Source: Bacteroidota bacterium (GTDB lineage Bacteria; Bacteroidota; Bacteroidia; JAFLBG01). From it: a stretch of 50,637 nucleotides of DNA. Shown one piece after another: positions 1 through 50,637 of the stretch (its first letter is position 1; every line of letters starts with the position of its first letter). The DNA lies in the NCBI GenBank assembly GCA_017303975.1, contig JAFLBG010000025.1, positions 1 through 50,637 of the forward strand, in the 5' to 3' direction. Made by a program: the position numbers and the translations under genes. The notes under the pieces are model-generated. The model had not been told where the DNA came from. It did not search any database and saw only the letters and a list, made by a program, of their open reading frames with translations.

Positions 1-91
1 ATAGTGCGGTGCTCAGTGTAATAAATACACTAAGAATAGCCAATTTAAAGTATGTTGCCCTGGTAAACACGCACGGCAAAAATACAATCAT
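1..91 (-). CDS. Partial CDS at window edge, 5' end of a probable exported protein
   Basis: An open frame on the minus strand starts with an ATG at 91 and runs off the left edge without a stop (about 30 codons visible). The visible part is a hydrophobic, signal-peptide-like stretch (FKLAILSVFITLSTAL). A TAnnTTTG promoter element lies inside the first codons (77-84). If that promoter is used, the true start is probably an in-frame GTG at 70 or TTG at 43, which still gives a signal peptide. Too little is present to name a function. Confidence 0.4.
   Translation of the reverse strand, partial: MIVFLPCVFTRATYFKLAILSVFITLSTAL
77..84 (-). promoter_or_regulatory. Bacteroidetes -7 promoter element (TATTTTTG)
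   Basis: The minus strand reads TATTTTTG here, an exact match to TAnnTTTG. A TTG lies only 16 nt upstream, closer than the usual 19-21. The predicted transcript start (about 70) would serve the truncated leftward gene and argues against its most upstream ATG. Confidence 0.4.
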
Positions 92-154
92 TTTAAAAAA
101 CAAGAAGTGTTGGGGCTATTATTTCTTTACCTTAAAAAAAATAAAAAATCGGAC

Positions 155-817
155 TTACAACTTAATATAATTCATAAATAGCTCGTATCGCTTTTTAAGT
201 TCTTCATCAAAATCGCTTTTATGAAATGTAGCGGTAACAGTATAATTGTACCTGTGAAAGGTTTGTACTACCGCAGAAAGATCTTCTTTATTTATTTTAA
301 GCACCACATCTATTTGAGTAGAATTGGGATGTGCCCATAAAAAACACGACAACACCTTGGCATCGTTACCTTCAACTATCTGTGCTATTTGCGAGAGGCT
401 ATAATCATGTGCATTTATCTCCAACACTACCACCCCGCCAGGCTGCTGAACAGCATTTAGTTGCGTTAAATAATCTATCATTTGCTTATACGTAATTACC
501 CCTAAATACTGATTATTCTCTGTAATTACAGGCAAAACAGAAACTCTAAAGTCTGCAATCGTTTTTAATACCTCGAAAATATGCTGTGTCTCGTACACAA
601 AAGGACGTATCAACGAAATGCCTAAATGACCGATATCGCTTTGAATATCGTTCAAATCTAAAATTTCGTGATCGGAAATTAACCCTAAATATTCTTTCCC
701 TTCTACAATAGGCAAATGCGTAACCTTAAACTCTTCCATCCAATTAAGAGCTTTCACTCCCAAATCGGATCTTTTGAGAGGAGGTATTTCATCTGTTATT
801 AAAACTTTTGCTAGCAT
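155..817 (-). CDS. CBS-domain pair protein (AcuB-like)
   Basis: A 220-residue soluble protein. Residues about 5-55 and 75-120 form two CBS motifs (a Bateman module), each with the usual pattern of a valine/isoleucine-rich strand followed by a 'YLGLIS' or 'YLGVIT' turn. Bateman modules bind adenine nucleotides and act as energy or ligand sensors. The C-terminal 90 residues (HDYSLSQIAQIVEGND region) resemble an ACT-like regulatory fold, as in AcuB-type proteins. No catalytic domain is attached, so it probably regulates another protein. It is a single gene diverging from pdxJ across a 121-bp gap. The exact partner cannot be told from sequence. Confidence 0.8.
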   Translation of the reverse strand: MLAKVLITDEIPPLKRSDLGVKALNWMEEFKVTHLPIVEGKEYLGLISDHEILDLNDIQSDIGHLGISLIRPFVYETQHIFEVLKTIADFRVSVLPVITENNQYLGVITYKQMIDYLTQLNAVQQPGGVVVLEINAHDYSLSQIAQIVEGNDAKVLSCFLWAHPNSTQIDVVLKINKEDLSAVVQTFHRYNYTVTATFHKSDFDEELKKRYELFMNYIKL

Positions 818-938
818 CTTATAAAGGTATCATCAAATTGCGTGCCCTAGTGCATAAATATAGTATTTCCAAGTAAAATATCTAAATTGTGCTTGTGTAA
901 CTACTAACAAAGAACGCTTTATTTTGTTTATTTAGTGT

Positions 939-1664
939 ATGGCAACTCAATTAAGTGTAAATATTAATAAAATAGCTACTCTCCGAAATTCGAGAGGGGG
1001 CTCAACTCCCAATGTAGTGCAAGTGGCCCAAGATTGCGAACGATTTGGTGCGCAAGGCATTACGATACATCCTCGTCCGGATGAGCGACATATTAGATAT
1101 CAGGATGCACACGATTTAAAACCACTACTCACAACCGAATTTAACATTGAAGGATACCCATCTAAAAAATTTATGGATTTGGTATTGGCTTTAAAACCCG
1201 CTCAAGCCACATTAGTGCCAGACCCACCGAATGTGCTTACCTCCAATGCCGGATGGGATACGTTTAAAAACGAGTCTTTTTTGAAAGAAATAATTTCGGA
1301 GCTAAAACGCAGTGGAATACGCACTTCTATTTTTATAGAAACGGATTTAAATAATATTGAGAATGCCGCAAAAACAGGAACAGACCGTATAGAACTATAT
1401 ACTGAGGCGTATGCAAAAGACTATCCTGTAAATAAAGAGAAAGCTGTAGCTCCTTATGTTGCAGCAGCAAAGATGGCTAAACGCGTGCATTTGGGCATTA
1501 ATGCCGGGCACGATTTAAGTTTGCAGAATTTAGAATTTTTCGCAAAACAAATTCCCGATTTATTGGAAGTGTCCATTGGTCATGCACTTATATCGGACGC
1601 ATTGTATTTTGGGCTAGAAAATACAATACAGATGTATTTAAGAAAACTCAAAGCTGCTCACTAA
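939..1664 (+). CDS. pdxJ: Pyridoxine 5'-phosphate synthase PdxJ
   Basis: 241 residues, the normal length for PdxJ. The enzyme condenses 1-deoxy-D-xylulose 5-phosphate with 3-amino-2-oxopropyl phosphate to form pyridoxine 5'-phosphate, the last ring-forming step of DXP-dependent vitamin B6 synthesis. Family signatures are clear: the N-terminal [16 protein letters not shown] segment, the phosphate-binding [12 protein letters not shown] block near residues 41-53, the central 'TLVPDPP' strand, and the C-terminal [11 protein letters not shown] and [13 protein letters not shown] segments. The ATG at 939 is the natural start. It stands alone, convergent with the SprB-repeat gene. Confidence 0.96.
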
Positions 1665-1704
1665 AATTGAGCACACACAATTTCAGAGAAACAACACAAA
1701 ATGC

Positions 1705-4700
1705 TTATTTTAGAAGCGTTACGGTTCCTTTAAATGTATAATCGTTTCCTTGGTAATCTTTTGTGTTTATTACCCACACATATACATCTTGTTGTAATAC
1801 ATTGCTTCCGTTGTTTTCAAATGTTCCGTTCCACGCTCTAGTTGGCAATTGTGTATAGAACACTACAATTCCCCATCTGTCGTAAATTGTTATTTCGTAA
1901 TTATTAGGATCTATACCCACTCCCATTGGAATAAACACATCATTTAATCCATCTCCGTTAGGAGTAAAAGCAAATGCAGTACCGTCAGCAGTAACTTGTA
2001 AGGCAAAATCAGGATTTACTGTAACAGTTTGCGAGGCAGTACTTGTGCAACCGTTATTATCAGTTGCCAGTAAGGTAATTACATAAGATCCGGTGTCAGT
2101 ATAAACATAGCTTGGATTCACTTCCGTTGAGATTGATTTTACACCATCTCCAAAATTCCACAACCAAGTAGTAAAGGCTGTATTGTCTGGATTAGCCGTA
2201 ACTGTAGCATCTACTAAAGTTGCTGGATTAGGCGTTGGAGCAAAGTTAACACTAGCACCCGCAGTGGCTACATTTATAGTAGCATTATACATTGCCGATG
2301 CAGTACCACAATTATCCGTAACAGAAACCGAATACGAAGTAGTACCGGTTACGCTAGTAGAAATCACCGCACCGCTTGTACTAAAAGGAGTCCAGCTGTA
2401 TGTATAATTACCATCACCTCCGGAAGCAGTAGCAGTAAGTGTTACAACACCACCGCCACAAGGCGCATCGGATGCAAGTGCGCTAACTGTTAATGGCGCA
2501 TTTACATGAATTAATACGGTTTGAATATTTGATGTGCAATTTTTTGAGTCAGTTACCGCTACCGAATAGGTTGTTGTTGTTGTTGGAGAAACCGCAACAG
2601 AATAGGAGTTCACAGAACCCGGATTCCAGGTGAAATTAGCCCCTCCATTTCCTCCGGTGGCAGATGCAGTAAGCGTAACACTTTGTCCTATACAGATAGT
2701 GCTACCAGCAACAGACGCAACAACCAATGGTGAAGGCTGTAATACTTGAACTGTTTTGCTAACCATACAACCCAACGAATCTGTAACTTGCAATGTATAG
2801 GTGTTGGCAATAAGTCCTGTGATACTATCGTTGGTTGATGTATTGTTCCACAAGTATTGATAGGTTGAGCCAACTCCACCTGTAATTGATGTCAGGTATG
2901 CTTTCCCGTTAATACCTCCGTTACACGAAACAGAATCGCTTGCGAGCGCAAATATAATTTGACTAGGTTGCGAGATTGTATCTGTAAAGGTTGCTGTACA
3001 AGCATTTCCATCTGTTATTACAACAGAATAGGTATTAGGCACAAGACCCGATAAAGATTGAGTTGTGTATGTTCCATTATTCCAGTTAAAGGTATAAGGC
3101 GCGCCATTGCTACCTGAAACAGAAAGTGCAATAGTACCATTGGCATCTCCAAAACAAGTAATATCAGCCACTACTGCGGTTACCGTATATTGCGTAGGCT
3201 CAACCAGCGTTTGAACATCTGTTGCAACACATCCATCGTCATCTGTTACGGTTGCGGAATAAACCCCTGCCGAAACACCAGTTAGTGCTTGAGCTGTAGC
3301 AGAAGTATTCCACGCGTAAATATAAGGGCTGTTTCCACCTGTTTCCACTACGTTTACCATTCCATCGCTGTATCCGTTGCAAGTAACAGATGTGGTTGCA
3401 ATACTAATAGAAAAGCCTGAAGTATTAGTAACAGTTACCGTTTTTGTTACGGGGCAATTATTCAAATCTTTAACCGTAGCATTGTAATTGGCAGCTGTTA
3501 ATCCAGTTGCTGTTGCAGTTGTTTGTCCTGTTGGAGACCAAGAATAGGTGTATCCACCCATGCCTCCGGACACATTAAAAATACTGGCTGTTCCGTCAGG
3601 ACTAACACAAGTAGACGGAGAAATAGAATGGCTAAAAATTATTTCTGTAGGTCCAGTCAACGAAAAAGAATTTATTGCTTTGCAGCCTTTGCTATCAGTA
3701 AGTGTTACGGTGTAAACAGTATTCGTATCTAAACCTGTTCTGTTGGCTGTGGTAACAGCATCGTTCCAAAGGTAGGTGTAACCACCGTTTCCACCAACTG
3801 AACCCGAAGTTGCAGTTCCATTGGATGTGCCAAAACAAGTAACACTAGTAGTAGTAATGTTGTTTACCAATAAGGCAGGCTGCGTAACAGATGTAGTGGC
3901 TGTTTTCAAACAGCTGTTGCCATCAGTTACAGAAACAGTATAAACCGTACCATTTAAAAGCCCGGTAGCTGTGTTTGTTGCAGAACCAGTACTCCAAGAA
4001 TAGCTATAGCTAGAATTATTACCTCCACTTGCAGCAACAGTAGATGTTCCATCAGACAAGCCAAAGCAGGATACATGGGTATTGGTAAGAGTTAGTGTTA
4101 TTGCACTTGGTTGCGTTACGGAAATACCTGTAATTGTTTTAGTACAAGCATTTGCATCTGTAACCAACAATGAATAAGTTGTGGCCGCAACTCCAGATAA
4201 ATCTTGTGTTGTTGCGCCATTGCTCCATGCATAGGTATAGTTTGTGGTTCCTCCGGATGGGGTAACGTCTATTGCTCCGGTTAAAGCACCATTACACAGA
4301 ACATTGGTGCTTGCTGTTACCACGGCATTAAGCGCAGTTGGCTGAGTAATGGTAAATGTAGAAATAGTAGTGGTGCAACTGTTGGCATCTGTTACCAATA
4401 AAGAATAAGTATTTGCTACAATAGCGGTCAAATCTTCGGTGGTAGCTCCATTGCTCCATGCAAACGTATAGGTTGGAGTTCCCCCTACTGTAAGCACATT
4501 AACCGACCCCGTGGAGTTTCCGTTACATGCAACGTTTACACTACTGGTTACGGAAGCGCTTAAGGCTAATGCAGGCTCTGCAATCGTAATATTATTAATT
4601 ACCGCAGTACAAGAGTTTCCGTCTGCAACCAACACTGCATAAGTTGAAGCTGGCAATCCGGTTAAATCCTCTGTGGTAGCAAAATTATTCCATAAAAAGC

Positions 4701-6024
4701 TATATGAACCAACCCCTCCGGAGGCAGTTATATTTATTGAACCTGTTGGAACTCCTTTACACAAAACATTTGTACTTGCTGTAACCACAGCACTAACAGC
4801 AGTTGGTTGTGTTAAAGAAATATTTGTTATGGTAGTTGTACAAAGATTTGCATCTGTTACAAGCAGCGAATACGTTCCTACCGGAATACCCGTTAAATCT
4901 TCGGTTGTAGCTCCATTACTCCAAGCATAAGTATAACCGGCTGTTCCTCCTGTTCGAGTAATATTTATTGCACCTGTCGACTGCCCATTACACAATACGT
5001 TGGTGCTAGCTGTTACCACTGCCGTTAAAGGCAGTGCCGGTTCTGTAATAGAAAAATTGGAAATAGTGGATGTACACAAATTTGCATCTGTTACAAGCAG
5101 CGAATATGTTCCTGCCGGAATACCCGTTAAATCTTCTGTTGTAGCTCCATGGCTCCAAGCAAATGTGTAGCTTCCAGTTCCTCCTGCTATAAGCACATCA
5201 ACAGAACCTGTAGATTGTCCGTTACACAATACATTTACACTTGAAGTGACTGCAGAACTCAATGCCAAAGCAGGCTCTGAAATAGTAAAATCAGGAATAC
5301 TTGCGGTACAACTATTCGCATCCATCACAAGCAACGAATATGTTCCTGCCGCCAAGCTGCCTAAATCTTCTGTAGTTGCAGAGTTGCTCCATCCAAATGT
5401 ATAACTTCCCGTACCTCCTGAAACCGTAACATTCACGGCACCCGTAGATTGTCCATTACATGCAACATTGGTACTAGCCGTTACCACAGCAGTTAACGTT
5501 GCGGGTTCAGCAATAGTAAATGTTGGAATTGTTGCAGTACAAGCGTTTGCATCTGTAACAAGTAGTGAATAGGTTCCTGCCGGAATAGCGGCTAAATCTT
5601 CTGTAGTAGCGGAGTTGCTCCATGCAAATGTATAACTCCCCGTACCTCCTGATATCGTAACATCAACAGCACCTGTAGATTGTCCGTTACATGCTACATT
5701 AGTAGAAGCTGAAACCACTGCGCTTAATAGAGCCGGCTCGGCAACTGTAAAACTCTGAACAACAGAACCAGGAGACGAATCGGTAAGTGTAAGTGTATAA
5801 ACACCCGCTGTCAGACCAGTAATATCTTCATCGGTAGAAGCATTATCCCACAAATATGTAAAGGGGGGTGTTCCACCCGGAGTAATATATATAGACCCAG
5901 TAGCTCCACCAAAACAAGACACCGGATTTACCGAATCTGTAGTAATTGATTGGGAATAAGAACCAAGAGAAAAAACGAAGGCTATAATAAATAGAAAAAA
6001 TAATCTAGTGTACGTATTTTGCAT
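1705..6024 (-). CDS. Giant SprB-repeat surface protein with PKD and type IX (CHU_C) C-terminal domain
   Basis: A 1439-residue exported protein. Residues 1-25 are a signal peptide. They are followed by about 14 tandem SprB-type repeats of 72-78 residues, each with a conserved 'V.C.G...G...V...GG...Y.F.W......T..L..L..G.Y...V.D...C' pattern. The last two units before residue 1260 are more divergent and Ig-like. A PKD domain follows (WLWNFGDG...YTDTGSYVITL, about 1270-1345), then a gliding-motility-associated C-terminal domain (AFTPNGDGLNDVF, IYDRWG, AWNG). That last domain is the type IX secretion type B sorting signal, so the protein should be secreted and surface attached. SprB itself is the mobile adhesin of gliding Flavobacterium. 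Here no gliding genes are adjacent, so an adhesin role is inferred. Confidence 0.9.
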   Translation of the reverse strand: MQNTYTRLFFLFIIAFVFSLGSYSQSITTDSVNPVSCFGGATGSIYITPGGTPPFTYLWDNASTDEDITGLTAGVYTLTLTDSSPGSVVQSFTVAEPALLSAVVSASTNVACNGQSTGAVDVTISGGTGSYTFAWSNSATTEDLAAIPAGTYSLLVTDANACTATIPTFTIAEPATLTAVVTASTNVACNGQSTGAVNVTVSGGTGSYTFGWSNSATTEDLGSLAAGTYSLLVMDANSCTASIPDFTISEPALALSSAVTSSVNVLCNGQSTGSVDVLIAGGTGSYTFAWSHGATTEDLTGIPAGTYSLLVTDANLCTSTISNFSITEPALPLTAVVTASTNVLCNGQSTGAINITRTGGTAGYTYAWSNGATTEDLTGIPVGTYSLLVTDANLCTTTITNISLTQPTAVSAVVTASTNVLCKGVPTGSINITASGGVGSYSFLWNNFATTEDLTGLPASTYAVLVADGNSCTAVINNITIAEPALALSASVTSSVNVACNGNSTGSVNVLTVGGTPTYTFAWSNGATTEDLTAIVANTYSLLVTDANSCTTTISTFTITQPTALNAVVTASTNVLCNGALTGAIDVTPSGGTTNYTYAWSNGATTQDLSGVAATTYSLLVTDANACTKTITGISVTQPSAITLTLTNTHVSCFGLSDGTSTVAASGGNNSSYSYSWSTGSATNTATGLLNGTVYTVSVTDGNSCLKTATTSVTQPALLVNNITTTSVTCFGTSNGTATSGSVGGNGGYTYLWNDAVTTANRTGLDTNTVYTVTLTDSKGCKAINSFSLTGPTEIIFSHSISPSTCVSPDGTASIFNVSGGMGGYTYSWSPTGQTTATATGLTAANYNATVKDLNNCPVTKTVTVTNTSGFSISIATTSVTCNGYSDGMVNVVETGGNSPYIYAWNTSATAQALTGVSAGVYSATVTDDDGCVATDVQTLVEPTQYTVTAVVADITCFGDANGTIALSVSGSNGAPYTFNWNNGTYTTQSLSGLVPNTYSVVITDGNACTATFTDTISQPSQIIFALASDSVSCNGGINGKAYLTSITGGVGSTYQYLWNNTSTNDSITGLIANTYTLQVTDSLGCMVSKTVQVLQPSPLVVASVAGSTICIGQSVTLTASATGGNGGANFTWNPGSVNSYSVAVSPTTTTTYSVAVTDSKNCTSNIQTVLIHVNAPLTVSALASDAPCGGGVVTLTATASGGDGNYTYSWTPFSTSGAVISTSVTGTTSYSVSVTDNCGTASAMYNATINVATAGASVNFAPTPNPATLVDATVTANPDNTAFTTWLWNFGDGVKSISTEVNPSYVYTDTGSYVITLLATDNNGCTSTASQTVTVNPDFALQVTADGTAFAFTPNGDGLNDVFIPMGVGIDPNNYEITIYDRWGIVVFYTQLPTRAWNGTFENNGSNVLQQDVYVWVINTKDYQGNDYTFKGTVTLLK
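4290..5720 (-). repeat. Tandem 234-bp repeats inside the SprB-repeat gene
   Basis: Successive repeat units are similar at the DNA level, not only as protein. For example, the segments around 4987 (cccattacacaatacg), 5455 (tccattacatgcaac) and 5689 (tccgttacatgctac) recur at multiples of 234 bp, which is 78 codons. Units in the N-terminal half of the protein are the most alike, suggesting recent duplication or gene conversion. The C-terminal units have diverged. Confidence 0.8.
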
Positions 6025-6116
6025 GGCTATAGAAATATATTAATATCCTCAATATATAAAAAATAATATACTTTTTAATAATTGGAGCCTATTTTATTTC
6101 GATAGCAAACGAACGA

Positions 6117-7241
6117 TTATTCCCCTAAAAGCTCTTTTACTTTGTTTTCCAAATCGGTATCGTGTAGATTTTTTGCAACTATCTTGCCATCCTTTCCAAT
6201 AAGCACATTGTAAGGAATTGATTTAAAGTTGTATTGCTCAACAACTGCCGATTTCCACGATTTGAGCTCGCTCACATGCTTCCATGTCAACCTATCCTTT
6301 GCAATAGCTTCTATCCATTTGTCTTTATTTTCATCTAACGAAACAGCATAAATTTCAAAATCTTTATTTTTAAATTTGTCGTACAGTGCTACAACTTGCG
6401 GATTTGTTGCTCTACAAGGAGCACACCAAGAAGCCCAAAAATCGAGCAACACGACCTTCCCTCTCAAACTGCTTAATGCCAAAGGCTTACCGGACGGCTC
6501 GTTTAAAACTATCTCAGGAGCATCGGACCCGGCTCTTAATTTAGATGCCTTTTCAACAGACTCGGAAAAAAGTTTTATATACGAAGATGTAGGGTACTTA
6601 TTTTTTAATGCTTGATTTACCTTTTCGAATTGCTCAAAATTATTATCGGAGCTTAATTGTTGAATGGCTGCAATAGCGCTTAACGATTGAGGATTTTTAG
6701 TAACAAAATCAATAAGATAATTGGTGTGTTTTTGCACGAGTCCATTAAACTCCTTATCAATTACATTACTCAACGAATCAATCATCGTTTGGGATGCTTT
6801 ACCTCCATTTAAAAATGCTTGAAACACTTGTGTAAGCGAATCTCTGCTTCTGTAATTATTTTTTGAGGCTTCATTCATTTGCCAAAACAACTCAGCATCT
6901 AAAGAACCTTTTACACGATGGGTATTCCCAAGATCTTTTGCATTGCCGGTGATCTCTACCTGCTGCGCACTATCCAAAACGATGGTTGCAAAATTTTGTT
7001 CGGAGATGAACACTTGGTAAAACCCCACTCTATCAATTGGCTTAACGAATGAAAAGTTCCCATTTTCATCAATAGTTGTAATTTCAATAGTTTGTGGACC
7101 TTCCGGAGTTAGCGCATTTAGGGTGATTGACTCTCCACTGGAATTACTGAGTGTGCCATACACACTTTTGGTGGTAGTTTTTTTACTACATCCCCCAATC
7201 AACAAACTAACTACAACGAGTACACTAACAAGCCTTTTCAT
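6117..7241 (-). CDS. TlpA/ResA-like thioredoxin-fold lipoprotein with N-terminal DUF4369
   Basis: I place the start at the ATG at 7241 (374 residues), not at the in-frame start 27 bp upstream. It gives a lipoprotein signal (MKRLVSVLVVVSLLIGGC, lipobox LIGGC) and removes the overlap with gatB. Residues about 25-125 match the DUF4369 beta-sandwich domain common in Bacteroidetes. The C-terminal 140 residues are a TlpA-type thioredoxin domain with an intact WCAPC active site and a conserved cis-proline region (KSIPYNVLI). It is probably a periplasmic, membrane-anchored thiol-disulfide oxidoreductase. It lies 16 bp downstream of gatB, probably on the same transcript. Confidence 0.88.
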   Translation of the reverse strand: MKRLVSVLVVVSLLIGGCSKKTTTKSVYGTLSNSSGESITLNALTPEGPQTIEITTIDENGNFSFVKPIDRVGFYQVFISEQNFATIVLDSAQQVEITGNAKDLGNTHRVKGSLDAELFWQMNEASKNNYRSRDSLTQVFQAFLNGGKASQTMIDSLSNVIDKEFNGLVQKHTNYLIDFVTKNPQSLSAIAAIQQLSSDNNFEQFEKVNQALKNKYPTSSYIKLFSESVEKASKLRAGSDAPEIVLNEPSGKPLALSSLRGKVVLLDFWASWCAPCRATNPQVVALYDKFKNKDFEIYAVSLDENKDKWIEAIAKDRLTWKHVSELKSWKSAVVEQYNFKSIPYNVLIGKDGKIVAKNLHDTDLENKVKELLGE

Positions 7242-7257
7242 TATTCTACAATTTTGA

Positions 7258-8718
7258 TTAAATACCATGATTATCCAACATCTCTTTTACCAATCCACTT
7301 GTAACCTTTGGATCGGCCTTACCTTTCGACAATTTCATTACTTCACCCATAAACAAGCTAAGTAAGCTCACTTTGCCATTTTTATATTCTGTAATTTTTT
7401 CGGGGTATTTTTGCAATGCCTGCTCTACCAATTGTTTCAGAGAATCTACATCACTTTCTTGAATTAGATTCTTCTCCTCGGCAATTTGCAAAGGAGATTT
7501 CGCAGAGCCGGCCACTAACTCAGGAAATATTTTTTGTGTTGCAACGGTATTACTCACTTTATTTGCATCTATAAGCGCAATAAGGTCTGCAAGCTGTTTC
7601 ACTTTCACAGGAAAATTAGAAATATGTATGGCGTTTTCGTTCAAATAAGATTTAACAGCTCCCATAACCCAATTGGCAGCGGCTTTGTAATTTTTAGTTT
7701 GTTTGGTAAGTTCCTCGAAATAAAGAGCAATTTCTTTTGTCTCGGTAAGAACTAGTGCATCGTAGGCAGACAACCCTAATTGGGTTGTATATTTTTTTAT
7801 CAAATCATTTGGCAGCGCAGGCAGCTTAGCTTTTATGCTTGCAATGTACTCTTCGGTTACAATAACAGGAGGCAAGTCCGGTTCCGGGAAATAGCGGTAA
7901 TCGTGCGCCATTTCTTTACTTCGCATTATAAATGTTGTACCTGTGGTAGCATCAAAGCTGCGTGTATCCTGTGCTATGTGCTCTCCGTTTTCGGTGGCAT
8001 CAATTTGTCTTTTTACTTCAAACTCAATAGCACGTTGCACATTACGAATAGAGTTCATGTTCTTAACCTCTACTCTTCTGCCAAATTTAGCATCCCCTTT
8101 TAAACGTACAGAAATGTTGGCATCACAGCGCAAGCTGCCTTCTTCCATGTTGCCATCGCAGATATCTAAATAGCGAACCAACTTTCTAACTTCGGTTAAG
8201 TACTTATATGCTTCCTCGCCACTACGAATATCAGGTTCGCTAACCATCTCTAACAAGGCTACTCCGGCTCTATTCAAATCAACAAGTGTGTCGTAGGCAT
8301 CTTGGTCGTGTATGCTTTTCCCTGCATCTTCTTCCATGTGAATACGGATAAGCTGAATGTGTTTCTCGGAACCATCGTCTTGCTTTATAGTAATAAAGCC
8401 ACCTGTACAAATAGGTGTTTTATCTTGTGTTATTTGATAGCCTTTTGGCAAATCGGCATAAAAATAATTTTTTCGTGCATACTGATTTTCCTTTGTTATA
8501 GCACAATTGCAAGCCAAGCCCAATTTTACAGCATACTCAATTACTTTTTTGTTGGTTCTAGGCAATGTGCCCGGATGCCCTAGTGTAAGGGGAGAAATTT
8601 GTGTGTTGGGCAATCCTCCATATTCAGTAGCATCAGACGAATATGCTTTACTTTTTGTAAGCAATTGCATGTGTACTTCCAACCCAATAACTGCTTCGTA
8701 TTTATCGTAAACACTCAT
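7258..8718 (-). CDS. gatB: Aspartyl/glutamyl-tRNA(Asn/Gln) amidotransferase subunit B
   Basis: 486 residues, full length. GatB is the kinase/transamidation subunit of GatCAB, which activates mischarged Glu-tRNA(Gln) or Asp-tRNA(Asn) with ATP and converts it with ammonia supplied by GatA. The hallmark N-terminus (YEAVIGLEVHMQL) is present, as are LGHPGTLP, YFYADLPKGYQI, the EDAGKSIHD segment, 'NRAGVALLEMVSEPD' and the C-terminal YqeY-like tail (SLLSLFMGEVMKLSKGKADP). It follows lpxK with a 37-bp gap. gatA is 32 kb away in this window and gatC is not seen, so the complex is not encoded as an operon. Confidence 0.97.
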   Translation of the reverse strand: MSVYDKYEAVIGLEVHMQLLTKSKAYSSDATEYGGLPNTQISPLTLGHPGTLPRTNKKVIEYAVKLGLACNCAITKENQYARKNYFYADLPKGYQITQDKTPICTGGFITIKQDDGSEKHIQLIRIHMEEDAGKSIHDQDAYDTLVDLNRAGVALLEMVSEPDIRSGEEAYKYLTEVRKLVRYLDICDGNMEEGSLRCDANISVRLKGDAKFGRRVEVKNMNSIRNVQRAIEFEVKRQIDATENGEHIAQDTRSFDATTGTTFIMRSKEMAHDYRYFPEPDLPPVIVTEEYIASIKAKLPALPNDLIKKYTTQLGLSAYDALVLTETKEIALYFEELTKQTKNYKAAANWVMGAVKSYLNENAIHISNFPVKVKQLADLIALIDANKVSNTVATQKIFPELVAGSAKSPLQIAEEKNLIQESDVDSLKQLVEQALQKYPEKITEYKNGKVSLLSLFMGEVMKLSKGKADPKVTSGLVKEMLDNHGI

Positions 8719-8755
8719 ATTTTAATTAATAATGGAGTTAAAGTTAATTAATTAA

Positions 8756-9781
8756 TCACACTTTCTTTAAGAAGTATGAATCGAATTCTTTGTCAATAAA
8801 ACTTACCTCTATTGGAACATAGTAAACAGGAATATCTGCAAGCTGTTTATTAAACTTTCTTAACCGCATGGCATCTTTCTCTGTAGTTACAATAGCCAAT
8901 TCCTCCGCTTTATTCATCTTGTAAAAAGAAACGATTGAAACAATATCACGCTCAGAAAAGTCATAGTGGTCGGAGTAAACAAAAGACTTGATTAAATTCC
9001 CTTTCTGGCGGAGGTGCTCCAAAAACACTTCCGGATGCGCTATTCCGGACACTGAAATTATTTTAGAAGGTAACGCCTTTAGAATAGTACCATTTGCAAG
9101 GCTTACTAATTCGCCATATTTTATGTGTGAAAAGAAAATCCTTTGGGTGTTTGTTTTCTTTATCTTTTGTGTTATCAGCGTCATCTCTTTAGCAGAAATA
9201 TTCATAGGACACTTAGTAACAACAACTGCTGCTGCTCTAGCCGCAACACTTCTTGGTTCTCGAAGATTCCCTGCGGGCAAAATAAAATCATTGCAATACA
9301 AATTAGCATAATCAGTTAGAAGTATAGAAAAACTTGGAGTTACAGCTCTGTGCTGAAAGGCATCGTCTAATAATACAATATCGAGCTTAGGATTGAATGC
9401 AAGCAATTGATTGATACCTGCTACACGATCTTCGCAAACGGCAACATCAATCGCAGGAAATTTATTTTTTAATTGCAACGGTTCGTCTCCCACAAGCGCA
9501 GCAGAATCATTTTCAGCCACCAGTCTAAAGCCATTGGTATTTCTGCCATACCCACGACTGAGTGTTGCAATTTTTTTATTTGTTTCTTGCAATAAACGAA
9601 TTAAATACTCTGTATGGGGTGTTTTTCCTGTACCACCAGTGGAAAGATTGCCTATACAAACAACAGGAATGGAAAACTTTGTTGACTTTAAAATTCTATA
9701 CTCATACAGTTTATTTCGTATCCAGATTGCCAGATAAAATAGTATAGATAAGGGGAATAAAAGTGTTCGAAGGAGCTTCAT
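8756..9781 (-). CDS. lpxK: Tetraacyldisaccharide 4'-kinase LpxK
   Basis: 341 residues. LpxK phosphorylates the 4' position of tetraacyldisaccharide 1-phosphate to make lipid IVA, a late step of lipid A synthesis at the inner membrane. Visible features are an N-terminal hydrophobic anchor (about residues 1-22), the P-loop STGGTGKTPHTEYLI near residue 48, the 'GDEPLQL' segment, the Walker B-like region LDIVLLDDAFQHR, and the TTEKDAMRL motif near the C-terminus. The presence of lpxK confirms a lipid A-bearing outer membrane. It lies just downstream of the HEPN/MNT pair and upstream of gatB. Confidence 0.96.
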   Translation of the reverse strand: MKLLRTLLFPLSILFYLAIWIRNKLYEYRILKSTKFSIPVVCIGNLSTGGTGKTPHTEYLIRLLQETNKKIATLSRGYGRNTNGFRLVAENDSAALVGDEPLQLKNKFPAIDVAVCEDRVAGINQLLAFNPKLDIVLLDDAFQHRAVTPSFSILLTDYANLYCNDFILPAGNLREPRSVAARAAAVVVTKCPMNISAKEMTLITQKIKKTNTQRIFFSHIKYGELVSLANGTILKALPSKIISVSGIAHPEVFLEHLRQKGNLIKSFVYSDHYDFSERDIVSIVSFYKMNKAEELAIVTTEKDAMRLRKFNKQLADIPVYYVPIEVSFIDKEFDSYFLKKV

Positions 9782-9812
9782 GGGGAGGCTTTGGTAAATT
9801 TATTTTCAAGCA

Positions 9813-10118
9813 TTACATGTTACTGAATAACACAATGTGTTTAGCAATTATATTTTTCTGGAAATACTCCGGAAGCCTTGACCAGTCGAATACTTCAACT
9901 ACAATAGGAATATTACTTTCTTTTATTTTTTCTTTTATTGCTAGCAACACATCCATTGGAAGTTGCTCAAGATTTTTTGTTCTAACAACTAAGTCCAAAT
10001 CACTTCCTTCGTGCGCTGTTCCATCAACACGGCTTCCGTGCGCCCATACTTCTATAGGTATTTCTACACTCGAAAAGATTGTTTCTAAATGTTGCCTGTA
10101 TTTATCCTTTAGCACCAT
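9813..10118 (-). CDS. MNT-type nucleotidyltransferase, probable antitoxin of a HEPN/MNT pair
   Basis: 101 residues, a minimal nucleotidyltransferase. The signature is exact: G28-S29, ten residues, then D40-x-D42 (GSX10DXD), which binds metal and ATP in the pol-beta fold. In characterised HEPN/MNT systems (type VII toxin-antitoxin) the MNT protein AMPylates the HEPN toxin and neutralises it. The gene overlaps the upstream HEPN gene by 17 bp, so the two are translationally coupled. Family knowledge gives the role; nothing in this window proves toxicity. Confidence 0.9.
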   Translation of the reverse strand: MVLKDKYRQHLETIFSSVEIPIEVWAHGSRVDGTAHEGSDLDLVVRTKNLEQLPMDVLLAIKEKIKESNIPIVVEVFDWSRLPEYFQKNIIAKHIVLFSNM

Positions 10119-10536
10119 TGTTCGATAGATTAATAGCTTCAGAAAGATGTGTAGCGTCTTCTATGAATTTAGGTAACAACTTGATAGTTTCTTCCGCAAA
10201 GTTAACTCCGTAATCGTGCGCGGTATTATTTCTATTATCTCTGTATTGGAGCCAACGTTCGCAGGTTTCATCGCTAATGATGCTTCTCAAAACAGCTTGT
10301 CTGAACAAATCTTTAAAGTATAACTTATCCACTTCCCTTGATGAATGAAAGTAGGGTTTTAATATTTTTTTTAGAAGCTTTCCACTTTGCTCTAATATTA
10401 TTTCAAACTCTTTTATGCAGGCCGATCGGTATATCTCGTAGTCAATTGTTGTAGGATTTGTTGTAATAAGCGCAGCATAAGCCTTGTTCAAAGTAGCAAT
10501 ACATCTGTTGTAATAAGTAGTATCTATTGTGTGCAT
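10102..10536 (-). CDS. HEPN-domain protein (HI0074/HepT-like), probable ribonuclease toxin
   Basis: 144 residues, all-alpha. It carries the HEPN nuclease signature R102-N-x3-H107 followed by Y109 (RX4HXY). In studied HepT toxins the arginine and histidine form the RNase active site, and the tyrosine two residues after the histidine is the site AMPylated by the partner MNT enzyme. All three residues are present, so the toxin looks catalytically intact. It precedes and overlaps the MNT gene (toxin first). The pair is inserted between the sucB and lpxK housekeeping genes. A non-toxin role as a 'nucleotidyltransferase substrate-binding' protein is the older annotation of the same family. Confidence 0.88.
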   Translation of the reverse strand: MHTIDTTYYNRCIATLNKAYAALITTNPTTIDYEIYRSACIKEFEIILEQSGKLLKKILKPYFHSSREVDKLYFKDLFRQAVLRSIISDETCERWLQYRDNRNNTAHDYGVNFAEETIKLLPKFIEDATHLSEAINLSNNGAKG

Positions 10537-10585
10537 TAAACTATTTTGAGCTTATTTTACTATTTAAACATTCGTACTATGTTTT

Positions 10586-11842
10586 CTACATCCCCAACAA
10601 CACGTCATTCGGGTCTTTCCCGCCAAATAACATTTTCGAAGGATTCTCGCACATCTCTTTTACTTTTACTAAAAAGCCTACCGACTCACGCCCATCAATG
10701 ATTCGATGATCGTATGACAATGCAACGTACATCATCGGACGAATAACTACCTGACCATTCACAGCTATTGGACGCTCTACAACATTATGCATACCTAAAA
10801 TAGCACTTTGTGGAGGATTTATAATTGGTGTTGACATCAACGAGCCAAACACACCACCATTGGTAATGGTAAAGGTTCCACCTTCCATGTCTTTTAATTC
10901 TATTTTATTATCGCGTGCTTTAATTGCCAAATTTTTTATCTCTGTTTCAATTTGCGCCAAAGACATTCCTTCTGCATTTCTCAATACCGGAACTACTAAG
11001 CCTTTTGGAGCACTCACGGCAATACCTACATCACAATATTTATGATATACTATTTCTTCCCCATCAATCATGGCATTCACGGCAGGGAAATGATACAACG
11101 CCTCACAAACGGCTTTGGCAAAGAAACTCATGAACCCTAAATTGGTTCCATATTTTTCTTTGAATTTATCTTTATACTTAGCACGCAACGCATAAATATT
11201 GCTCATGTCCACCTCATTAAATGTGGTGAGCATAGCTGTTTGATTTTTAACAGCCACTAATCGTTGTGCTAACTTTTTACGAAGCGGTGTCATTTTCTGA
11301 CGATCCGTATCACGCGATCCAGCCCAACCTACTAGTGCTTTGGTATCAAAACCTTTGCTCATAGCGGCAAGCACATCTTGCTTAGTAATTCTACCATCCT
11401 TACCATTTGCAGGCACTTGAGAGGAAGCTATTTTATTCTCTTCCATCATTTTCTTGGCAGCGGGAGATGGCGTTCCACTCGCGTAAGATGAATTTTGCAC
11501 GCTGGATGATACTTGTTGAGCAGCTTCAGAAGTCTTACTTTCCGTTTTTACAGCTTCCTGCTTTGTACTTTGTACATTAGACTTTGTACTTTTCTCCCCT
11601 TTTACACTAGTATCAATCTTACAAACTACATCGCCAACCTTTACGGTATCTCCTTCTTTAGCTAATAACTTTACAGCACCACTTTCCTCTGCATTAATGG
11701 TTAATGTAGCTTTATCAGAATCTATTTCTGCCAGCTCTTGGTCTTTTTCTACATACTCACCATCTTTTACAATCCAACGAGCTATATTCACTTCCGTTAT
11801 TGATTCTCCCGGGCTTGGTACTTTTATTTCGATTAATGACAT
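10586..11842 (-). CDS. sucB: Dihydrolipoyllysine succinyltransferase, E2 of 2-oxoglutarate dehydrogenase
   Basis: 418 residues. E2 transfers the succinyl group from E1 via lipoamide to CoA in the TCA cycle. Domain order: one lipoyl domain (residues 1-77, lipoyl lysine K44 in DSDKA), a Lys/Ser/Gln-rich flexible linker (about 80-118), a peripheral subunit-binding domain ([18 protein letters not shown], about 124-160), then the catalytic acyltransferase domain ending with the active-site [11 protein letters not shown]. It starts 5 bp after the E1 gene ends, so E1 and E2 form an operon. The E3 (lpd) gene is not nearby. Confidence 0.96.
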
Positions 11843-11847
11843 ATTTT

Positions 11848-14610
11848 CTATTTATTTTTTTTAGTACTTGTTTTCTTACTTTTTTCAGCAACAGGGCTCA
11901 CTTCAAATATTTTAGTCATAATTGCTTTATCTTGTTCGGCATGAATTTTTGCAAATCCTGTTGCAGGGCTTGCATTTTCTACTCGTCCAACATATTGCAA
12001 ATTTAAGTGTTTAAGCATACGCAGTACAAAAGTCCATGCGCCCATATTTTCAGGCTCTTCTTGTGCCCAAATATACTCTTTGGCATTCTTATACTTTGCT
12101 ACCACTTCATTTATCTGCTTATGAGGCACAGGATACAACTGCTCTACACGAACAATGGCTATATCGTTGTTTTTATATTTCTCGCGCTGTTCGTATAATT
12201 CGTAATAAATTTTTCCGGAGCAAAACACAATACGTTTCACATCTTTTACTTTCGCTTTAGAGTCATCTATTACTTCTTGGAAATTACTTTTCGTAAAGTC
12301 TGCAACGCCTGAAACACATAACGGATAACGCAATAACTTTTTAGGAGTAAAGCATATCAAAGGCTTTCTGAAATCACGCTTCAGCTGTCTTCGGATGGCA
12401 TGAAACTGGTTTGCAGGTGTAGTGCAATTCAGTATTTGAATGTTGTTTTCGGCACATTGCTGTAAAAAGCGTTCCATACGTGCGCTGGAATGTTCCGGTC
12501 CTTGGCCCTCGTATCCGTGTGGCAGCAACATTACCAAGCCATTCATTCGTCTCCATTTATCTTCAGAGGATGTAATAAACTGGTCGATAATAATTTGAGC
12601 CCCGTTAAAAAAATCGCCAAATTGAGCTTCCCAAATAGTAAGTGCATTAGGCGAAGCCATGGCATAGCCATATTCAAAGCCCAGTACACCATATTCAGAA
12701 AGCAACGAATTGTAAATATTTAATTTTGCTTGTGTGTCGGAAATATTATTCAGTGGAATATATTCTTCTTCAGAATCCTCTACTTTAACCACTGCATGAC
12801 GATGAGAGAAGGTTCCTCGCTCTACATCTTGCCCACTAAAGCGCACAGGATGTCCTTCGTTAAGTAAAGACGCATACGCTAGTAGCTCTGCCATTGCCCA
12901 GTCGTAAGAGTCTTTCGAAATCATAGACTGGCGGTCTTTAAAGAGGTTTTCTATTTTAGTAAAGAATTTTTTATCTGTCGGTAGTTGTGTTGTTTTTTTT
13001 GCAAGAAATAGAAATACCTTTTCATCAATAGCTGTTTTAGGCGATTGCTCAAAATCCTTGTCGGTAGCCATTCTTACACCTTTCCATTGCCCTTCTAAGA
13101 ACGATGTTATTCGAGCTTTTTCTGTTTGCTTAGCTTCGTCTAATTTATCTTGCAAATGTTTCTTAAAGCTCAGCTCTTGCTCTTTAGCATACTCCGCTTC
13201 TATCGCCCCTTGCGCAAGCAATTGCTGAACATACACTTCTCTTGGGTTTGGATGCTTTGCGATTGCTTTATATAACAATGGCTGTGTAAAGCGAGGTTCA
13301 TCACCTTCGTTATGCCCGTATTTGCGGTAACACAACACATCAATAAATACATCTCTATTAAATTTTTGTCGGAATTCCAATGCTAATTTTACTGTAAACA
13401 CCAACGCCTCTACATCATCACCATTTACATGAAACACAGGAGATAAAACTACTTTAGCCACATCCGTACAATATGTGCTAGAGCGTGCATCTAAGTAATT
13501 GGTTGTAAATCCGACTTGGTTATTTATCACTACATGCACCGTTCCGCCTGTTTTGTAGCCATCTAATGTGGACATTTGGATTACCTCGTACACAATTCCT
13601 TGTCCTGCCAATGCTGCATCTCCATGAATTAATACAGGACAAACTTTACTTACATCTCCATTGTGTCTATTGTCAATCTTTGCACGCACAATGCCCTCTA
13701 CCACAGGATCTACAGCCTCTAAGTGGGATGGATTAGGAGTTAAACTCAAATGTATTTTTTTCCCGTTATCTGTTACCCAATCGGACGAATAGCCCATGTG
13801 GTACTTTACATCTCCATCAAACAGAGAATCTTCGGAGGGGCGACCTTCGAATTCGGTAAAAATATCCTTGTATGTTTTATGTAAAATATTTGCAAGTACA
13901 TTCAAACGCCCTCTGTGCGCCATTCCTATCACAAAATCCTGAATACCCATGTCGGCACCTTTCTCGCAAACTGCTGCCAAGGCGGGAATTACAGCTTCTG
14001 CACCTTCTAGCGAAAAACGCTTTTGTCCAACAAATTTAGTGTGTAAAAAATTTTCGAAAATTACTGCATGCCCTAGGTCTTCTAAAATTTTCTTTTTTTC
14101 ATCTAACGAAAAATTGGGCGTATTGCGGCTTCCTTCCATTTTATCCTGAAGCCATTTTATAACATCCGGATTTCGAATGTACATATACTCTGCACCAATC
14201 GATTGACAATAGGTTTGTGTTAAATGCGCTACAATATCTTTCAATTTTGCAGGCCCAATACCTATTTGCGAACCGGCTTGAAATACAGTTTCTAAATCGG
14301 TCTTAGTTAAACCGAAGTTTTCAATATCTAATGTGGGAGAATACTTTCTTCGCTCACGTACCGGATTGGTGCGTGTAAACAAGTGTCCTCGAGTTCTATA
14401 ATTATTTATAAGATTAACAACATTAAACTCCTTTGAAACGTTCTCCGGAATAATGCCTCCGTTATCCTCAAAATTTTTCTGAGCAAATTCAAAACCCTCG
14501 AAAAATTTTTGCCAAGAAACATCAACAGATGAATTGTCTTTTATGTATTGCTCATATAAGCTATCTACCATTGCAACCTCTGCGCTACCTAAATATGCCA
14601 GTTTATCCAT
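11848..14610 (-). CDS. sucA: 2-oxoglutarate dehydrogenase E1 component
   Basis: 920 residues, normal length for the homodimeric thiamine-diphosphate E1. It decarboxylates 2-oxoglutarate and passes the succinyl group to E2. Recognisable parts are the N-terminal E2-binding segment ([20 protein letters not shown]), '[11 protein letters not shown]', the ThDP/Mg region around [14 protein letters not shown] and NNQVGFTT, '[12 protein letters not shown]', and the C-terminal transketolase-like half with '[17 protein letters not shown]'. The last 20 residues are a Lys-rich tail. It is the first gene of the sucA-sucB unit. The 120-bp upstream gap holds no exact TAnnTTTG match. Confidence 0.97.
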
Positions 14611-14730
14611 AAAATATAACTATTTACAACCAACTTGTCTGCAAATCAACAAAAAGTGGTTAACCATAAATTTAAAAAAAAGGTTGGATAAATAGGGATA
14701 TTAAACGTAATATTTTAAATGGCACTATTA

Positions 14731-16176
14731 CTATTCTACTCGCTTAAAAACATATAACTCAAAAAGTTCTTTATCCTTGGGGCGCGGGGCATTTCCGGAA
14801 TTAAAATAATTTACTTGTTCAAATTGTTTAGACTCCAACAACACTTGTAGTCTGAAATGCCCTTCAGCCGGTGAATAATGGCTATCCCAAATAAATAATT
14901 CGCCTACTTTAATTTTTTGAAGGAAATCATTTTCACGTACACTCCAAATATTTTGAGTTGCATCAAAAGGGTCTTTATTTGTAAAATAGCTCCAATAGGG
15001 ATGTATGTAGTAACTTCTGGCATGAATAAGCTCTGTTTTCTTAAACCAATCAGCAGCCTGCTTAACCACTTGGTCTTCGTAGTTCAATTGTTTGGGGAAA
15101 TTATGTTGTTTGAAAGGCATCCAAAGGGTTGTGCAGATAACTACAAAAAGCAGTAAGTAGTAAAATCCTCTCTCTACCCCTCTCTTCTTAAGAAAGGAGA
15201 GCGGAGTAATTATAAAATTAAATCCTTGTAGAGCAGCAAGACTTAGCAAAGGAGTTACACCAGCAATTACACGAATAAGTCCAAGTGAGCTATGAATTCC
15301 CTTCCACCAAAACACAGAATGTGCAATAAAATATACTAAGAAACATGCGTAAATTAATCGATGGTGATTATAGATTGGGGAGGTTACCACTTGTTTGAAA
15401 CTCAAAAAAAACATAGAAACGACTCCTGCTACAATTAGCACTACTTGGGGTGTTCCAAAAATAAATTCATTTTTTGAAATAAAATGAGTGAGTGTCCCAC
15501 TACCATAAATATCGGCTGCGCCTTTGTAGGGATTGCTATTTAAAATCCAGAAAATATCGTGGTAGTGATACAAAAACCCGGCTAGAGAAAACAACAGTGT
15601 TCCCAAAGGCAATAAAAACAAGGACTTCCATTTTTTGTGGAAAACAAAATAGATTGCAAAAATAGGAATAAGCAAAAACCCCTCGGAGCGCACAAAAGGA
15701 AGGAAGGAAACAAGAATTGCCGAAGTGTTCGGTCTTTGTTTGATTACAAAATAAATGCTTACAACAAGTAGAAAAGCAAAAAGCATTTCTGTAAGTCCGG
15801 AAATAATTGACACAAAGTAAATGGGCGCACACAGCGAAAACAGCGGCACTAAAAACGCATTTGCTAATTTTAATTGCACTGCAATTAAATAACAAAACCA
15901 AGCGGTTGCAATGGCGCAGGCAATGTTAAATATATTAATGCCAACAAATCCGAATTGTGCCAATGGCGCTGAAAGTATTGTAAATAAAGGCTTTCCCCAA
16001 TGATGCAAAAAAAGTTCGGGATGCTGAAACGAATATTTTGAAATCAAAAAATGTTGAATACTGTCGCCACTTTCATAGGTGCCTTCTGATAAAAAACTAA
16101 ATACAACTAGTAAAATAGTGCATGCAAGTAAAAATAATTTTACTGCTTTTTGTTCGGTATGTGGGTTGGGGAGCAA
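14731..16176 (-). CDS. Polytopic membrane protein, glycosyltransferase (GT-C)-like
   Basis: 481 residues with about ten hydrophobic segments and a C-terminal soluble tail of about 100 residues. After the first membrane segment comes an acidic loop (TYESGDSIQHF), the position where GT-C glycosyltransferases such as mannosyltransferases carry catalytic acidic residues. This suggests a lipid-sugar-dependent glycosyltransferase. I cannot identify the family precisely. There is no usable ATG. Translation probably begins at the TTG at 16176 (or a nearby ATT), giving the N-terminus MLPNPHTEQ. It diverges from the DUF4369 gene at 16274. Confidence 0.65.
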   Translation of the reverse strand: MLPNPHTEQKAVKLFLLACTILLVVFSFLSEGTYESGDSIQHFLISKYSFQHPELFLHHWGKPLFTILSAPLAQFGFVGINIFNIACAIATAWFCYLIAVQLKLANAFLVPLFSLCAPIYFVSIISGLTEMLFAFLLVVSIYFVIKQRPNTSAILVSFLPFVRSEGFLLIPIFAIYFVFHKKWKSLFLLPLGTLLFSLAGFLYHYHDIFWILNSNPYKGAADIYGSGTLTHFISKNEFIFGTPQVVLIVAGVVSMFFLSFKQVVTSPIYNHHRLIYACFLVYFIAHSVFWWKGIHSSLGLIRVIAGVTPLLSLAALQGFNFIITPLSFLKKRGVERGFYYLLLFVVICTTLWMPFKQHNFPKQLNYEDQVVKQAADWFKKTELIHARSYYIHPYWSYFTNKDPFDATQNIWSVRENDFLQKIKVGELFIWDSHYSPAEGHFRLQVLLESKQFEQVNYFNSGNAPRPKDKELFELYVFKRVE

Positions 16177-16273
16177 TTTTTTTCGAATTTCTTTTCTCTA
16201 AATAGGTACAGCTTCTTTAACCATCATAATTTATTTACATTTATAAATCTATTAAAATAATTTTAAGAAACAG

Positions 16274-17647
16274 ATGAAACAATTACTATACACCTCTATG
16301 CTTTTATCTATGGTATTTGCAGCCTGCTCTACTAAAGAAATAAAAGATCCTTATCATTTTACTTTAAAGGGCAAGATAAAGGGAAGTAAAAACGACACAT
16401 TGTATTTAGAGCAGATTAAGTTTGGATACAATACCCGAATTGATACTGCAATAACAAACGAAAATGGAGAATTTGGGTTTAGTGGCAAAATAAAAGAGTT
16501 GGCAGCGTACAATCTATTTACCCCTTTTGATGAAGATGTTTCGTTCCCTTTAGATACTTGTACAAATGGCTTTATATCTTTTGCCAAGGATAGCATTTTT
16601 GAAAGCCTAAGATTAAACGGTTTTGTTGATAATGATTTGTTAGAAAGGTATTACAAGGATAAATCGAAAATCAAAAAGTTTGAATTGAATGAAAAAATTA
16701 TGAATAATCAATTTTTAAATTTTGATTCGATTAAGAATGAAATAGAAATGAAACTTCTTGATAAATTAAGGGGTAATGAAGAGGAAGTGGATAAGTCAAA
16801 AGCGATGAAAGTTTTTAGGAGTGGTTTTCTTGTGCAGTTATTCGATGAGTTCTATCAAAAATTTGAGGACCTCAACTCTGAACATAATGGAAATGAAGAC
16901 ACTACTATTTTTTATGATGGAGTTGCTTATCATTCTACGGAAGACTTTATTAGAAAAGTTAAAGCTGGATATGATAGCTCTTTCGTAAAAATAATAGATT
17001 ACTTAAATTACAATCCTTTTACTAGAAAGGAGAATGAAATAAATTTTGATGTGGGTAAAGGGGTAAATAATGTAAGTCATGACATTTCTGTATTAAATAC
17101 AATCTTGTATTTATCAACTAAAAACGAGAAAAATAGTTATTTAAGTGAGTTAAAGGAGAATGTTCAAAAGCTAGAAGACATTATAGAAAAAGACTCCAAA
17201 GTTAAAGATTTTAGCTTACTTGATGATAAAGAAAATGAGTTTAAATTAAATACAATTAAAACGGAATATGTTATTTTATATTTTTGGACATCAGATATCA
17301 GCTGCACCTCTGTGCAATTTAAACATATAAAGCAATTTGTTAGTCAATATGCTGACTATGATTTGTCGGTTATAACCATTTCGTTAGACAAAAAAAAAGC
17401 AGATTGGATAGCTGCATTAGAAAAATATGATCTTGGTAAGTATATTAATCTTATTGACACTAAGGGACCTGATGGGTCTATGGTGGCAAAGGCCTATGAT
17501 GCAAATATAATTTTGCCTCATTTTGTGCTACTATATAAAAATAAAATAATTGCTAAAGATTTTTCATTTTTTTCAATTAAAGAAAAATTAAAAGAAAATG
17601 AAAAAAATATAAAAGCCGAAAAGATGAAACAGAATAATAAAATGTAA
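16274..17647 (+). CDS. DUF4369/TlpA-like lipoprotein with a degenerate thioredoxin active site
   Basis: 457 residues. It has a lipoprotein signal (lipobox VFAAC, Cys18), a DUF4369-like N-terminal beta domain (about 28-120), a long charged helical middle (120-310), and a C-terminal thioredoxin fold (about 318-440: EYVILYFWTSDISC, then VITISLDKKKADWIAAL). Unlike the paralog ending at 6117, the CXXC is missing: the equivalent region reads SDISCTSVQ with a single cysteine. Redox catalysis by a CXXC is therefore unlikely; a binding or structural role fits better. The middle region is very Lys/Glu/Asn-rich. The stop is 3 bp before the ferredoxin start. Confidence 0.8.
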   Translation: MKQLLYTSMLLSMVFAACSTKEIKDPYHFTLKGKIKGSKNDTLYLEQIKFGYNTRIDTAITNENGEFGFSGKIKELAAYNLFTPFDEDVSFPLDTCTNGFISFAKDSIFESLRLNGFVDNDLLERYYKDKSKIKKFELNEKIMNNQFLNFDSIKNEIEMKLLDKLRGNEEEVDKSKAMKVFRSGFLVQLFDEFYQKFEDLNSEHNGNEDTTIFYDGVAYHSTEDFIRKVKAGYDSSFVKIIDYLNYNPFTRKENEINFDVGKGVNNVSHDISVLNTILYLSTKNEKNSYLSELKENVQKLEDIIEKDSKVKDFSLLDDKENEFKLNTIKTEYVILYFWTSDISCTSVQFKHIKQFVSQYADYDLSVITISLDKKKADWIAALEKYDLGKYINLIDTKGPDGSMVAKAYDANIILPHFVLLYKNKIIAKDFSFFSIKEKLKENEKNIKAEKMKQNNKM

Positions 17648-17650
17648 AAA

Positions 17651-17965
17651 ATGCTATACGACAAACACATATTTATCTGCACTAACCAACGTGCAGCAGG
17701 CGCAGCAAGAAAAAGCTGTGGAGAAGCTCACGGATTGGAGATTGTAGATGCTTTCAAAAAGAAGCTAAAAGAAAAAAACTTGCCAATAAAATTAAGAGCC
17801 CAAAAAGCCGGCTGCTTGGACATTTGCGACTTTGGTCAAACTATTGCTATTTATCCAGAAGGTGTATTTTATGTGGGTGTTGAATTAAGTGATGTAGATG
17901 AAATAATTGAACAGCACATCATTAATAACAAACCTGTCGAAAGACTTGTATTTAAGAGAAAATAG
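17651..17965 (+). CDS. Thioredoxin-like [2Fe-2S] ferredoxin
   Basis: 104 residues. Four cysteines at 10, 23, 55 and 59 (C-x12-C-x31-C-x3-C) match the [2Fe-2S] binding pattern of thioredoxin-like ferredoxins, also seen in NuoE-type subunits. The 'GVFYVGVELSDVDEIIEQHI' tail is typical of the small stand-alone members. It should act as a cytoplasmic electron carrier; its redox partner is unknown. The ATG at 17651 follows the upstream stop by 3 bp. It is followed by a palindromic repeat that may end the transcript. Confidence 0.9.
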   Translation: MLYDKHIFICTNQRAAGAARKSCGEAHGLEIVDAFKKKLKEKNLPIKLRAQKAGCLDICDFGQTIAIYPEGVFYVGVELSDVDEIIEQHIINNKPVERLVFKRK

Positions 17966-17991
17966 TGTAATTAGTATTAGTGCGTTTTTTG

Positions 17992-18059
17992 GTCACCCTG
18001 AGCGAAGTCGAAGGGCATGGGCTGGCAAACGCACACCCTTCGACTCCGCACAGGGTGAC
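17992..18059. repeat. Dispersed-type intergenic palindrome (REP-like)
   Basis: Left arm 17992-18015 (gtcaccctgagcgaagtcg...) and right arm 18036-18059 are inverted copies matching at 22 of 24 positions, with a 20-bp spacer. It is much more GC-rich than its surroundings and lies between two converging genes. Palindromes with this CCCTGAGCGAAGTCGAAGGG core recur in many bacterial genomes as intergenic repeats. From one copy I cannot say how many occur here. Confidence 0.8.
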
Positions 18060-18075
18060 GACCCGATTTAAGTTG

Positions 18076-18945
18076 CTAGCTCTTGTTCACTACCTCATTC
18101 AATCTATTTGGATAATCAGTAATAATTCCATCTACTTTAAAGCGTATCAGTTTTTTCATTTTACTTTTTTTGTTTACTGTCCACGGAATAACTTGAATGC
18201 CTTGTGCATGGGCATGCTTAACCGTTTTTCTTCTTACCAATCTATAGTAAGGGCTGTATATGGTTGGTTTAAAAGAAAGTGTGTGCAAATTCTTTTTTAG
18301 CGAATTTTTATTGAGCACCAAAAACGCAGTTTTAATTTCCGGGTCCATTTTATGGATAGCTTCTAATGTGCCTATATCAAAGGATTGTAGAGTAGTTCTG
18401 TTTTTAATATTATTTTCGGACAACACATCCACTACTTTTTTTACAAAAACATCTGTAGGCGGAGTAAATAAATTTTCCCATCCCGGGCTTTGTTTAATTT
18501 CTATATTGTAATTTACAGACTTGCATTTCCCGCTCCTAATAAGCGCTTCAACTGTATCTAGCACTTGAATAAGTAAAGGTTTAACAGTACTTACTTTCTT
18601 TTGCTCCGGATACTTTTTATTGAATTTACTGCCGCAATCAAAACTCAAAACCTCTGCATACGTAAGTTGATAGATGTTGTGTTGCATGCCAACAATTGCC
18701 TCTTTCTTTTTATTCTCACAAATAGCGCCTGAAACCCATGGCTCGTGTGACACCACCAATTGTCCATCTTTTGAAACAACCACATCCAACTCCAGCGTTG
18801 TTACTCCATGCTTCAGCGCCTCTACAAATGCAGGAATTGTATTCTCCGGCATCAATCCTCTACACCCTCGGTGGCCTTGCAAATCGAACGGTTGAGAAAA
18901 TGCAGAAACTCTAGAAACAAGAAACAGCGCTAAGAATATTCTCAT
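18076..18945 (-). CDS. Glycerophosphodiester phosphodiesterase (GDPD family)
   Basis: 289 residues with an N-terminal signal peptide (MRIFLALFLVSRVSAFS), so it is periplasmic or secreted. The GDPD core is intact: GHRGCRGLMPENTIPAF (catalytic His and the Glu-Asn pair), 'TLELDVVVSKDGQLVVSHEP' (metal ligands and the second catalytic His), NIEIKQSPG, and a C-terminal 'VIPWTVNKKSKMKKLI...VDGIITDYPN'. It hydrolyses glycerophosphodiesters to glycerol 3-phosphate and an alcohol, for phospholipid head-group recycling. It is a single gene, convergent with the ferredoxin. Confidence 0.93.
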   Translation of the reverse strand: MRIFLALFLVSRVSAFSQPFDLQGHRGCRGLMPENTIPAFVEALKHGVTTLELDVVVSKDGQLVVSHEPWVSGAICENKKKEAIVGMQHNIYQLTYAEVLSFDCGSKFNKKYPEQKKVSTVKPLLIQVLDTVEALIRSGKCKSVNYNIEIKQSPGWENLFTPPTDVFVKKVVDVLSENNIKNRTTLQSFDIGTLEAIHKMDPEIKTAFLVLNKNSLKKNLHTLSFKPTIYSPYYRLVRRKTVKHAHAQGIQVIPWTVNKKSKMKKLIRFKVDGIITDYPNRLNEVVNKS

Positions 18946-18999
18946 TTGGGTATTTATTTTTAATTTACGTGTTTCAAATTACACAAATAATACATCAAA

Positions 19000-19356
19000 A
19001 TGAACATCACGAACCCTGCTATTTATTTGTCGCAGCAAGAAATAGTTGATGCCCTCATTTTGCAATTAAATAAAGACTTTGAATTAACGGACAATTTATT
19101 TATCGTTTCTAATTACGCTACAACTTATATAGAATTACTTTCTCAAATCAGACATTTTATTAAAACCTGCAATCCCGAAAAATTAGCATCTATTTTATAT
19201 CGAGTGGATGTTTCTGAGCAATCTTTCCTGAAAAACTTTGGATTGATGGTGGATGGGAAAGAAGAAAACGAAGCTTTAGCCCGTCAAATCATTTTTCGTG
19301 AATTATACAAAGTCTTACTGCGGAAAGATGTTCTCAGAGCAAATACAAACACCTAA
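19000..19356 (+). CDS. Conserved small hypothetical protein
   Basis: 118 residues, predicted mostly alpha-helical and cytoplasmic, with no signal peptide or membrane segment. I do not recognise a family. The pattern of a helical N-terminus, a 'LLSQIRHFIKTCNPEKLASILYRVDVSE' centre and an 'ARQIIFRELYKVLLRKDVLR' basic tail is like a small conserved Bacteroidetes protein. The coding frame is clean from ATG to stop and is followed by its own intergenic region. No function is inferred. Confidence 0.7.
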   Translation: MNITNPAIYLSQQEIVDALILQLNKDFELTDNLFIVSNYATTYIELLSQIRHFIKTCNPEKLASILYRVDVSEQSFLKNFGLMVDGKEENEALARQIIFRELYKVLLRKDVLRANTNT

Positions 19357-19411
19357 AAATCAACAATTTATACCGAATCGTTTTTTTTCTTAAGAATAAT
19401 CGTAAAAAATG

Positions 19412-19442
19412 TTGACTTCCGCTCTTAAATGAGGTATTTTTG
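19412..19442 (+). promoter_or_regulatory. Bacteroidetes promoter for the gene at 19464
   Basis: TTG at 19412-19414 and TATTTTTG at 19435-19442, separated by 20 bp, match the Bacteroidetes consensus (TTG, 19-21 bp, TAnnTTTG). A start near 19448 would give a leader of about 16 nt to the ATG at 19464. Confidence 0.75.
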
Positions 19443-19463
19443 CAACCTAAACTTAACCTAGTA

Positions 19464-19928
19464 ATGAAAGCAAAAAAAAATCTCTTAGTAAGAGGCATTG
19501 TGCCTTTTATGTTCCTGTTTGTGGCAGTATTTAGTTCTTTTACAGGCCCTACCACAAATTCAAAAACAACAACTCCTCCTTCATTAGGTCCTGATGTAAG
19601 TAAATTTCTTATTGGAGAATGGGCGTTAGACTCAAAAGCCATCATCAATGGAGAACGAAATAAAACTGTTACAGTATATAACTTTAGAGGCGACCAAACC
19701 TTATCAATTGATGTTGATGGTGTGGTAACAAACGGAGATTATATCGTATCAAGCAACAGTATCGTAATGATATTACCTCAAAAAGATAACAAGTTGGTTT
19801 TTCAGCACAGCAAAACACTTCAATCTATTACCAATGAAAAGATTGAATGGTATTATTTTTTGTGTGGTAAAAAAGTTACAGAAACATTATATAAAAAAGG
19901 TACAAGAGCTTATTTATCCTCATTTTAA
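19464..19928 (+). CDS. Small exported lipocalin-like protein
   Basis: The ATG at 19464 is chosen (154 residues), because an in-frame TTG eight codons upstream lies within or directly after the promoter element. The N-terminus is a signal peptide (LVRGIVPFMFLFVAVFSSF) ending near residue 25, followed by a Thr/Ser-rich linker. The remainder starts 'LIGEWALDSKAI' and continues with short beta strands, which resembles the lipocalin-like domain of small Bacteroidetes proteins. Ligand and role are unknown. It has its own promoter and ends at a bidirectional terminator. Confidence 0.72.
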   Translation: MKAKKNLLVRGIVPFMFLFVAVFSSFTGPTTNSKTTTPPSLGPDVSKFLIGEWALDSKAIINGERNKTVTVYNFRGDQTLSIDVDGVVTNGDYIVSSNSIVMILPQKDNKLVFQHSKTLQSITNEKIEWYYFLCGKKVTETLYKKGTRAYLSSF

Positions 19929-19939
19929 TTTTTCAAACG

Positions 19940-19973
19940 ATAAAAGAAAGCTTGTTTAGGAAGCTCCTTTTAT
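19940..19973. terminator. Bidirectional intrinsic terminator (imperfect hairpin)
   Basis: ATAAAAG (19940-19946) and AGCTT (19949-19953) pair with AAGCT (19961-19965) and CTTTTAT (19967-19973) around a small internal bulge. The arms are A- and T-rich, so the hairpin can end transcripts from both converging genes (19464-19928 and 21332-19974). Confidence 0.55.
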
Positions 19974-21332
19974 TTAATTAGGCTGCAACGAAATGTTTTC
20001 GTCTCCTTTTTGATAGGGCAAGTATGTTACAATAAACTGAAACATCTCGTCTGTTGTACGCATACTGCCATCTCGTTCGGCAACAGTACGAGGAGGGCTA
20101 AACGGATTGTTGGGATTCTTTGTTGTGTTATCAAAAGTCCCGATTGCCCAAACAACACTACCGGCAGGAATTTTAAGCATTTGGGGAAATGTATAAAAGT
20201 ACTGCCAATTAAAGTCCCATTTAGGAATAGAAATAAGAGGAATGGTATCTCCTGAAGGCTTTATGGCATAAGCTTTGTAAGACTTTCCCAACAAATGCAT
20301 GTGCGGATTAATGGTAAGCACCGAAATATCAATAGGTATTTTTAAATGTGTAGAGAATGTTTTTTCTTGATTTGGAGGAATTACCAATTTCGGCTCAATA
20401 GCTGAAACGCCAAGGGTTCCAAGCTGAAATTCCAATGTTCTGCGCTTAGGTGGTTTCGAGTCGAAATACACTGCAAAGTAGGATGAATCGAATTGATTAA
20501 TACGAGATGGTCCGTAATGAATATCTTTTAAAAAAATTGCACCCGAACGTTTTATACTAAAACCTCCTATTCCATTGGGATACATAACACCTTCTACTCC
20601 CGGTAAATAGTTGCAAACAGAAGGTGTAAGCATTGGATAAGTTCCATCATCATTTGCCAGCTTTAATATTTCATAGCCGGTTTTCACATCCACAGAATCG
20701 GTATCTACATACCAATCCCCATCAAAAACATTTTTCTTCTTGCCCTCGTCATACTGAATAATAAAGCCATTTACATGGTGCACCAATTTTCTGTTCCCCG
20801 GAACAAACACAATAGATTTTATGAATGTATCGCGATCCAATTCGTACGGAAATTTCATTAAATAAAATTTATCCTTGCTGTTTCCCTTTAACAAAAAAGG
20901 ATGGGGCATTTTTAATATCAAATCAGGTTTGCCCAAATTAGAAAACACTGCATCGGCAGTTGGCGTGTAATGCAGTGTTGATGTATCTCCCGGCAAACAA
21001 CCACCTTCAATCCATTTTGTAACTACCTCTATCTCTTGCGCAGTAAGTGTTTTTTCGGACAAAAAATGCGAATAACTAGGGTTTGCGGGCCATGGCGGCA
21101 TCATTTTAGCATTTACCACAAACTTAATAGCATCGGCTCTTTTTACAACCTGTTGATAGGTAGTGAGTGGAAAGGGACCCGCATGGTCTAACCGATGGCA
21201 GGTAGCACATTTTGTAAAAACAATTGGAGATACGTGCTCTGTAAATGTGTATGTTTCGGTAGATGTAGAGCATGCGCTAAAAAAAAGGCATCCGACATTA
21301 AAAAGAAGATATTTGCTTACTCTTAATTTCAA
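19974..21332 (-). CDS. Cytochrome c fused to a copper type II (PHM/DBH-like) monooxygenase domain, lipoprotein
   Basis: 452 residues. The N-terminus is a lipoprotein-type signal ending near Cys21 (FFSAC). A haem-binding CATCH motif (Cys42, Cys45, His46) begins a cytochrome c-like domain of about 90 residues ([18 protein letters not shown]). The rest resembles copper type II ascorbate-dependent monooxygenases: a His-His pair in KLVHHVNGF, a His-x-His in [11 protein letters not shown], and a Met in TTDEMFQF, which are the copper-ligand positions of peptidylglycine or dopamine monooxygenases. The haem domain may feed electrons to the copper sites. The substrate is unknown. Its start overlaps the tdk stop by 4 bp, which implies translational coupling. 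Confidence 0.8.
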
Positions 21333-21916
21333 CAGTACTCATTATTGTTAGATAGCGCAAAGCAGCTTCTACAAAGAGGTTCGTAGCTTTCTTTTTCTCC
21401 CAATAAAACTTGTCCTTGCTCTTCAATTATACGATGAGAGTGGTTTGCTAAATTTCCGCAACGCATACAGATAGCGTGCACTTTTGTAATATACTCCGCA
21501 ACTGCCATCAAATTTGGAATTGGACCAAATGGTTCTCCTAAATAATCCATATCCAATCCGGCAACGATAACACGCATTCCTTGATTTGCCAACTGATTAC
21601 AAACATTTACCAATTCCATGTCAAAAAACTGTGCCTCGTCAATTCCAATAACATCAACATCTGTAGCCAACAATAAAATATTGGATGATGTAGGAACCGG
21701 AGTAGAGCGAATAGCATTGGAATCATGCGACACCACATCACTTTCATGATAACGAGTGTCTATCTGCGGTTTAAAAATTTCTACCTTCTGTTTGGCAAAC
21801 TGTGCACGTTTTAATCTTCGAATAAGCTCTTCTGTTTTGCCCGAAAACATAGATCCACAGATTACTTCGATGTAACCTGAGCGCTTCTTATAATTTATAG
21901 TGTTTTCGAGAAACAT
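21329..21916 (-). CDS. tdk: Thymidine kinase (type II)
   Basis: 195 residues. It phosphorylates thymidine to dTMP in pyrimidine salvage. The P-loop [18 protein letters not shown] is at about residues 21-38, followed by [13 protein letters not shown], the catalytic 'IGIDEAQFF' block and the lasso region. The structural zinc ligands are present as CMRCG and LCRSC. The length and layout are those of the bacterial/TK1-type enzyme. It is the first gene of a two-gene unit with the cytochrome/monooxygenase gene, an association with no obvious functional meaning. Confidence 0.95.
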
Positions 21917-22154
21917 TTTATTCGTATTAAAAATAGGTGCGTTACAGTCTTCTTACTAAAACAATCTTGAAAATGTAAACCATGAATTTGCATTTTAAAA
22001 AATACTATTCTGTAAACACATCAAGAATTGTTATATTAGAAAGCACAACAAAACTAGCAAAATTTGCGTTTGATATTTAATAAACTAATTCACAAACAAT
22101 GTTGGTAGTTGTTAACTAAAAACAACGTTAATTCCATCAGCTAAAAAATGCCAC

Positions 22155-22661
22155 ATGCCTACAAAAACAACACTTGAAATAGAACAAAGTATTGAACGTA
22201 TTAAGGAACTTTGGAGCAACTACTCTGTTACCCCAACAAGCGAGGGACTGCGGTTGCTAATAGAAAAATCAAATCACCTGCACAGCACATTTATATACCT
22301 AAATGCGTATTTGTCGATAAACGCACAAAACCAAAATACACCTACAGAAGCCCCTAAAGTAGCTACCAATAGTGGGATTACCGAAGACTTGAAAAATACG
22401 GAAACCGCAGCTGCTGCAGAATTTGTGGCAAGAGATATCCGAAACTACATTGGCATAAACGAAAAATTTATGTTTATCAATCAACTATTTAATGGCAACT
22501 CCCACGAATATACCATTGCATTGAATCAAATAAATAATATTTTATCGGAAGATGAGCTAGAAACCTATTTGGACAACTTAAAAAGTATTTATTCATGGAA
22601 TGACGAGAAAAAGGATACCGTAGAATCTTTCTATCAATCTGCATATAGGCTATTCACTTAA
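22155..22661 (+). CDS. Conserved hypothetical protein
   Basis: 168 residues, soluble and helical. A variable Asn/Thr/Ala-rich linker (about 57-90) divides an N-terminal helical region from a well-ordered C-terminal part (RDIRNYIGINEKFMFINQLF). I do not recognise a named family, but that C-terminal motif looks like a conserved Bacteroidetes signature. The gene sits 15 bp upstream of rsmI and is probably cotranscribed with rsmI and corA. The ATG at 22155 is preferred; an earlier ATG at 22149 is out of frame. No function is assigned. Confidence 0.7.
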   Translation: MPTKTTLEIEQSIERIKELWSNYSVTPTSEGLRLLIEKSNHLHSTFIYLNAYLSINAQNQNTPTEAPKVATNSGITEDLKNTETAAAAEFVARDIRNYIGINEKFMFINQLFNGNSHEYTIALNQINNILSEDELETYLDNLKSIYSWNDEKKDTVESFYQSAYRLFT

Positions 22662-22676
22662 TTTTAAAATTTAGAA

Positions 22677-23351
22677 ATGGCAAAACTTATTGTAGTACCC
22701 ACCCCTATTGGTAATTTGGCAGACATTACACTTCGTGCGCTAGAGACTCTTAAAACGGTTGATTTTATTCTTGCCGAAGACACTCGCACAAGTTCTCATT
22801 TACTAAAACATTATGCCATTGATAAAAAAATAAGCGCGTACCATATGCACAACGAACATGCAATGGTAGAATCGTTGACGGAGCGCATTGCAGAAGTAGC
22901 CTCTGTAGCGCTTGTTACCGATGCCGGCACACCAGGAATTTCAGACCCGGGCTTTTTATTAATACGCGAATGCCTGAAAAAAGGAATTGCTGTTGAGTGT
23001 TTGCCGGGGCCAACCGCATTTGTGCCCGCACTCGTAAATAGCGGATTGCCTTGTGAACGATTTTGTTTCGAAGGATTTTTGCCGGTAAAAAAAGGACGCC
23101 AAACACGCTTGCAAGAAATAAAAGAAGAAACACGAACAATGGTATTTTACGAATCTCCGTATCGTGTGGTAAAAACACTTGAACAATTTTGCGAATTATT
23201 TGGAAACGACCGAGAAGCAAGCATTTCAAGAGAACTAACAAAATTTTATGAGGAAAATAAAAAAGGTACTTTATTTGAACTGGTAGAGCACTTTAAGAAG
23301 AAGGAACCCAAAGGAGAATTTGTAATTGTAGTAGCAGGTAAAAAAGAATAA
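22677..23351 (+). CDS. rsmI: 16S rRNA (cytidine(1402)-2'-O)-methyltransferase RsmI
   Basis: 224 residues. It methylates the 2'-O of C1402 in the decoding centre using S-adenosylmethionine. The start (KLIVVPTPIGNLADITLRAL), the 'FILAEDTRTSSHLLKHY' block, 'ALVTDAGTPGISDPGF', 'CLPGPTAFVPALVNSGLP' and 'FEGFLPVKKG' are diagnostic of the YraL/RsmI tetrapyrrole-methylase-fold family. It is shorter than the E. coli enzyme because the C-terminal extension is absent. It is separated from corA by only 3 bp. Confidence 0.95.
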   Translation: MAKLIVVPTPIGNLADITLRALETLKTVDFILAEDTRTSSHLLKHYAIDKKISAYHMHNEHAMVESLTERIAEVASVALVTDAGTPGISDPGFLLIRECLKKGIAVECLPGPTAFVPALVNSGLPCERFCFEGFLPVKKGRQTRLQEIKEETRTMVFYESPYRVVKTLEQFCELFGNDREASISRELTKFYEENKKGTLFELVEHFKKKEPKGEFVIVVAGKKE

Positions 23352-23354
23352 CAC

Positions 23355-24389
23355 ATGACAAAAAAAGGACTCCCTCCGGGAACGCTTGTATATCAAGGAG
23401 AAAAGCGCACAGAACCTGTTAAAATTACTCTTATCGAATACAATGAAAAAGAATTTATCGAAAAACAATTCGATGATATAAATGACTGTTTCTCGGCATC
23501 TCATCCCGATATGGTTAAATGGATAAACGTAGATGGAATCCATAACACCGCAATCATTGATAAAATTGGGTCGCTGTTTAATATACATCCGCTTACGCTG
23601 GAAGACATTGTAAATACAGACCAACGCCCCAAGTTTGAGGATTACGACCATTATGTGGTATGCATCATGAAAATGCCCTACTACGACAAAGATGTAAATG
23701 CCGAACAGCTGTGTATTGTATTAATGGACAACTTGGTTATTTCGTTTCAAGAGGCACAAGGAGGAGATGCATTTGATTTAATCAGAACAAGAATACGACA
23801 AGGAAAAGGAAGAATACGAAAATGTGGTGCTGATTATTTAGCCTATTGCTTAATTGATGCTGTAGTAGATTGTTATTTTGGGATTCTTGAAAAAATTGAC
23901 GACCGCATTGAAACACTGGAAGAATCAATGGTTGGGGACCCGTCAAGAGAAATATTACACCAACTGCACCATTTAAAACGAGAAATGATTTTTTTACGCA
24001 AAGCTGTTTGGCCTATGCGCGAATTGATAAACAACATTGAACGAAGTGAAACCACGCTGATAAAACAAACCACAGGAATTTATTTGCGAGATGTACACGA
24101 TCACACCATTCGAATTATTGATACCGTAGAAACCTTTAGAGACTTGCTTTCCGGGATGATGGATATTTATTTATCCAGTGTAAGTAATAAAATGAATGAA
24201 GTAATGAAAGTGTTAACTATTATTTCTACCATATTTATTCCTGTAACATTTATTGCCGGTGTATATGGCATGAACTTTGACAACATGCCCGAACTACATT
24301 CCAAATGGGGATATGCAGCTACTTGGGTTGTAATGCTTACTATTATGGGATCATTGGTGTATTACTTTAGAAAGAAGAAGTGGTTGTAA
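23355..24389 (+). CDS. corA: Magnesium/cobalt transporter CorA
   Basis: 344 residues. CorA forms a pentameric inner-membrane channel for Mg2+ (and Co2+). A long cytoplasmic N-terminal domain is followed by the stalk helix and two C-terminal transmembrane helices. The first ends in the selectivity motif YGMNF (GMN, about residue 312) with the periplasmic loop DNMPELHSKWG, and the basic C-terminus is RKKKWL. It has full length and all key residues. It is the last gene of the 22155-rsmI-corA cluster and ends at a strong bidirectional terminator. Confidence 0.95.
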   Translation: MTKKGLPPGTLVYQGEKRTEPVKITLIEYNEKEFIEKQFDDINDCFSASHPDMVKWINVDGIHNTAIIDKIGSLFNIHPLTLEDIVNTDQRPKFEDYDHYVVCIMKMPYYDKDVNAEQLCIVLMDNLVISFQEAQGGDAFDLIRTRIRQGKGRIRKCGADYLAYCLIDAVVDCYFGILEKIDDRIETLEESMVGDPSREILHQLHHLKREMIFLRKAVWPMRELINNIERSETTLIKQTTGIYLRDVHDHTIRIIDTVETFRDLLSGMMDIYLSSVSNKMNEVMKVLTIISTIFIPVTFIAGVYGMNFDNMPELHSKWGYAATWVVMLTIMGSLVYYFRKKKWL

Positions 24390-24476
24390 TTATCGAATGT
24401 AGACTTAATCCGTTTTCTCAGTAAGATGCTCAAAAGATATTCTCTTTTCATTAAGAGCAGTTGTAACATACTAAAA

Positions 24477-24504
24477 AAAGCTGCCTCAGTTTTAAGGCAG
24501 CTTT
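24477..24504. terminator. Bidirectional intrinsic terminator
   Basis: Arms aaagctgcct (24477-24486) and aggcagcttt (24495-24504) pair perfectly around an 8-nt loop. The plus strand is followed by a mixed A/T tail, and the minus strand runs into TTTTTT. It lies between the converging corA and 24530-25246 genes. Confidence 0.85.
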
Positions 24505-24529
24505 AAAAAACATTTAAATATTTTTTGTT

Positions 24530-25246
24530 TTATTGAATCGCCTCTCTATTTAAAAGTCTAGGAGTACAGCCACTTTCATGTATAACCTCTACTTTTAATG
24601 CAGCACCCTGGTTCAACTTTAACTGCTTCAGATCAAGCTCAAACGCGGAGAAATTCATATCACTTTTTGATTTTTTACCATTTACTAGTATTTCTTTCAC
24701 ACAAAAGCCTTGACCCCCTGGACCAAAAGGATTATTAAAATATAAATTCTTCCCTTTGTAAATACCTGCATAAACTTGGGTTGTATCAGAAGTTTGCGCA
24801 TTTGGAAATGATTGTGATTTGGATGTTTGAGTATTTGGTTTGTACTCCGTTTTTATCAATATTGCCTCGGGGTTTAATAACTTGCAAGTGGAGCCTATAA
24901 GATGTTTTACCTCCACATTAACGGCATCTCCTATTTTCAAATTTAAAGGTTTAAGATCTAGTTCAAAAGCAGAAGCATCAACGTTATTGAACACAAAATT
25001 AGCAGATGAACCACTTGCTACTATCTCCTTTATACTAAACCCAACACCATTTGGAGCAAATGAATTATTGAAATACAAGTTCTTACCTTGATACGTGCCT
25101 TTATAAACAGTAACTGCAAGAGAATCCTGTTTTACATTATTCTTTCTATTTTCATTTGAGCTCATTGTTTTAGATACAGATTGAGCACTAATACCGCTTA
25201 TTACTAATAGAAAAAAAACGGCTGTTTTGATTTTTGAAGCTTTCAT
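24530..25246 (-). CDS. Exported protein with two tandem copies of an unrecognised domain
   Basis: 238 residues with a signal peptide (about 1-21, KTAVFFLLVISGISAQS). Residues about 45-130 and 155-238 are internal repeats: 'Y.G.Y.GKNLYFNN.F.P.G.GF.IKEI..............ASAFELDL..L.L..G....VE..H..G..C.LLN.EAI'. Each repeat has a GKNLYFNN turn and a conserved Cys before LLN. I cannot assign a known family; a secreted two-domain beta protein is likely. It is transcribed away from the adjacent histidine kinase gene and has its own -7 element. Confidence 0.72.
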   Translation of the reverse strand: MKASKIKTAVFFLLVISGISAQSVSKTMSSNENRKNNVKQDSLAVTVYKGTYQGKNLYFNNSFAPNGVGFSIKEIVASGSSANFVFNNVDASAFELDLKPLNLKIGDAVNVEVKHLIGSTCKLLNPEAILIKTEYKPNTQTSKSQSFPNAQTSDTTQVYAGIYKGKNLYFNNPFGPGGQGFCVKEILVNGKKSKSDMNFSAFELDLKQLKLNQGAALKVEVIHESGCTPRLLNREAIQ

Positions 25247-25282
25247 AATTTTTAGATTTTAAGTTTAGTTATTTTTATAATA

Positions 25283-25290
25283 CAAAGATA
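25283..25290 (-). promoter_or_regulatory. Bacteroidetes -7 promoter element (TATCTTTG)
   Basis: The minus strand reads TATCTTTG, an exact TAnnTTTG match. Its predicted start is about 30 nt upstream of the ATG at 25246. No good -33 TTG is present at the expected spacing. Confidence 0.5.
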
Positions 25291-25415
25291 CCCCTCATTC
25301 TAAGCCACTATGGTTAAGACTTATTTAATAAGTGTTAATGAAGTGTTAAAATTTCCAGCATACAACTTGCGAATATATTTCATATTAAGTACGATAAATC
25401 AATATCTTTAGTTTA

Positions 25416-26921
25416 ATGATGAAGTTTAATTACTTTAAAATACTTATTGTTATAATGTGTCTTGCCTTGTTTGGTATTGTGCTATTTCAAATAAATTGGC
25501 TAACCAAAGCAGTTACTCTAAAAAAAGAAGAATTAAGAAAAGATATAAATTTTGTGTTGAACAATGTGGTTCGTGAATTAGAAAATCAAGAGACAGAAAA
25601 AATTGGGACTATAAATTTATTAGACACCTCCAATATAAGGCTTAGTATAATAAATACAGAAACATATATTTATAATTTGGGGGCAAAAAACAGCCTAATT
25701 AATAATGTTAGGTTAATTAAAAGCAATGTATCAAGCCACTCAAATTATTACTCCAAAAATCTTAAAATGAATTTGGTTGATTCAAACCTTCAACCTTTGA
25801 AAACAGGTGAAAATGTAGATTTCCTGAATGCCGTTGTTGGGGACATAATGCTTCAATACATACAGAAAGGAGGAGCTGCAATAACTAGAATAGATACCAG
25901 CGCTTCATTGAAAAAAACTATTGAATCGGCACTCAACAAAAATGGAATTACTGCCGAATTCAACTTTGGAATATACGACACCTTGGCTCACCAATGGACT
26001 TATGTATCGGACCAGACGATGTCTAAATCACCTGCGGATTTCTCCTATCAAGTTCAGCTTTTTCCTAATGACTTTAACCCCAACTCAGAGTTTATAAAGT
26101 TTCAGTTTAAAGAAGAGAACAATTATGTCTACCAATCCTTACTAATCCAGTTTTTATTTTCCTTTCTTTTTGTATTAATTATTATAGGAATTTTTTTTAC
26201 TACTGTTAAAACAATCTACAATCAGAAAAAATTATCAGATATTAAAAATGACTTTGTCAATAACATGACGCATGAACTCAAAACTCCAATTGCCACCATC
26301 TCTCTTGCGGCTGACACTATCATAAATGATGCTATTGTTTGTAACCCCGAAAAGGTAAAACAGTACATACGTGTCATTAAACAGGAAAACAAACGTATGA
26401 ATGAGCACATGGAAAACATTTTAAAATCTGCTCTTGTTGAAAAAAAAGAATTTGAAATCCAGTCAACACGCACAAACATTCATGAATTTATTGAAGACAC
26501 AATACCCCATATTCGCCTACAAGTAGAATCTAAGGGGGGCAAAATTAGTACAGATTTCAAGGCAAGTAAAGTGGATGTATTATTAGATACGTTTCATTTC
26601 AAAAATGCATTACTGAATTTACTTGAAAATGCTACCAAATATTCAACAAGCCCACCTATCATTAAAATTGAAACGTACACGAAAGACGATAAGCTAATTT
26701 TAGAAATATCTGACAATGGAATAGGAATAAGTCGTGAAGATTTATCAAGAATATTTGAAAAATTCTATCGAGTTTCAACAGGTAATATCCACAATGTAAA
26801 AGGGTTTGGACTAGGGCTGAGCTATGTGAAAAGTATAGTCGAAGCTCACCAAGGAAAGATTACTGTACAAAGTGAATTAGGAAAAGGCAGTACTTTTCAA
26901 ATCAAACTAAATTATATATAA
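25416..26921 (+). CDS. Sensor histidine kinase
   Basis: 501 residues. There are two membrane segments (about 8-28 and 243-266) around a 210-residue periplasmic sensor domain of no recognised family. A HisKA domain follows with the phospho-accepting His286 (NNMTHELKTPIATISLA), then a HATPase_c domain with N-box NLLENATKYS, G1 DNGIGIS and G2 GFGLGLSYVKSIVEAHQG. The layout is an orthodox transmembrane kinase. The stop is immediately followed by the ATG of its response regulator. The signal sensed is unknown; the divergent secreted protein at 24530-25246 is a possible target. Confidence 0.95.
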   Translation: MMKFNYFKILIVIMCLALFGIVLFQINWLTKAVTLKKEELRKDINFVLNNVVRELENQETEKIGTINLLDTSNIRLSIINTETYIYNLGAKNSLINNVRLIKSNVSSHSNYYSKNLKMNLVDSNLQPLKTGENVDFLNAVVGDIMLQYIQKGGAAITRIDTSASLKKTIESALNKNGITAEFNFGIYDTLAHQWTYVSDQTMSKSPADFSYQVQLFPNDFNPNSEFIKFQFKEENNYVYQSLLIQFLFSFLFVLIIIGIFFTTVKTIYNQKKLSDIKNDFVNNMTHELKTPIATISLAADTIINDAIVCNPEKVKQYIRVIKQENKRMNEHMENILKSALVEKKEFEIQSTRTNIHEFIEDTIPHIRLQVESKGGKISTDFKASKVDVLLDTFHFKNALLNLLENATKYSTSPPIIKIETYTKDDKLILEISDNGIGISREDLSRIFEKFYRVSTGNIHNVKGFGLGLSYVKSIVEAHQGKITVQSELGKGSTFQIKLNYI

Positions 26922-27608
26922 ATGATAAAAATATTATTAGCCGAAGACGACATTAACTTTGGGTCTGTTTTGAAAGATTATTTAACAATTAGCGGATACG
27001 CTGTTGTACACTGCCTTGATGGAGAGATTGCATTGCGCGAGTTCGGAAAAAACGAATTTGATTTGTGTGTATTAGACGTGATGCTACCTTTGAAAGATGG
27101 ATTTACCTTAGCAAAGGAAATAAAACAAATAAATAATACCACTCCATTTATTTTTTTAACGGCTAAAACATTGAAAGAAGATATAGTGAAGGGATATGAA
27201 ATTGGAGCAAACGATTACATTACAAAGCCCTTTGATTCTGAATTGTTGCTTCTAAAAATAAAAGCTTTACTAAATAGGAGGCAATTAGAAAAGCCAACGA
27301 AAGCAACAGAATATAACATCGGAAAATATCAATACAACAGCGACTCTAGAACAATTACTTCTAATACAAAAAAACAAAAGCTCTCTCCTAAAGAAGCTGC
27401 TCTCTTGCATTTACTATTCGAAAATAAAAATCATGTTTTAACAAGTGAGTATGTATTAAAACAAATTTGGGGAGATAGTAATTACTTTTCAGGCAGAAGT
27501 ATGAATGTTTACATTACAAAATTAAGGAACTTCTTAAAAGATGATCCAAATATTGAAATCGAAAACATACACGGAACAGGTTACAAGTTAAACCTAAAAG
27601 GAGAATAA
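26922..27608 (+). CDS. OmpR/PhoB-family response regulator
   Basis: 228 residues. The receiver domain (1-120) has the acidic pair EDD near residue 8, phospho-acceptor Asp52 (VLDVMLP), Thr in FLTAK and Lys in TKPF. The C-terminal winged-helix DNA-binding domain (about 130-226) contains LSPKEAALLHLLF and the recognition region GRSMNVYITKLRNFLK. It is the cognate partner of the upstream kinase, with no gap between the two genes. Confidence 0.95.
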   Translation: MIKILLAEDDINFGSVLKDYLTISGYAVVHCLDGEIALREFGKNEFDLCVLDVMLPLKDGFTLAKEIKQINNTTPFIFLTAKTLKEDIVKGYEIGANDYITKPFDSELLLLKIKALLNRRQLEKPTKATEYNIGKYQYNSDSRTITSNTKKQKLSPKEAALLHLLFENKNHVLTSEYVLKQIWGDSNYFSGRSMNVYITKLRNFLKDDPNIEIENIHGTGYKLNLKGE

Positions 27609-27639
27609 AAAGCTTGAAAAATGATTTTCTATTGCCTTC

Positions 27640-29754
27640 TTAATACGAACCATTATATTTTCGAATAAACCACTCTATAGAAACAAGTAATAATAAAATA
27701 AAAAAGATAAATTTCTTATTTATTAGATCTTCCAGCTTTGTTTCGTTATGGATGATGCTTTTAATGGATGTGTCCTTTAGCAACTCATCTTGCAATTTAT
27801 CCAACTGATTAGGGTAATACATTGCACCTCCGGTTTTAGCTGCCAGTTGATACAACAATTGATGGTCGGCTGTAGTATTAGTATTTTCAACTAATAGAGG
27901 GCTTGTGCTAATTACTCCAGTAACTTTTTCTTTCTTACCATTAATAACGGCTTCCGCTTCGTACTTATATTCCCCTACCGGGAAATAGCCGGCATTTAAA
28001 CTATACGACTTGCCCGTTTTGGCAAACAAAAAAGGATATTTATTCCCTTGTTCATTAGTAATCGTAAAGGAAACATCCGCATCATTTACCAATTCATAAC
28101 TACTGTTATAAATCTCCGCTTGTATTTCTATCGGTTCGTTTTCAAAATTATTTTTTGGTGCCTGCACCCTAAAAAAACTCTTATCTTCCTTTACAGATAA
28201 ATACTGTACAAATTTTTGAATTAATTCATTAAATAGATTAGAATTGTTTCTATCTGCATATTCACGCAACTTCCATCGCCACAAGCCTTCTCCTAAAACA
28301 ACTCCTACTTTTTGTGCATTCAACTCAAAAAAGCCTATTGCCGGCTGTTGGGTTTCTACAGAGCCGATTTTCTGATAAAACAACGTATTAAATCCATTCG
28401 ACACCTCATACGTACCAAATGGGCAGCTCAATGCAGGAAAATTTTTTGCATACTTAGTAAACTCTTCGGTTAAGGTAAACAACGAAAAGTTTTTATTTAA
28501 TACAGGCTCTACTTCATTGTACCTATTGCTTGTTTTAGAAATTTTCACCCCTATGTTAGCCGACAACACACCTGGATTTCCAACTAGGAGCATCGGTACT
28601 AATTGCTCAGAAGCTTCCGTCAAAAGCTTTTCCGAGGCAGCCTTATTGGATGCTGCATTAACAAAACAATAAATAATCAAATTGTATTTCTTTACATTCT
28701 CGTAGGAAGCTAAATCGGCTACCGTAATTTCATAATTTTGATTCGCATCAATTGCACTCTTTATTGCAGTAACATCTGGATGTGGCGCATCGTACACCAA
28801 TAGCACCTTCTGTCGAGAATCTAAAACCTCTATAAAAAAATCTGTTTGATTATTTACATAACTACTTTCTTCTTTTAAATTAGTAAGTACAACCTTATAC
28901 CGTTGCAAACCGACTGTTTTCGCTTCCAACTGAATAGGAATGGTGGTTGAAAAATTAGAATTCGAAACAATATAGGTTGTAGAATAAACTTTTTCATTGC
29001 CCCTAAACACAGATAGTTCAGCACTTTCTCCAGTCAACAGTTTTGCATTTACGAGCACCTCCACAGGAAATATATTACCTAAATATGCCAATCGATTGTG
29101 CGACACTTTCGTAATTGCCATGTCTTTTCTAATGGCGGTATCGCCCAATGCAATGGTATAAACAGGTGCTTTTACTGATTTTAAACTATACAACGGATTA
29201 CTACCATTGTTATAAATACCGTCAGAGGCAAGTAATACAGCACCAATATTTACATTCGAAAAAACGGTTTGTGCTTCCTCAAAAAAATCAGACAAGTTGG
29301 TCTGTTTATCAGTAAAATCAATTGCCTTATTCTGCTCTAGCGAATTGCCTACACTATATCTTCTTACATCATATTTTTCAGATAATTTTTCAGACAAACT
29401 ATGTAAGTTATTTAAATAAGTTGTTTTGTAAAAAGTAGAATCTTTCGTAAGAACGATAGAAGCTGAATTGTCTTGAACAATAGCAACAATAGGCTTCTCT
29501 ACTGTTCTAGATACATTTTTACTAATTGGAGATAGTAATAAAAAACAAAGAATACTAACCAACACAAAACGTAAACTTGCAGCAATAATCCTATAAACGG
29601 AGGCGATGTTGTTAAGCGAGCGTTCTCTGAAATAAAGTGCAAATGCATAAATAGCTCCACACAATACGCACAAAAAAATAAATAAATTTGAGTATTCTGT
29701 TGAGAACGAAAGATTCACGATAACATTTTTATTTAAGTAAGCATTCCACCGCAA
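27640..29754 (-). CDS. vWA-like membrane protein
   Basis: 704 residues. Two N-terminal membrane helices (about 23-43 and 57-76) and one at the C-terminus (about 678-698) flank a large extracytoplasmic region. Just after helix 2 lies a metal-ion-dependent adhesion-like motif, D95-N-S-A-S99 (DxSxS), within VAIVQDNSASIV, as in vWA domains. The middle contains a Rossmann-like stretch (KVLLVYDAPHPDVTAIKSAI), then beta-sandwich sequence. It resembles the large Bacteroidetes vWA/BatA-type or glutamine amidotransferase-like membrane proteins of unknown role. The start at 29754 overlaps the end of fabG by 22 bp. Confidence 0.75.
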   Translation of the reverse strand: MRWNAYLNKNVIVNLSFSTEYSNLFIFLCVLCGAIYAFALYFRERSLNNIASVYRIIAASLRFVLVSILCFLLLSPISKNVSRTVEKPIVAIVQDNSASIVLTKDSTFYKTTYLNNLHSLSEKLSEKYDVRRYSVGNSLEQNKAIDFTDKQTNLSDFFEEAQTVFSNVNIGAVLLASDGIYNNGSNPLYSLKSVKAPVYTIALGDTAIRKDMAITKVSHNRLAYLGNIFPVEVLVNAKLLTGESAELSVFRGNEKVYSTTYIVSNSNFSTTIPIQLEAKTVGLQRYKVVLTNLKEESSYVNNQTDFFIEVLDSRQKVLLVYDAPHPDVTAIKSAIDANQNYEITVADLASYENVKKYNLIIYCFVNAASNKAASEKLLTEASEQLVPMLLVGNPGVLSANIGVKISKTSNRYNEVEPVLNKNFSLFTLTEEFTKYAKNFPALSCPFGTYEVSNGFNTLFYQKIGSVETQQPAIGFFELNAQKVGVVLGEGLWRWKLREYADRNNSNLFNELIQKFVQYLSVKEDKSFFRVQAPKNNFENEPIEIQAEIYNSSYELVNDADVSFTITNEQGNKYPFLFAKTGKSYSLNAGYFPVGEYKYEAEAVINGKKEKVTGVISTSPLLVENTNTTADHQLLYQLAAKTGGAMYYPNQLDKLQDELLKDTSIKSIIHNETKLEDLINKKFIFFILLLLVSIEWFIRKYNGSY

Positions 29755-30479
29755 ACGGTAATTACTTGTCCTGTAATATAACCGGACATGTCTGAGCCAA
29801 GGAATACAGCCAAATTAGCAACATCGTCTACCGTTCCTCCACGTTTAAGTGGAATAGACTCCTTCCATTGCTCTATTACTTTTGGGTCTAGCGCATGTGT
29901 CATTTCTGTTTCAATAAAACCCGGAGCAATTGCATTGCAGCGAATATTTCTAGAACCTAGTTCCAGTGCCACAGATTTAGAAAATCCAATAATACCTGCC
30001 TTTGACGCAGCATAGTTAGCCTGTCCGGCATTGCCTTTTATACCAACTACAGAGCTCATATTAATAATGCTTCCCTTGCGTTGCTTAAGCATAGGGCGTT
30101 GTATAGCTTTTGTAAGATTAAATATAGATTTCAAATTTGCATTCATTACTTCGTCCCACTGCTGCTCACTCATACGCATCAATAGTGTATCTCGTGTAAT
30201 ACCGGCATTGTTCACCAACACATCTACAGTACCAAAATCAGCTACAACATTAGTCACCAACTCGTCTGCTGCCTTAAAATCTGCGGCATCCGATTTATAC
30301 CCTTTTGCTTTAACTCCGTACTTTGCCAAATCAGCTTCCAATGCTAATGCCTGCTCTACAGACGACAAATATGTAAACGCAACATTTGCACCTTGTTCGG
30401 CAAATTTAATTGCAATTCCTTTTCCAATTCCTCTGGATGCTCCTGTTATAAGCGCTGTTTTTCCTTGTAATAATTTCAT
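29733..30479 (-). CDS. fabG: 3-oxoacyl-[acyl-carrier-protein] reductase FabG
   Basis: 248 residues, full length. FabG is the NADPH-dependent reductase of fatty-acid elongation. Present are the cofactor motif TGASRGIGKGIA, NNAGITRD, the catalytic serine in INMSSVVG, and the Tyr-Lys pair in YAASKAG, followed by the FabG-typical NAIAPGFIETEMT and 'YITGQVITVCGGMLT' C-terminus. The gene overlaps the following vWA-like gene by 22 bp. It diverges from the outer-membrane-like gene at 30572. Confidence 0.95.
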   Translation of the reverse strand: MKLLQGKTALITGASRGIGKGIAIKFAEQGANVAFTYLSSVEQALALEADLAKYGVKAKGYKSDAADFKAADELVTNVVADFGTVDVLVNNAGITRDTLLMRMSEQQWDEVMNANLKSIFNLTKAIQRPMLKQRKGSIINMSSVVGIKGNAGQANYAASKAGIIGFSKSVALELGSRNIRCNAIAPGFIETEMTHALDPKVIEQWKESIPLKRGGTVDDVANLAVFLGSDMSGYITGQVITVCGGMLT

Positions 30480-30571
30480 TGTATTAATTTATTAACTCTG
30501 TAAACTTATGAAAATAACTTTATATTTTCTTTACCAATGATATTGTTTAAATTCGCACACATTTTTTAGGT

Positions 30572-31321
30572 ATGATACAAAAATTAACAATCGCTATTTT
30601 ACTAACCACAATTACAATAAGCTCTGCGCAAAAAAAAATATGGTTTGATGTTGGTGTAAAAGGTGGCTATGGCGTAACACTGATTACAAATGGAAATATT
30701 TGGAACGATAGAAACATTGGCAATGAGATAACTCCCGGCTATTGTTATGGCGGAAAAATTGGGATTAATTTTAACGAAAGTCATGAAGTTACCATAGATA
30801 TCATGAGTAGCTCATTAAATCAATTGTACAAAATTAAAACAGACTCTTTGTCGTATAATAAAACAGTAGCCATTTCTACATTGAATTTTTTACTGTTATA
30901 CAGACACCATGCTGCAAACGGAAGCTATGCCGAAATTGGGCCACAGCTTTCTTTAATTCAAAAAACAAGTGAAAAAAACTCTATCGCTACCGCTTTTACC
31001 GCAAGCCCGAAAAATTATTACACCTCCAATTATTATGCTGCGGTTTTTGGCTTCGGAGGAAGTATATTAGGCACTGACAATGCAACATTATTGCTAGGTT
31101 GTAGATTTACGTACGCTTTATCGGATATACTAACAAGTGCAGGAGGCAAAAGTACAAACACCTCCTACCCTTTTAATGACGGTACGTATATAACTACCTT
31201 CAAATCCTACAAGCCCCTAAAACCACTCACAGCAATGCTGGTAATGGAGTTTAACTTCGATTTAGGATATTTTTCTAAATCGAGCTGTAAAAGAGGACGA
31301 CATAAATTTTTACTTTTTTAA
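30572..31321 (+). CDS. Probable outer-membrane beta-barrel protein
   Basis: 249 residues. It has an N-terminal signal peptide (IQKLTIAILLTTITISSAQ) and then repeated alternating-hydrophobicity strands typical of small porin-like barrels (WFDVGVKGGYGVTLI, GGKIGINF, YAEIGPQLSL). The protein ends in a basic, Cys-containing tail (KSSCKRGRHKFLLF), unlike the terminal Phe strand of classical porins, although the last residue is Phe. No specific family is recognised. Its last 12 bp overlap the convergent pseudouridine synthase gene. Confidence 0.65.
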   Translation: MIQKLTIAILLTTITISSAQKKIWFDVGVKGGYGVTLITNGNIWNDRNIGNEITPGYCYGGKIGINFNESHEVTIDIMSSSLNQLYKIKTDSLSYNKTVAISTLNFLLLYRHHAANGSYAEIGPQLSLIQKTSEKNSIATAFTASPKNYYTSNYYAAVFGFGGSILGTDNATLLLGCRFTYALSDILTSAGGKSTNTSYPFNDGTYITTFKSYKPLKPLTAMLVMEFNFDLGYFSKSSCKRGRHKFLLF

Positions 31322-31912
31322 TAGCAGCTTAGCATAGGCTTCTTCTTGAGTTAGCTCAAGCACCTGCTCTACTGCCAATCCTTCAACTAGTAATTTCTCA
31401 ATCGAATAACGCACCAACCGCAAGGTAGGATACCCAATTTTTGCTGTCATTTTTCTTACCTGATGGTATTTGCCCTCTGTAATTGTGATTGAGAGCCATG
31501 TAGTGGGAATAGTATTTCTAAATCGAATTGGTGGATTGCGCTCCGGTAACACAGGTTCCTTTATAATTGAGGCGCTACAAGGTGCTGTTGTATGCATCTT
31601 TCCTTTAATATTCAACACCAAGCCTTTTCGCAATTCTTCTAACTTCTCTTCCTCTACATTGCCTTCTACTTGGGCAAAATATGTTCGCTTGTGTTTAAAT
31701 ACTGGATCTAACAGTTGGTAATTAATCTTAGTATCATTCGTTAACAACAATAATCCTTCACTATCGCTATCTAATCGACCCACCGGATAAACATCTTTTG
31801 GAAACGGGAACTTCACTGTTTCAATACCTCTGTTTGCCCCTTCGGACTTGAATTGCGAGAGCATTCCGTAAGGTTTGTAGAGAATAAAATATTTTAGACT
31901 ATTTTTGTGCAT
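31310..31912 (-). CDS. RsuA/RluE-family rRNA pseudouridine synthase
   Basis: 200 residues, without the N-terminal S4 domain. It isomerises a uridine in rRNA to pseudouridine. Family marks are YFILYKPYGMLSQF at the start, the catalytic GRLDSDSEGLLLLTND (catalytic Asp in GRLD), 'KTYFAQVEG'-like strands and the C-terminal 'ITEGKYHQVRKMTAKIGYPTLRLVR'. S4-less members with this length are usually RluE (23S rRNA). The exact target cannot be read from sequence. The gene converges with, and overlaps by 12 bp, the beta-barrel gene. Confidence 0.9.
   Translation of the reverse strand: MHKNSLKYFILYKPYGMLSQFKSEGANRGIETVKFPFPKDVYPVGRLDSDSEGLLLLTNDTKINYQLLDPVFKHKRTYFAQVEGNVEEEKLEELRKGLVLNIKGKMHTTAPCSASIIKEPVLPERNPPIRFRNTIPTTWLSITITEGKYHQVRKMTAKIGYPTLRLVRYSIEKLLVEGLAVEQVLELTQEEAYAKLLLKK
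31874..31907 (+). promoter_or_regulatory. Putative Bacteroidetes promoter for the udk operon
   Basis: TTTG at 31874-31877 and TATTTTTG at 31900-31907. The -7 element matches TAnnTTTG exactly. The 22-bp spacing is a little long. A start near 31913 gives a leader of about 30 nt to the udk ATG. The elements lie in the first codons of the divergent pseudouridine synthase gene. Confidence 0.55.
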
Positions 31913-31942
31913 GTTTTTACAAGTTAATCAAAAATTATAGCC

Positions 31943-32572
31943 ATGCAAAAGCCCTATATAATTGGAATTACAGGTGGTAGCGGATCCGGAAAAACTACTT
32001 TTATTCGTGAGTTAATGAAATTTTTTAACGACAAAGAAGTAAGCCTTGTTTCGCAAGACAATTACTACAAAGAAAGACACTTACAACCGTTAGATGACGA
32101 TGGAATAGAAAATTTTGATTCAGAAAAATCGATTGACATTGATTTGTTTATTGATGACATGACAAAATTGATGAATGGAAAAAATATAGAAAAAACGGAA
32201 TACAACTTTAACAACCCGAATAAAGACCCTAAAAAAATAATCATATACCCATCACCGGTAATTATAATGGAAGGCGTGCTTCTATTTTACTTTCCGCAAG
32301 TGCGAAACATGATTGATTTGAAAATATTTATTGATGTAAAAGAACACGTCCGCTTTAAAAGACGGATCTTACGAGACACTGCAGAAAGAGGCTATCCGTT
32401 AGAAGAAATATTAATGCGTGTAGAAAAACATGTAGAGCCTGCTTACAAAAAATACATACAACCGTTTAGAGACTCCGCAGATATTATTATACCCAACAAC
32501 CACAGTTTTGATAAGGCATTGGAGGTAATTAACAACCAAATTAAATTTAAAACGCAGCCGCAAAAAGTTTAA
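31943..32572 (+). CDS. udk: Uridine kinase
   Basis: 209 residues. It phosphorylates uridine (and cytidine) to UMP or CMP in pyrimidine salvage. The P-loop GITGGSGSGKTTF is at residues 8-20, followed by SQDNYYKERHL, NFDSEKSIDIDLF, the Walker B-like 'IIMEGVLLF', and the lid region FKRRILRDTAERGYPLEEI with catalytic arginines. It is the first gene of a five-gene plus-strand cluster with polysaccharide and wall genes. Confidence 0.95.
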   Translation: MQKPYIIGITGGSGSGKTTFIRELMKFFNDKEVSLVSQDNYYKERHLQPLDDDGIENFDSEKSIDIDLFIDDMTKLMNGKNIEKTEYNFNNPNKDPKKIIIYPSPVIIMEGVLLFYFPQVRNMIDLKIFIDVKEHVRFKRRILRDTAERGYPLEEILMRVEKHVEPAYKKYIQPFRDSADIIIPNNHSFDKALEVINNQIKFKTQPQKV

Positions 32573-32577
32573 GCAGT

Positions 32578-33792
32578 ATGATTCCATTTTCGCCACCACG
32601 TATTGATGAAAAAATAATAAACGAAGTTATTGATACGCTTAAGTCAGGTTGGATTACTACCGGACCAAAAACAAAATTGCTGGAAGTAAAACTTACCGAA
32701 TACACCGGTGCAAAAGCAAGTCTATGCTTAAACTCCGCAACAGCAGGGCTAGAAATTATGTTGCGTTGGTTTGGTGTGAAAGCAGGAGATGAAGTAATTT
32801 TGCCGGCTTATACATACAGCGCTACCGCCAATGTAATTGTGCATTGTGGAGCTACTCCCGTTTTTGTAGATGTAAATGCAACAGATTTCAACATTTCGGT
32901 TGATGCCATCAAAAAAGCACTTACACCAAAAACAAAAGTAATTATGCCGGTTGATTTTGCAGGACTACCGTGTGATTACGAAGAAATAAATGCATTGGTT
33001 TTAAGTACTGATGTGAGAAATAAATTTACAGCTCAGACGGAGGAACAAAAAACATTAGGACGTATTTTAATTCTGTCGGATGCGGCACATTCAGTAGGTG
33101 CTTATTACAAAGGAAAAAGAGCAGGTGCTCTTACCGATGTTTCTGTTTTTTCTTTTCATGCAGTAAAAAACTTGACTACAGCGGAAGGCGGAGCAATTAT
33201 ACTTAATCTTCCTGAACCATTTGACAACACAGAGCTATACAAAAAGTTGTGTATTAAAATTTTACATGGCCAAAACAAAGATGCTCTTGCTAAAACACAA
33301 AAGGGAGCATGGAAATATGATATCATAGAAGCCGGCTACAAATACAATATGACAGACATTTGTGCTGCTATTGGATTAGTAGAGTTGGCCAGATACGACA
33401 ACGATATGCTGGTAAGAAGAAAAGAGATTTTCGATTTATACACATCTATCTTATCTCAGCATGCATGGGCCGAACTTCCTATCTACCAAACCACGGAAAA
33501 AACTTCTTGCTACCACTTATATCCGTTGCGAATTAAAAACTGCACAGAGGCGCAAAGAGATGCTATGATAAAAATTATTTCAGAAAAAGATATTGCCGTA
33601 AATGTTCATTTTATCCCGGTTCCAATGATGAGCTTTTATAAATCATTGGGGTATGATATAAAAAACTACCCTACTACTTATTCTAATTATTCAAGAGAAA
33701 TTTCATTGCCCGTTTATTATGATTTAACAAACGAGCAAGCAAAACTAGTTGCTAATACTGTAATTGAAGCCTACACGAGTATCTGCAAATAA
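32578..33792 (+). CDS. DegT/DnrJ/EryC1/StrS-family sugar aminotransferase
   Basis: 404 residues. These PLP enzymes transaminate keto-sugar nucleotides to amino sugars for surface polysaccharides. The start IPFSPPRIDEKIINEV is typical. Substrate and PLP sites are seen in SATAGLEIMLRW, 'VILPAYTYSATANVI', 'LILSDAAHSVGAYYKG' and the internal aldimine lysine in FSFHAVKNLTTAEGGAI. C-terminal 'HLYPLRI' and 'HFIPVPMMSFYKSLGY' complete the fold. It follows udk by 5 bp and precedes the initiating sugar transferase by 9 bp, so it probably supplies a modified sugar for that pathway. Confidence 0.92.
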   Translation: MIPFSPPRIDEKIINEVIDTLKSGWITTGPKTKLLEVKLTEYTGAKASLCLNSATAGLEIMLRWFGVKAGDEVILPAYTYSATANVIVHCGATPVFVDVNATDFNISVDAIKKALTPKTKVIMPVDFAGLPCDYEEINALVLSTDVRNKFTAQTEEQKTLGRILILSDAAHSVGAYYKGKRAGALTDVSVFSFHAVKNLTTAEGGAIILNLPEPFDNTELYKKLCIKILHGQNKDALAKTQKGAWKYDIIEAGYKYNMTDICAAIGLVELARYDNDMLVRRKEIFDLYTSILSQHAWAELPIYQTTEKTSCYHLYPLRIKNCTEAQRDAMIKIISEKDIAVNVHFIPVPMMSFYKSLGYDIKNYPTTYSNYSREISLPVYYDLTNEQAKLVANTVIEAYTSICK

Positions 33793-33801
33793 AAAAAGCA
33801 T

Positions 33802-34395
33802 ATGAAAAGAGTGTTTGATGTTTTTGTTTCATGCATTATTCTTTTACTGTTATTCCCTTTTTTCTTACTTATCGCCCTCTTTATTTTTATTGACTCAGGC
33901 TCTCCCATATTTTACAGACAAACCAGAGTTGGGTTAAATAATATTGATTTTCAATTATTCAAATTCCGTACCATGCACACGCATGCAGATAAGCTTGGAT
34001 TGCTTACTGTTGGAGGAAGAGACCCCCGCATTACAAAAGTTGGCTATTTTTTACGCAAGTACAAATTAGATGAACTGCCCCAATTTATGAATGTTTTGCA
34101 AGGCAATATGAGCATTGTTGGGCCCCGACCAGAAGTGAGGAAATATGTAAACATGTATTCTTCAGAACAATTAAAAGTACTTTCGGTAAAACCAGGAATA
34201 ACAGACGAGTCGTCTATCAAATTCTCAAATGAAAGCGATTTGTTGGCAAGTGCCGAAAACCCGGAAGAATATTACATTCAAGTACTACTACCCCAAAAAG
34301 TTGAACAAGGAATAAATTACTCAAAGAATGCAACCATACGCAACGATATTCGAATAATTATCTATACGTTCTTAAAAATAATTAAACAACGATGA
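33802..34395 (+). CDS. Initiating sugar (phosphoglycosyl) transferase
   Basis: 197 residues, the short monotopic phosphoglycosyl-transferase type (PF02397 family). It transfers a sugar 1-phosphate from a UDP-sugar to undecaprenyl phosphate to begin exopolysaccharide or glycan synthesis. An N-terminal membrane hairpin (VFDVFVSCIILLLLFPFFLL) is followed by 'IFYRQTRVGLNN', FKFRTMHTHAD, RDPRITKVGYFLRKYKLDELPQ in two consecutive blocks and 'GNMSIVGPRPEV'. All catalytic signatures are present. The end overlaps the next gene by 4 bp. Confidence 0.93.
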   Translation: MKRVFDVFVSCIILLLLFPFFLLIALFIFIDSGSPIFYRQTRVGLNNIDFQLFKFRTMHTHADKLGLLTVGGRDPRITKVGYFLRKYKLDELPQFMNVLQGNMSIVGPRPEVRKYVNMYSSEQLKVLSVKPGITDESSIKFSNESDLLASAENPEEYYIQVLLPQKVEQGINYSKNATIRNDIRIIIYTFLKIIKQR

Positions 34396-34904
34396 GGTTT
34401 TTATTTGTAGTAATTATTTGTCACATTTATTTTACAAGCGTTGGATTAACCATCGCAAAAGCGGATTCAACAAGCGAAACAGCAATCAGCAAAGTACATT
34501 CCTATTTTGAGTCGAAGCAATTAAATTTAGATTCAGCAGAAACAGAATATTTATATTATAAAATATTCGACTGGATTGGCACTAAATACAAGTATTCCGG
34601 TGAAACAAAAAAAGGAATCGACTGCTCCGGATTCGTAACTATGCTTTACGAAAACATATACTGTATGGCACTTTCAGGAGGATCTAAAGATATTTACAAA
34701 CGAACAGTCCCTGTTGATAAAAACTCCATAAAAGAAGGCGATTTAGTTTTTTTTAAGATACGAAAGGGACAAATATCGCATGTTGGTATTTACCTACAAA
34801 ACAATAAATTTGCACATGCCACCGTACATGGTGGCGTTATGATAAGTGATTTAAACGAGCCGTACTACAAAAAATATTTTTTTAGTTGCGGCAGAATAAA
34901 CTAA
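34392..34904 (+). CDS. NlpC/P60 (C40) cell-wall peptidase, exported
   Basis: 170 residues. It has a signal peptide (MRFLFVVIICHIYFTSVGLT), a spacer, then the C40 domain: IDCSGFVTMLYENIY carries the catalytic Cys, 'EGDLVFFKI' a structural strand, and 'SHVGIYLQNNKFAHATVHG' the catalytic His. It should cleave peptidoglycan stem peptides in the periplasm. Its start overlaps the sugar-transferase stop (ATGA), so translation is coupled. This suggests coordination of wall opening with glycan export. Confidence 0.9.
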   Translation: MRFLFVVIICHIYFTSVGLTIAKADSTSETAISKVHSYFESKQLNLDSAETEYLYYKIFDWIGTKYKYSGETKKGIDCSGFVTMLYENIYCMALSGGSKDIYKRTVPVDKNSIKEGDLVFFKIRKGQISHVGIYLQNNKFAHATVHGGVMISDLNEPYYKKYFFSCGRIN

Positions 34905-34909
34905 ACAGC

Positions 34910-35413
34910 ATGTCCAAAAAACTAGTAATTCTTAATAAAGAACAAATACAACAAAAAATTATTCGTATTGCATTTGAGATATACGAAGAGCATTACAATG
35001 AAAAAGAAATAATCCTTGCTGCGCTCATGCCTAATGGAAGCAAGGTTACACATAGAATTGCAGAGGAGTTAAAAAAAATATCTCCACTAAAAATTAAACT
35101 GCTAACAGTAGATGTGAATAAAAAAAATATTTTAGATAATGAAAAGCCAATAGATATAGCAGTTGTGGCAAACAATAAAGTTGTAATTGTAGTGGACGAT
35201 GTACTTAACTCCGGCACTACCATGATGTATGGAGTTGGATTATTTCTTAGCGCCAAACTTAAAGCGCTGCAAACAGCAGTACTTGTAAATAGAGACCACA
35301 CCAAATTCCCTATAAAAACAAATTATGTAGGTATGTCGTTATCTACAACATTGCAAGAACACATTTCGGTACTGTTAAACGGTAAAAAGGAAGAAGCTGT
35401 TTACTTGTCCTAG
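34910..35413 (+). CDS. PyrR-like phosphoribosyltransferase
   Basis: Start taken at ATG 34910 (167 residues), 5 bp after the preceding stop; the upstream in-frame TTG would overlap the peptidase gene. It has the type I PRTase fold with the PRPP-binding loop VVIVVDDVLNSGTTMMYGV. The C-terminal part (AVLVNRDHTKFPIKTNYVGM) follows the PyrR pattern of uracil phosphoribosyltransferase/regulators. It probably makes UMP from uracil, or regulates pyrimidine genes. With udk at the other end of the cluster it frames the polysaccharide genes with pyrimidine salvage. Confidence 0.85.
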   Translation: MSKKLVILNKEQIQQKIIRIAFEIYEEHYNEKEIILAALMPNGSKVTHRIAEELKKISPLKIKLLTVDVNKKNILDNEKPIDIAVVANNKVVIVVDDVLNSGTTMMYGVGLFLSAKLKALQTAVLVNRDHTKFPIKTNYVGMSLSTTLQEHISVLLNGKKEEAVYLS

Positions 35414-35428
35414 CGAGCTATTGCGGAT

Positions 35429-36490
35429 TTATTTGAAAAATTTAGCTACAAAAACGCCTTTATCCGTTGCTACTTTTACTACATACAAACCCGATTGAAC
35501 ATTAGAAATAGGAAGTTCTATTATTTCTTGATTTGTATGCCTTTCATTCAACGTAAGTACGATTCGTCCGCTCACATCAAGAACATCAATCCTATCAATT
35601 AAATAATCCTGTTCTGTTTCAAGAACTACCTTGTTGTCTGCGTGATATACTTTAAACGGATTTACAACACTAGCGGATGCAATGCCGGAATGAATGCTCA
35701 TTTGGTTTTGTATCCAATTTAAAAATTGCGACACATTAGTATATACACCCGGATAGTTTGTGGCAGCACATCCATTACCCCAACTCACAATTCCTGTTAA
35801 AACCCAATTGCCATTCTCATCGGTAAATAAAGGCCCCCCACTATCCCCCCAACAAACATCTTTACCGCCTGCCATATAGCCTGCACAAAGCATGTTAGAT
35901 GTTACAAAACCATTATAGGAATTAGCCCCATTGCATATCCATGACCCTACAATTGGAATATCAACCTCTAATAAATCATTAGAGCCATTACCTGTTAATG
36001 TATCTATTGCCCCCCACCCTATAGAACGTTGCATCCGACCATCAATTACTAAGGAAGTATCATTTGCAGGAGGTAGTAAAATAGGTGTTATTGTGGAAGA
36101 AACTGGAGTTGTTAGTTTTACAAGCGCAATATCGTAATCTTGAGTAACCATACTATACAAGCTATGCGTATAGATTGCACTTACACTATAAGTAGAAAAC
36201 CCGGGCTGTGGATTCTGTAAATTATATGCATTCAAAAAAGCAATAAAACTGGAAGGAGATTCCCCTGTCATACAATGTGCAGCAGTTAAAACCCATTGCG
36301 GTGCAATAAGCACTCCCCCACAAAATTGAGTAACTAAATTTGAATTGCTTGCTAGCCCAACCATCCAAGGATAGCTTCCCACGGCAGATACAGAGCCTCC
36401 AATAATTGATTGCGCCCGAAACTTAGTATTAAAATTGAGCAAAAAAAACACTATGACTATTTTAAATATATAATTAGATGCTTTCATCAA
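35429..36490 (-). CDS. Secreted trypsin-like serine protease with type IX sorting domain
   Basis: 353 residues. Signal peptide (about 4-26), then a peptidase S1 domain beginning at the mature-like N-terminus IIGGSVSAVGSYPWMVGL. The catalytic triad is complete: His in LTAAHC, Asp in DYDIALVK, Ser in CWGDSGGPL. The disulfide cysteines of S1 proteases are present. The C-terminal about 75 residues (NPFKVYHADNKVVL... LDVSGRIVLTL...GLYVVKVATDKGVFVAKFFK) are a type IX secretion type A sorting domain, so the enzyme is exported across the outer membrane. Its start overlaps the aroK stop by 17 bp (or 14 bp if the second Met is used). Confidence 0.92.
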   Translation of the reverse strand: MMKASNYIFKIVIVFFLLNFNTKFRAQSIIGGSVSAVGSYPWMVGLASNSNLVTQFCGGVLIAPQWVLTAAHCMTGESPSSFIAFLNAYNLQNPQPGFSTYSVSAIYTHSLYSMVTQDYDIALVKLTTPVSSTITPILLPPANDTSLVIDGRMQRSIGWGAIDTLTGNGSNDLLEVDIPIVGSWICNGANSYNGFVTSNMLCAGYMAGGKDVCWGDSGGPLFTDENGNWVLTGIVSWGNGCAATNYPGVYTNVSQFLNWIQNQMSIHSGIASASVVNPFKVYHADNKVVLETEQDYLIDRIDVLDVSGRIVLTLNERHTNQEIIELPISNVQSGLYVVKVATDKGVFVAKFFK

Positions 36491-36977
36491 AAATCATTTT
36501 TTTTAGTTGCAAAACAGATTCTACAATTGTTAGGTTGTTGGTAGATAACGTTTTAGAAAATTTATTATAACAAGGCTCTCTTAATGCATACAGTCTTTGA
36601 AAGTGGGCATAATCTGCCGACAACAAGGGGCGCATTGAATCTCCCTTTATTCTATCATATAGTATTGATACATCTGTTCTTAGATACACGCACAACCCTG
36701 AATTTTTCATTAATTCTGCACTATCATAAAAACAAGGAGTACCACCACCTGTGGCAACTATACAGTCCTGTTTATTCAGTATATTTTTGAGTGTATTGTA
36801 CTCCAATTCTCTAAAAAAATGCTCTCCGTGAGTTTCAAAAAGATTGGCAATACTCATTCCGGATTGTTGTTCTACCAAAACATCGGTATCAATAAATGTG
36901 CAGTTTAATTGTTTTGCCAAGGCAGCGCCAATACTCGATTTTCCGCACCCCATAAATCCTACCAAAAAAACTAGCAT
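36474..36977 (-). CDS. aroK: Shikimate kinase
   Basis: 167 residues. It phosphorylates shikimate at O3 in the aromatic amino acid pathway. The Walker A motif GFMGCGKSSIG lies at residues 7-17, followed by the shikimate-binding Asp in FIDTD, 'FRELEYNTL' with Arg, 'VATGGGTPC' and 'RPLL' in the lid. The full family length is present. The ATG directly follows the stop of the upstream gene with no gap. Confidence 0.95.
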   Translation of the reverse strand: MLVFLVGFMGCGKSSIGAALAKQLNCTFIDTDVLVEQQSGMSIANLFETHGEHFFRELEYNTLKNILNKQDCIVATGGGTPCFYDSAELMKNSGLCVYLRTDVSILYDRIKGDSMRPLLSADYAHFQRLYALREPCYNKFSKTLSTNNLTIVESVLQLKKMIFDESI

Positions 36978-37433
36978 TTAGTTTGGCAAAATTAGTATTC
37001 TATTGCTCTCAATATATACTCCATAGTTTACGGACATCAATGAGCCTTCTTCAAAATAACAATCAACGAATGCTTCATCAAAGCTAATTCGCTTTTCGCC
37101 CCATTCGTGCTCCTCGGTTTCAAAATTGGCATATCCTTTGGATTTGAAAAGCTCAATAATTTCATCTTCATTCAAATCAAACAAATTCTGCCCCCACAAA
37201 ACAGCATTCTTATTGTCTATTTCGGCACAGGTAAAAATGTGATTATTCTCGGGGCTAAAAAAAATGGAAAAACCTTGATCCCAATAGTGCCAAACAAGTG
37301 TTTCAAAACCTTGATCCTCATTAAAGTCTTCTATTTCTTCGGGCTCGCCCAATGCTTTTTTTACATCGTGCGTATTTGCTCCGAATGAAAGATTTCCGAG
37401 TCCTACTTTGGGTTTTATTTCAATTTTATCCAT
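36978..37433 (-). CDS. Conserved hypothetical protein upstream of aroK
   Basis: The ATG at 37433 is preferred (151 residues, MDKIEIKPKVGLGNLSFG). A frame open 117 bp farther upstream reads into an AT-rich, promoter-like region and looks unreal. The protein has a 'GNLSFGANTHDVKKALGEPEEIEDF' block reminiscent of the short helix-beta units that recur in SmpA/BamE-like or immunity-type proteins, then mixed beta sequence with many Glu/Asp/Trp/Phe residues. I cannot assign a family. It abuts aroK without a gap and so is probably part of the aroK-protease transcription unit. Confidence 0.65.
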   Translation of the reverse strand: MDKIEIKPKVGLGNLSFGANTHDVKKALGEPEEIEDFNEDQGFETLVWHYWDQGFSIFFSPENNHIFTCAEIDNKNAVLWGQNLFDLNEDEIIELFKSKGYANFETEEHEWGEKRISFDEAFVDCYFEEGSLMSVNYGVYIESNRILILPN

Positions 37434-37512
37434 TACAAAAAGAGAGTTACTTAATATACTAAATAAAGGTGGTCTTTGGATATAAAATAATTCAAAAAAG
37501 ATGTAAATAGAT

Positions 37513-37543
37513 TTTGCAAAATAGATTATTGAATATATATTTG
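37513..37543 (+). promoter_or_regulatory. Bacteroidetes promoter for tRNA-Lys
   Basis: TTTG at 37513-37516 and TATATTTG at 37536-37543, with 19 bp between them, an ideal match to the Bacteroidetes consensus. The predicted start is about 37549, some 20 nt upstream of the mature tRNA. Confidence 0.85.
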
Positions 37544-37568
37544 CAGCCACTTAAAACAAAAGTGACTG

Positions 37569-37641
37569 GATTCCGTAGCTCAGTTGGTAGAGCAATACAC
37601 TTTTAATGTATGGGTCCTGGGTTCGAGTCCCAGCGGGATCA
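37569..37641 (+). tRNA. tRNA-Lys (anticodon TTT)
   Basis: 73 nt folding into a full cloverleaf: acceptor GATTCCG/CGGGATC with one G-T wobble, D-stem GCTC/GAGC with loop AGTTGGTA, anticodon stem ATACA/TGTAT with loop CTTTTAA (anticodon TTT at 37602-37604), 5-nt variable loop, and T-arm CTGGG-TTCGAGT-CCCAG. The discriminator base is A. The CCA end is not encoded (ACA follows), as is common in Bacteroidetes. It has its own promoter and terminator. Confidence 0.97.
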
Positions 37642-37643
37642 CA

Positions 37644-37690
37644 AAAGAAAAAGCCCTTGATAGCTAATCACTATCAAGGGCTTTTTCTTT
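37644..37690 (+). terminator. Intrinsic terminator of tRNA-Lys
   Basis: A perfect 20-bp inverted repeat (37644-37663 and 37671-37690) with a 7-nt loop directly after the tRNA. The right arm ends in a T-rich run. The symmetry makes it bidirectional, so it may also end leftward transcripts reading past the universal stress gene region. Confidence 0.92.
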
Positions 37691-37706
37691 GTTATAAAAA
37701 CTTGTA

Positions 37707-38534
37707 TTAAAATGGAGATACAAAACTAGTTGTATCTTTTCTTTCCATCGGAGGTATTGTCAAGACAGGAACAGTAGAGATGCTTATAATCTTTTGTGCT
37801 TCGGTGCCCGTAAAATATTCTTTAAAACTCAGCTCTTTTTTGTTGGTAATCAAAATCAAATCGACATCTTCTTTGTTAGCATATTCCATCACAGACTTAA
37901 TAATGTTTTTAGTCATTATTGTTTTTATCGTGTTGGGCACAAATTTCTCTTTCATGAATTTTCGCACTTGATGGGCATATGCAATAAGCTTATTTTCCAT
38001 GCTGCGCTGACTAGGCGTAAACAGAGTGAGAATTCTAATTGTTGCGCCAAAATATTTTGCAAATTCAATTGCTTTACCTGCCTTTTCCCTTGTTTCCTTA
38101 CTTATATCCATTGGAAACAAAATATTATTGCACCCTTTTCTATGCTGCTTACCTTTTATGGTTATAACCGGAAAAGTACACTCCCTTACAAATCGAAATA
38201 CATTCTGACCAAATGCTTTTCTAAAACTAATGTTGGTATTTATTCCCATCATTATTAAAGCGGGGTTTAAATCTGCAGCAACTTTGTGTATTTCTGCATA
38301 CCGCTCTCCCTTGGCAACCATTGTTGTTACTTCAATACTAGCCTCGGCCGACACTTTTTCTGCGCGCTTATCAAGCATCTCCTTCGCATTTGCAGGCGAT
38401 TGCTCGTTTTCAACATGTAGCAAAACTATTTTTGCGTTTAAAAATTTTGCCAAGTTATATGCTTGCCCCAACGCAATAAAAGATTGATCGGAAAAATCAG
38501 TGGGAATTAGAATACAGTTTTTAGTCTCAGGCAT
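37707..38534 (-). CDS. Universal stress protein with two tandem Usp domains
   Basis: 275 residues: two UspA folds in tandem (about 1-140 and 150-270). The first begins NCILIPTDFSDQSFIALGQA and has 'IVLLHVE' and a long 'ALIMMGIN' strand. The second begins 'NNILFPMDISKETREKAGKA'. The ATP-loop G-x2-G-x9-G pattern is weak in both, so nucleotide binding is uncertain. Tandem Usp proteins are typical stress or energy-limitation proteins in Bacteroidetes. It has its own -7 element 18 bp upstream of the ATG. Confidence 0.9.
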   Translation of the reverse strand: MPETKNCILIPTDFSDQSFIALGQAYNLAKFLNAKIVLLHVENEQSPANAKEMLDKRAEKVSAEASIEVTTMVAKGERYAEIHKVAADLNPALIMMGINTNISFRKAFGQNVFRFVRECTFPVITIKGKQHRKGCNNILFPMDISKETREKAGKAIEFAKYFGATIRILTLFTPSQRSMENKLIAYAHQVRKFMKEKFVPNTIKTIMTKNIIKSVMEYANKEDVDLILITNKKELSFKEYFTGTEAQKIISISTVPVLTIPPMERKDTTSFVSPF

Positions 38535-38551
38535 CGATTGAATTATTTCGC

Positions 38552-38559
38552 CAAAAGTA
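38552..38559 (-). promoter_or_regulatory. Bacteroidetes -7 promoter element (TACTTTTG)
   Basis: The minus strand reads TACTTTTG (TAnnTTTG). A start near 38546 would leave a leader of about 12 nt before the universal stress gene ATG. No TTG is seen at the -33 position. Confidence 0.5.
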
Positions 38560-38594
38560 CTGTTTTTAGTCGAATAAATCCCCTATTTAATGTA

Positions 38595-39110
38595 TTATTT
38601 AGTTTGATTTATCGCATTTTTAGGAGCGCTATAAAAAACAACCTCCGCCTTAGCATGCTTTATTTCAGCCCAGCTGGCTATATTAAATTTCAAAACGGCA
38701 CAGCCACAAGTGGGCATATTGAGTATGCTTTCCGAAGCTAACTCATTAAACAATTCTGTAAAAGAAGGATTATGACCAAACAACATACATGTGCTATCTG
38801 TATTGTCAAATCTACTTACTAGCTGTACTAATTTTTGCGCACTACTTTCGTATATCGTTTCCTCTATATGAAAATTGGACGTTTTTAATTTAAATGTTCG
38901 TTTAAAAATTAATGCTGTTGTAATTGCCCTTACTGCAGGACTTGTGTAAATAGCATCTAGAAATATTTTTTGCTTTTGCAGCAAGGTACTCATCAAATAG
39001 GCCGACTGATAGCCTCTTTCATTCAAAGGTCTGTCGATATCATTTAATGCAGGAATACTCCAATCTGATTTTGCGTGTCGAACAAGAATAAGGTATTTCA
39101 TCAGAATCAA
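38595..39110 (-). CDS. SixA-like phosphohistidine phosphatase (histidine phosphatase family)
   Basis: 171 residues. The RHG motif LVRHAKSDW holds the catalytic His near the N-terminus. The second conserved His lies in 'MLFGHNPSFTEL', and the SixA-like 'RPLNERGYQSAYLM' block follows the first. SixA proteins remove phosphate from phosphohistidine, for example on phosphorelay domains. The substrate here is unknown. The gene abuts the lytic transglycosylase gene (stop to ATG, no gap), so they form a unit. Confidence 0.88.
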   Translation of the reverse strand: MILMKYLILVRHAKSDWSIPALNDIDRPLNERGYQSAYLMSTLLQKQKIFLDAIYTSPAVRAITTALIFKRTFKLKTSNFHIEETIYESSAQKLVQLVSRFDNTDSTCMLFGHNPSFTELFNELASESILNMPTCGCAVLKFNIASWAEIKHAKAEVVFYSAPKNAINQTK

Positions 39111-40649
39111 CTACCCGCCTTTCCCTACTTTTATCTTATCTCCAGGAAGCAACTTGTAATAGGAGCCAAAATTATTCATTTTTTTAAGCTCATCCAACGT
39201 AAGATTATACTCTTTAGAAATGCTCCAAAGATTGTCTCCGGCTTTAAGTATATGGTACTTATACTCTCCGGCAACAACAACCTCCGCAGCTTTTGTTGTA
39301 ACAGGCTTTGTTGCTGTAGTAGAAGCAACGGCTTTTATTGGAGCACTAATTGGATTTTGTGTCAATGATTTATTTGCAGGCATATAAATAGTCAACTTCT
39401 GTCCCGGCTTTATATAGGCCGATTTAAGGCTATTCCAACTTTTAATATCTGCTACAGAACATCTGTACTTATTGGCGATGGTGGTTATTTTTTCTCCCTT
39501 TCTAACTGTATGGGTTTTCATTTGCTCCTGAGATGCAAGAATAGCTTTGCTAGTAACGGTGTCTCGCTTTAAATAGTCGTAAATAGCTTGTTCATTGGTA
39601 ATAAACGATCCTATTTTGGCAGACGGCAAACAAAGCGTGTATGGCTCGCCATTTGAAGGAGGAGAGGGAATAAAATTTTTCTTGTAACAAGGATTTAAAT
39701 ACTGAATCTCGTCAATAGGCATATTCAATACAGAAGAAAGTTGCCCAAATGTAATTGCCTGCTTTACTGCAACAGTATCCACCTGAAAAAATATTTTCTT
39801 TGGAATTGCAGAGTAAATATTGTGTTCTGCAGTATAATTCATTACATAGTTGGCAGCAATAAAAGCCGGCGCGTAACCTTGCGTTTCTTTTTGCAAAAAA
39901 GGCCTTATTTCCCAATACGTTTTTTTTCCTCCAGATCTACGAATAGCTTTGTTTACTGTTCCAGGACCTCCATTGTATGCGGCTAATACCATTTGCCAAT
40001 CACCAAACAAGCCGTACAAGTATTTTAAATATTGACATGCAGCTTCGGTAGATTTATATACATCACTACGTTCGTCAACATAGGACGTTACATTCAAATT
40101 GTACATTTTTCCTGTATAGTACATGAATTGCCAAAGTCCACATGCTGCAGCTCTTGATTTTGCTACAGGATTTAATGCAGATTCAATAACAGCCAAGTGT
40201 TTCAATTCTAAAGGCATATTGTGTCTATCTAATGCTTGCTCAAAAATTGGATAATATAGTTGAGAAAGAGCCATTATTCTAGATACTAATTCTCGCTTTC
40301 GTACAGTATAAAGTTCAATATATCCCTTTACAGCAGGGTTATATTGCAAGTCAAACGGAGATTGTGCGTCTAGCTTGGCAAGTCTGGCTTCATATACAAA
40401 CTCATCGTATCTAGGCACTGAATCCTCTGAAAAATGGTACTTGTTGTATCTAGGAAAAGGGGGCTTCGCTAAACTGCGGTCTAAATAATTTACTGCATCT
40501 AGGCTGTCTAACATCTCTGCAATTGGATCGTCCTTAAAGCTGGGAGTTACCTCAAAAGTAGAGTATTGAGCTTGTAAACCTGTATTTACAGCCAACAGAA
40601 TATACAGCATGTGTATATAGAATTTACCTAAAAAATTGAATCGTACCAT
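39111..40649 (-). CDS. Membrane-bound lytic murein transglycosylase with two LysM domains (MltD-like)
   Basis: 512 residues. Signal peptide at about 10-28. A GH23 transglycosylase domain (about 140-285) carries the catalytic glutamate E156 in AVIESALNP, 'AACGLWQFM', the 'DPR'-like DERSD block and AAYNGGPGTVNKAI. Two LysM peptidoglycan-binding motifs end the protein (about 383-427 HTVRKGEKITTIANKY; about 465-508 YHILKAGDNLWSISKEY), separated by a Thr/Ala/Lys-rich linker. It cleaves the glycan strand to 1,6-anhydro ends during wall turnover. It precedes the SixA-like gene. Confidence 0.94.
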   Translation of the reverse strand: MVRFNFLGKFYIHMLYILLAVNTGLQAQYSTFEVTPSFKDDPIAEMLDSLDAVNYLDRSLAKPPFPRYNKYHFSEDSVPRYDEFVYEARLAKLDAQSPFDLQYNPAVKGYIELYTVRKRELVSRIMALSQLYYPIFEQALDRHNMPLELKHLAVIESALNPVAKSRAAACGLWQFMYYTGKMYNLNVTSYVDERSDVYKSTEAACQYLKYLYGLFGDWQMVLAAYNGGPGTVNKAIRRSGGKKTYWEIRPFLQKETQGYAPAFIAANYVMNYTAEHNIYSAIPKKIFFQVDTVAVKQAITFGQLSSVLNMPIDEIQYLNPCYKKNFIPSPPSNGEPYTLCLPSAKIGSFITNEQAIYDYLKRDTVTSKAILASQEQMKTHTVRKGEKITTIANKYRCSVADIKSWNSLKSAYIKPGQKLTIYMPANKSLTQNPISAPIKAVASTTATKPVTTKAAEVVVAGEYKYHILKAGDNLWSISKEYNLTLDELKKMNNFGSYYKLLPGDKIKVGKGG

Positions 40650-40712
40650 AAGCTACTTTTAATATAACGAAATTTATGGAAATATGTTACAAAATCCTGT
40701 ATCAACAAGATG

Positions 40713-40720
40713 CAAAAATA
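40713..40720 (-). promoter_or_regulatory. Bacteroidetes -7 promoter element (TATTTTTG)
   Basis: TATTTTTG on the minus strand, about 64 nt upstream of the lytic transglycosylase ATG. It matches TAnnTTTG exactly, without a convincing TTG 19-21 bp further upstream. Confidence 0.45.
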
Positions 40721-40758
40721 GTAGGCTTCTTTAGAGTTGTGTAGCTACTAGTTATTAA

Positions 40759-42189
40759 CTAGTAATTGTTAATGAGATAGTTGGAGAAGGCAAGCAGACC
40801 TCGCTCGTCAAATTTTTTGCCAATTACCTGAATCCCAAAAGGCAAGCCATTGCTGTGCTTTCCCATAGGTATCGAAATAGCAGGCATTCCGGTATGATTA
40901 GCCAATACGGTAAAAATATCTTCTAAATACATGGCAATCGGATCTTGCGTATTCTGACCAATTTTAAATGCCGTGCCGGGAGTAGAAGGTAAAATAATAT
41001 AATCCGAAGTTTCAAAAACCTTGTTCAATGAGTCTGTTAAAACCCTACGTACTTTTTGTGCTTGCGCATAATAGGCATCGTAATAGCCGGCACTCAGCAC
41101 AAATGTACCCAACATAATTCTGCGTTTTACTTCTTTGCCAAATCCTTCGGTGCGCGACTTTTTATAAGTGCTATCTAAATCCGTTGCTTGCTTACTTCTG
41201 TATCCATAATGTATACCATCGTAACGCGCTAAGTTAGAAGAGGCTTCCGCAGTAGTCAATACGTTATAAGTTGGAACTAGATAATCTAAATAAGGAAAAT
41301 CAACAGAAGATACGCTATGATTAGCTTGTTTTAATTTAGCTAAAACATCTTCGATACGCTTTTTTATTTCAGGGTTTAAACCACTGCTATTTAAGCAATC
41401 TGCCAAATAAGCCACCTTTACCTTCGAACAGTCGTCAGCGATATGAGTACTGTACTCTTCCACTTTTTTTTGAGATGCAGTACTGTCATACTCATCTGCC
41501 CCGGAAATAACTTCCATTATTAAAGCAGCGTCTTCTACACTTTTTGTAATAGGTCCAATTTGGTCGTAGGAAGATGCATATGCAATTGCTCCATATCTTG
41601 AAACTCTCCCGTAGGTGGGCTTTAAGCCAACTACTCCACAAAATGATGCAGGTTGTCTTATTGAACCTCCTGTATCTGTTCCCAGCGAGGCATGACATAG
41701 ATCCGCAGCTACTGCCACAGCCGACCCTCCAGACGATCCACCTGGAACTCGTTCTAAATCATGCGGATTTAATACATTTCCATAGGCAGAATTTTCGTTT
41801 GAACTGCCCATTGCAAATTCATCGCAATTACAACGACCAATAATAATCGCATCTTCTTTTAAAAGACGTTCGGTAACAGTAGCGCTATAAAGAGAGGTGA
41901 ACCCCTCCAATATTTTAGAAGATGCCGATAACTTGTGATTCTTGTAACAAATATTGTCTTTGATTGATATAACAAGACCGGCAAGCTTTCCGGCTGTTTT
42001 TGATTTAATTTTTTCATCAACAATAGAAGCCGCTTGTATTGCTTCGTCAGCAAATACTTCTAAGTATGCATTCAGTTTTTGTTGAGATTCAATGTTCTTT
42101 AGGTAATAACTTACCAACTCGGCACACGAAGTTTTTCCGGAGTATAAGTCTTTTTGTATTTGTATTATGGATTGGTATTTACCCGACAC
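40759..42189 (-). CDS. gatA: Aspartyl/glutamyl-tRNA(Asn/Gln) amidotransferase subunit A
   Basis: 476 residues, the glutaminase subunit of GatCAB. The amidase-signature catalytic triad is visible: Lys in VISIKDNICYKNHKLSASS, the cis-serine and nucleophilic Ser in 'VPGGSSGGSAVAVAA' and 'GTDTGGSIRQPASFCG'. 'GLKPTYGRVSRYG' and the C-terminal 'HTGMPAISIPMG' are typical of GatA. It generates ammonia from glutamine and channels it to GatB. It follows tatA by 5 bp. gatB lies at 7258-8718 in the same window but is not linked. Confidence 0.96.
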   Translation of the reverse strand: MSGKYQSIIQIQKDLYSGKTSCAELVSYYLKNIESQQKLNAYLEVFADEAIQAASIVDEKIKSKTAGKLAGLVISIKDNICYKNHKLSASSKILEGFTSLYSATVTERLLKEDAIIIGRCNCDEFAMGSSNENSAYGNVLNPHDLERVPGGSSGGSAVAVAADLCHASLGTDTGGSIRQPASFCGVVGLKPTYGRVSRYGAIAYASSYDQIGPITKSVEDAALIMEVISGADEYDSTASQKKVEEYSTHIADDCSKVKVAYLADCLNSSGLNPEIKKRIEDVLAKLKQANHSVSSVDFPYLDYLVPTYNVLTTAEASSNLARYDGIHYGYRSKQATDLDSTYKKSRTEGFGKEVKRRIMLGTFVLSAGYYDAYYAQAQKVRRVLTDSLNKVFETSDYIILPSTPGTAFKIGQNTQDPIAMYLEDIFTVLANHTGMPAISIPMGKHSNGLPFGIQVIGKKFDERGLLAFSNYLINNY

Positions 42190-42194
42190 ACGTA

Positions 42195-42389
42195 TTAGTT
42201 TTTTTTATCGGTAGTTGAATCCCCATCTACACCTTTAGATGCATCCTTAAATTCTTTAATTCCTTTGCCAAAACCTTTCATCAACTCAGGTATTTTTCGT
42301 CCACCGAATAATACCAAAATAATGATTAAAATAATGATTATTTCTTGTCCACCTAACCCAAACATGCCCAATAAAATTGAAGTTAACAT
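42195..42389 (-). CDS. tatA: Twin-arginine translocase subunit TatA/E
   Basis: 64 residues, typical length. One N-terminal membrane helix (about 15-30, [12 protein letters not shown]), the hinge [16 protein letters not shown], an amphipathic helix ([10 protein letters not shown]), and a charged tail. TatA multimers form the protein-conducting part of the Tat pathway for folded proteins. tatC is not in the window. It lies immediately downstream of the first small-RNA cassette and upstream of gatA. Confidence 0.93.
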
Positions 42390-42448
42390 AGTAGTTTATT
42401 TTATGTAAATGTATGAAAAAAAAGTACAATATGAGTGGGGTTAGGCAT

Positions 42449-42570
42449 AAAAAGGCAAGAGGGTTAAATTCCGTAGAACTTAACCCTCTTGCAACTTAAC
42501 CCATGAAAGCAAATCGTTTATATATGGTGTTATATAAGTCAGTATGTCAAATAATCATTAACAATGATTA
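42449..42570 (-). ncRNA. Putative small RNA, cassette 1
   Basis: Predicted minus-strand transcript of about 120 nt between a strong promoter (42576-42605) and an intrinsic terminator. It can fold into three hairpins: a 5' stem of 8 bp (TAATCATT/AATGATTA, 42552-42570), a middle 7-bp stem (42518-42524 with 42531-42537), and the terminator (42455-42492). The terminator has a 13-bp stem, a one-pair mismatch, 3 more bp and a cUACGg tetraloop, followed by TTTTT (42449-42453). No ORF longer than three codons is visible inside. The unpaired stretch before the terminator contains GGGTTAAGTT, which is repeated in the terminator arm. The start and end are inferred from sequence only. Confidence 0.75.
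42455..42492 (-). terminator. Intrinsic terminator of small-RNA cassette 1
   Basis: Arms 42455-42467 and 42480-42492 (gcaagagggttaa with its complement), then a short inner stem and a cUACGg loop on the minus strand, followed by five T. The UACG loop appears only on the minus strand, which supports leftward transcription. Confidence 0.9.
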
Positions 42571-42575
42571 CGATA

Positions 42576-42605
42576 CAAATATACACCTTTTTTTATTCAA
42601 GTCAA
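42576..42605 (-). promoter_or_regulatory. Bacteroidetes promoter of small-RNA cassette 1
   Basis: On the minus strand TTGAC (TTG at 42603-42605) is followed after 19 bp by TATATTTG (42576-42583). This is a perfect match in motif and spacing. The spacer sequence differs from cassette 2, but both motifs are kept. Confidence 0.9.
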
Positions 42606-42648
42606 GAGTATTTAAAATAAAAATATTCTTTTTGACTTGGAGGGGTAT

Positions 42649-42769
42649 AAAAAGGCAAGAGGGTTAAATTCCGTAGAACTTAACCCTCTTGCAACTTAAC
42701 CCATGAAAGCATCGTATATATAATGGTGTTATATAAGTCAGTATGTCAAATAATCATTAACAATGATTA
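42649..42769 (-). ncRNA. Putative small RNA, cassette 2
   Basis: Same architecture as cassette 1: 5' hairpin (42751-42769), middle 7-bp hairpin (42717-42723 with 42729-42735), terminator hairpin with UACG loop (42655-42692), and TTTTT (42649-42653). The middle hairpin uses a different base-pair register from copy 1 (left arm TATATAA instead of TTATATA) but is still a perfect 7-bp stem, which is what selection on RNA structure would give. Function unknown. Confidence 0.75.
42655..42692 (-). terminator. Intrinsic terminator of small-RNA cassette 2
   Basis: Identical hairpin to cassette 1 (arms 42655-42667 and 42680-42692), UACG-type loop on the minus strand, and a TTTTT tail at 42649-42653. 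Confidence 0.9.
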
Positions 42770-42774
42770 CGATA

Positions 42775-42804
42775 CAAATATACACACATTTTCTTATTTG
42801 TCAA
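42775..42804 (-). promoter_or_regulatory. Bacteroidetes promoter of small-RNA cassette 2
   Basis: TTGAC on the minus strand (TTG at 42802-42804), 19 bp, then TATATTTG (42775-42782). The spacer bases differ from cassette 1 while both hexamer-like motifs and the distance are identical. Confidence 0.9.
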
Positions 42805-42864
42805 GTAATTATTTTAATTTTTTCGAATAAATGTCGTAATATATTGATAATGAGACTAAAAAAA

Positions 42865-43917
42865 TTATATGTTCTTTTGCTCCAAAATCATTTCTCTTAA
42901 ATTTGGACGTAAACGACTCTTGTAAACCGACAAACAATCTTGCTTTGCTCTTCCTTTTCTAATTTTTCGTTGTTCTTCAATTGGCAATTGGCTAATCTCC
43001 ATACACTTTGGCGTACAACAGCCTTTCATTTTCTCTTTGCAGTTTTCACACTGAATAAATAGCAAATGGCAATCGTCATTTGCGCAATTGGTGTGTTCAT
43101 CGCACGGAGCATTGCATTGATGGCATGTGCTTATGATATCGTTTGTAATTCGCTCGCCCAATCGTTCATCAAACACAAAATTTTTACCTATAAATTTAGA
43201 TGGTAAGTTTTCTTCCTTAATTTGTTTAGCGTAATCAATTATTCCACCATGCAACTGGTTTACATCTGTAAATCCAACATGCTTAAAGTAGGCGCTTGCT
43301 TTTTCGCAACGTATTCCGCCTGTGCAATACAGCAATACTTTTTTATCTTTTTTGTCTTTTAGTTTTTCAACTACCAAAGGCAATTCCTCTCTAAATGTAT
43401 CTGCATCAGGGCAAATAGCGTTTTGAAAGTGCCCTACTTCGCTTTCATAATGATTGCGCATATCTACAACAATGGTGTCGGGCTGTTCCATTGCTTCGTT
43501 AAATTCTTTTGCGGTTAAGTGTTTCCCAACGTTCGTTACGTCAAATGTGCTATCATTTAACCCATCAGCCACTATTTTGTTTCTAACCTTTATTGCCAAT
43601 TTGTAAAACGATTTTCCATCATCTTCTACAGCAAGTTTAAATGGGATATTCTCAAACTCTTTGTGGACGAAAAGTTGTTGTTTAAATAATTCAAGATGTT
43701 CTGACGGAACACTCATTTGTGCATTTACGCCTTCGTTGGCTAAGTAAATTCTTCCTAATGCACCCAATGCGCTCCATTCCTTAAACAACTCATCTCGCAT
43801 CTTTTTAGGGTCGTTAATAATAACGTATCTGTAAAAAGAAAAAGTAGTTCGTTTAACAGTATCTTTTGCTAAACGTTCTTTTAATTCGTTTTTATTTACT
43901 CTATTATACAAAAACAT
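42865..43917 (-). CDS. trhO: tRNA uridine(34) hydroxylase TrhO (rhodanese family, YceA-like)
   Basis: 350 residues. TrhO hydroxylates uridine 34 in some tRNAs using O2, en route to 5-methoxy- or carboxymethoxyuridine. Family marks are an N-terminal 'FYRYVIINDPKKMRDEL' and 'GRIYLANEGVNAQMSVP' domain, a rhodanese domain with the active-site Cys in LLYCTGGIRCEKASAYF, and a Cys-rich C-terminal part with CHQCNAPCDEHTNC, CEKCKE-like and CCTPKC clusters that probably binds zinc. A -7 element lies only 4 bp before the ATG, so the mRNA may be leaderless. Confidence 0.92.
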   Translation of the reverse strand: MFLYNRVNKNELKERLAKDTVKRTTFSFYRYVIINDPKKMRDELFKEWSALGALGRIYLANEGVNAQMSVPSEHLELFKQQLFVHKEFENIPFKLAVEDDGKSFYKLAIKVRNKIVADGLNDSTFDVTNVGKHLTAKEFNEAMEQPDTIVVDMRNHYESEVGHFQNAICPDADTFREELPLVVEKLKDKKDKKVLLYCTGGIRCEKASAYFKHVGFTDVNQLHGGIIDYAKQIKEENLPSKFIGKNFVFDERLGERITNDIISTCHQCNAPCDEHTNCANDDCHLLFIQCENCKEKMKGCCTPKCMEISQLPIEEQRKIRKGRAKQDCLSVYKSRLRPNLREMILEQKNI

Positions 43918-43921
43918 GTTG

Positions 43922-43929
43922 CAAAAGTA
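43922..43929 (-). promoter_or_regulatory. Bacteroidetes -7 promoter element (TACTTTTG) abutting the trhO start
   Basis: TACTTTTG on the minus strand, followed by CAAC and then the ATG. The predicted transcription start would coincide with the start codon. No -33 TTG is seen at standard spacing. Confidence 0.5.
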
Positions 43930-43979
43930 AGGAGTTATTTTAAACTTTAACTGATTTTTGTCATCCTTAAAATTTTTTT

Positions 43980-44930
43980 ATGTCAGATAAAATATTGGTA
44001 ATAGGCTCTTCCGGGCAGATTGGTACAGAGTTAGTAGATAATTTACGTATTAGCTATGGCGCAGAAAATGTTATAGCATCGGATGTTAAGTCTGCGGACA
44101 CTAACACAGATGGGCTTTACGAGCAATTAGATGTATTGGACAAAGTACGAATGTTGGATGTTGTAAAAAAACATGGAGTTACTGAAATATATGTATTGGC
44201 CGCACTATTATCGGCTACTGCCGAAAAAAATCCGATGTTTGCTTGGAAATTAAACATGGATGGCCTATTTAACGTGTTAGATCTGGCAAAAGAGGGACAC
44301 ATTAAAAAAATATATTGGCCTAGCTCTATTGCGGTTTTTGGCCCTAACACCCCTAAACAAAATACGCCTCAATTTACCATCATGGAACCAAGCACTGTGT
44401 ATGGAGTAAGCAAACAAGCGGGTGAACGCTGGTGCGAATATTATTTTACGAAGTACAATGTAGACGTGCGCAGTTTGCGCTATCCAGGCTTAATAGGCTG
44501 GAAATCGGCTCCGGGGGGAGGAACTACAGACTACGCTGTTCATATTTATCATGAAGCGCTTAAAAACAATACGTACGAATGTTTTTTGAGCGAAAATACA
44601 GCCTTACCAATGATGTATATGCCCGATGCCATTCGTGCAACCATTAGCCTGATGCAGGCAGATGCAAGCAACGTAAAAATTCGGTCGGCTTACAACTTGT
44701 CAGGAATAAGCTTTACTCCTAAGCAAATTGCACTAGAAATTACAAAACATATTCCAAATTTTACCATAACCTACAAGCCTGATTTTAGACAGGCAATAGC
44801 AGAGAGCTGGCCACAAAGCATTGATGATGTAAGAGCCAGAGAGGATTGGGGCTGGAAACCGGCTTTTGATTTAACTTCTATGACAGCCGAAATGATTAGT
44901 TGTTTAAAAAAACTGTTAATAACTCATTGA
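43980..44930 (+). CDS. tdh: L-threonine 3-dehydrogenase, SDR type
   Basis: 316 residues. It oxidises L-threonine to 2-amino-3-ketobutyrate with NAD+. The Rossmann motif VIGSSGQIGTELV is at the N-terminus, the catalytic Tyr-Lys in VYGVSKQAGERW, and the substrate-loop signatures 'PQFTIMEPSTVYG', 'RSLRYPGLIGWKSAPGGGTT' and 'LPMMYMPDAIRATI' match the extended-SDR TDH found in Bacteroidetes rather than the zinc-dependent form. Related UDP-sugar epimerases lack these segments. It diverges from trhO. No kbl gene is adjacent. Confidence 0.9.
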   Translation: MSDKILVIGSSGQIGTELVDNLRISYGAENVIASDVKSADTNTDGLYEQLDVLDKVRMLDVVKKHGVTEIYVLAALLSATAEKNPMFAWKLNMDGLFNVLDLAKEGHIKKIYWPSSIAVFGPNTPKQNTPQFTIMEPSTVYGVSKQAGERWCEYYFTKYNVDVRSLRYPGLIGWKSAPGGGTTDYAVHIYHEALKNNTYECFLSENTALPMMYMPDAIRATISLMQADASNVKIRSAYNLSGISFTPKQIALEITKHIPNFTITYKPDFRQAIAESWPQSIDDVRAREDWGWKPAFDLTSMTAEMISCLKKLLITH

Positions 44931-44960
44931 CAGCAACAACTTTCCTTTAAATTATTCGTA

Positions 44961-44968
44961 TAAATTTG
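44961..44968 (+). promoter_or_regulatory. Bacteroidetes -7 promoter element (TAAATTTG)
   Basis: TAAATTTG, an exact TAnnTTTG match 17 nt before the ATG at 44986. No -33 TTG at 19-21 bp, so it is weak evidence on its own. Confidence 0.4.
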
Positions 44969-44985
44969 TCCAATATTGTATTTTT

Positions 44986-45876
44986 ATGCCAATGTGTAAA
45001 CGGCTTATTCTATTATTTGTAATACTATCTAATCTTGTTATGGCTCAATCATTTGAGATCTACAAGAAAGATACTATTAACAAATTAGACTCAGAAGGCA
45101 AAAAACACGGATTTTGGATATTTTTTGGCAGAATGAAAAAGCTACCCGGCTATGCAGATGATCAAAAAGTAGAAGAAGGGAAATTTTCTGAAAGCAAAAA
45201 AATAGGATTGTGGAAGGAGTATTTTGCTAACGGAAATATAAAAAATAAGATTCCTTACGAAAATGGTCGTCCTAGCGGATATGCGGTAATTTACCATGAA
45301 AACGGAAAAATTTATGAAGAAGGATTGTGGAAGAATAATAGATGGATAGGCGATTATAAGTTGTATTACGATAATGGGCAAGTAGCGCAAGAGTTTAAGT
45401 TTAACACCTCCGGAAAGCGCGAAGGACCACAAAAATATTATTACGAAAATGGTCAGGTAATGATTGAGGGTAGTTGGCAAGAAGGAAAGGAAGCCGGGCT
45501 ATTAAAGGAATATCACGAAAACGGGGATATTAAAGCAGAGAAGTATTTTAATGGCGGTGCTATAGATCCAGCAAAAACAAAAACATACGAACCTAAAAAA
45601 CCTATTGTAAAAGAAGATCCACCACCTCCTGCAGAGTCGCCAAAGGTGGTTCCAAAGCCGGAAGAGAAACCAAATTTACCAAATCAAATATTTACAGGCG
45701 AGGGTCAGTGGACATTATACAATAAGAATAAACAAATATCTAAGGATGGCTTTTTCCATAAGGGAAGATTGGTTAATGGTAAGGTTTATTTTTATAGCGA
45801 AGACGGAATTTTAATTCGTATAGCTGTGTATAAGGATGGCGGATATGTTGGAGATGCCGTAATCGAGGATAAATAG
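44986..45876 (+). CDS. MORN/YwqK-type repeat protein, exported
   Basis: 296 residues. A signal peptide (about 3-21, CKRLILLFVILSNLVMAQS) is followed by six or so 'Y.ENG....G.W..G...G.....Y..G' units (MORN_2/YwqK-type), for example KEYFANGNIKNKIPYENG and YYENGQVMIEGSWQEGKE. A Pro/Glu/Lys-rich linker (about 205-230) precedes a final pair of units. Such proteins are common exported Bacteroidetes proteins; their role is usually unknown. A second Met two codons downstream is an equally possible start. Confidence 0.82.
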   Translation: MPMCKRLILLFVILSNLVMAQSFEIYKKDTINKLDSEGKKHGFWIFFGRMKKLPGYADDQKVEEGKFSESKKIGLWKEYFANGNIKNKIPYENGRPSGYAVIYHENGKIYEEGLWKNNRWIGDYKLYYDNGQVAQEFKFNTSGKREGPQKYYYENGQVMIEGSWQEGKEAGLLKEYHENGDIKAEKYFNGGAIDPAKTKTYEPKKPIVKEDPPPPAESPKVVPKPEEKPNLPNQIFTGEGQWTLYNKNKQISKDGFFHKGRLVNGKVYFYSEDGILIRIAVYKDGGYVGDAVIEDK

Positions 45877-45900
45877 ACTCCTCTGTCTATTTTATTTTTT
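45871..45900 (+). terminator. Intrinsic terminator after the MORN-type gene
   Basis: AAATAGAC (45871-45878) and GTCTATTT (45885-45892) form an 8-bp stem with loop TCCTCT, followed by a T-rich tail. The stem includes the stop codon of the gene. It is AT-rich and short, so only moderately strong. Confidence 0.5.
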
Positions 45901-45969
45901 CAGTTAAAAATTTTTTGAGTAATACAGATTTGAAGATAATTTGTATTTTAACCTACAATCAATTATTGT

Positions 45970-47439
45970 ATGAGTCAACCACTTTATATTTACAACACAC
46001 TTACACGAAAAAAAGAAGAGTTTAAGCCAATTACACCCCCATTTGTAGGGATGTATGTGTGCGGGCCAACAGTATATAGCGATGTGCATTTAGGTAATTG
46101 CCGCACATTTATTTCGTTCGATTTAATTTACAGATACCTATTGCACTTAGGTTATAAAGTACGCTATGTGCGTAATATAACCGATGCAGGGCATTTGGAA
46201 GGCGATAGAGATGAAGGAGATGATAAATTTGCAAAAAAGGCTAGGTTAGAGCAATTAGAGCCTATGGAGATTGTACAACGCTACACGGTTGGATTTCATA
46301 AAGTAATGGCTCAGTTTAACACCATGCCTCCTAGCATTGAACCAACCGCAACAGGGCATATTGTAGAGCAAATTGAAATGACAAAAAAAATAATTGCGAA
46401 TGGATATGCCTATGAAGTAAATGGCACGGTTTATTTTGATGTGGAGAAATTTGCAAAAGAACAAGATTATGGAATACTAACAAATAGAAAGTTAGAGGAT
46501 TTGCTTTCGGGCACAAGAGCATTGGATGGCCAAGATGAAAAGCGTGGAGCATTGGACTTTGCATTGTGGATAAAAGCAAAGCCCGAACATATTATGCGCT
46601 GGCCATCGCCATGGGGCGAAGGATTCCCGGGGTGGCACATTGAATGCAGCGCTATGAGTAAAAAATATTTGGGCAACACCTTTGATATACACGGAGGAGG
46701 GATGGATTTAGCAGCAACGCATCATACCAATGAAATTGCACAATCGCACGGTTGTAATCAATGCGCCCCTGTTAATTATTGGATGCATACCAATATGCTT
46801 ACTGTGAATGGTGCAAGAATGGGAAAATCTGCGGGAAATAGTTTTTTGCCGGACGAATTATTTGCAGGTACACACCCCCTGCTAGATAAAGGCTATTCGC
46901 CAATGGCAGTTAAATTTTTTATGCTACAAACACATTACCGCAGCACCTTGGATTTCTCTAATCAAGCACTGCAAGCTTCAGAGAAAGGATTTGAGCGATT
47001 AATGGCAAGTGTGGAAACATTAAAAAATTTAAAAGCGGCTGCATCGTCATCGGTTGATGTTAAAAAGTTGAAAGCAGCTTGTTACGAAGCTATGAACGAT
47101 GATTTTAACAGCCCCGTTTTAATTGCTAATTTATTTGATGGAGTTAAAATGATTAATTCCGTTCAAGCCGGTACAGAAACCATATCACATGCGGATTTGG
47201 AAGAGATAAAAAAACTATACAATGATTTTATATTTTCTATTTTAGGTTTGTATCAAGAAGATAAAAAACAAAATACAAAACTTGCAGATGATTTGATGCA
47301 TGTAGTGCTGGAGATACGGCAGACTGCAAAAAACAAGAAAGATTTTGCTACATCTGATTTTATTCGTGATGAATTAGCAAAGCTTTCTATTTCGATAAAA
47401 GATACGAAGGAAGGTGCTAAATGGAGTGTAGAGGGTTGA
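45970..47439 (+). CDS. cysS: Cysteinyl-tRNA synthetase
   Basis: 489 residues, class I synthetase. CGPTVYSDVHLGNCRTF contains the zinc-ligand Cys and the HIGH-type HLGN motif. Further zinc ligands are Cys in HIECSAM and the His/Glu in HHTNEIAQS. The KMSKS-type loop reads RMGKSAGN. Other fixed parts are RYVRNITDAGHL, 'WPSPWGEGFPGWHIEC' and the C-terminal DALR-like helical domain. It attaches Cys to tRNA(Cys). It is the first gene of a run with the TMTC-like gene, separated by a 78-bp gap with a small hairpin. Confidence 0.96.
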   Translation: MSQPLYIYNTLTRKKEEFKPITPPFVGMYVCGPTVYSDVHLGNCRTFISFDLIYRYLLHLGYKVRYVRNITDAGHLEGDRDEGDDKFAKKARLEQLEPMEIVQRYTVGFHKVMAQFNTMPPSIEPTATGHIVEQIEMTKKIIANGYAYEVNGTVYFDVEKFAKEQDYGILTNRKLEDLLSGTRALDGQDEKRGALDFALWIKAKPEHIMRWPSPWGEGFPGWHIECSAMSKKYLGNTFDIHGGGMDLAATHHTNEIAQSHGCNQCAPVNYWMHTNMLTVNGARMGKSAGNSFLPDELFAGTHPLLDKGYSPMAVKFFMLQTHYRSTLDFSNQALQASEKGFERLMASVETLKNLKAAASSSVDVKKLKAACYEAMNDDFNSPVLIANLFDGVKMINSVQAGTETISHADLEEIKKLYNDFIFSILGLYQEDKKQNTKLADDLMHVVLEIRQTAKNKKDFATSDFIRDELAKLSISIKDTKEGAKWSVEG

Positions 47440-47517
47440 AATTATTGAAATCTTTACTCAAATTGTAATTCTTGTTTTCACAAGAATCACAAAAAAAAGT
47501 TTTTATATTTTTCTAAT

Positions 47518-49488
47518 TTGAAATCAAAAACTAAAATAGTAGAACCCAAAAACATTATAGAAGAATCCAGTAATTGGCCTGTTTATATTTTCCTTTTTCT
47601 TTTTGGATTTTTGTTGTATGCCAATACCATACCTAATGAGTATGCACTGGATGATGTAGCAGTCATACAACAAAATAAATTTACAAAGCAGGGTATTGCT
47701 GGCATTCCGGAAATGCTTACCACCTTTTATTGGCAGGGATTTTGGGATTTGAATGCCGGATTGTATCGCCCTTTATCGCTTATTACATTTGCACTTGATT
47801 ATCAATTTTTTGGTGAAAATCCCCACGTGAGTCATTTTGTAAATGTAGTATTGTATGCATTTACATTGGTTTTACTTTTTGTTTTCCTGAATAAATTTTT
47901 CAAGGGCAATAAATTTTTGTTGAGTTTATTTACTACAGTATTATTTGCAGCACACCCGATACATACCGAGGTTATTGCCAATATTAAAAGTAGAGACGAG
48001 CTATTGTGTTTTCTATTTTTCTTGCTGAGTGCAATTCAGTTTTTTGTGTACTTAGACAATTTGAAAACAAAGCAACTTGTTTACTCGTTGATTTTTTATT
48101 TTTTAGCGCTGTTCTCAAAGGAAGGCGCAATAGTCTTTTTAGGCATTTTCCCTTTGTTGATGTACTATTATTCAAGTACAAATGCGAAGCAAATACTTGT
48201 TAAGGTTTTACCCTATGCTTTTATAGCACTTGTATTTATTGCTATTCACGAGGTTGTAATCAAGAGCGCTGCTACTCCTAAAATAACGTATTCGTTCTTA
48301 GATAATGGGTTGGTGGCGGCTCCCAATTACATAAGCAGGATGGCAACTGCAATTTATATGATGGGAAAATATTTATTGTTATTGATTTTTCCGCATCCAT
48401 TATCGTACGATTATTCATTCAATGAAATTCCAGCCACTTCATTTTCAAATCTGAAAGTGCTTGTAACTGTTGTATTGTATGGCTTTTTTATTTTTTATGC
48501 ACTAAAAAACATGCAACGGAAAGGTATTGTTGCTTTTGCAATTCTATTCTTTTTAATAACCATTTCACTTACGTCAAATATTTTTATGCTGATTGGAGCA
48601 ACTATGGGAGAGCGTTTTTTGTATGTGCCCTCCTTGAGCTTTTGTTTGCTAATAGCAATGGGTATTATAAGCGCATTCAAATTAAAAGAAACACAATCTT
48701 TGTCGGATGTACTTAAATTAAATAAAGCAGCACTGGCTCTCATTGTTTTACTGTTGGTGGGCTACTCAAGCAAAACTATTTCCAGAAATTTTGATTGGAA
48801 GGATAATTATACATTATTTACAAAAGATGTTTTTGCAACTCCGGGGAGCTCCAGAACTCAATACAATTACGGAACAGTATTATTAAATACCAAAGCAGCA
48901 AATGAGCAGGACACTCTAAAAAAGAATTTGATACTAGATGCAGCAATTAAGGCATTACTTCGTTCGACTAAAATTGATTCACTTTCGCCTGGTGCATTTT
49001 TAAATTTAGCAAGTGCGTATTATACTCGAAAAAAATATGCAGATGCTGCTAATGCTGCGATTATGTGTCTTCAAAGGGACGCTAATGAAGTAAAAGCAAA
49101 TTCTATTTTAGGGAATGCACAGTACAGATTAGGTAATTTTGATGAGGCTATTAAAAATTTGAATATCTGTATTGATAAAAAATTTGTTTCAGATGAGACT
49201 TATAATTTTTTAGGTGGCTCCTATTTTAGCAAACAAGATTTCCCGAATGCAATTGTTGCTTTTAAAAAAGGGTTGGAATACAATTCAAAAAATACAGGCG
49301 TGATTCTTAATTTGGGTGCGGCCTATGGGATGATAAGAGATTTTGACAATGCAATAGCAACCTTTAAATTAGGAATAAAAATAGACCCAAAAAACAAACA
49401 GTTTTATACTTACACAGCACTTACCTATCAAAATATGGGGATGCTAGATAGTGCAGTTGTATATCAAAATAAAACAGTACTGCGATAA
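47518..49488 (+). CDS. TMTC-like membrane glycosyltransferase with C-terminal TPR repeats
   Basis: 656 residues. About ten membrane helices (20 to 410) are followed by a TPR region (about 450-650) with repeated 'A...FLNLASAYY.RKKYADA' type helices. Two features match protein O-mannosyltransferase-like TMTC proteins: the acidic loop NEYALDDVAVIQQNKF after helix 1, and HPIHTEVIANIKSRDELLCF, the DUF1736-type signature. It is probably a lipid-sugar-dependent protein glycosyltransferase; the target is unknown. There is no upstream ATG; the TTG at 47518 is the best start. Confidence 0.82.
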   Translation: MKSKTKIVEPKNIIEESSNWPVYIFLFLFGFLLYANTIPNEYALDDVAVIQQNKFTKQGIAGIPEMLTTFYWQGFWDLNAGLYRPLSLITFALDYQFFGENPHVSHFVNVVLYAFTLVLLFVFLNKFFKGNKFLLSLFTTVLFAAHPIHTEVIANIKSRDELLCFLFFLLSAIQFFVYLDNLKTKQLVYSLIFYFLALFSKEGAIVFLGIFPLLMYYYSSTNAKQILVKVLPYAFIALVFIAIHEVVIKSAATPKITYSFLDNGLVAAPNYISRMATAIYMMGKYLLLLIFPHPLSYDYSFNEIPATSFSNLKVLVTVVLYGFFIFYALKNMQRKGIVAFAILFFLITISLTSNIFMLIGATMGERFLYVPSLSFCLLIAMGIISAFKLKETQSLSDVLKLNKAALALIVLLLVGYSSKTISRNFDWKDNYTLFTKDVFATPGSSRTQYNYGTVLLNTKAANEQDTLKKNLILDAAIKALLRSTKIDSLSPGAFLNLASAYYTRKKYADAANAAIMCLQRDANEVKANSILGNAQYRLGNFDEAIKNLNICIDKKFVSDETYNFLGGSYFSKQDFPNAIVAFKKGLEYNSKNTGVILNLGAAYGMIRDFDNAIATFKLGIKIDPKNKQFYTYTALTYQNMGMLDSAVVYQNKTVLR

Positions 49489-49504
49489 AAGCCCAAAATA
49501 AAAT

Positions 49505-50637
49505 TTACTCGACAGTAACCGACTTCGCCAAATTCCTTGGTTGGTCTACATTACAGCCACGCATTACGGCAATGTGGTATGATAACAATTGAAGCGGAAC
49601 TACAGAAATTAAAGGAACCAATATTTCGTCTGTCTCCGGAATTTCAATGGTGTAATCCGCTAACTCTTTTACAATTTTATCGCCTTCGGTAACAACTGCT
49701 ATTAATCTGCCTTTGCGTGCTTTTACTTCTTGTATGTTGCTCACTACCTTTTCGTAGGATGCTCCTTTTGTAGCAATAACAACCACCGGCATTTCCTCGT
49801 CTATCAAGGCTATTGGACCATGTTTCATTTCGGCAGCAGGATAGCCTTCTGCATGTATGTAAGATATTTCTTTTAATTTTAAAGCGCCTTCTAATGCAAC
49901 AGGGAAGCTGTATCCACGACCCAAGTACAAGAAGTTGCGGGCATCTTTAAATATATCGGAAATATATTTTATCAAATCGTTTGTCTTAAGCACTTTCTCT
50001 ACTTTTTCCGGAATAGATTCTAACTCGCTTATTAACTGGCGGTATCTTGATTCGGAGATTGTGCCTTTCTTGTAGCCTATTCGCAGCGACATTAACGTAA
50101 GTACTGTCACTTGCGCTGTAAATGCTTTGGTTGATGCCACACCAATTTCCGGACCGGCATGTGTGTACGAGCCGGCATGAGTTGTACGTGCAATAGAAGA
50201 TCCTACTACATTACAAATTCCAATGATTGTTGCTCCTTTTGATTTTGCCAATTCTAATGCCGCCAAGGTATCTGCAGTCTCTCCAGATTGTGATATCGCA
50301 ATAACAACATCGTCTTCGTATATAACAGGGTTTCTGTATCTAAACTCTGATGCGTACTCTACCTCAACAGGTATTCGCGCCAAATCTTCTATTAAATACT
50401 CTGCCACCAAACCCGCATGCCAAGAGGTTCCGCAGGCAACTATCAAAATTCTTTTTGCGTTTATTATTTTTTGCTCATACTCTGCAATACCACCCAAGGT
50501 TACAACACCTTGCTGAGAGCTCAATCTCCCTCTCATGCTATCTTTAATAGAACGGGGCTGCTCGTATATCTCCTTTAACATAAAGTGAGGAAAGCCACCC
50601 TTTTCTATGGCTTCGAGTTGTACTTCTAACTCATGTA
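49505..50637 (-). CDS. glmS: Glutamine--fructose-6-phosphate aminotransferase, C-terminal part (runs off the right edge)
   Basis: Partial. The stop is at 49505, and the frame stays open to base 50637 (about 377 codons visible, including EKGGFPHFMLKEIYEQP before the internal Met at 50581). That Met is not a start. The visible part is the tail of the N-terminal glutaminase half plus two SIS domains: 'IVACGTSWHAGLVAEYLIED', 'AISQSGETADTLAAL', and the C-terminal 'GPIALIDEEMPVVVIA', ending in QPRNLAKSVTVE, the signature end of GlmS. GlmS makes glucosamine 6-phosphate for peptidoglycan and lipid A. It converges on the TMTC-like gene with a 16-bp gap. Confidence 0.95.
   Translation of the reverse strand, partial: HELEVQLEAIEKGGFPHFMLKEIYEQPRSIKDSMRGRLSSQQGVVTLGGIAEYEQKIINAKRILIVACGTSWHAGLVAEYLIEDLARIPVEVEYASEFRYRNPVIYEDDVVIAISQSGETADTLAALELAKSKGATIIGICNVVGSSIARTTHAGSYTHAGPEIGVASTKAFTAQVTVLTLMSLRIGYKKGTISESRYRQLISELESIPEKVEKVLKTNDLIKYISDIFKDARNFLYLGRGYSFPVALEGALKLKEISYIHAEGYPAAEMKHGPIALIDEEMPVVVIATKGASYEKVVSNIQEVKARKGRLIAVVTEGDKIVKELADYTIEIPETDEILVPLISVVPLQLLSYHIAVMRGCNVDQPRNLAKSVTVE

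Follow-up and report, generated by a model that had tools for sequence, protein, structure and literature searches.

Between trhO (42865-43917) and tatA (42195-42389) are two near-identical minus-strand cassettes: what do they encode, and what might their products do? They lie in a 50,637-nt stretch of DNA from a bacterium of the Bacteroidota, analyzed here over its whole length (the window), with the names trhO and tatA taken from NCBIfam.

Twin cassettes with their own promoters and terminators

The two cassettes repeat at a spacing of 199-200 bp and share one order of elements: TTGAC and TATATTTG with 17 bp between them, then about 123 nt, a hairpin of 17 bp whose loop is cUACGg, and T5 (Table 1). 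They are near-identical from the -7 box through the T-run and their flanks have diverged, with identities of 8/17 in the promoter spacer, 5/20 in the 20 bp above the -35 box and 16/40 in the 40 bp past the T-run. A preliminary description of this DNA had reported two minus-strand cassettes 200 bp apart, promoters in which TTGAC and its spacing are kept while the spacers differ, and a terminator with a cUACGg loop and T5 in a fixed direction. Both cassettes were located where it had placed them, and the promoters and terminators are present in both copies as described. The minus-strand direction follows from the T-run and from one stem pair, G-U on the minus strand vs an A/C mismatch on the plus strand. 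The same description gave a segment of about 120 nt without meaningful ORFs; the RNA strand indeed holds ORFs of only 8-16 codons, and the length is corrected to a predicted RNA of about 123-124 nt.

RNA starts were predicted by placing the -7 box at -12 to -5, the position mapped in Flavobacterium psychrophilum (PMC9723704). The strict pattern TTGAC-17-TATATTTG occurs twice in the window, at the two cassettes, and in none of 100 shuffles. Across the 3.43-Mb genome it occurs three times and the reversed pattern does not occur. The third exact copy (G000:C31:17030-17059) immediately precedes a gene taken from its sequence to be bioB, and because this sole further copy precedes bioB, the pattern is supported as a strong promoter of the organism. 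Each cassette thus has a promoter and an intrinsic terminator of its own and is short and non-coding, as in a trans-acting base-pairing sRNA gene. In sequence the two cassettes are two transcription units, from which we infer that they are transcribed.

Table 1. Positions in the window of the predicted elements of the two cassettes and of two predicted targets
Feature	Positions	Strand	Details
Predicted small RNA, copy 1	42648..42770	-	about 123 nt
Predicted small RNA, copy 2	42448..42571	-	about 124 nt
Promoter, copy 1	42775..42804	-	TTGAC 42804-42800, 17-bp spacer, TATATTTG 42782-42775; predicted start near 42770
Promoter, copy 2	42576..42605	-	TTGAC, 17-bp spacer, TATATTTG; predicted start near 42571
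5' hairpin, copy 1	42751..42769	-	UAAUCAUU-GUU-AAUGAUUA, at predicted 5' end
5' hairpin, copy 2	42552..42570	-	identical to copy 1
Possible middle hairpin, copy 1	42717..42735	-	7 bp, CACCA loop; read from sequence; competes with linker pairing
Possible middle hairpin, copy 2	42518..42537	-	letters differ from copy 1, still 7 bp with CACC in loop; read from sequence
Candidate seed, copy 1	42691..42711	-	UGCUUUCAU (anti start codon) joined to GGGUUAAGUUGC (anti leader)
Candidate seed, copy 2	42491..42511	-	identical to copy 1
Terminator hairpin, copy 1	42655..42692	-	17 bp, cUACGg loop; T5 42649-42653; 5' arm with second GGGUUAAGUU
Terminator hairpin, copy 2	42455..42492	-	T5 42449-42453
Predicted target, secreted 154-aa unnamed protein	19464..19928	+	MKAKKNLLV; leader AACTTAACC
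Predicted target, trypsin-like protease with type IX sorting domain	35429..36487	-	starts ATGAAAGCATC; leader TTTTGCAACT

The cassettes have no detected relatives

Rfam gave no family at gathering score in the window save tRNA-Lys, and the cassettes had no match at that score (Rfam 15). Their low-threshold matches were spurious eukaryotic and plus-strand ones far below gathering score. The preliminary description had not recognized a 6S RNA and had raised a dispersed MITE as a possible identity. Neither applies: there is no RF00013 match and no long hairpin with a central bubble, a 6S search across the whole genome found nothing, and the genome holds exactly two copies of the cassette. No homolog was detected by BLAST in 395 genomes of the class, by a covariance model of the cassette in 395 class genomes, by BLAST in the 50 genomes with the most similar TrhO, or in phage and plasmid collections, and two patterns had no match in IMG/VR. 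The source genome is the only member of its order in the genome set compared.

Several short or partial matches were set aside. BLAST matches of 19-37 nt in 13 class genomes are chance-like, none of those inspected having a matching promoter and terminator, and a 20-nt match in the best TrhO relative falls inside a glycosyltransferase gene. Covariance-model matches in four genomes were generic terminators or unrelated, one being another terminator with a UACG loop.

Gene order was compared with relatives. tatA was detected beside trhO in 0/80 of them, the cassette is not beside trhO in relatives, and a promoter of the same type follows trhO in only three of the 80. Upstream of tatA, where the region is readable in the right direction, the relatives have a promoter box instead of a cassette. 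The twin cassettes thus occupy a point where gene order is broken and, within the reach of these data, are specific to the lineage. In several relatives the gene before tatA, by eye an M23-type peptidase, ends just ahead of the box TATCTTTG.

With two copies only, no Rfam match and no detected homolog, the cassettes are neither a MITE nor a described RNA. They appear to be real, undescribed, lineage-specific twin sRNA genes, and none of the computational tests refuted the preliminary description's reading of them as such. The sequence makes a good case for them as candidate regulators of type IX secretion cargo.

Predicted folds of the twin RNAs

The predicted RNAs start with a hairpin of 8-9 bp whose palindrome occurs in a 445-kb sample of the genome only at the two cassettes. 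The palindrome was also considered as a protein-binding operator and rejected as evidence for a regulon, the sample having no further site. In the middle part, both copies can form an AU stem of 7 bp closed by a CACC loop despite two indels and one substitution, which, from two sequences, is weak evidence that a hairpin is kept. The whole-RNA fold favours pairing of the middle part with the linker over this hairpin. The linker, UGCUUUCAUGGGUUAAGUUGC, lies before the terminator and is identical in both copies. When the RNA is folded alone, the GGGUUAAG part of the seed is mostly paired with the middle region, which counts against seed access.

The full-length RNAs fold with z-scores of -5.8 to -7.4. 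This is due to the terminator; the 5' 72 nt contribute little (z -0.85 to -1.3, hardly better than shuffles). Among 76 simple terminator-like hairpins in 445 kb of the genome, a cUNCGg loop is found only in the two cassettes.

The linker is complementary to a recurring mRNA leader

Reverse-complemented, the linker UGCUUUCAUGGGUUAAGUUGC matches a recurring mRNA leader, TTTG-4nt-AACTTAACC...ATGAAAGCA; it can also be read as the reverse complement of GCAACTTAACCC-ATG-AAA-GCA. A first pass covered 309 ORF starts in 445 kb; 1.18 Mb was then added, and the target statistics rest on 1234 ORF starts in 1.63 of 3.43 Mb (48% of the genome). In the first pass the linker alone gave duplexes far beyond shuffled controls (best -29.6 vs a control mean of -21.8 kcal/mol), and its best duplexes cover start codons. 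The 5' single-stranded part and the middle part were rejected as seeds, as their best duplexes were no better than shuffled controls.

Of all 7-mers between -40 and -1 of the 1234 starts, CTTAACC comes second in enrichment (14 observed vs 1.6 expected) and AACTTAA fifth (36 vs 5.7). Along the complement of the RNA, enrichment peaks at the linker and at its copy in the terminator arm, and elsewhere is at most weak and AT-rich. CTTAACC is followed by ATGAAA within 30 nt in 25/124 cases, four of the 25 being the cassettes' own plus strand; this count is the highest among 210 permutations of the CTTAACC letters (pooled 678/40914). The two blocks also go together, the leader being associated with ATGAAAGC beyond ATGAAA alone (p 3.9e-5 to 9e-6), although this and the other p-values given here are too small because the targets include several paralogous or adjacent genes, with clusters on contigs C1 and C7. 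The spacing from TTTG to AACTTAAC is usually 4 nt (9/88 vs 0.8% in controls), and from this spacing the leader is the predicted mRNA 5' end. Among 726 ORF starts of relatives, a set with only 10 cargo genes, CTTAACC is not enriched (1 vs 0.9 expected).

Duplex energies with the linker reach -24 kcal/mol or lower at eight starts and -22 or lower at nine, and all nine genes have signal-peptide-like starts. Eight starts at -24 were reached by 0/150 shuffled linkers and 0/150 random genome windows; at -22, two of 150 random windows also reach nine starts, which counts against the finding. When the whole folded RNA was paired with the starts, leader genes took most of the top ranks, with z down to -5.9. 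The 1.18 Mb taken after the idea had formed gave the same result again, with the pattern in 14/85 cases, signal-peptide-like starts in 11/12 genes, a cargo p of 1e-5, and four starts at or below -22 kcal/mol vs 0.9 expected. The seed is thus complementary to several unlinked mRNAs beyond chance, as in a trans-acting base-pairing sRNA, on the evidence of one genome and with no homolog for covariation.

Predicted targets encode secreted proteins

By a simple rule, 13 of the 14 CTTAACC genes have signal-peptide-like starts (Fisher 1.9e-6). AACTTAA precedes 14/71 type A cargo genes vs 24/1163 others (p 3.9e-9), and many of the CTTAACC genes are cargo of type IX secretion. According to NCBIfam and Pfam, type A sorting domains are present in leader-bearing or best-pairing genes that include two C10 proteases with an inhibitor prodomain, four members of a beta-propeller-like family and one PKD protein. 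Two type B proteins and a secreted nuclease are also in this group (NCBIfam, Pfam), as is an amidase with a CUB domain and a borderline type A match.

In the best example, at C1:101293, CCCAUGAAAGCAU is predicted to pair through 13 bp and CAACUUAA through 8 bp, the intervening mRNA being looped out. The strongest single duplex is with the 150-aa first ORF of the group on contig C1, which may be a broken gene. That contig has a run of adjacent secreted-protein genes with PKD and type A/B sorting domains, all with the leader and a ATGAAAGCA start (G000:C1:91458-101742). Another cluster of leader-bearing secreted-protein genes is found on contig C7 (G000:C7:14361-41179), where the DNA upstream of those at 21462 and 27544 is identical and two ORFs, seemingly decayed or frameshifted, break off at 8 or 13 codons.

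Other readings of the cassettes

In the main rival reading, the RNAs are real and their complementarity is a fossil, the plus strand deriving from the inverted leader and start codon of a secreted-protein gene and the RNAs having another job or none. The plus strand of the cassette does read as leader and ATGAAAGCA, and truncated leader-bearing ORFs elsewhere in the genome (13, 8, 50 and 40 aa; contigs C7, C13 and C40) show that material for such an origin is around. We nevertheless consider it unlikely: both copies keep a strong minus-strand promoter and a terminator while their flanks have diverged, the seed is identical in the two, its blocks are directly side by side in the RNA with the anti-leader block present twice, and on the plus strand the ORFs (6 and 54 codons) lack both conservation and a promoter box ahead.

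The cassettes might instead serve the tatA-gatA operon, which lies 56 nt downstream of copy 2, as promoter-leader-attenuator units with conditional read-through. Strand and order are those of tatA, whose own box is weak (TACATTTA where relatives have TATCTTTG), and GGGUUAAGUU ahead of the terminator could compete with the 5' arm for the 3' arm. Yet every alternative is far weaker than the 17-bp stem, copy 1 forms a whole unit that is over before copy 2 starts, and there is no match to a leader peptide, T-box or riboswitch. Before tatA we found neither a mutually exclusive antiterminator nor a conserved ligand-binding domain, and in relatives readable in the right direction a promoter box of its own precedes tatA, without such a leader. 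Because copy 1 is self-contained and none of the competing structures is stable, this arrangement is improbable.

An untranscribed repeat, such as a mobile element or duplicated terminator, would fit two near-identical copies with a long inverted repeat, but is very improbable, the least likely of the three. The 3.4-Mb genome has just two copies, the promoters are exact and their spacers diverged, neither flanking duplications nor a transposase was noticed, and the anti-leader statistics also speak against a repeat.

A proposed bipartite clamp on the leader and start codon

The reading we prefer is that the cassettes encode twin trans-acting sRNAs, which probably base-pair with secreted-protein mRNAs, mostly those of type IX secretion cargo, over the start codon and at the 5' end; the most likely effect is repression of translation. 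Each of the two duplicated sRNAs of about 123 nt would be independently transcribed and consist of a protective 5' hairpin, a variable middle, the seed and a very stable terminator. At the extreme 5' end of the mRNA, seed block GGUUAAGUU would pair with AACUUAACC; at the start codon, block UGCUUUCAU would pair with AUGAAAGCA. The blocks adjoin in the sRNA; in the mRNA, 0 to about 20 nt separate their partners, and this stretch would be bulged out. With the start codon covered, initiation should be blocked: closed to ribosomes, the mRNA would be repressed in translation. At about even odds, in our judgement, this defines a regulon in which many unrelated secreted-protein genes share the 5' leader AACUUAACC and the start AUGAAAGCA, and the twin sRNAs clamp both ends in a bipartite duplex, so that one RNA would set the collective output of secreted enzymes and adhesins. 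The leader may also have a further purpose, and one can speculate that two copies provide dosage or, through their differing spacers, different timing.

Bacteroidota do without Shine-Dalgarno initiation and often without Hfq. A search of this genome did not detect Hfq. The only RRM protein found in it (G000:C41:31179-31388) has about 98 aa and an N-rich tail and is RbpB-like; such a single RbpB-type protein is a possible partner of the sRNAs.

Relation to known sRNAs

By kind these would be base-pairing sRNAs, which are already known; the new part would be the regulon and the bipartite leader clamp. To our knowledge, sRNA regulation in the phylum is little known outside Bacteroides and Flavobacterium. 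The preliminary description proposed no function, and the anti-leader complementarity supplies a candidate. If it is true, a whole class of secreted proteins is under one RNA via a common mRNA 5' end, and the regulon is readable from sequence alone and can be tested with simple reporters. The comparison of enriched leader words with sRNA linkers could also find targets of other orphan sRNAs in single genomes.

The twins resemble the FopS family/GibS of Bacteroides thetaiotaomicron in being paralogous Bacteroidota sRNAs with a sigma-A type promoter and a terminator hairpin, and in having a seed for the start-codon region of surface-protein mRNAs, with the RRM protein RbpB as partner there and a candidate RRM protein here (PMC11697453). 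FopS RNAs act at sites covering or near the start codon (PMC11697453). FopS has 14 dispersed copies, a seed in the single-stranded 5' end and susC-like transporter targets (PMC11697453), unlike the twins with their two tandem copies, a seed just before the terminator and predicted type IX cargo targets. No sequence match was found among the families of Rfam 15.

Rfp18 of Flavobacterium psychrophilum is likewise a Bacteroidota sRNA predicted to pair with several secreted-metalloprotease mRNAs and an adhesin mRNA (PMC9723704). Unlike the twins it is a single gene, widely conserved in Flavobacterium (PMC9723704). Its deletion lowered two protease mRNAs, a positive sign, so activation is also possible for such sRNAs (PMC9723704). 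OmrA and OmrB of Escherichia coli are, like the twins, two homologous base-pairing sRNA genes produced by duplication in one intergenic region (PMC12692685). They are conserved through Enterobacterales and aided by Hfq (PMC12692685), whereas here Hfq was not detected and no relative has the pair.

In an unrelated member of the class, a terminator (G241:C17:1782-1891) reads GGGGGAGATTCTACGGAATTTCCCCC followed by TTTTTAT and has the same loop context, TTCTACGGAA, as the cassettes. The UACG loop in this context is perhaps a favoured terminator loop in the phylum.
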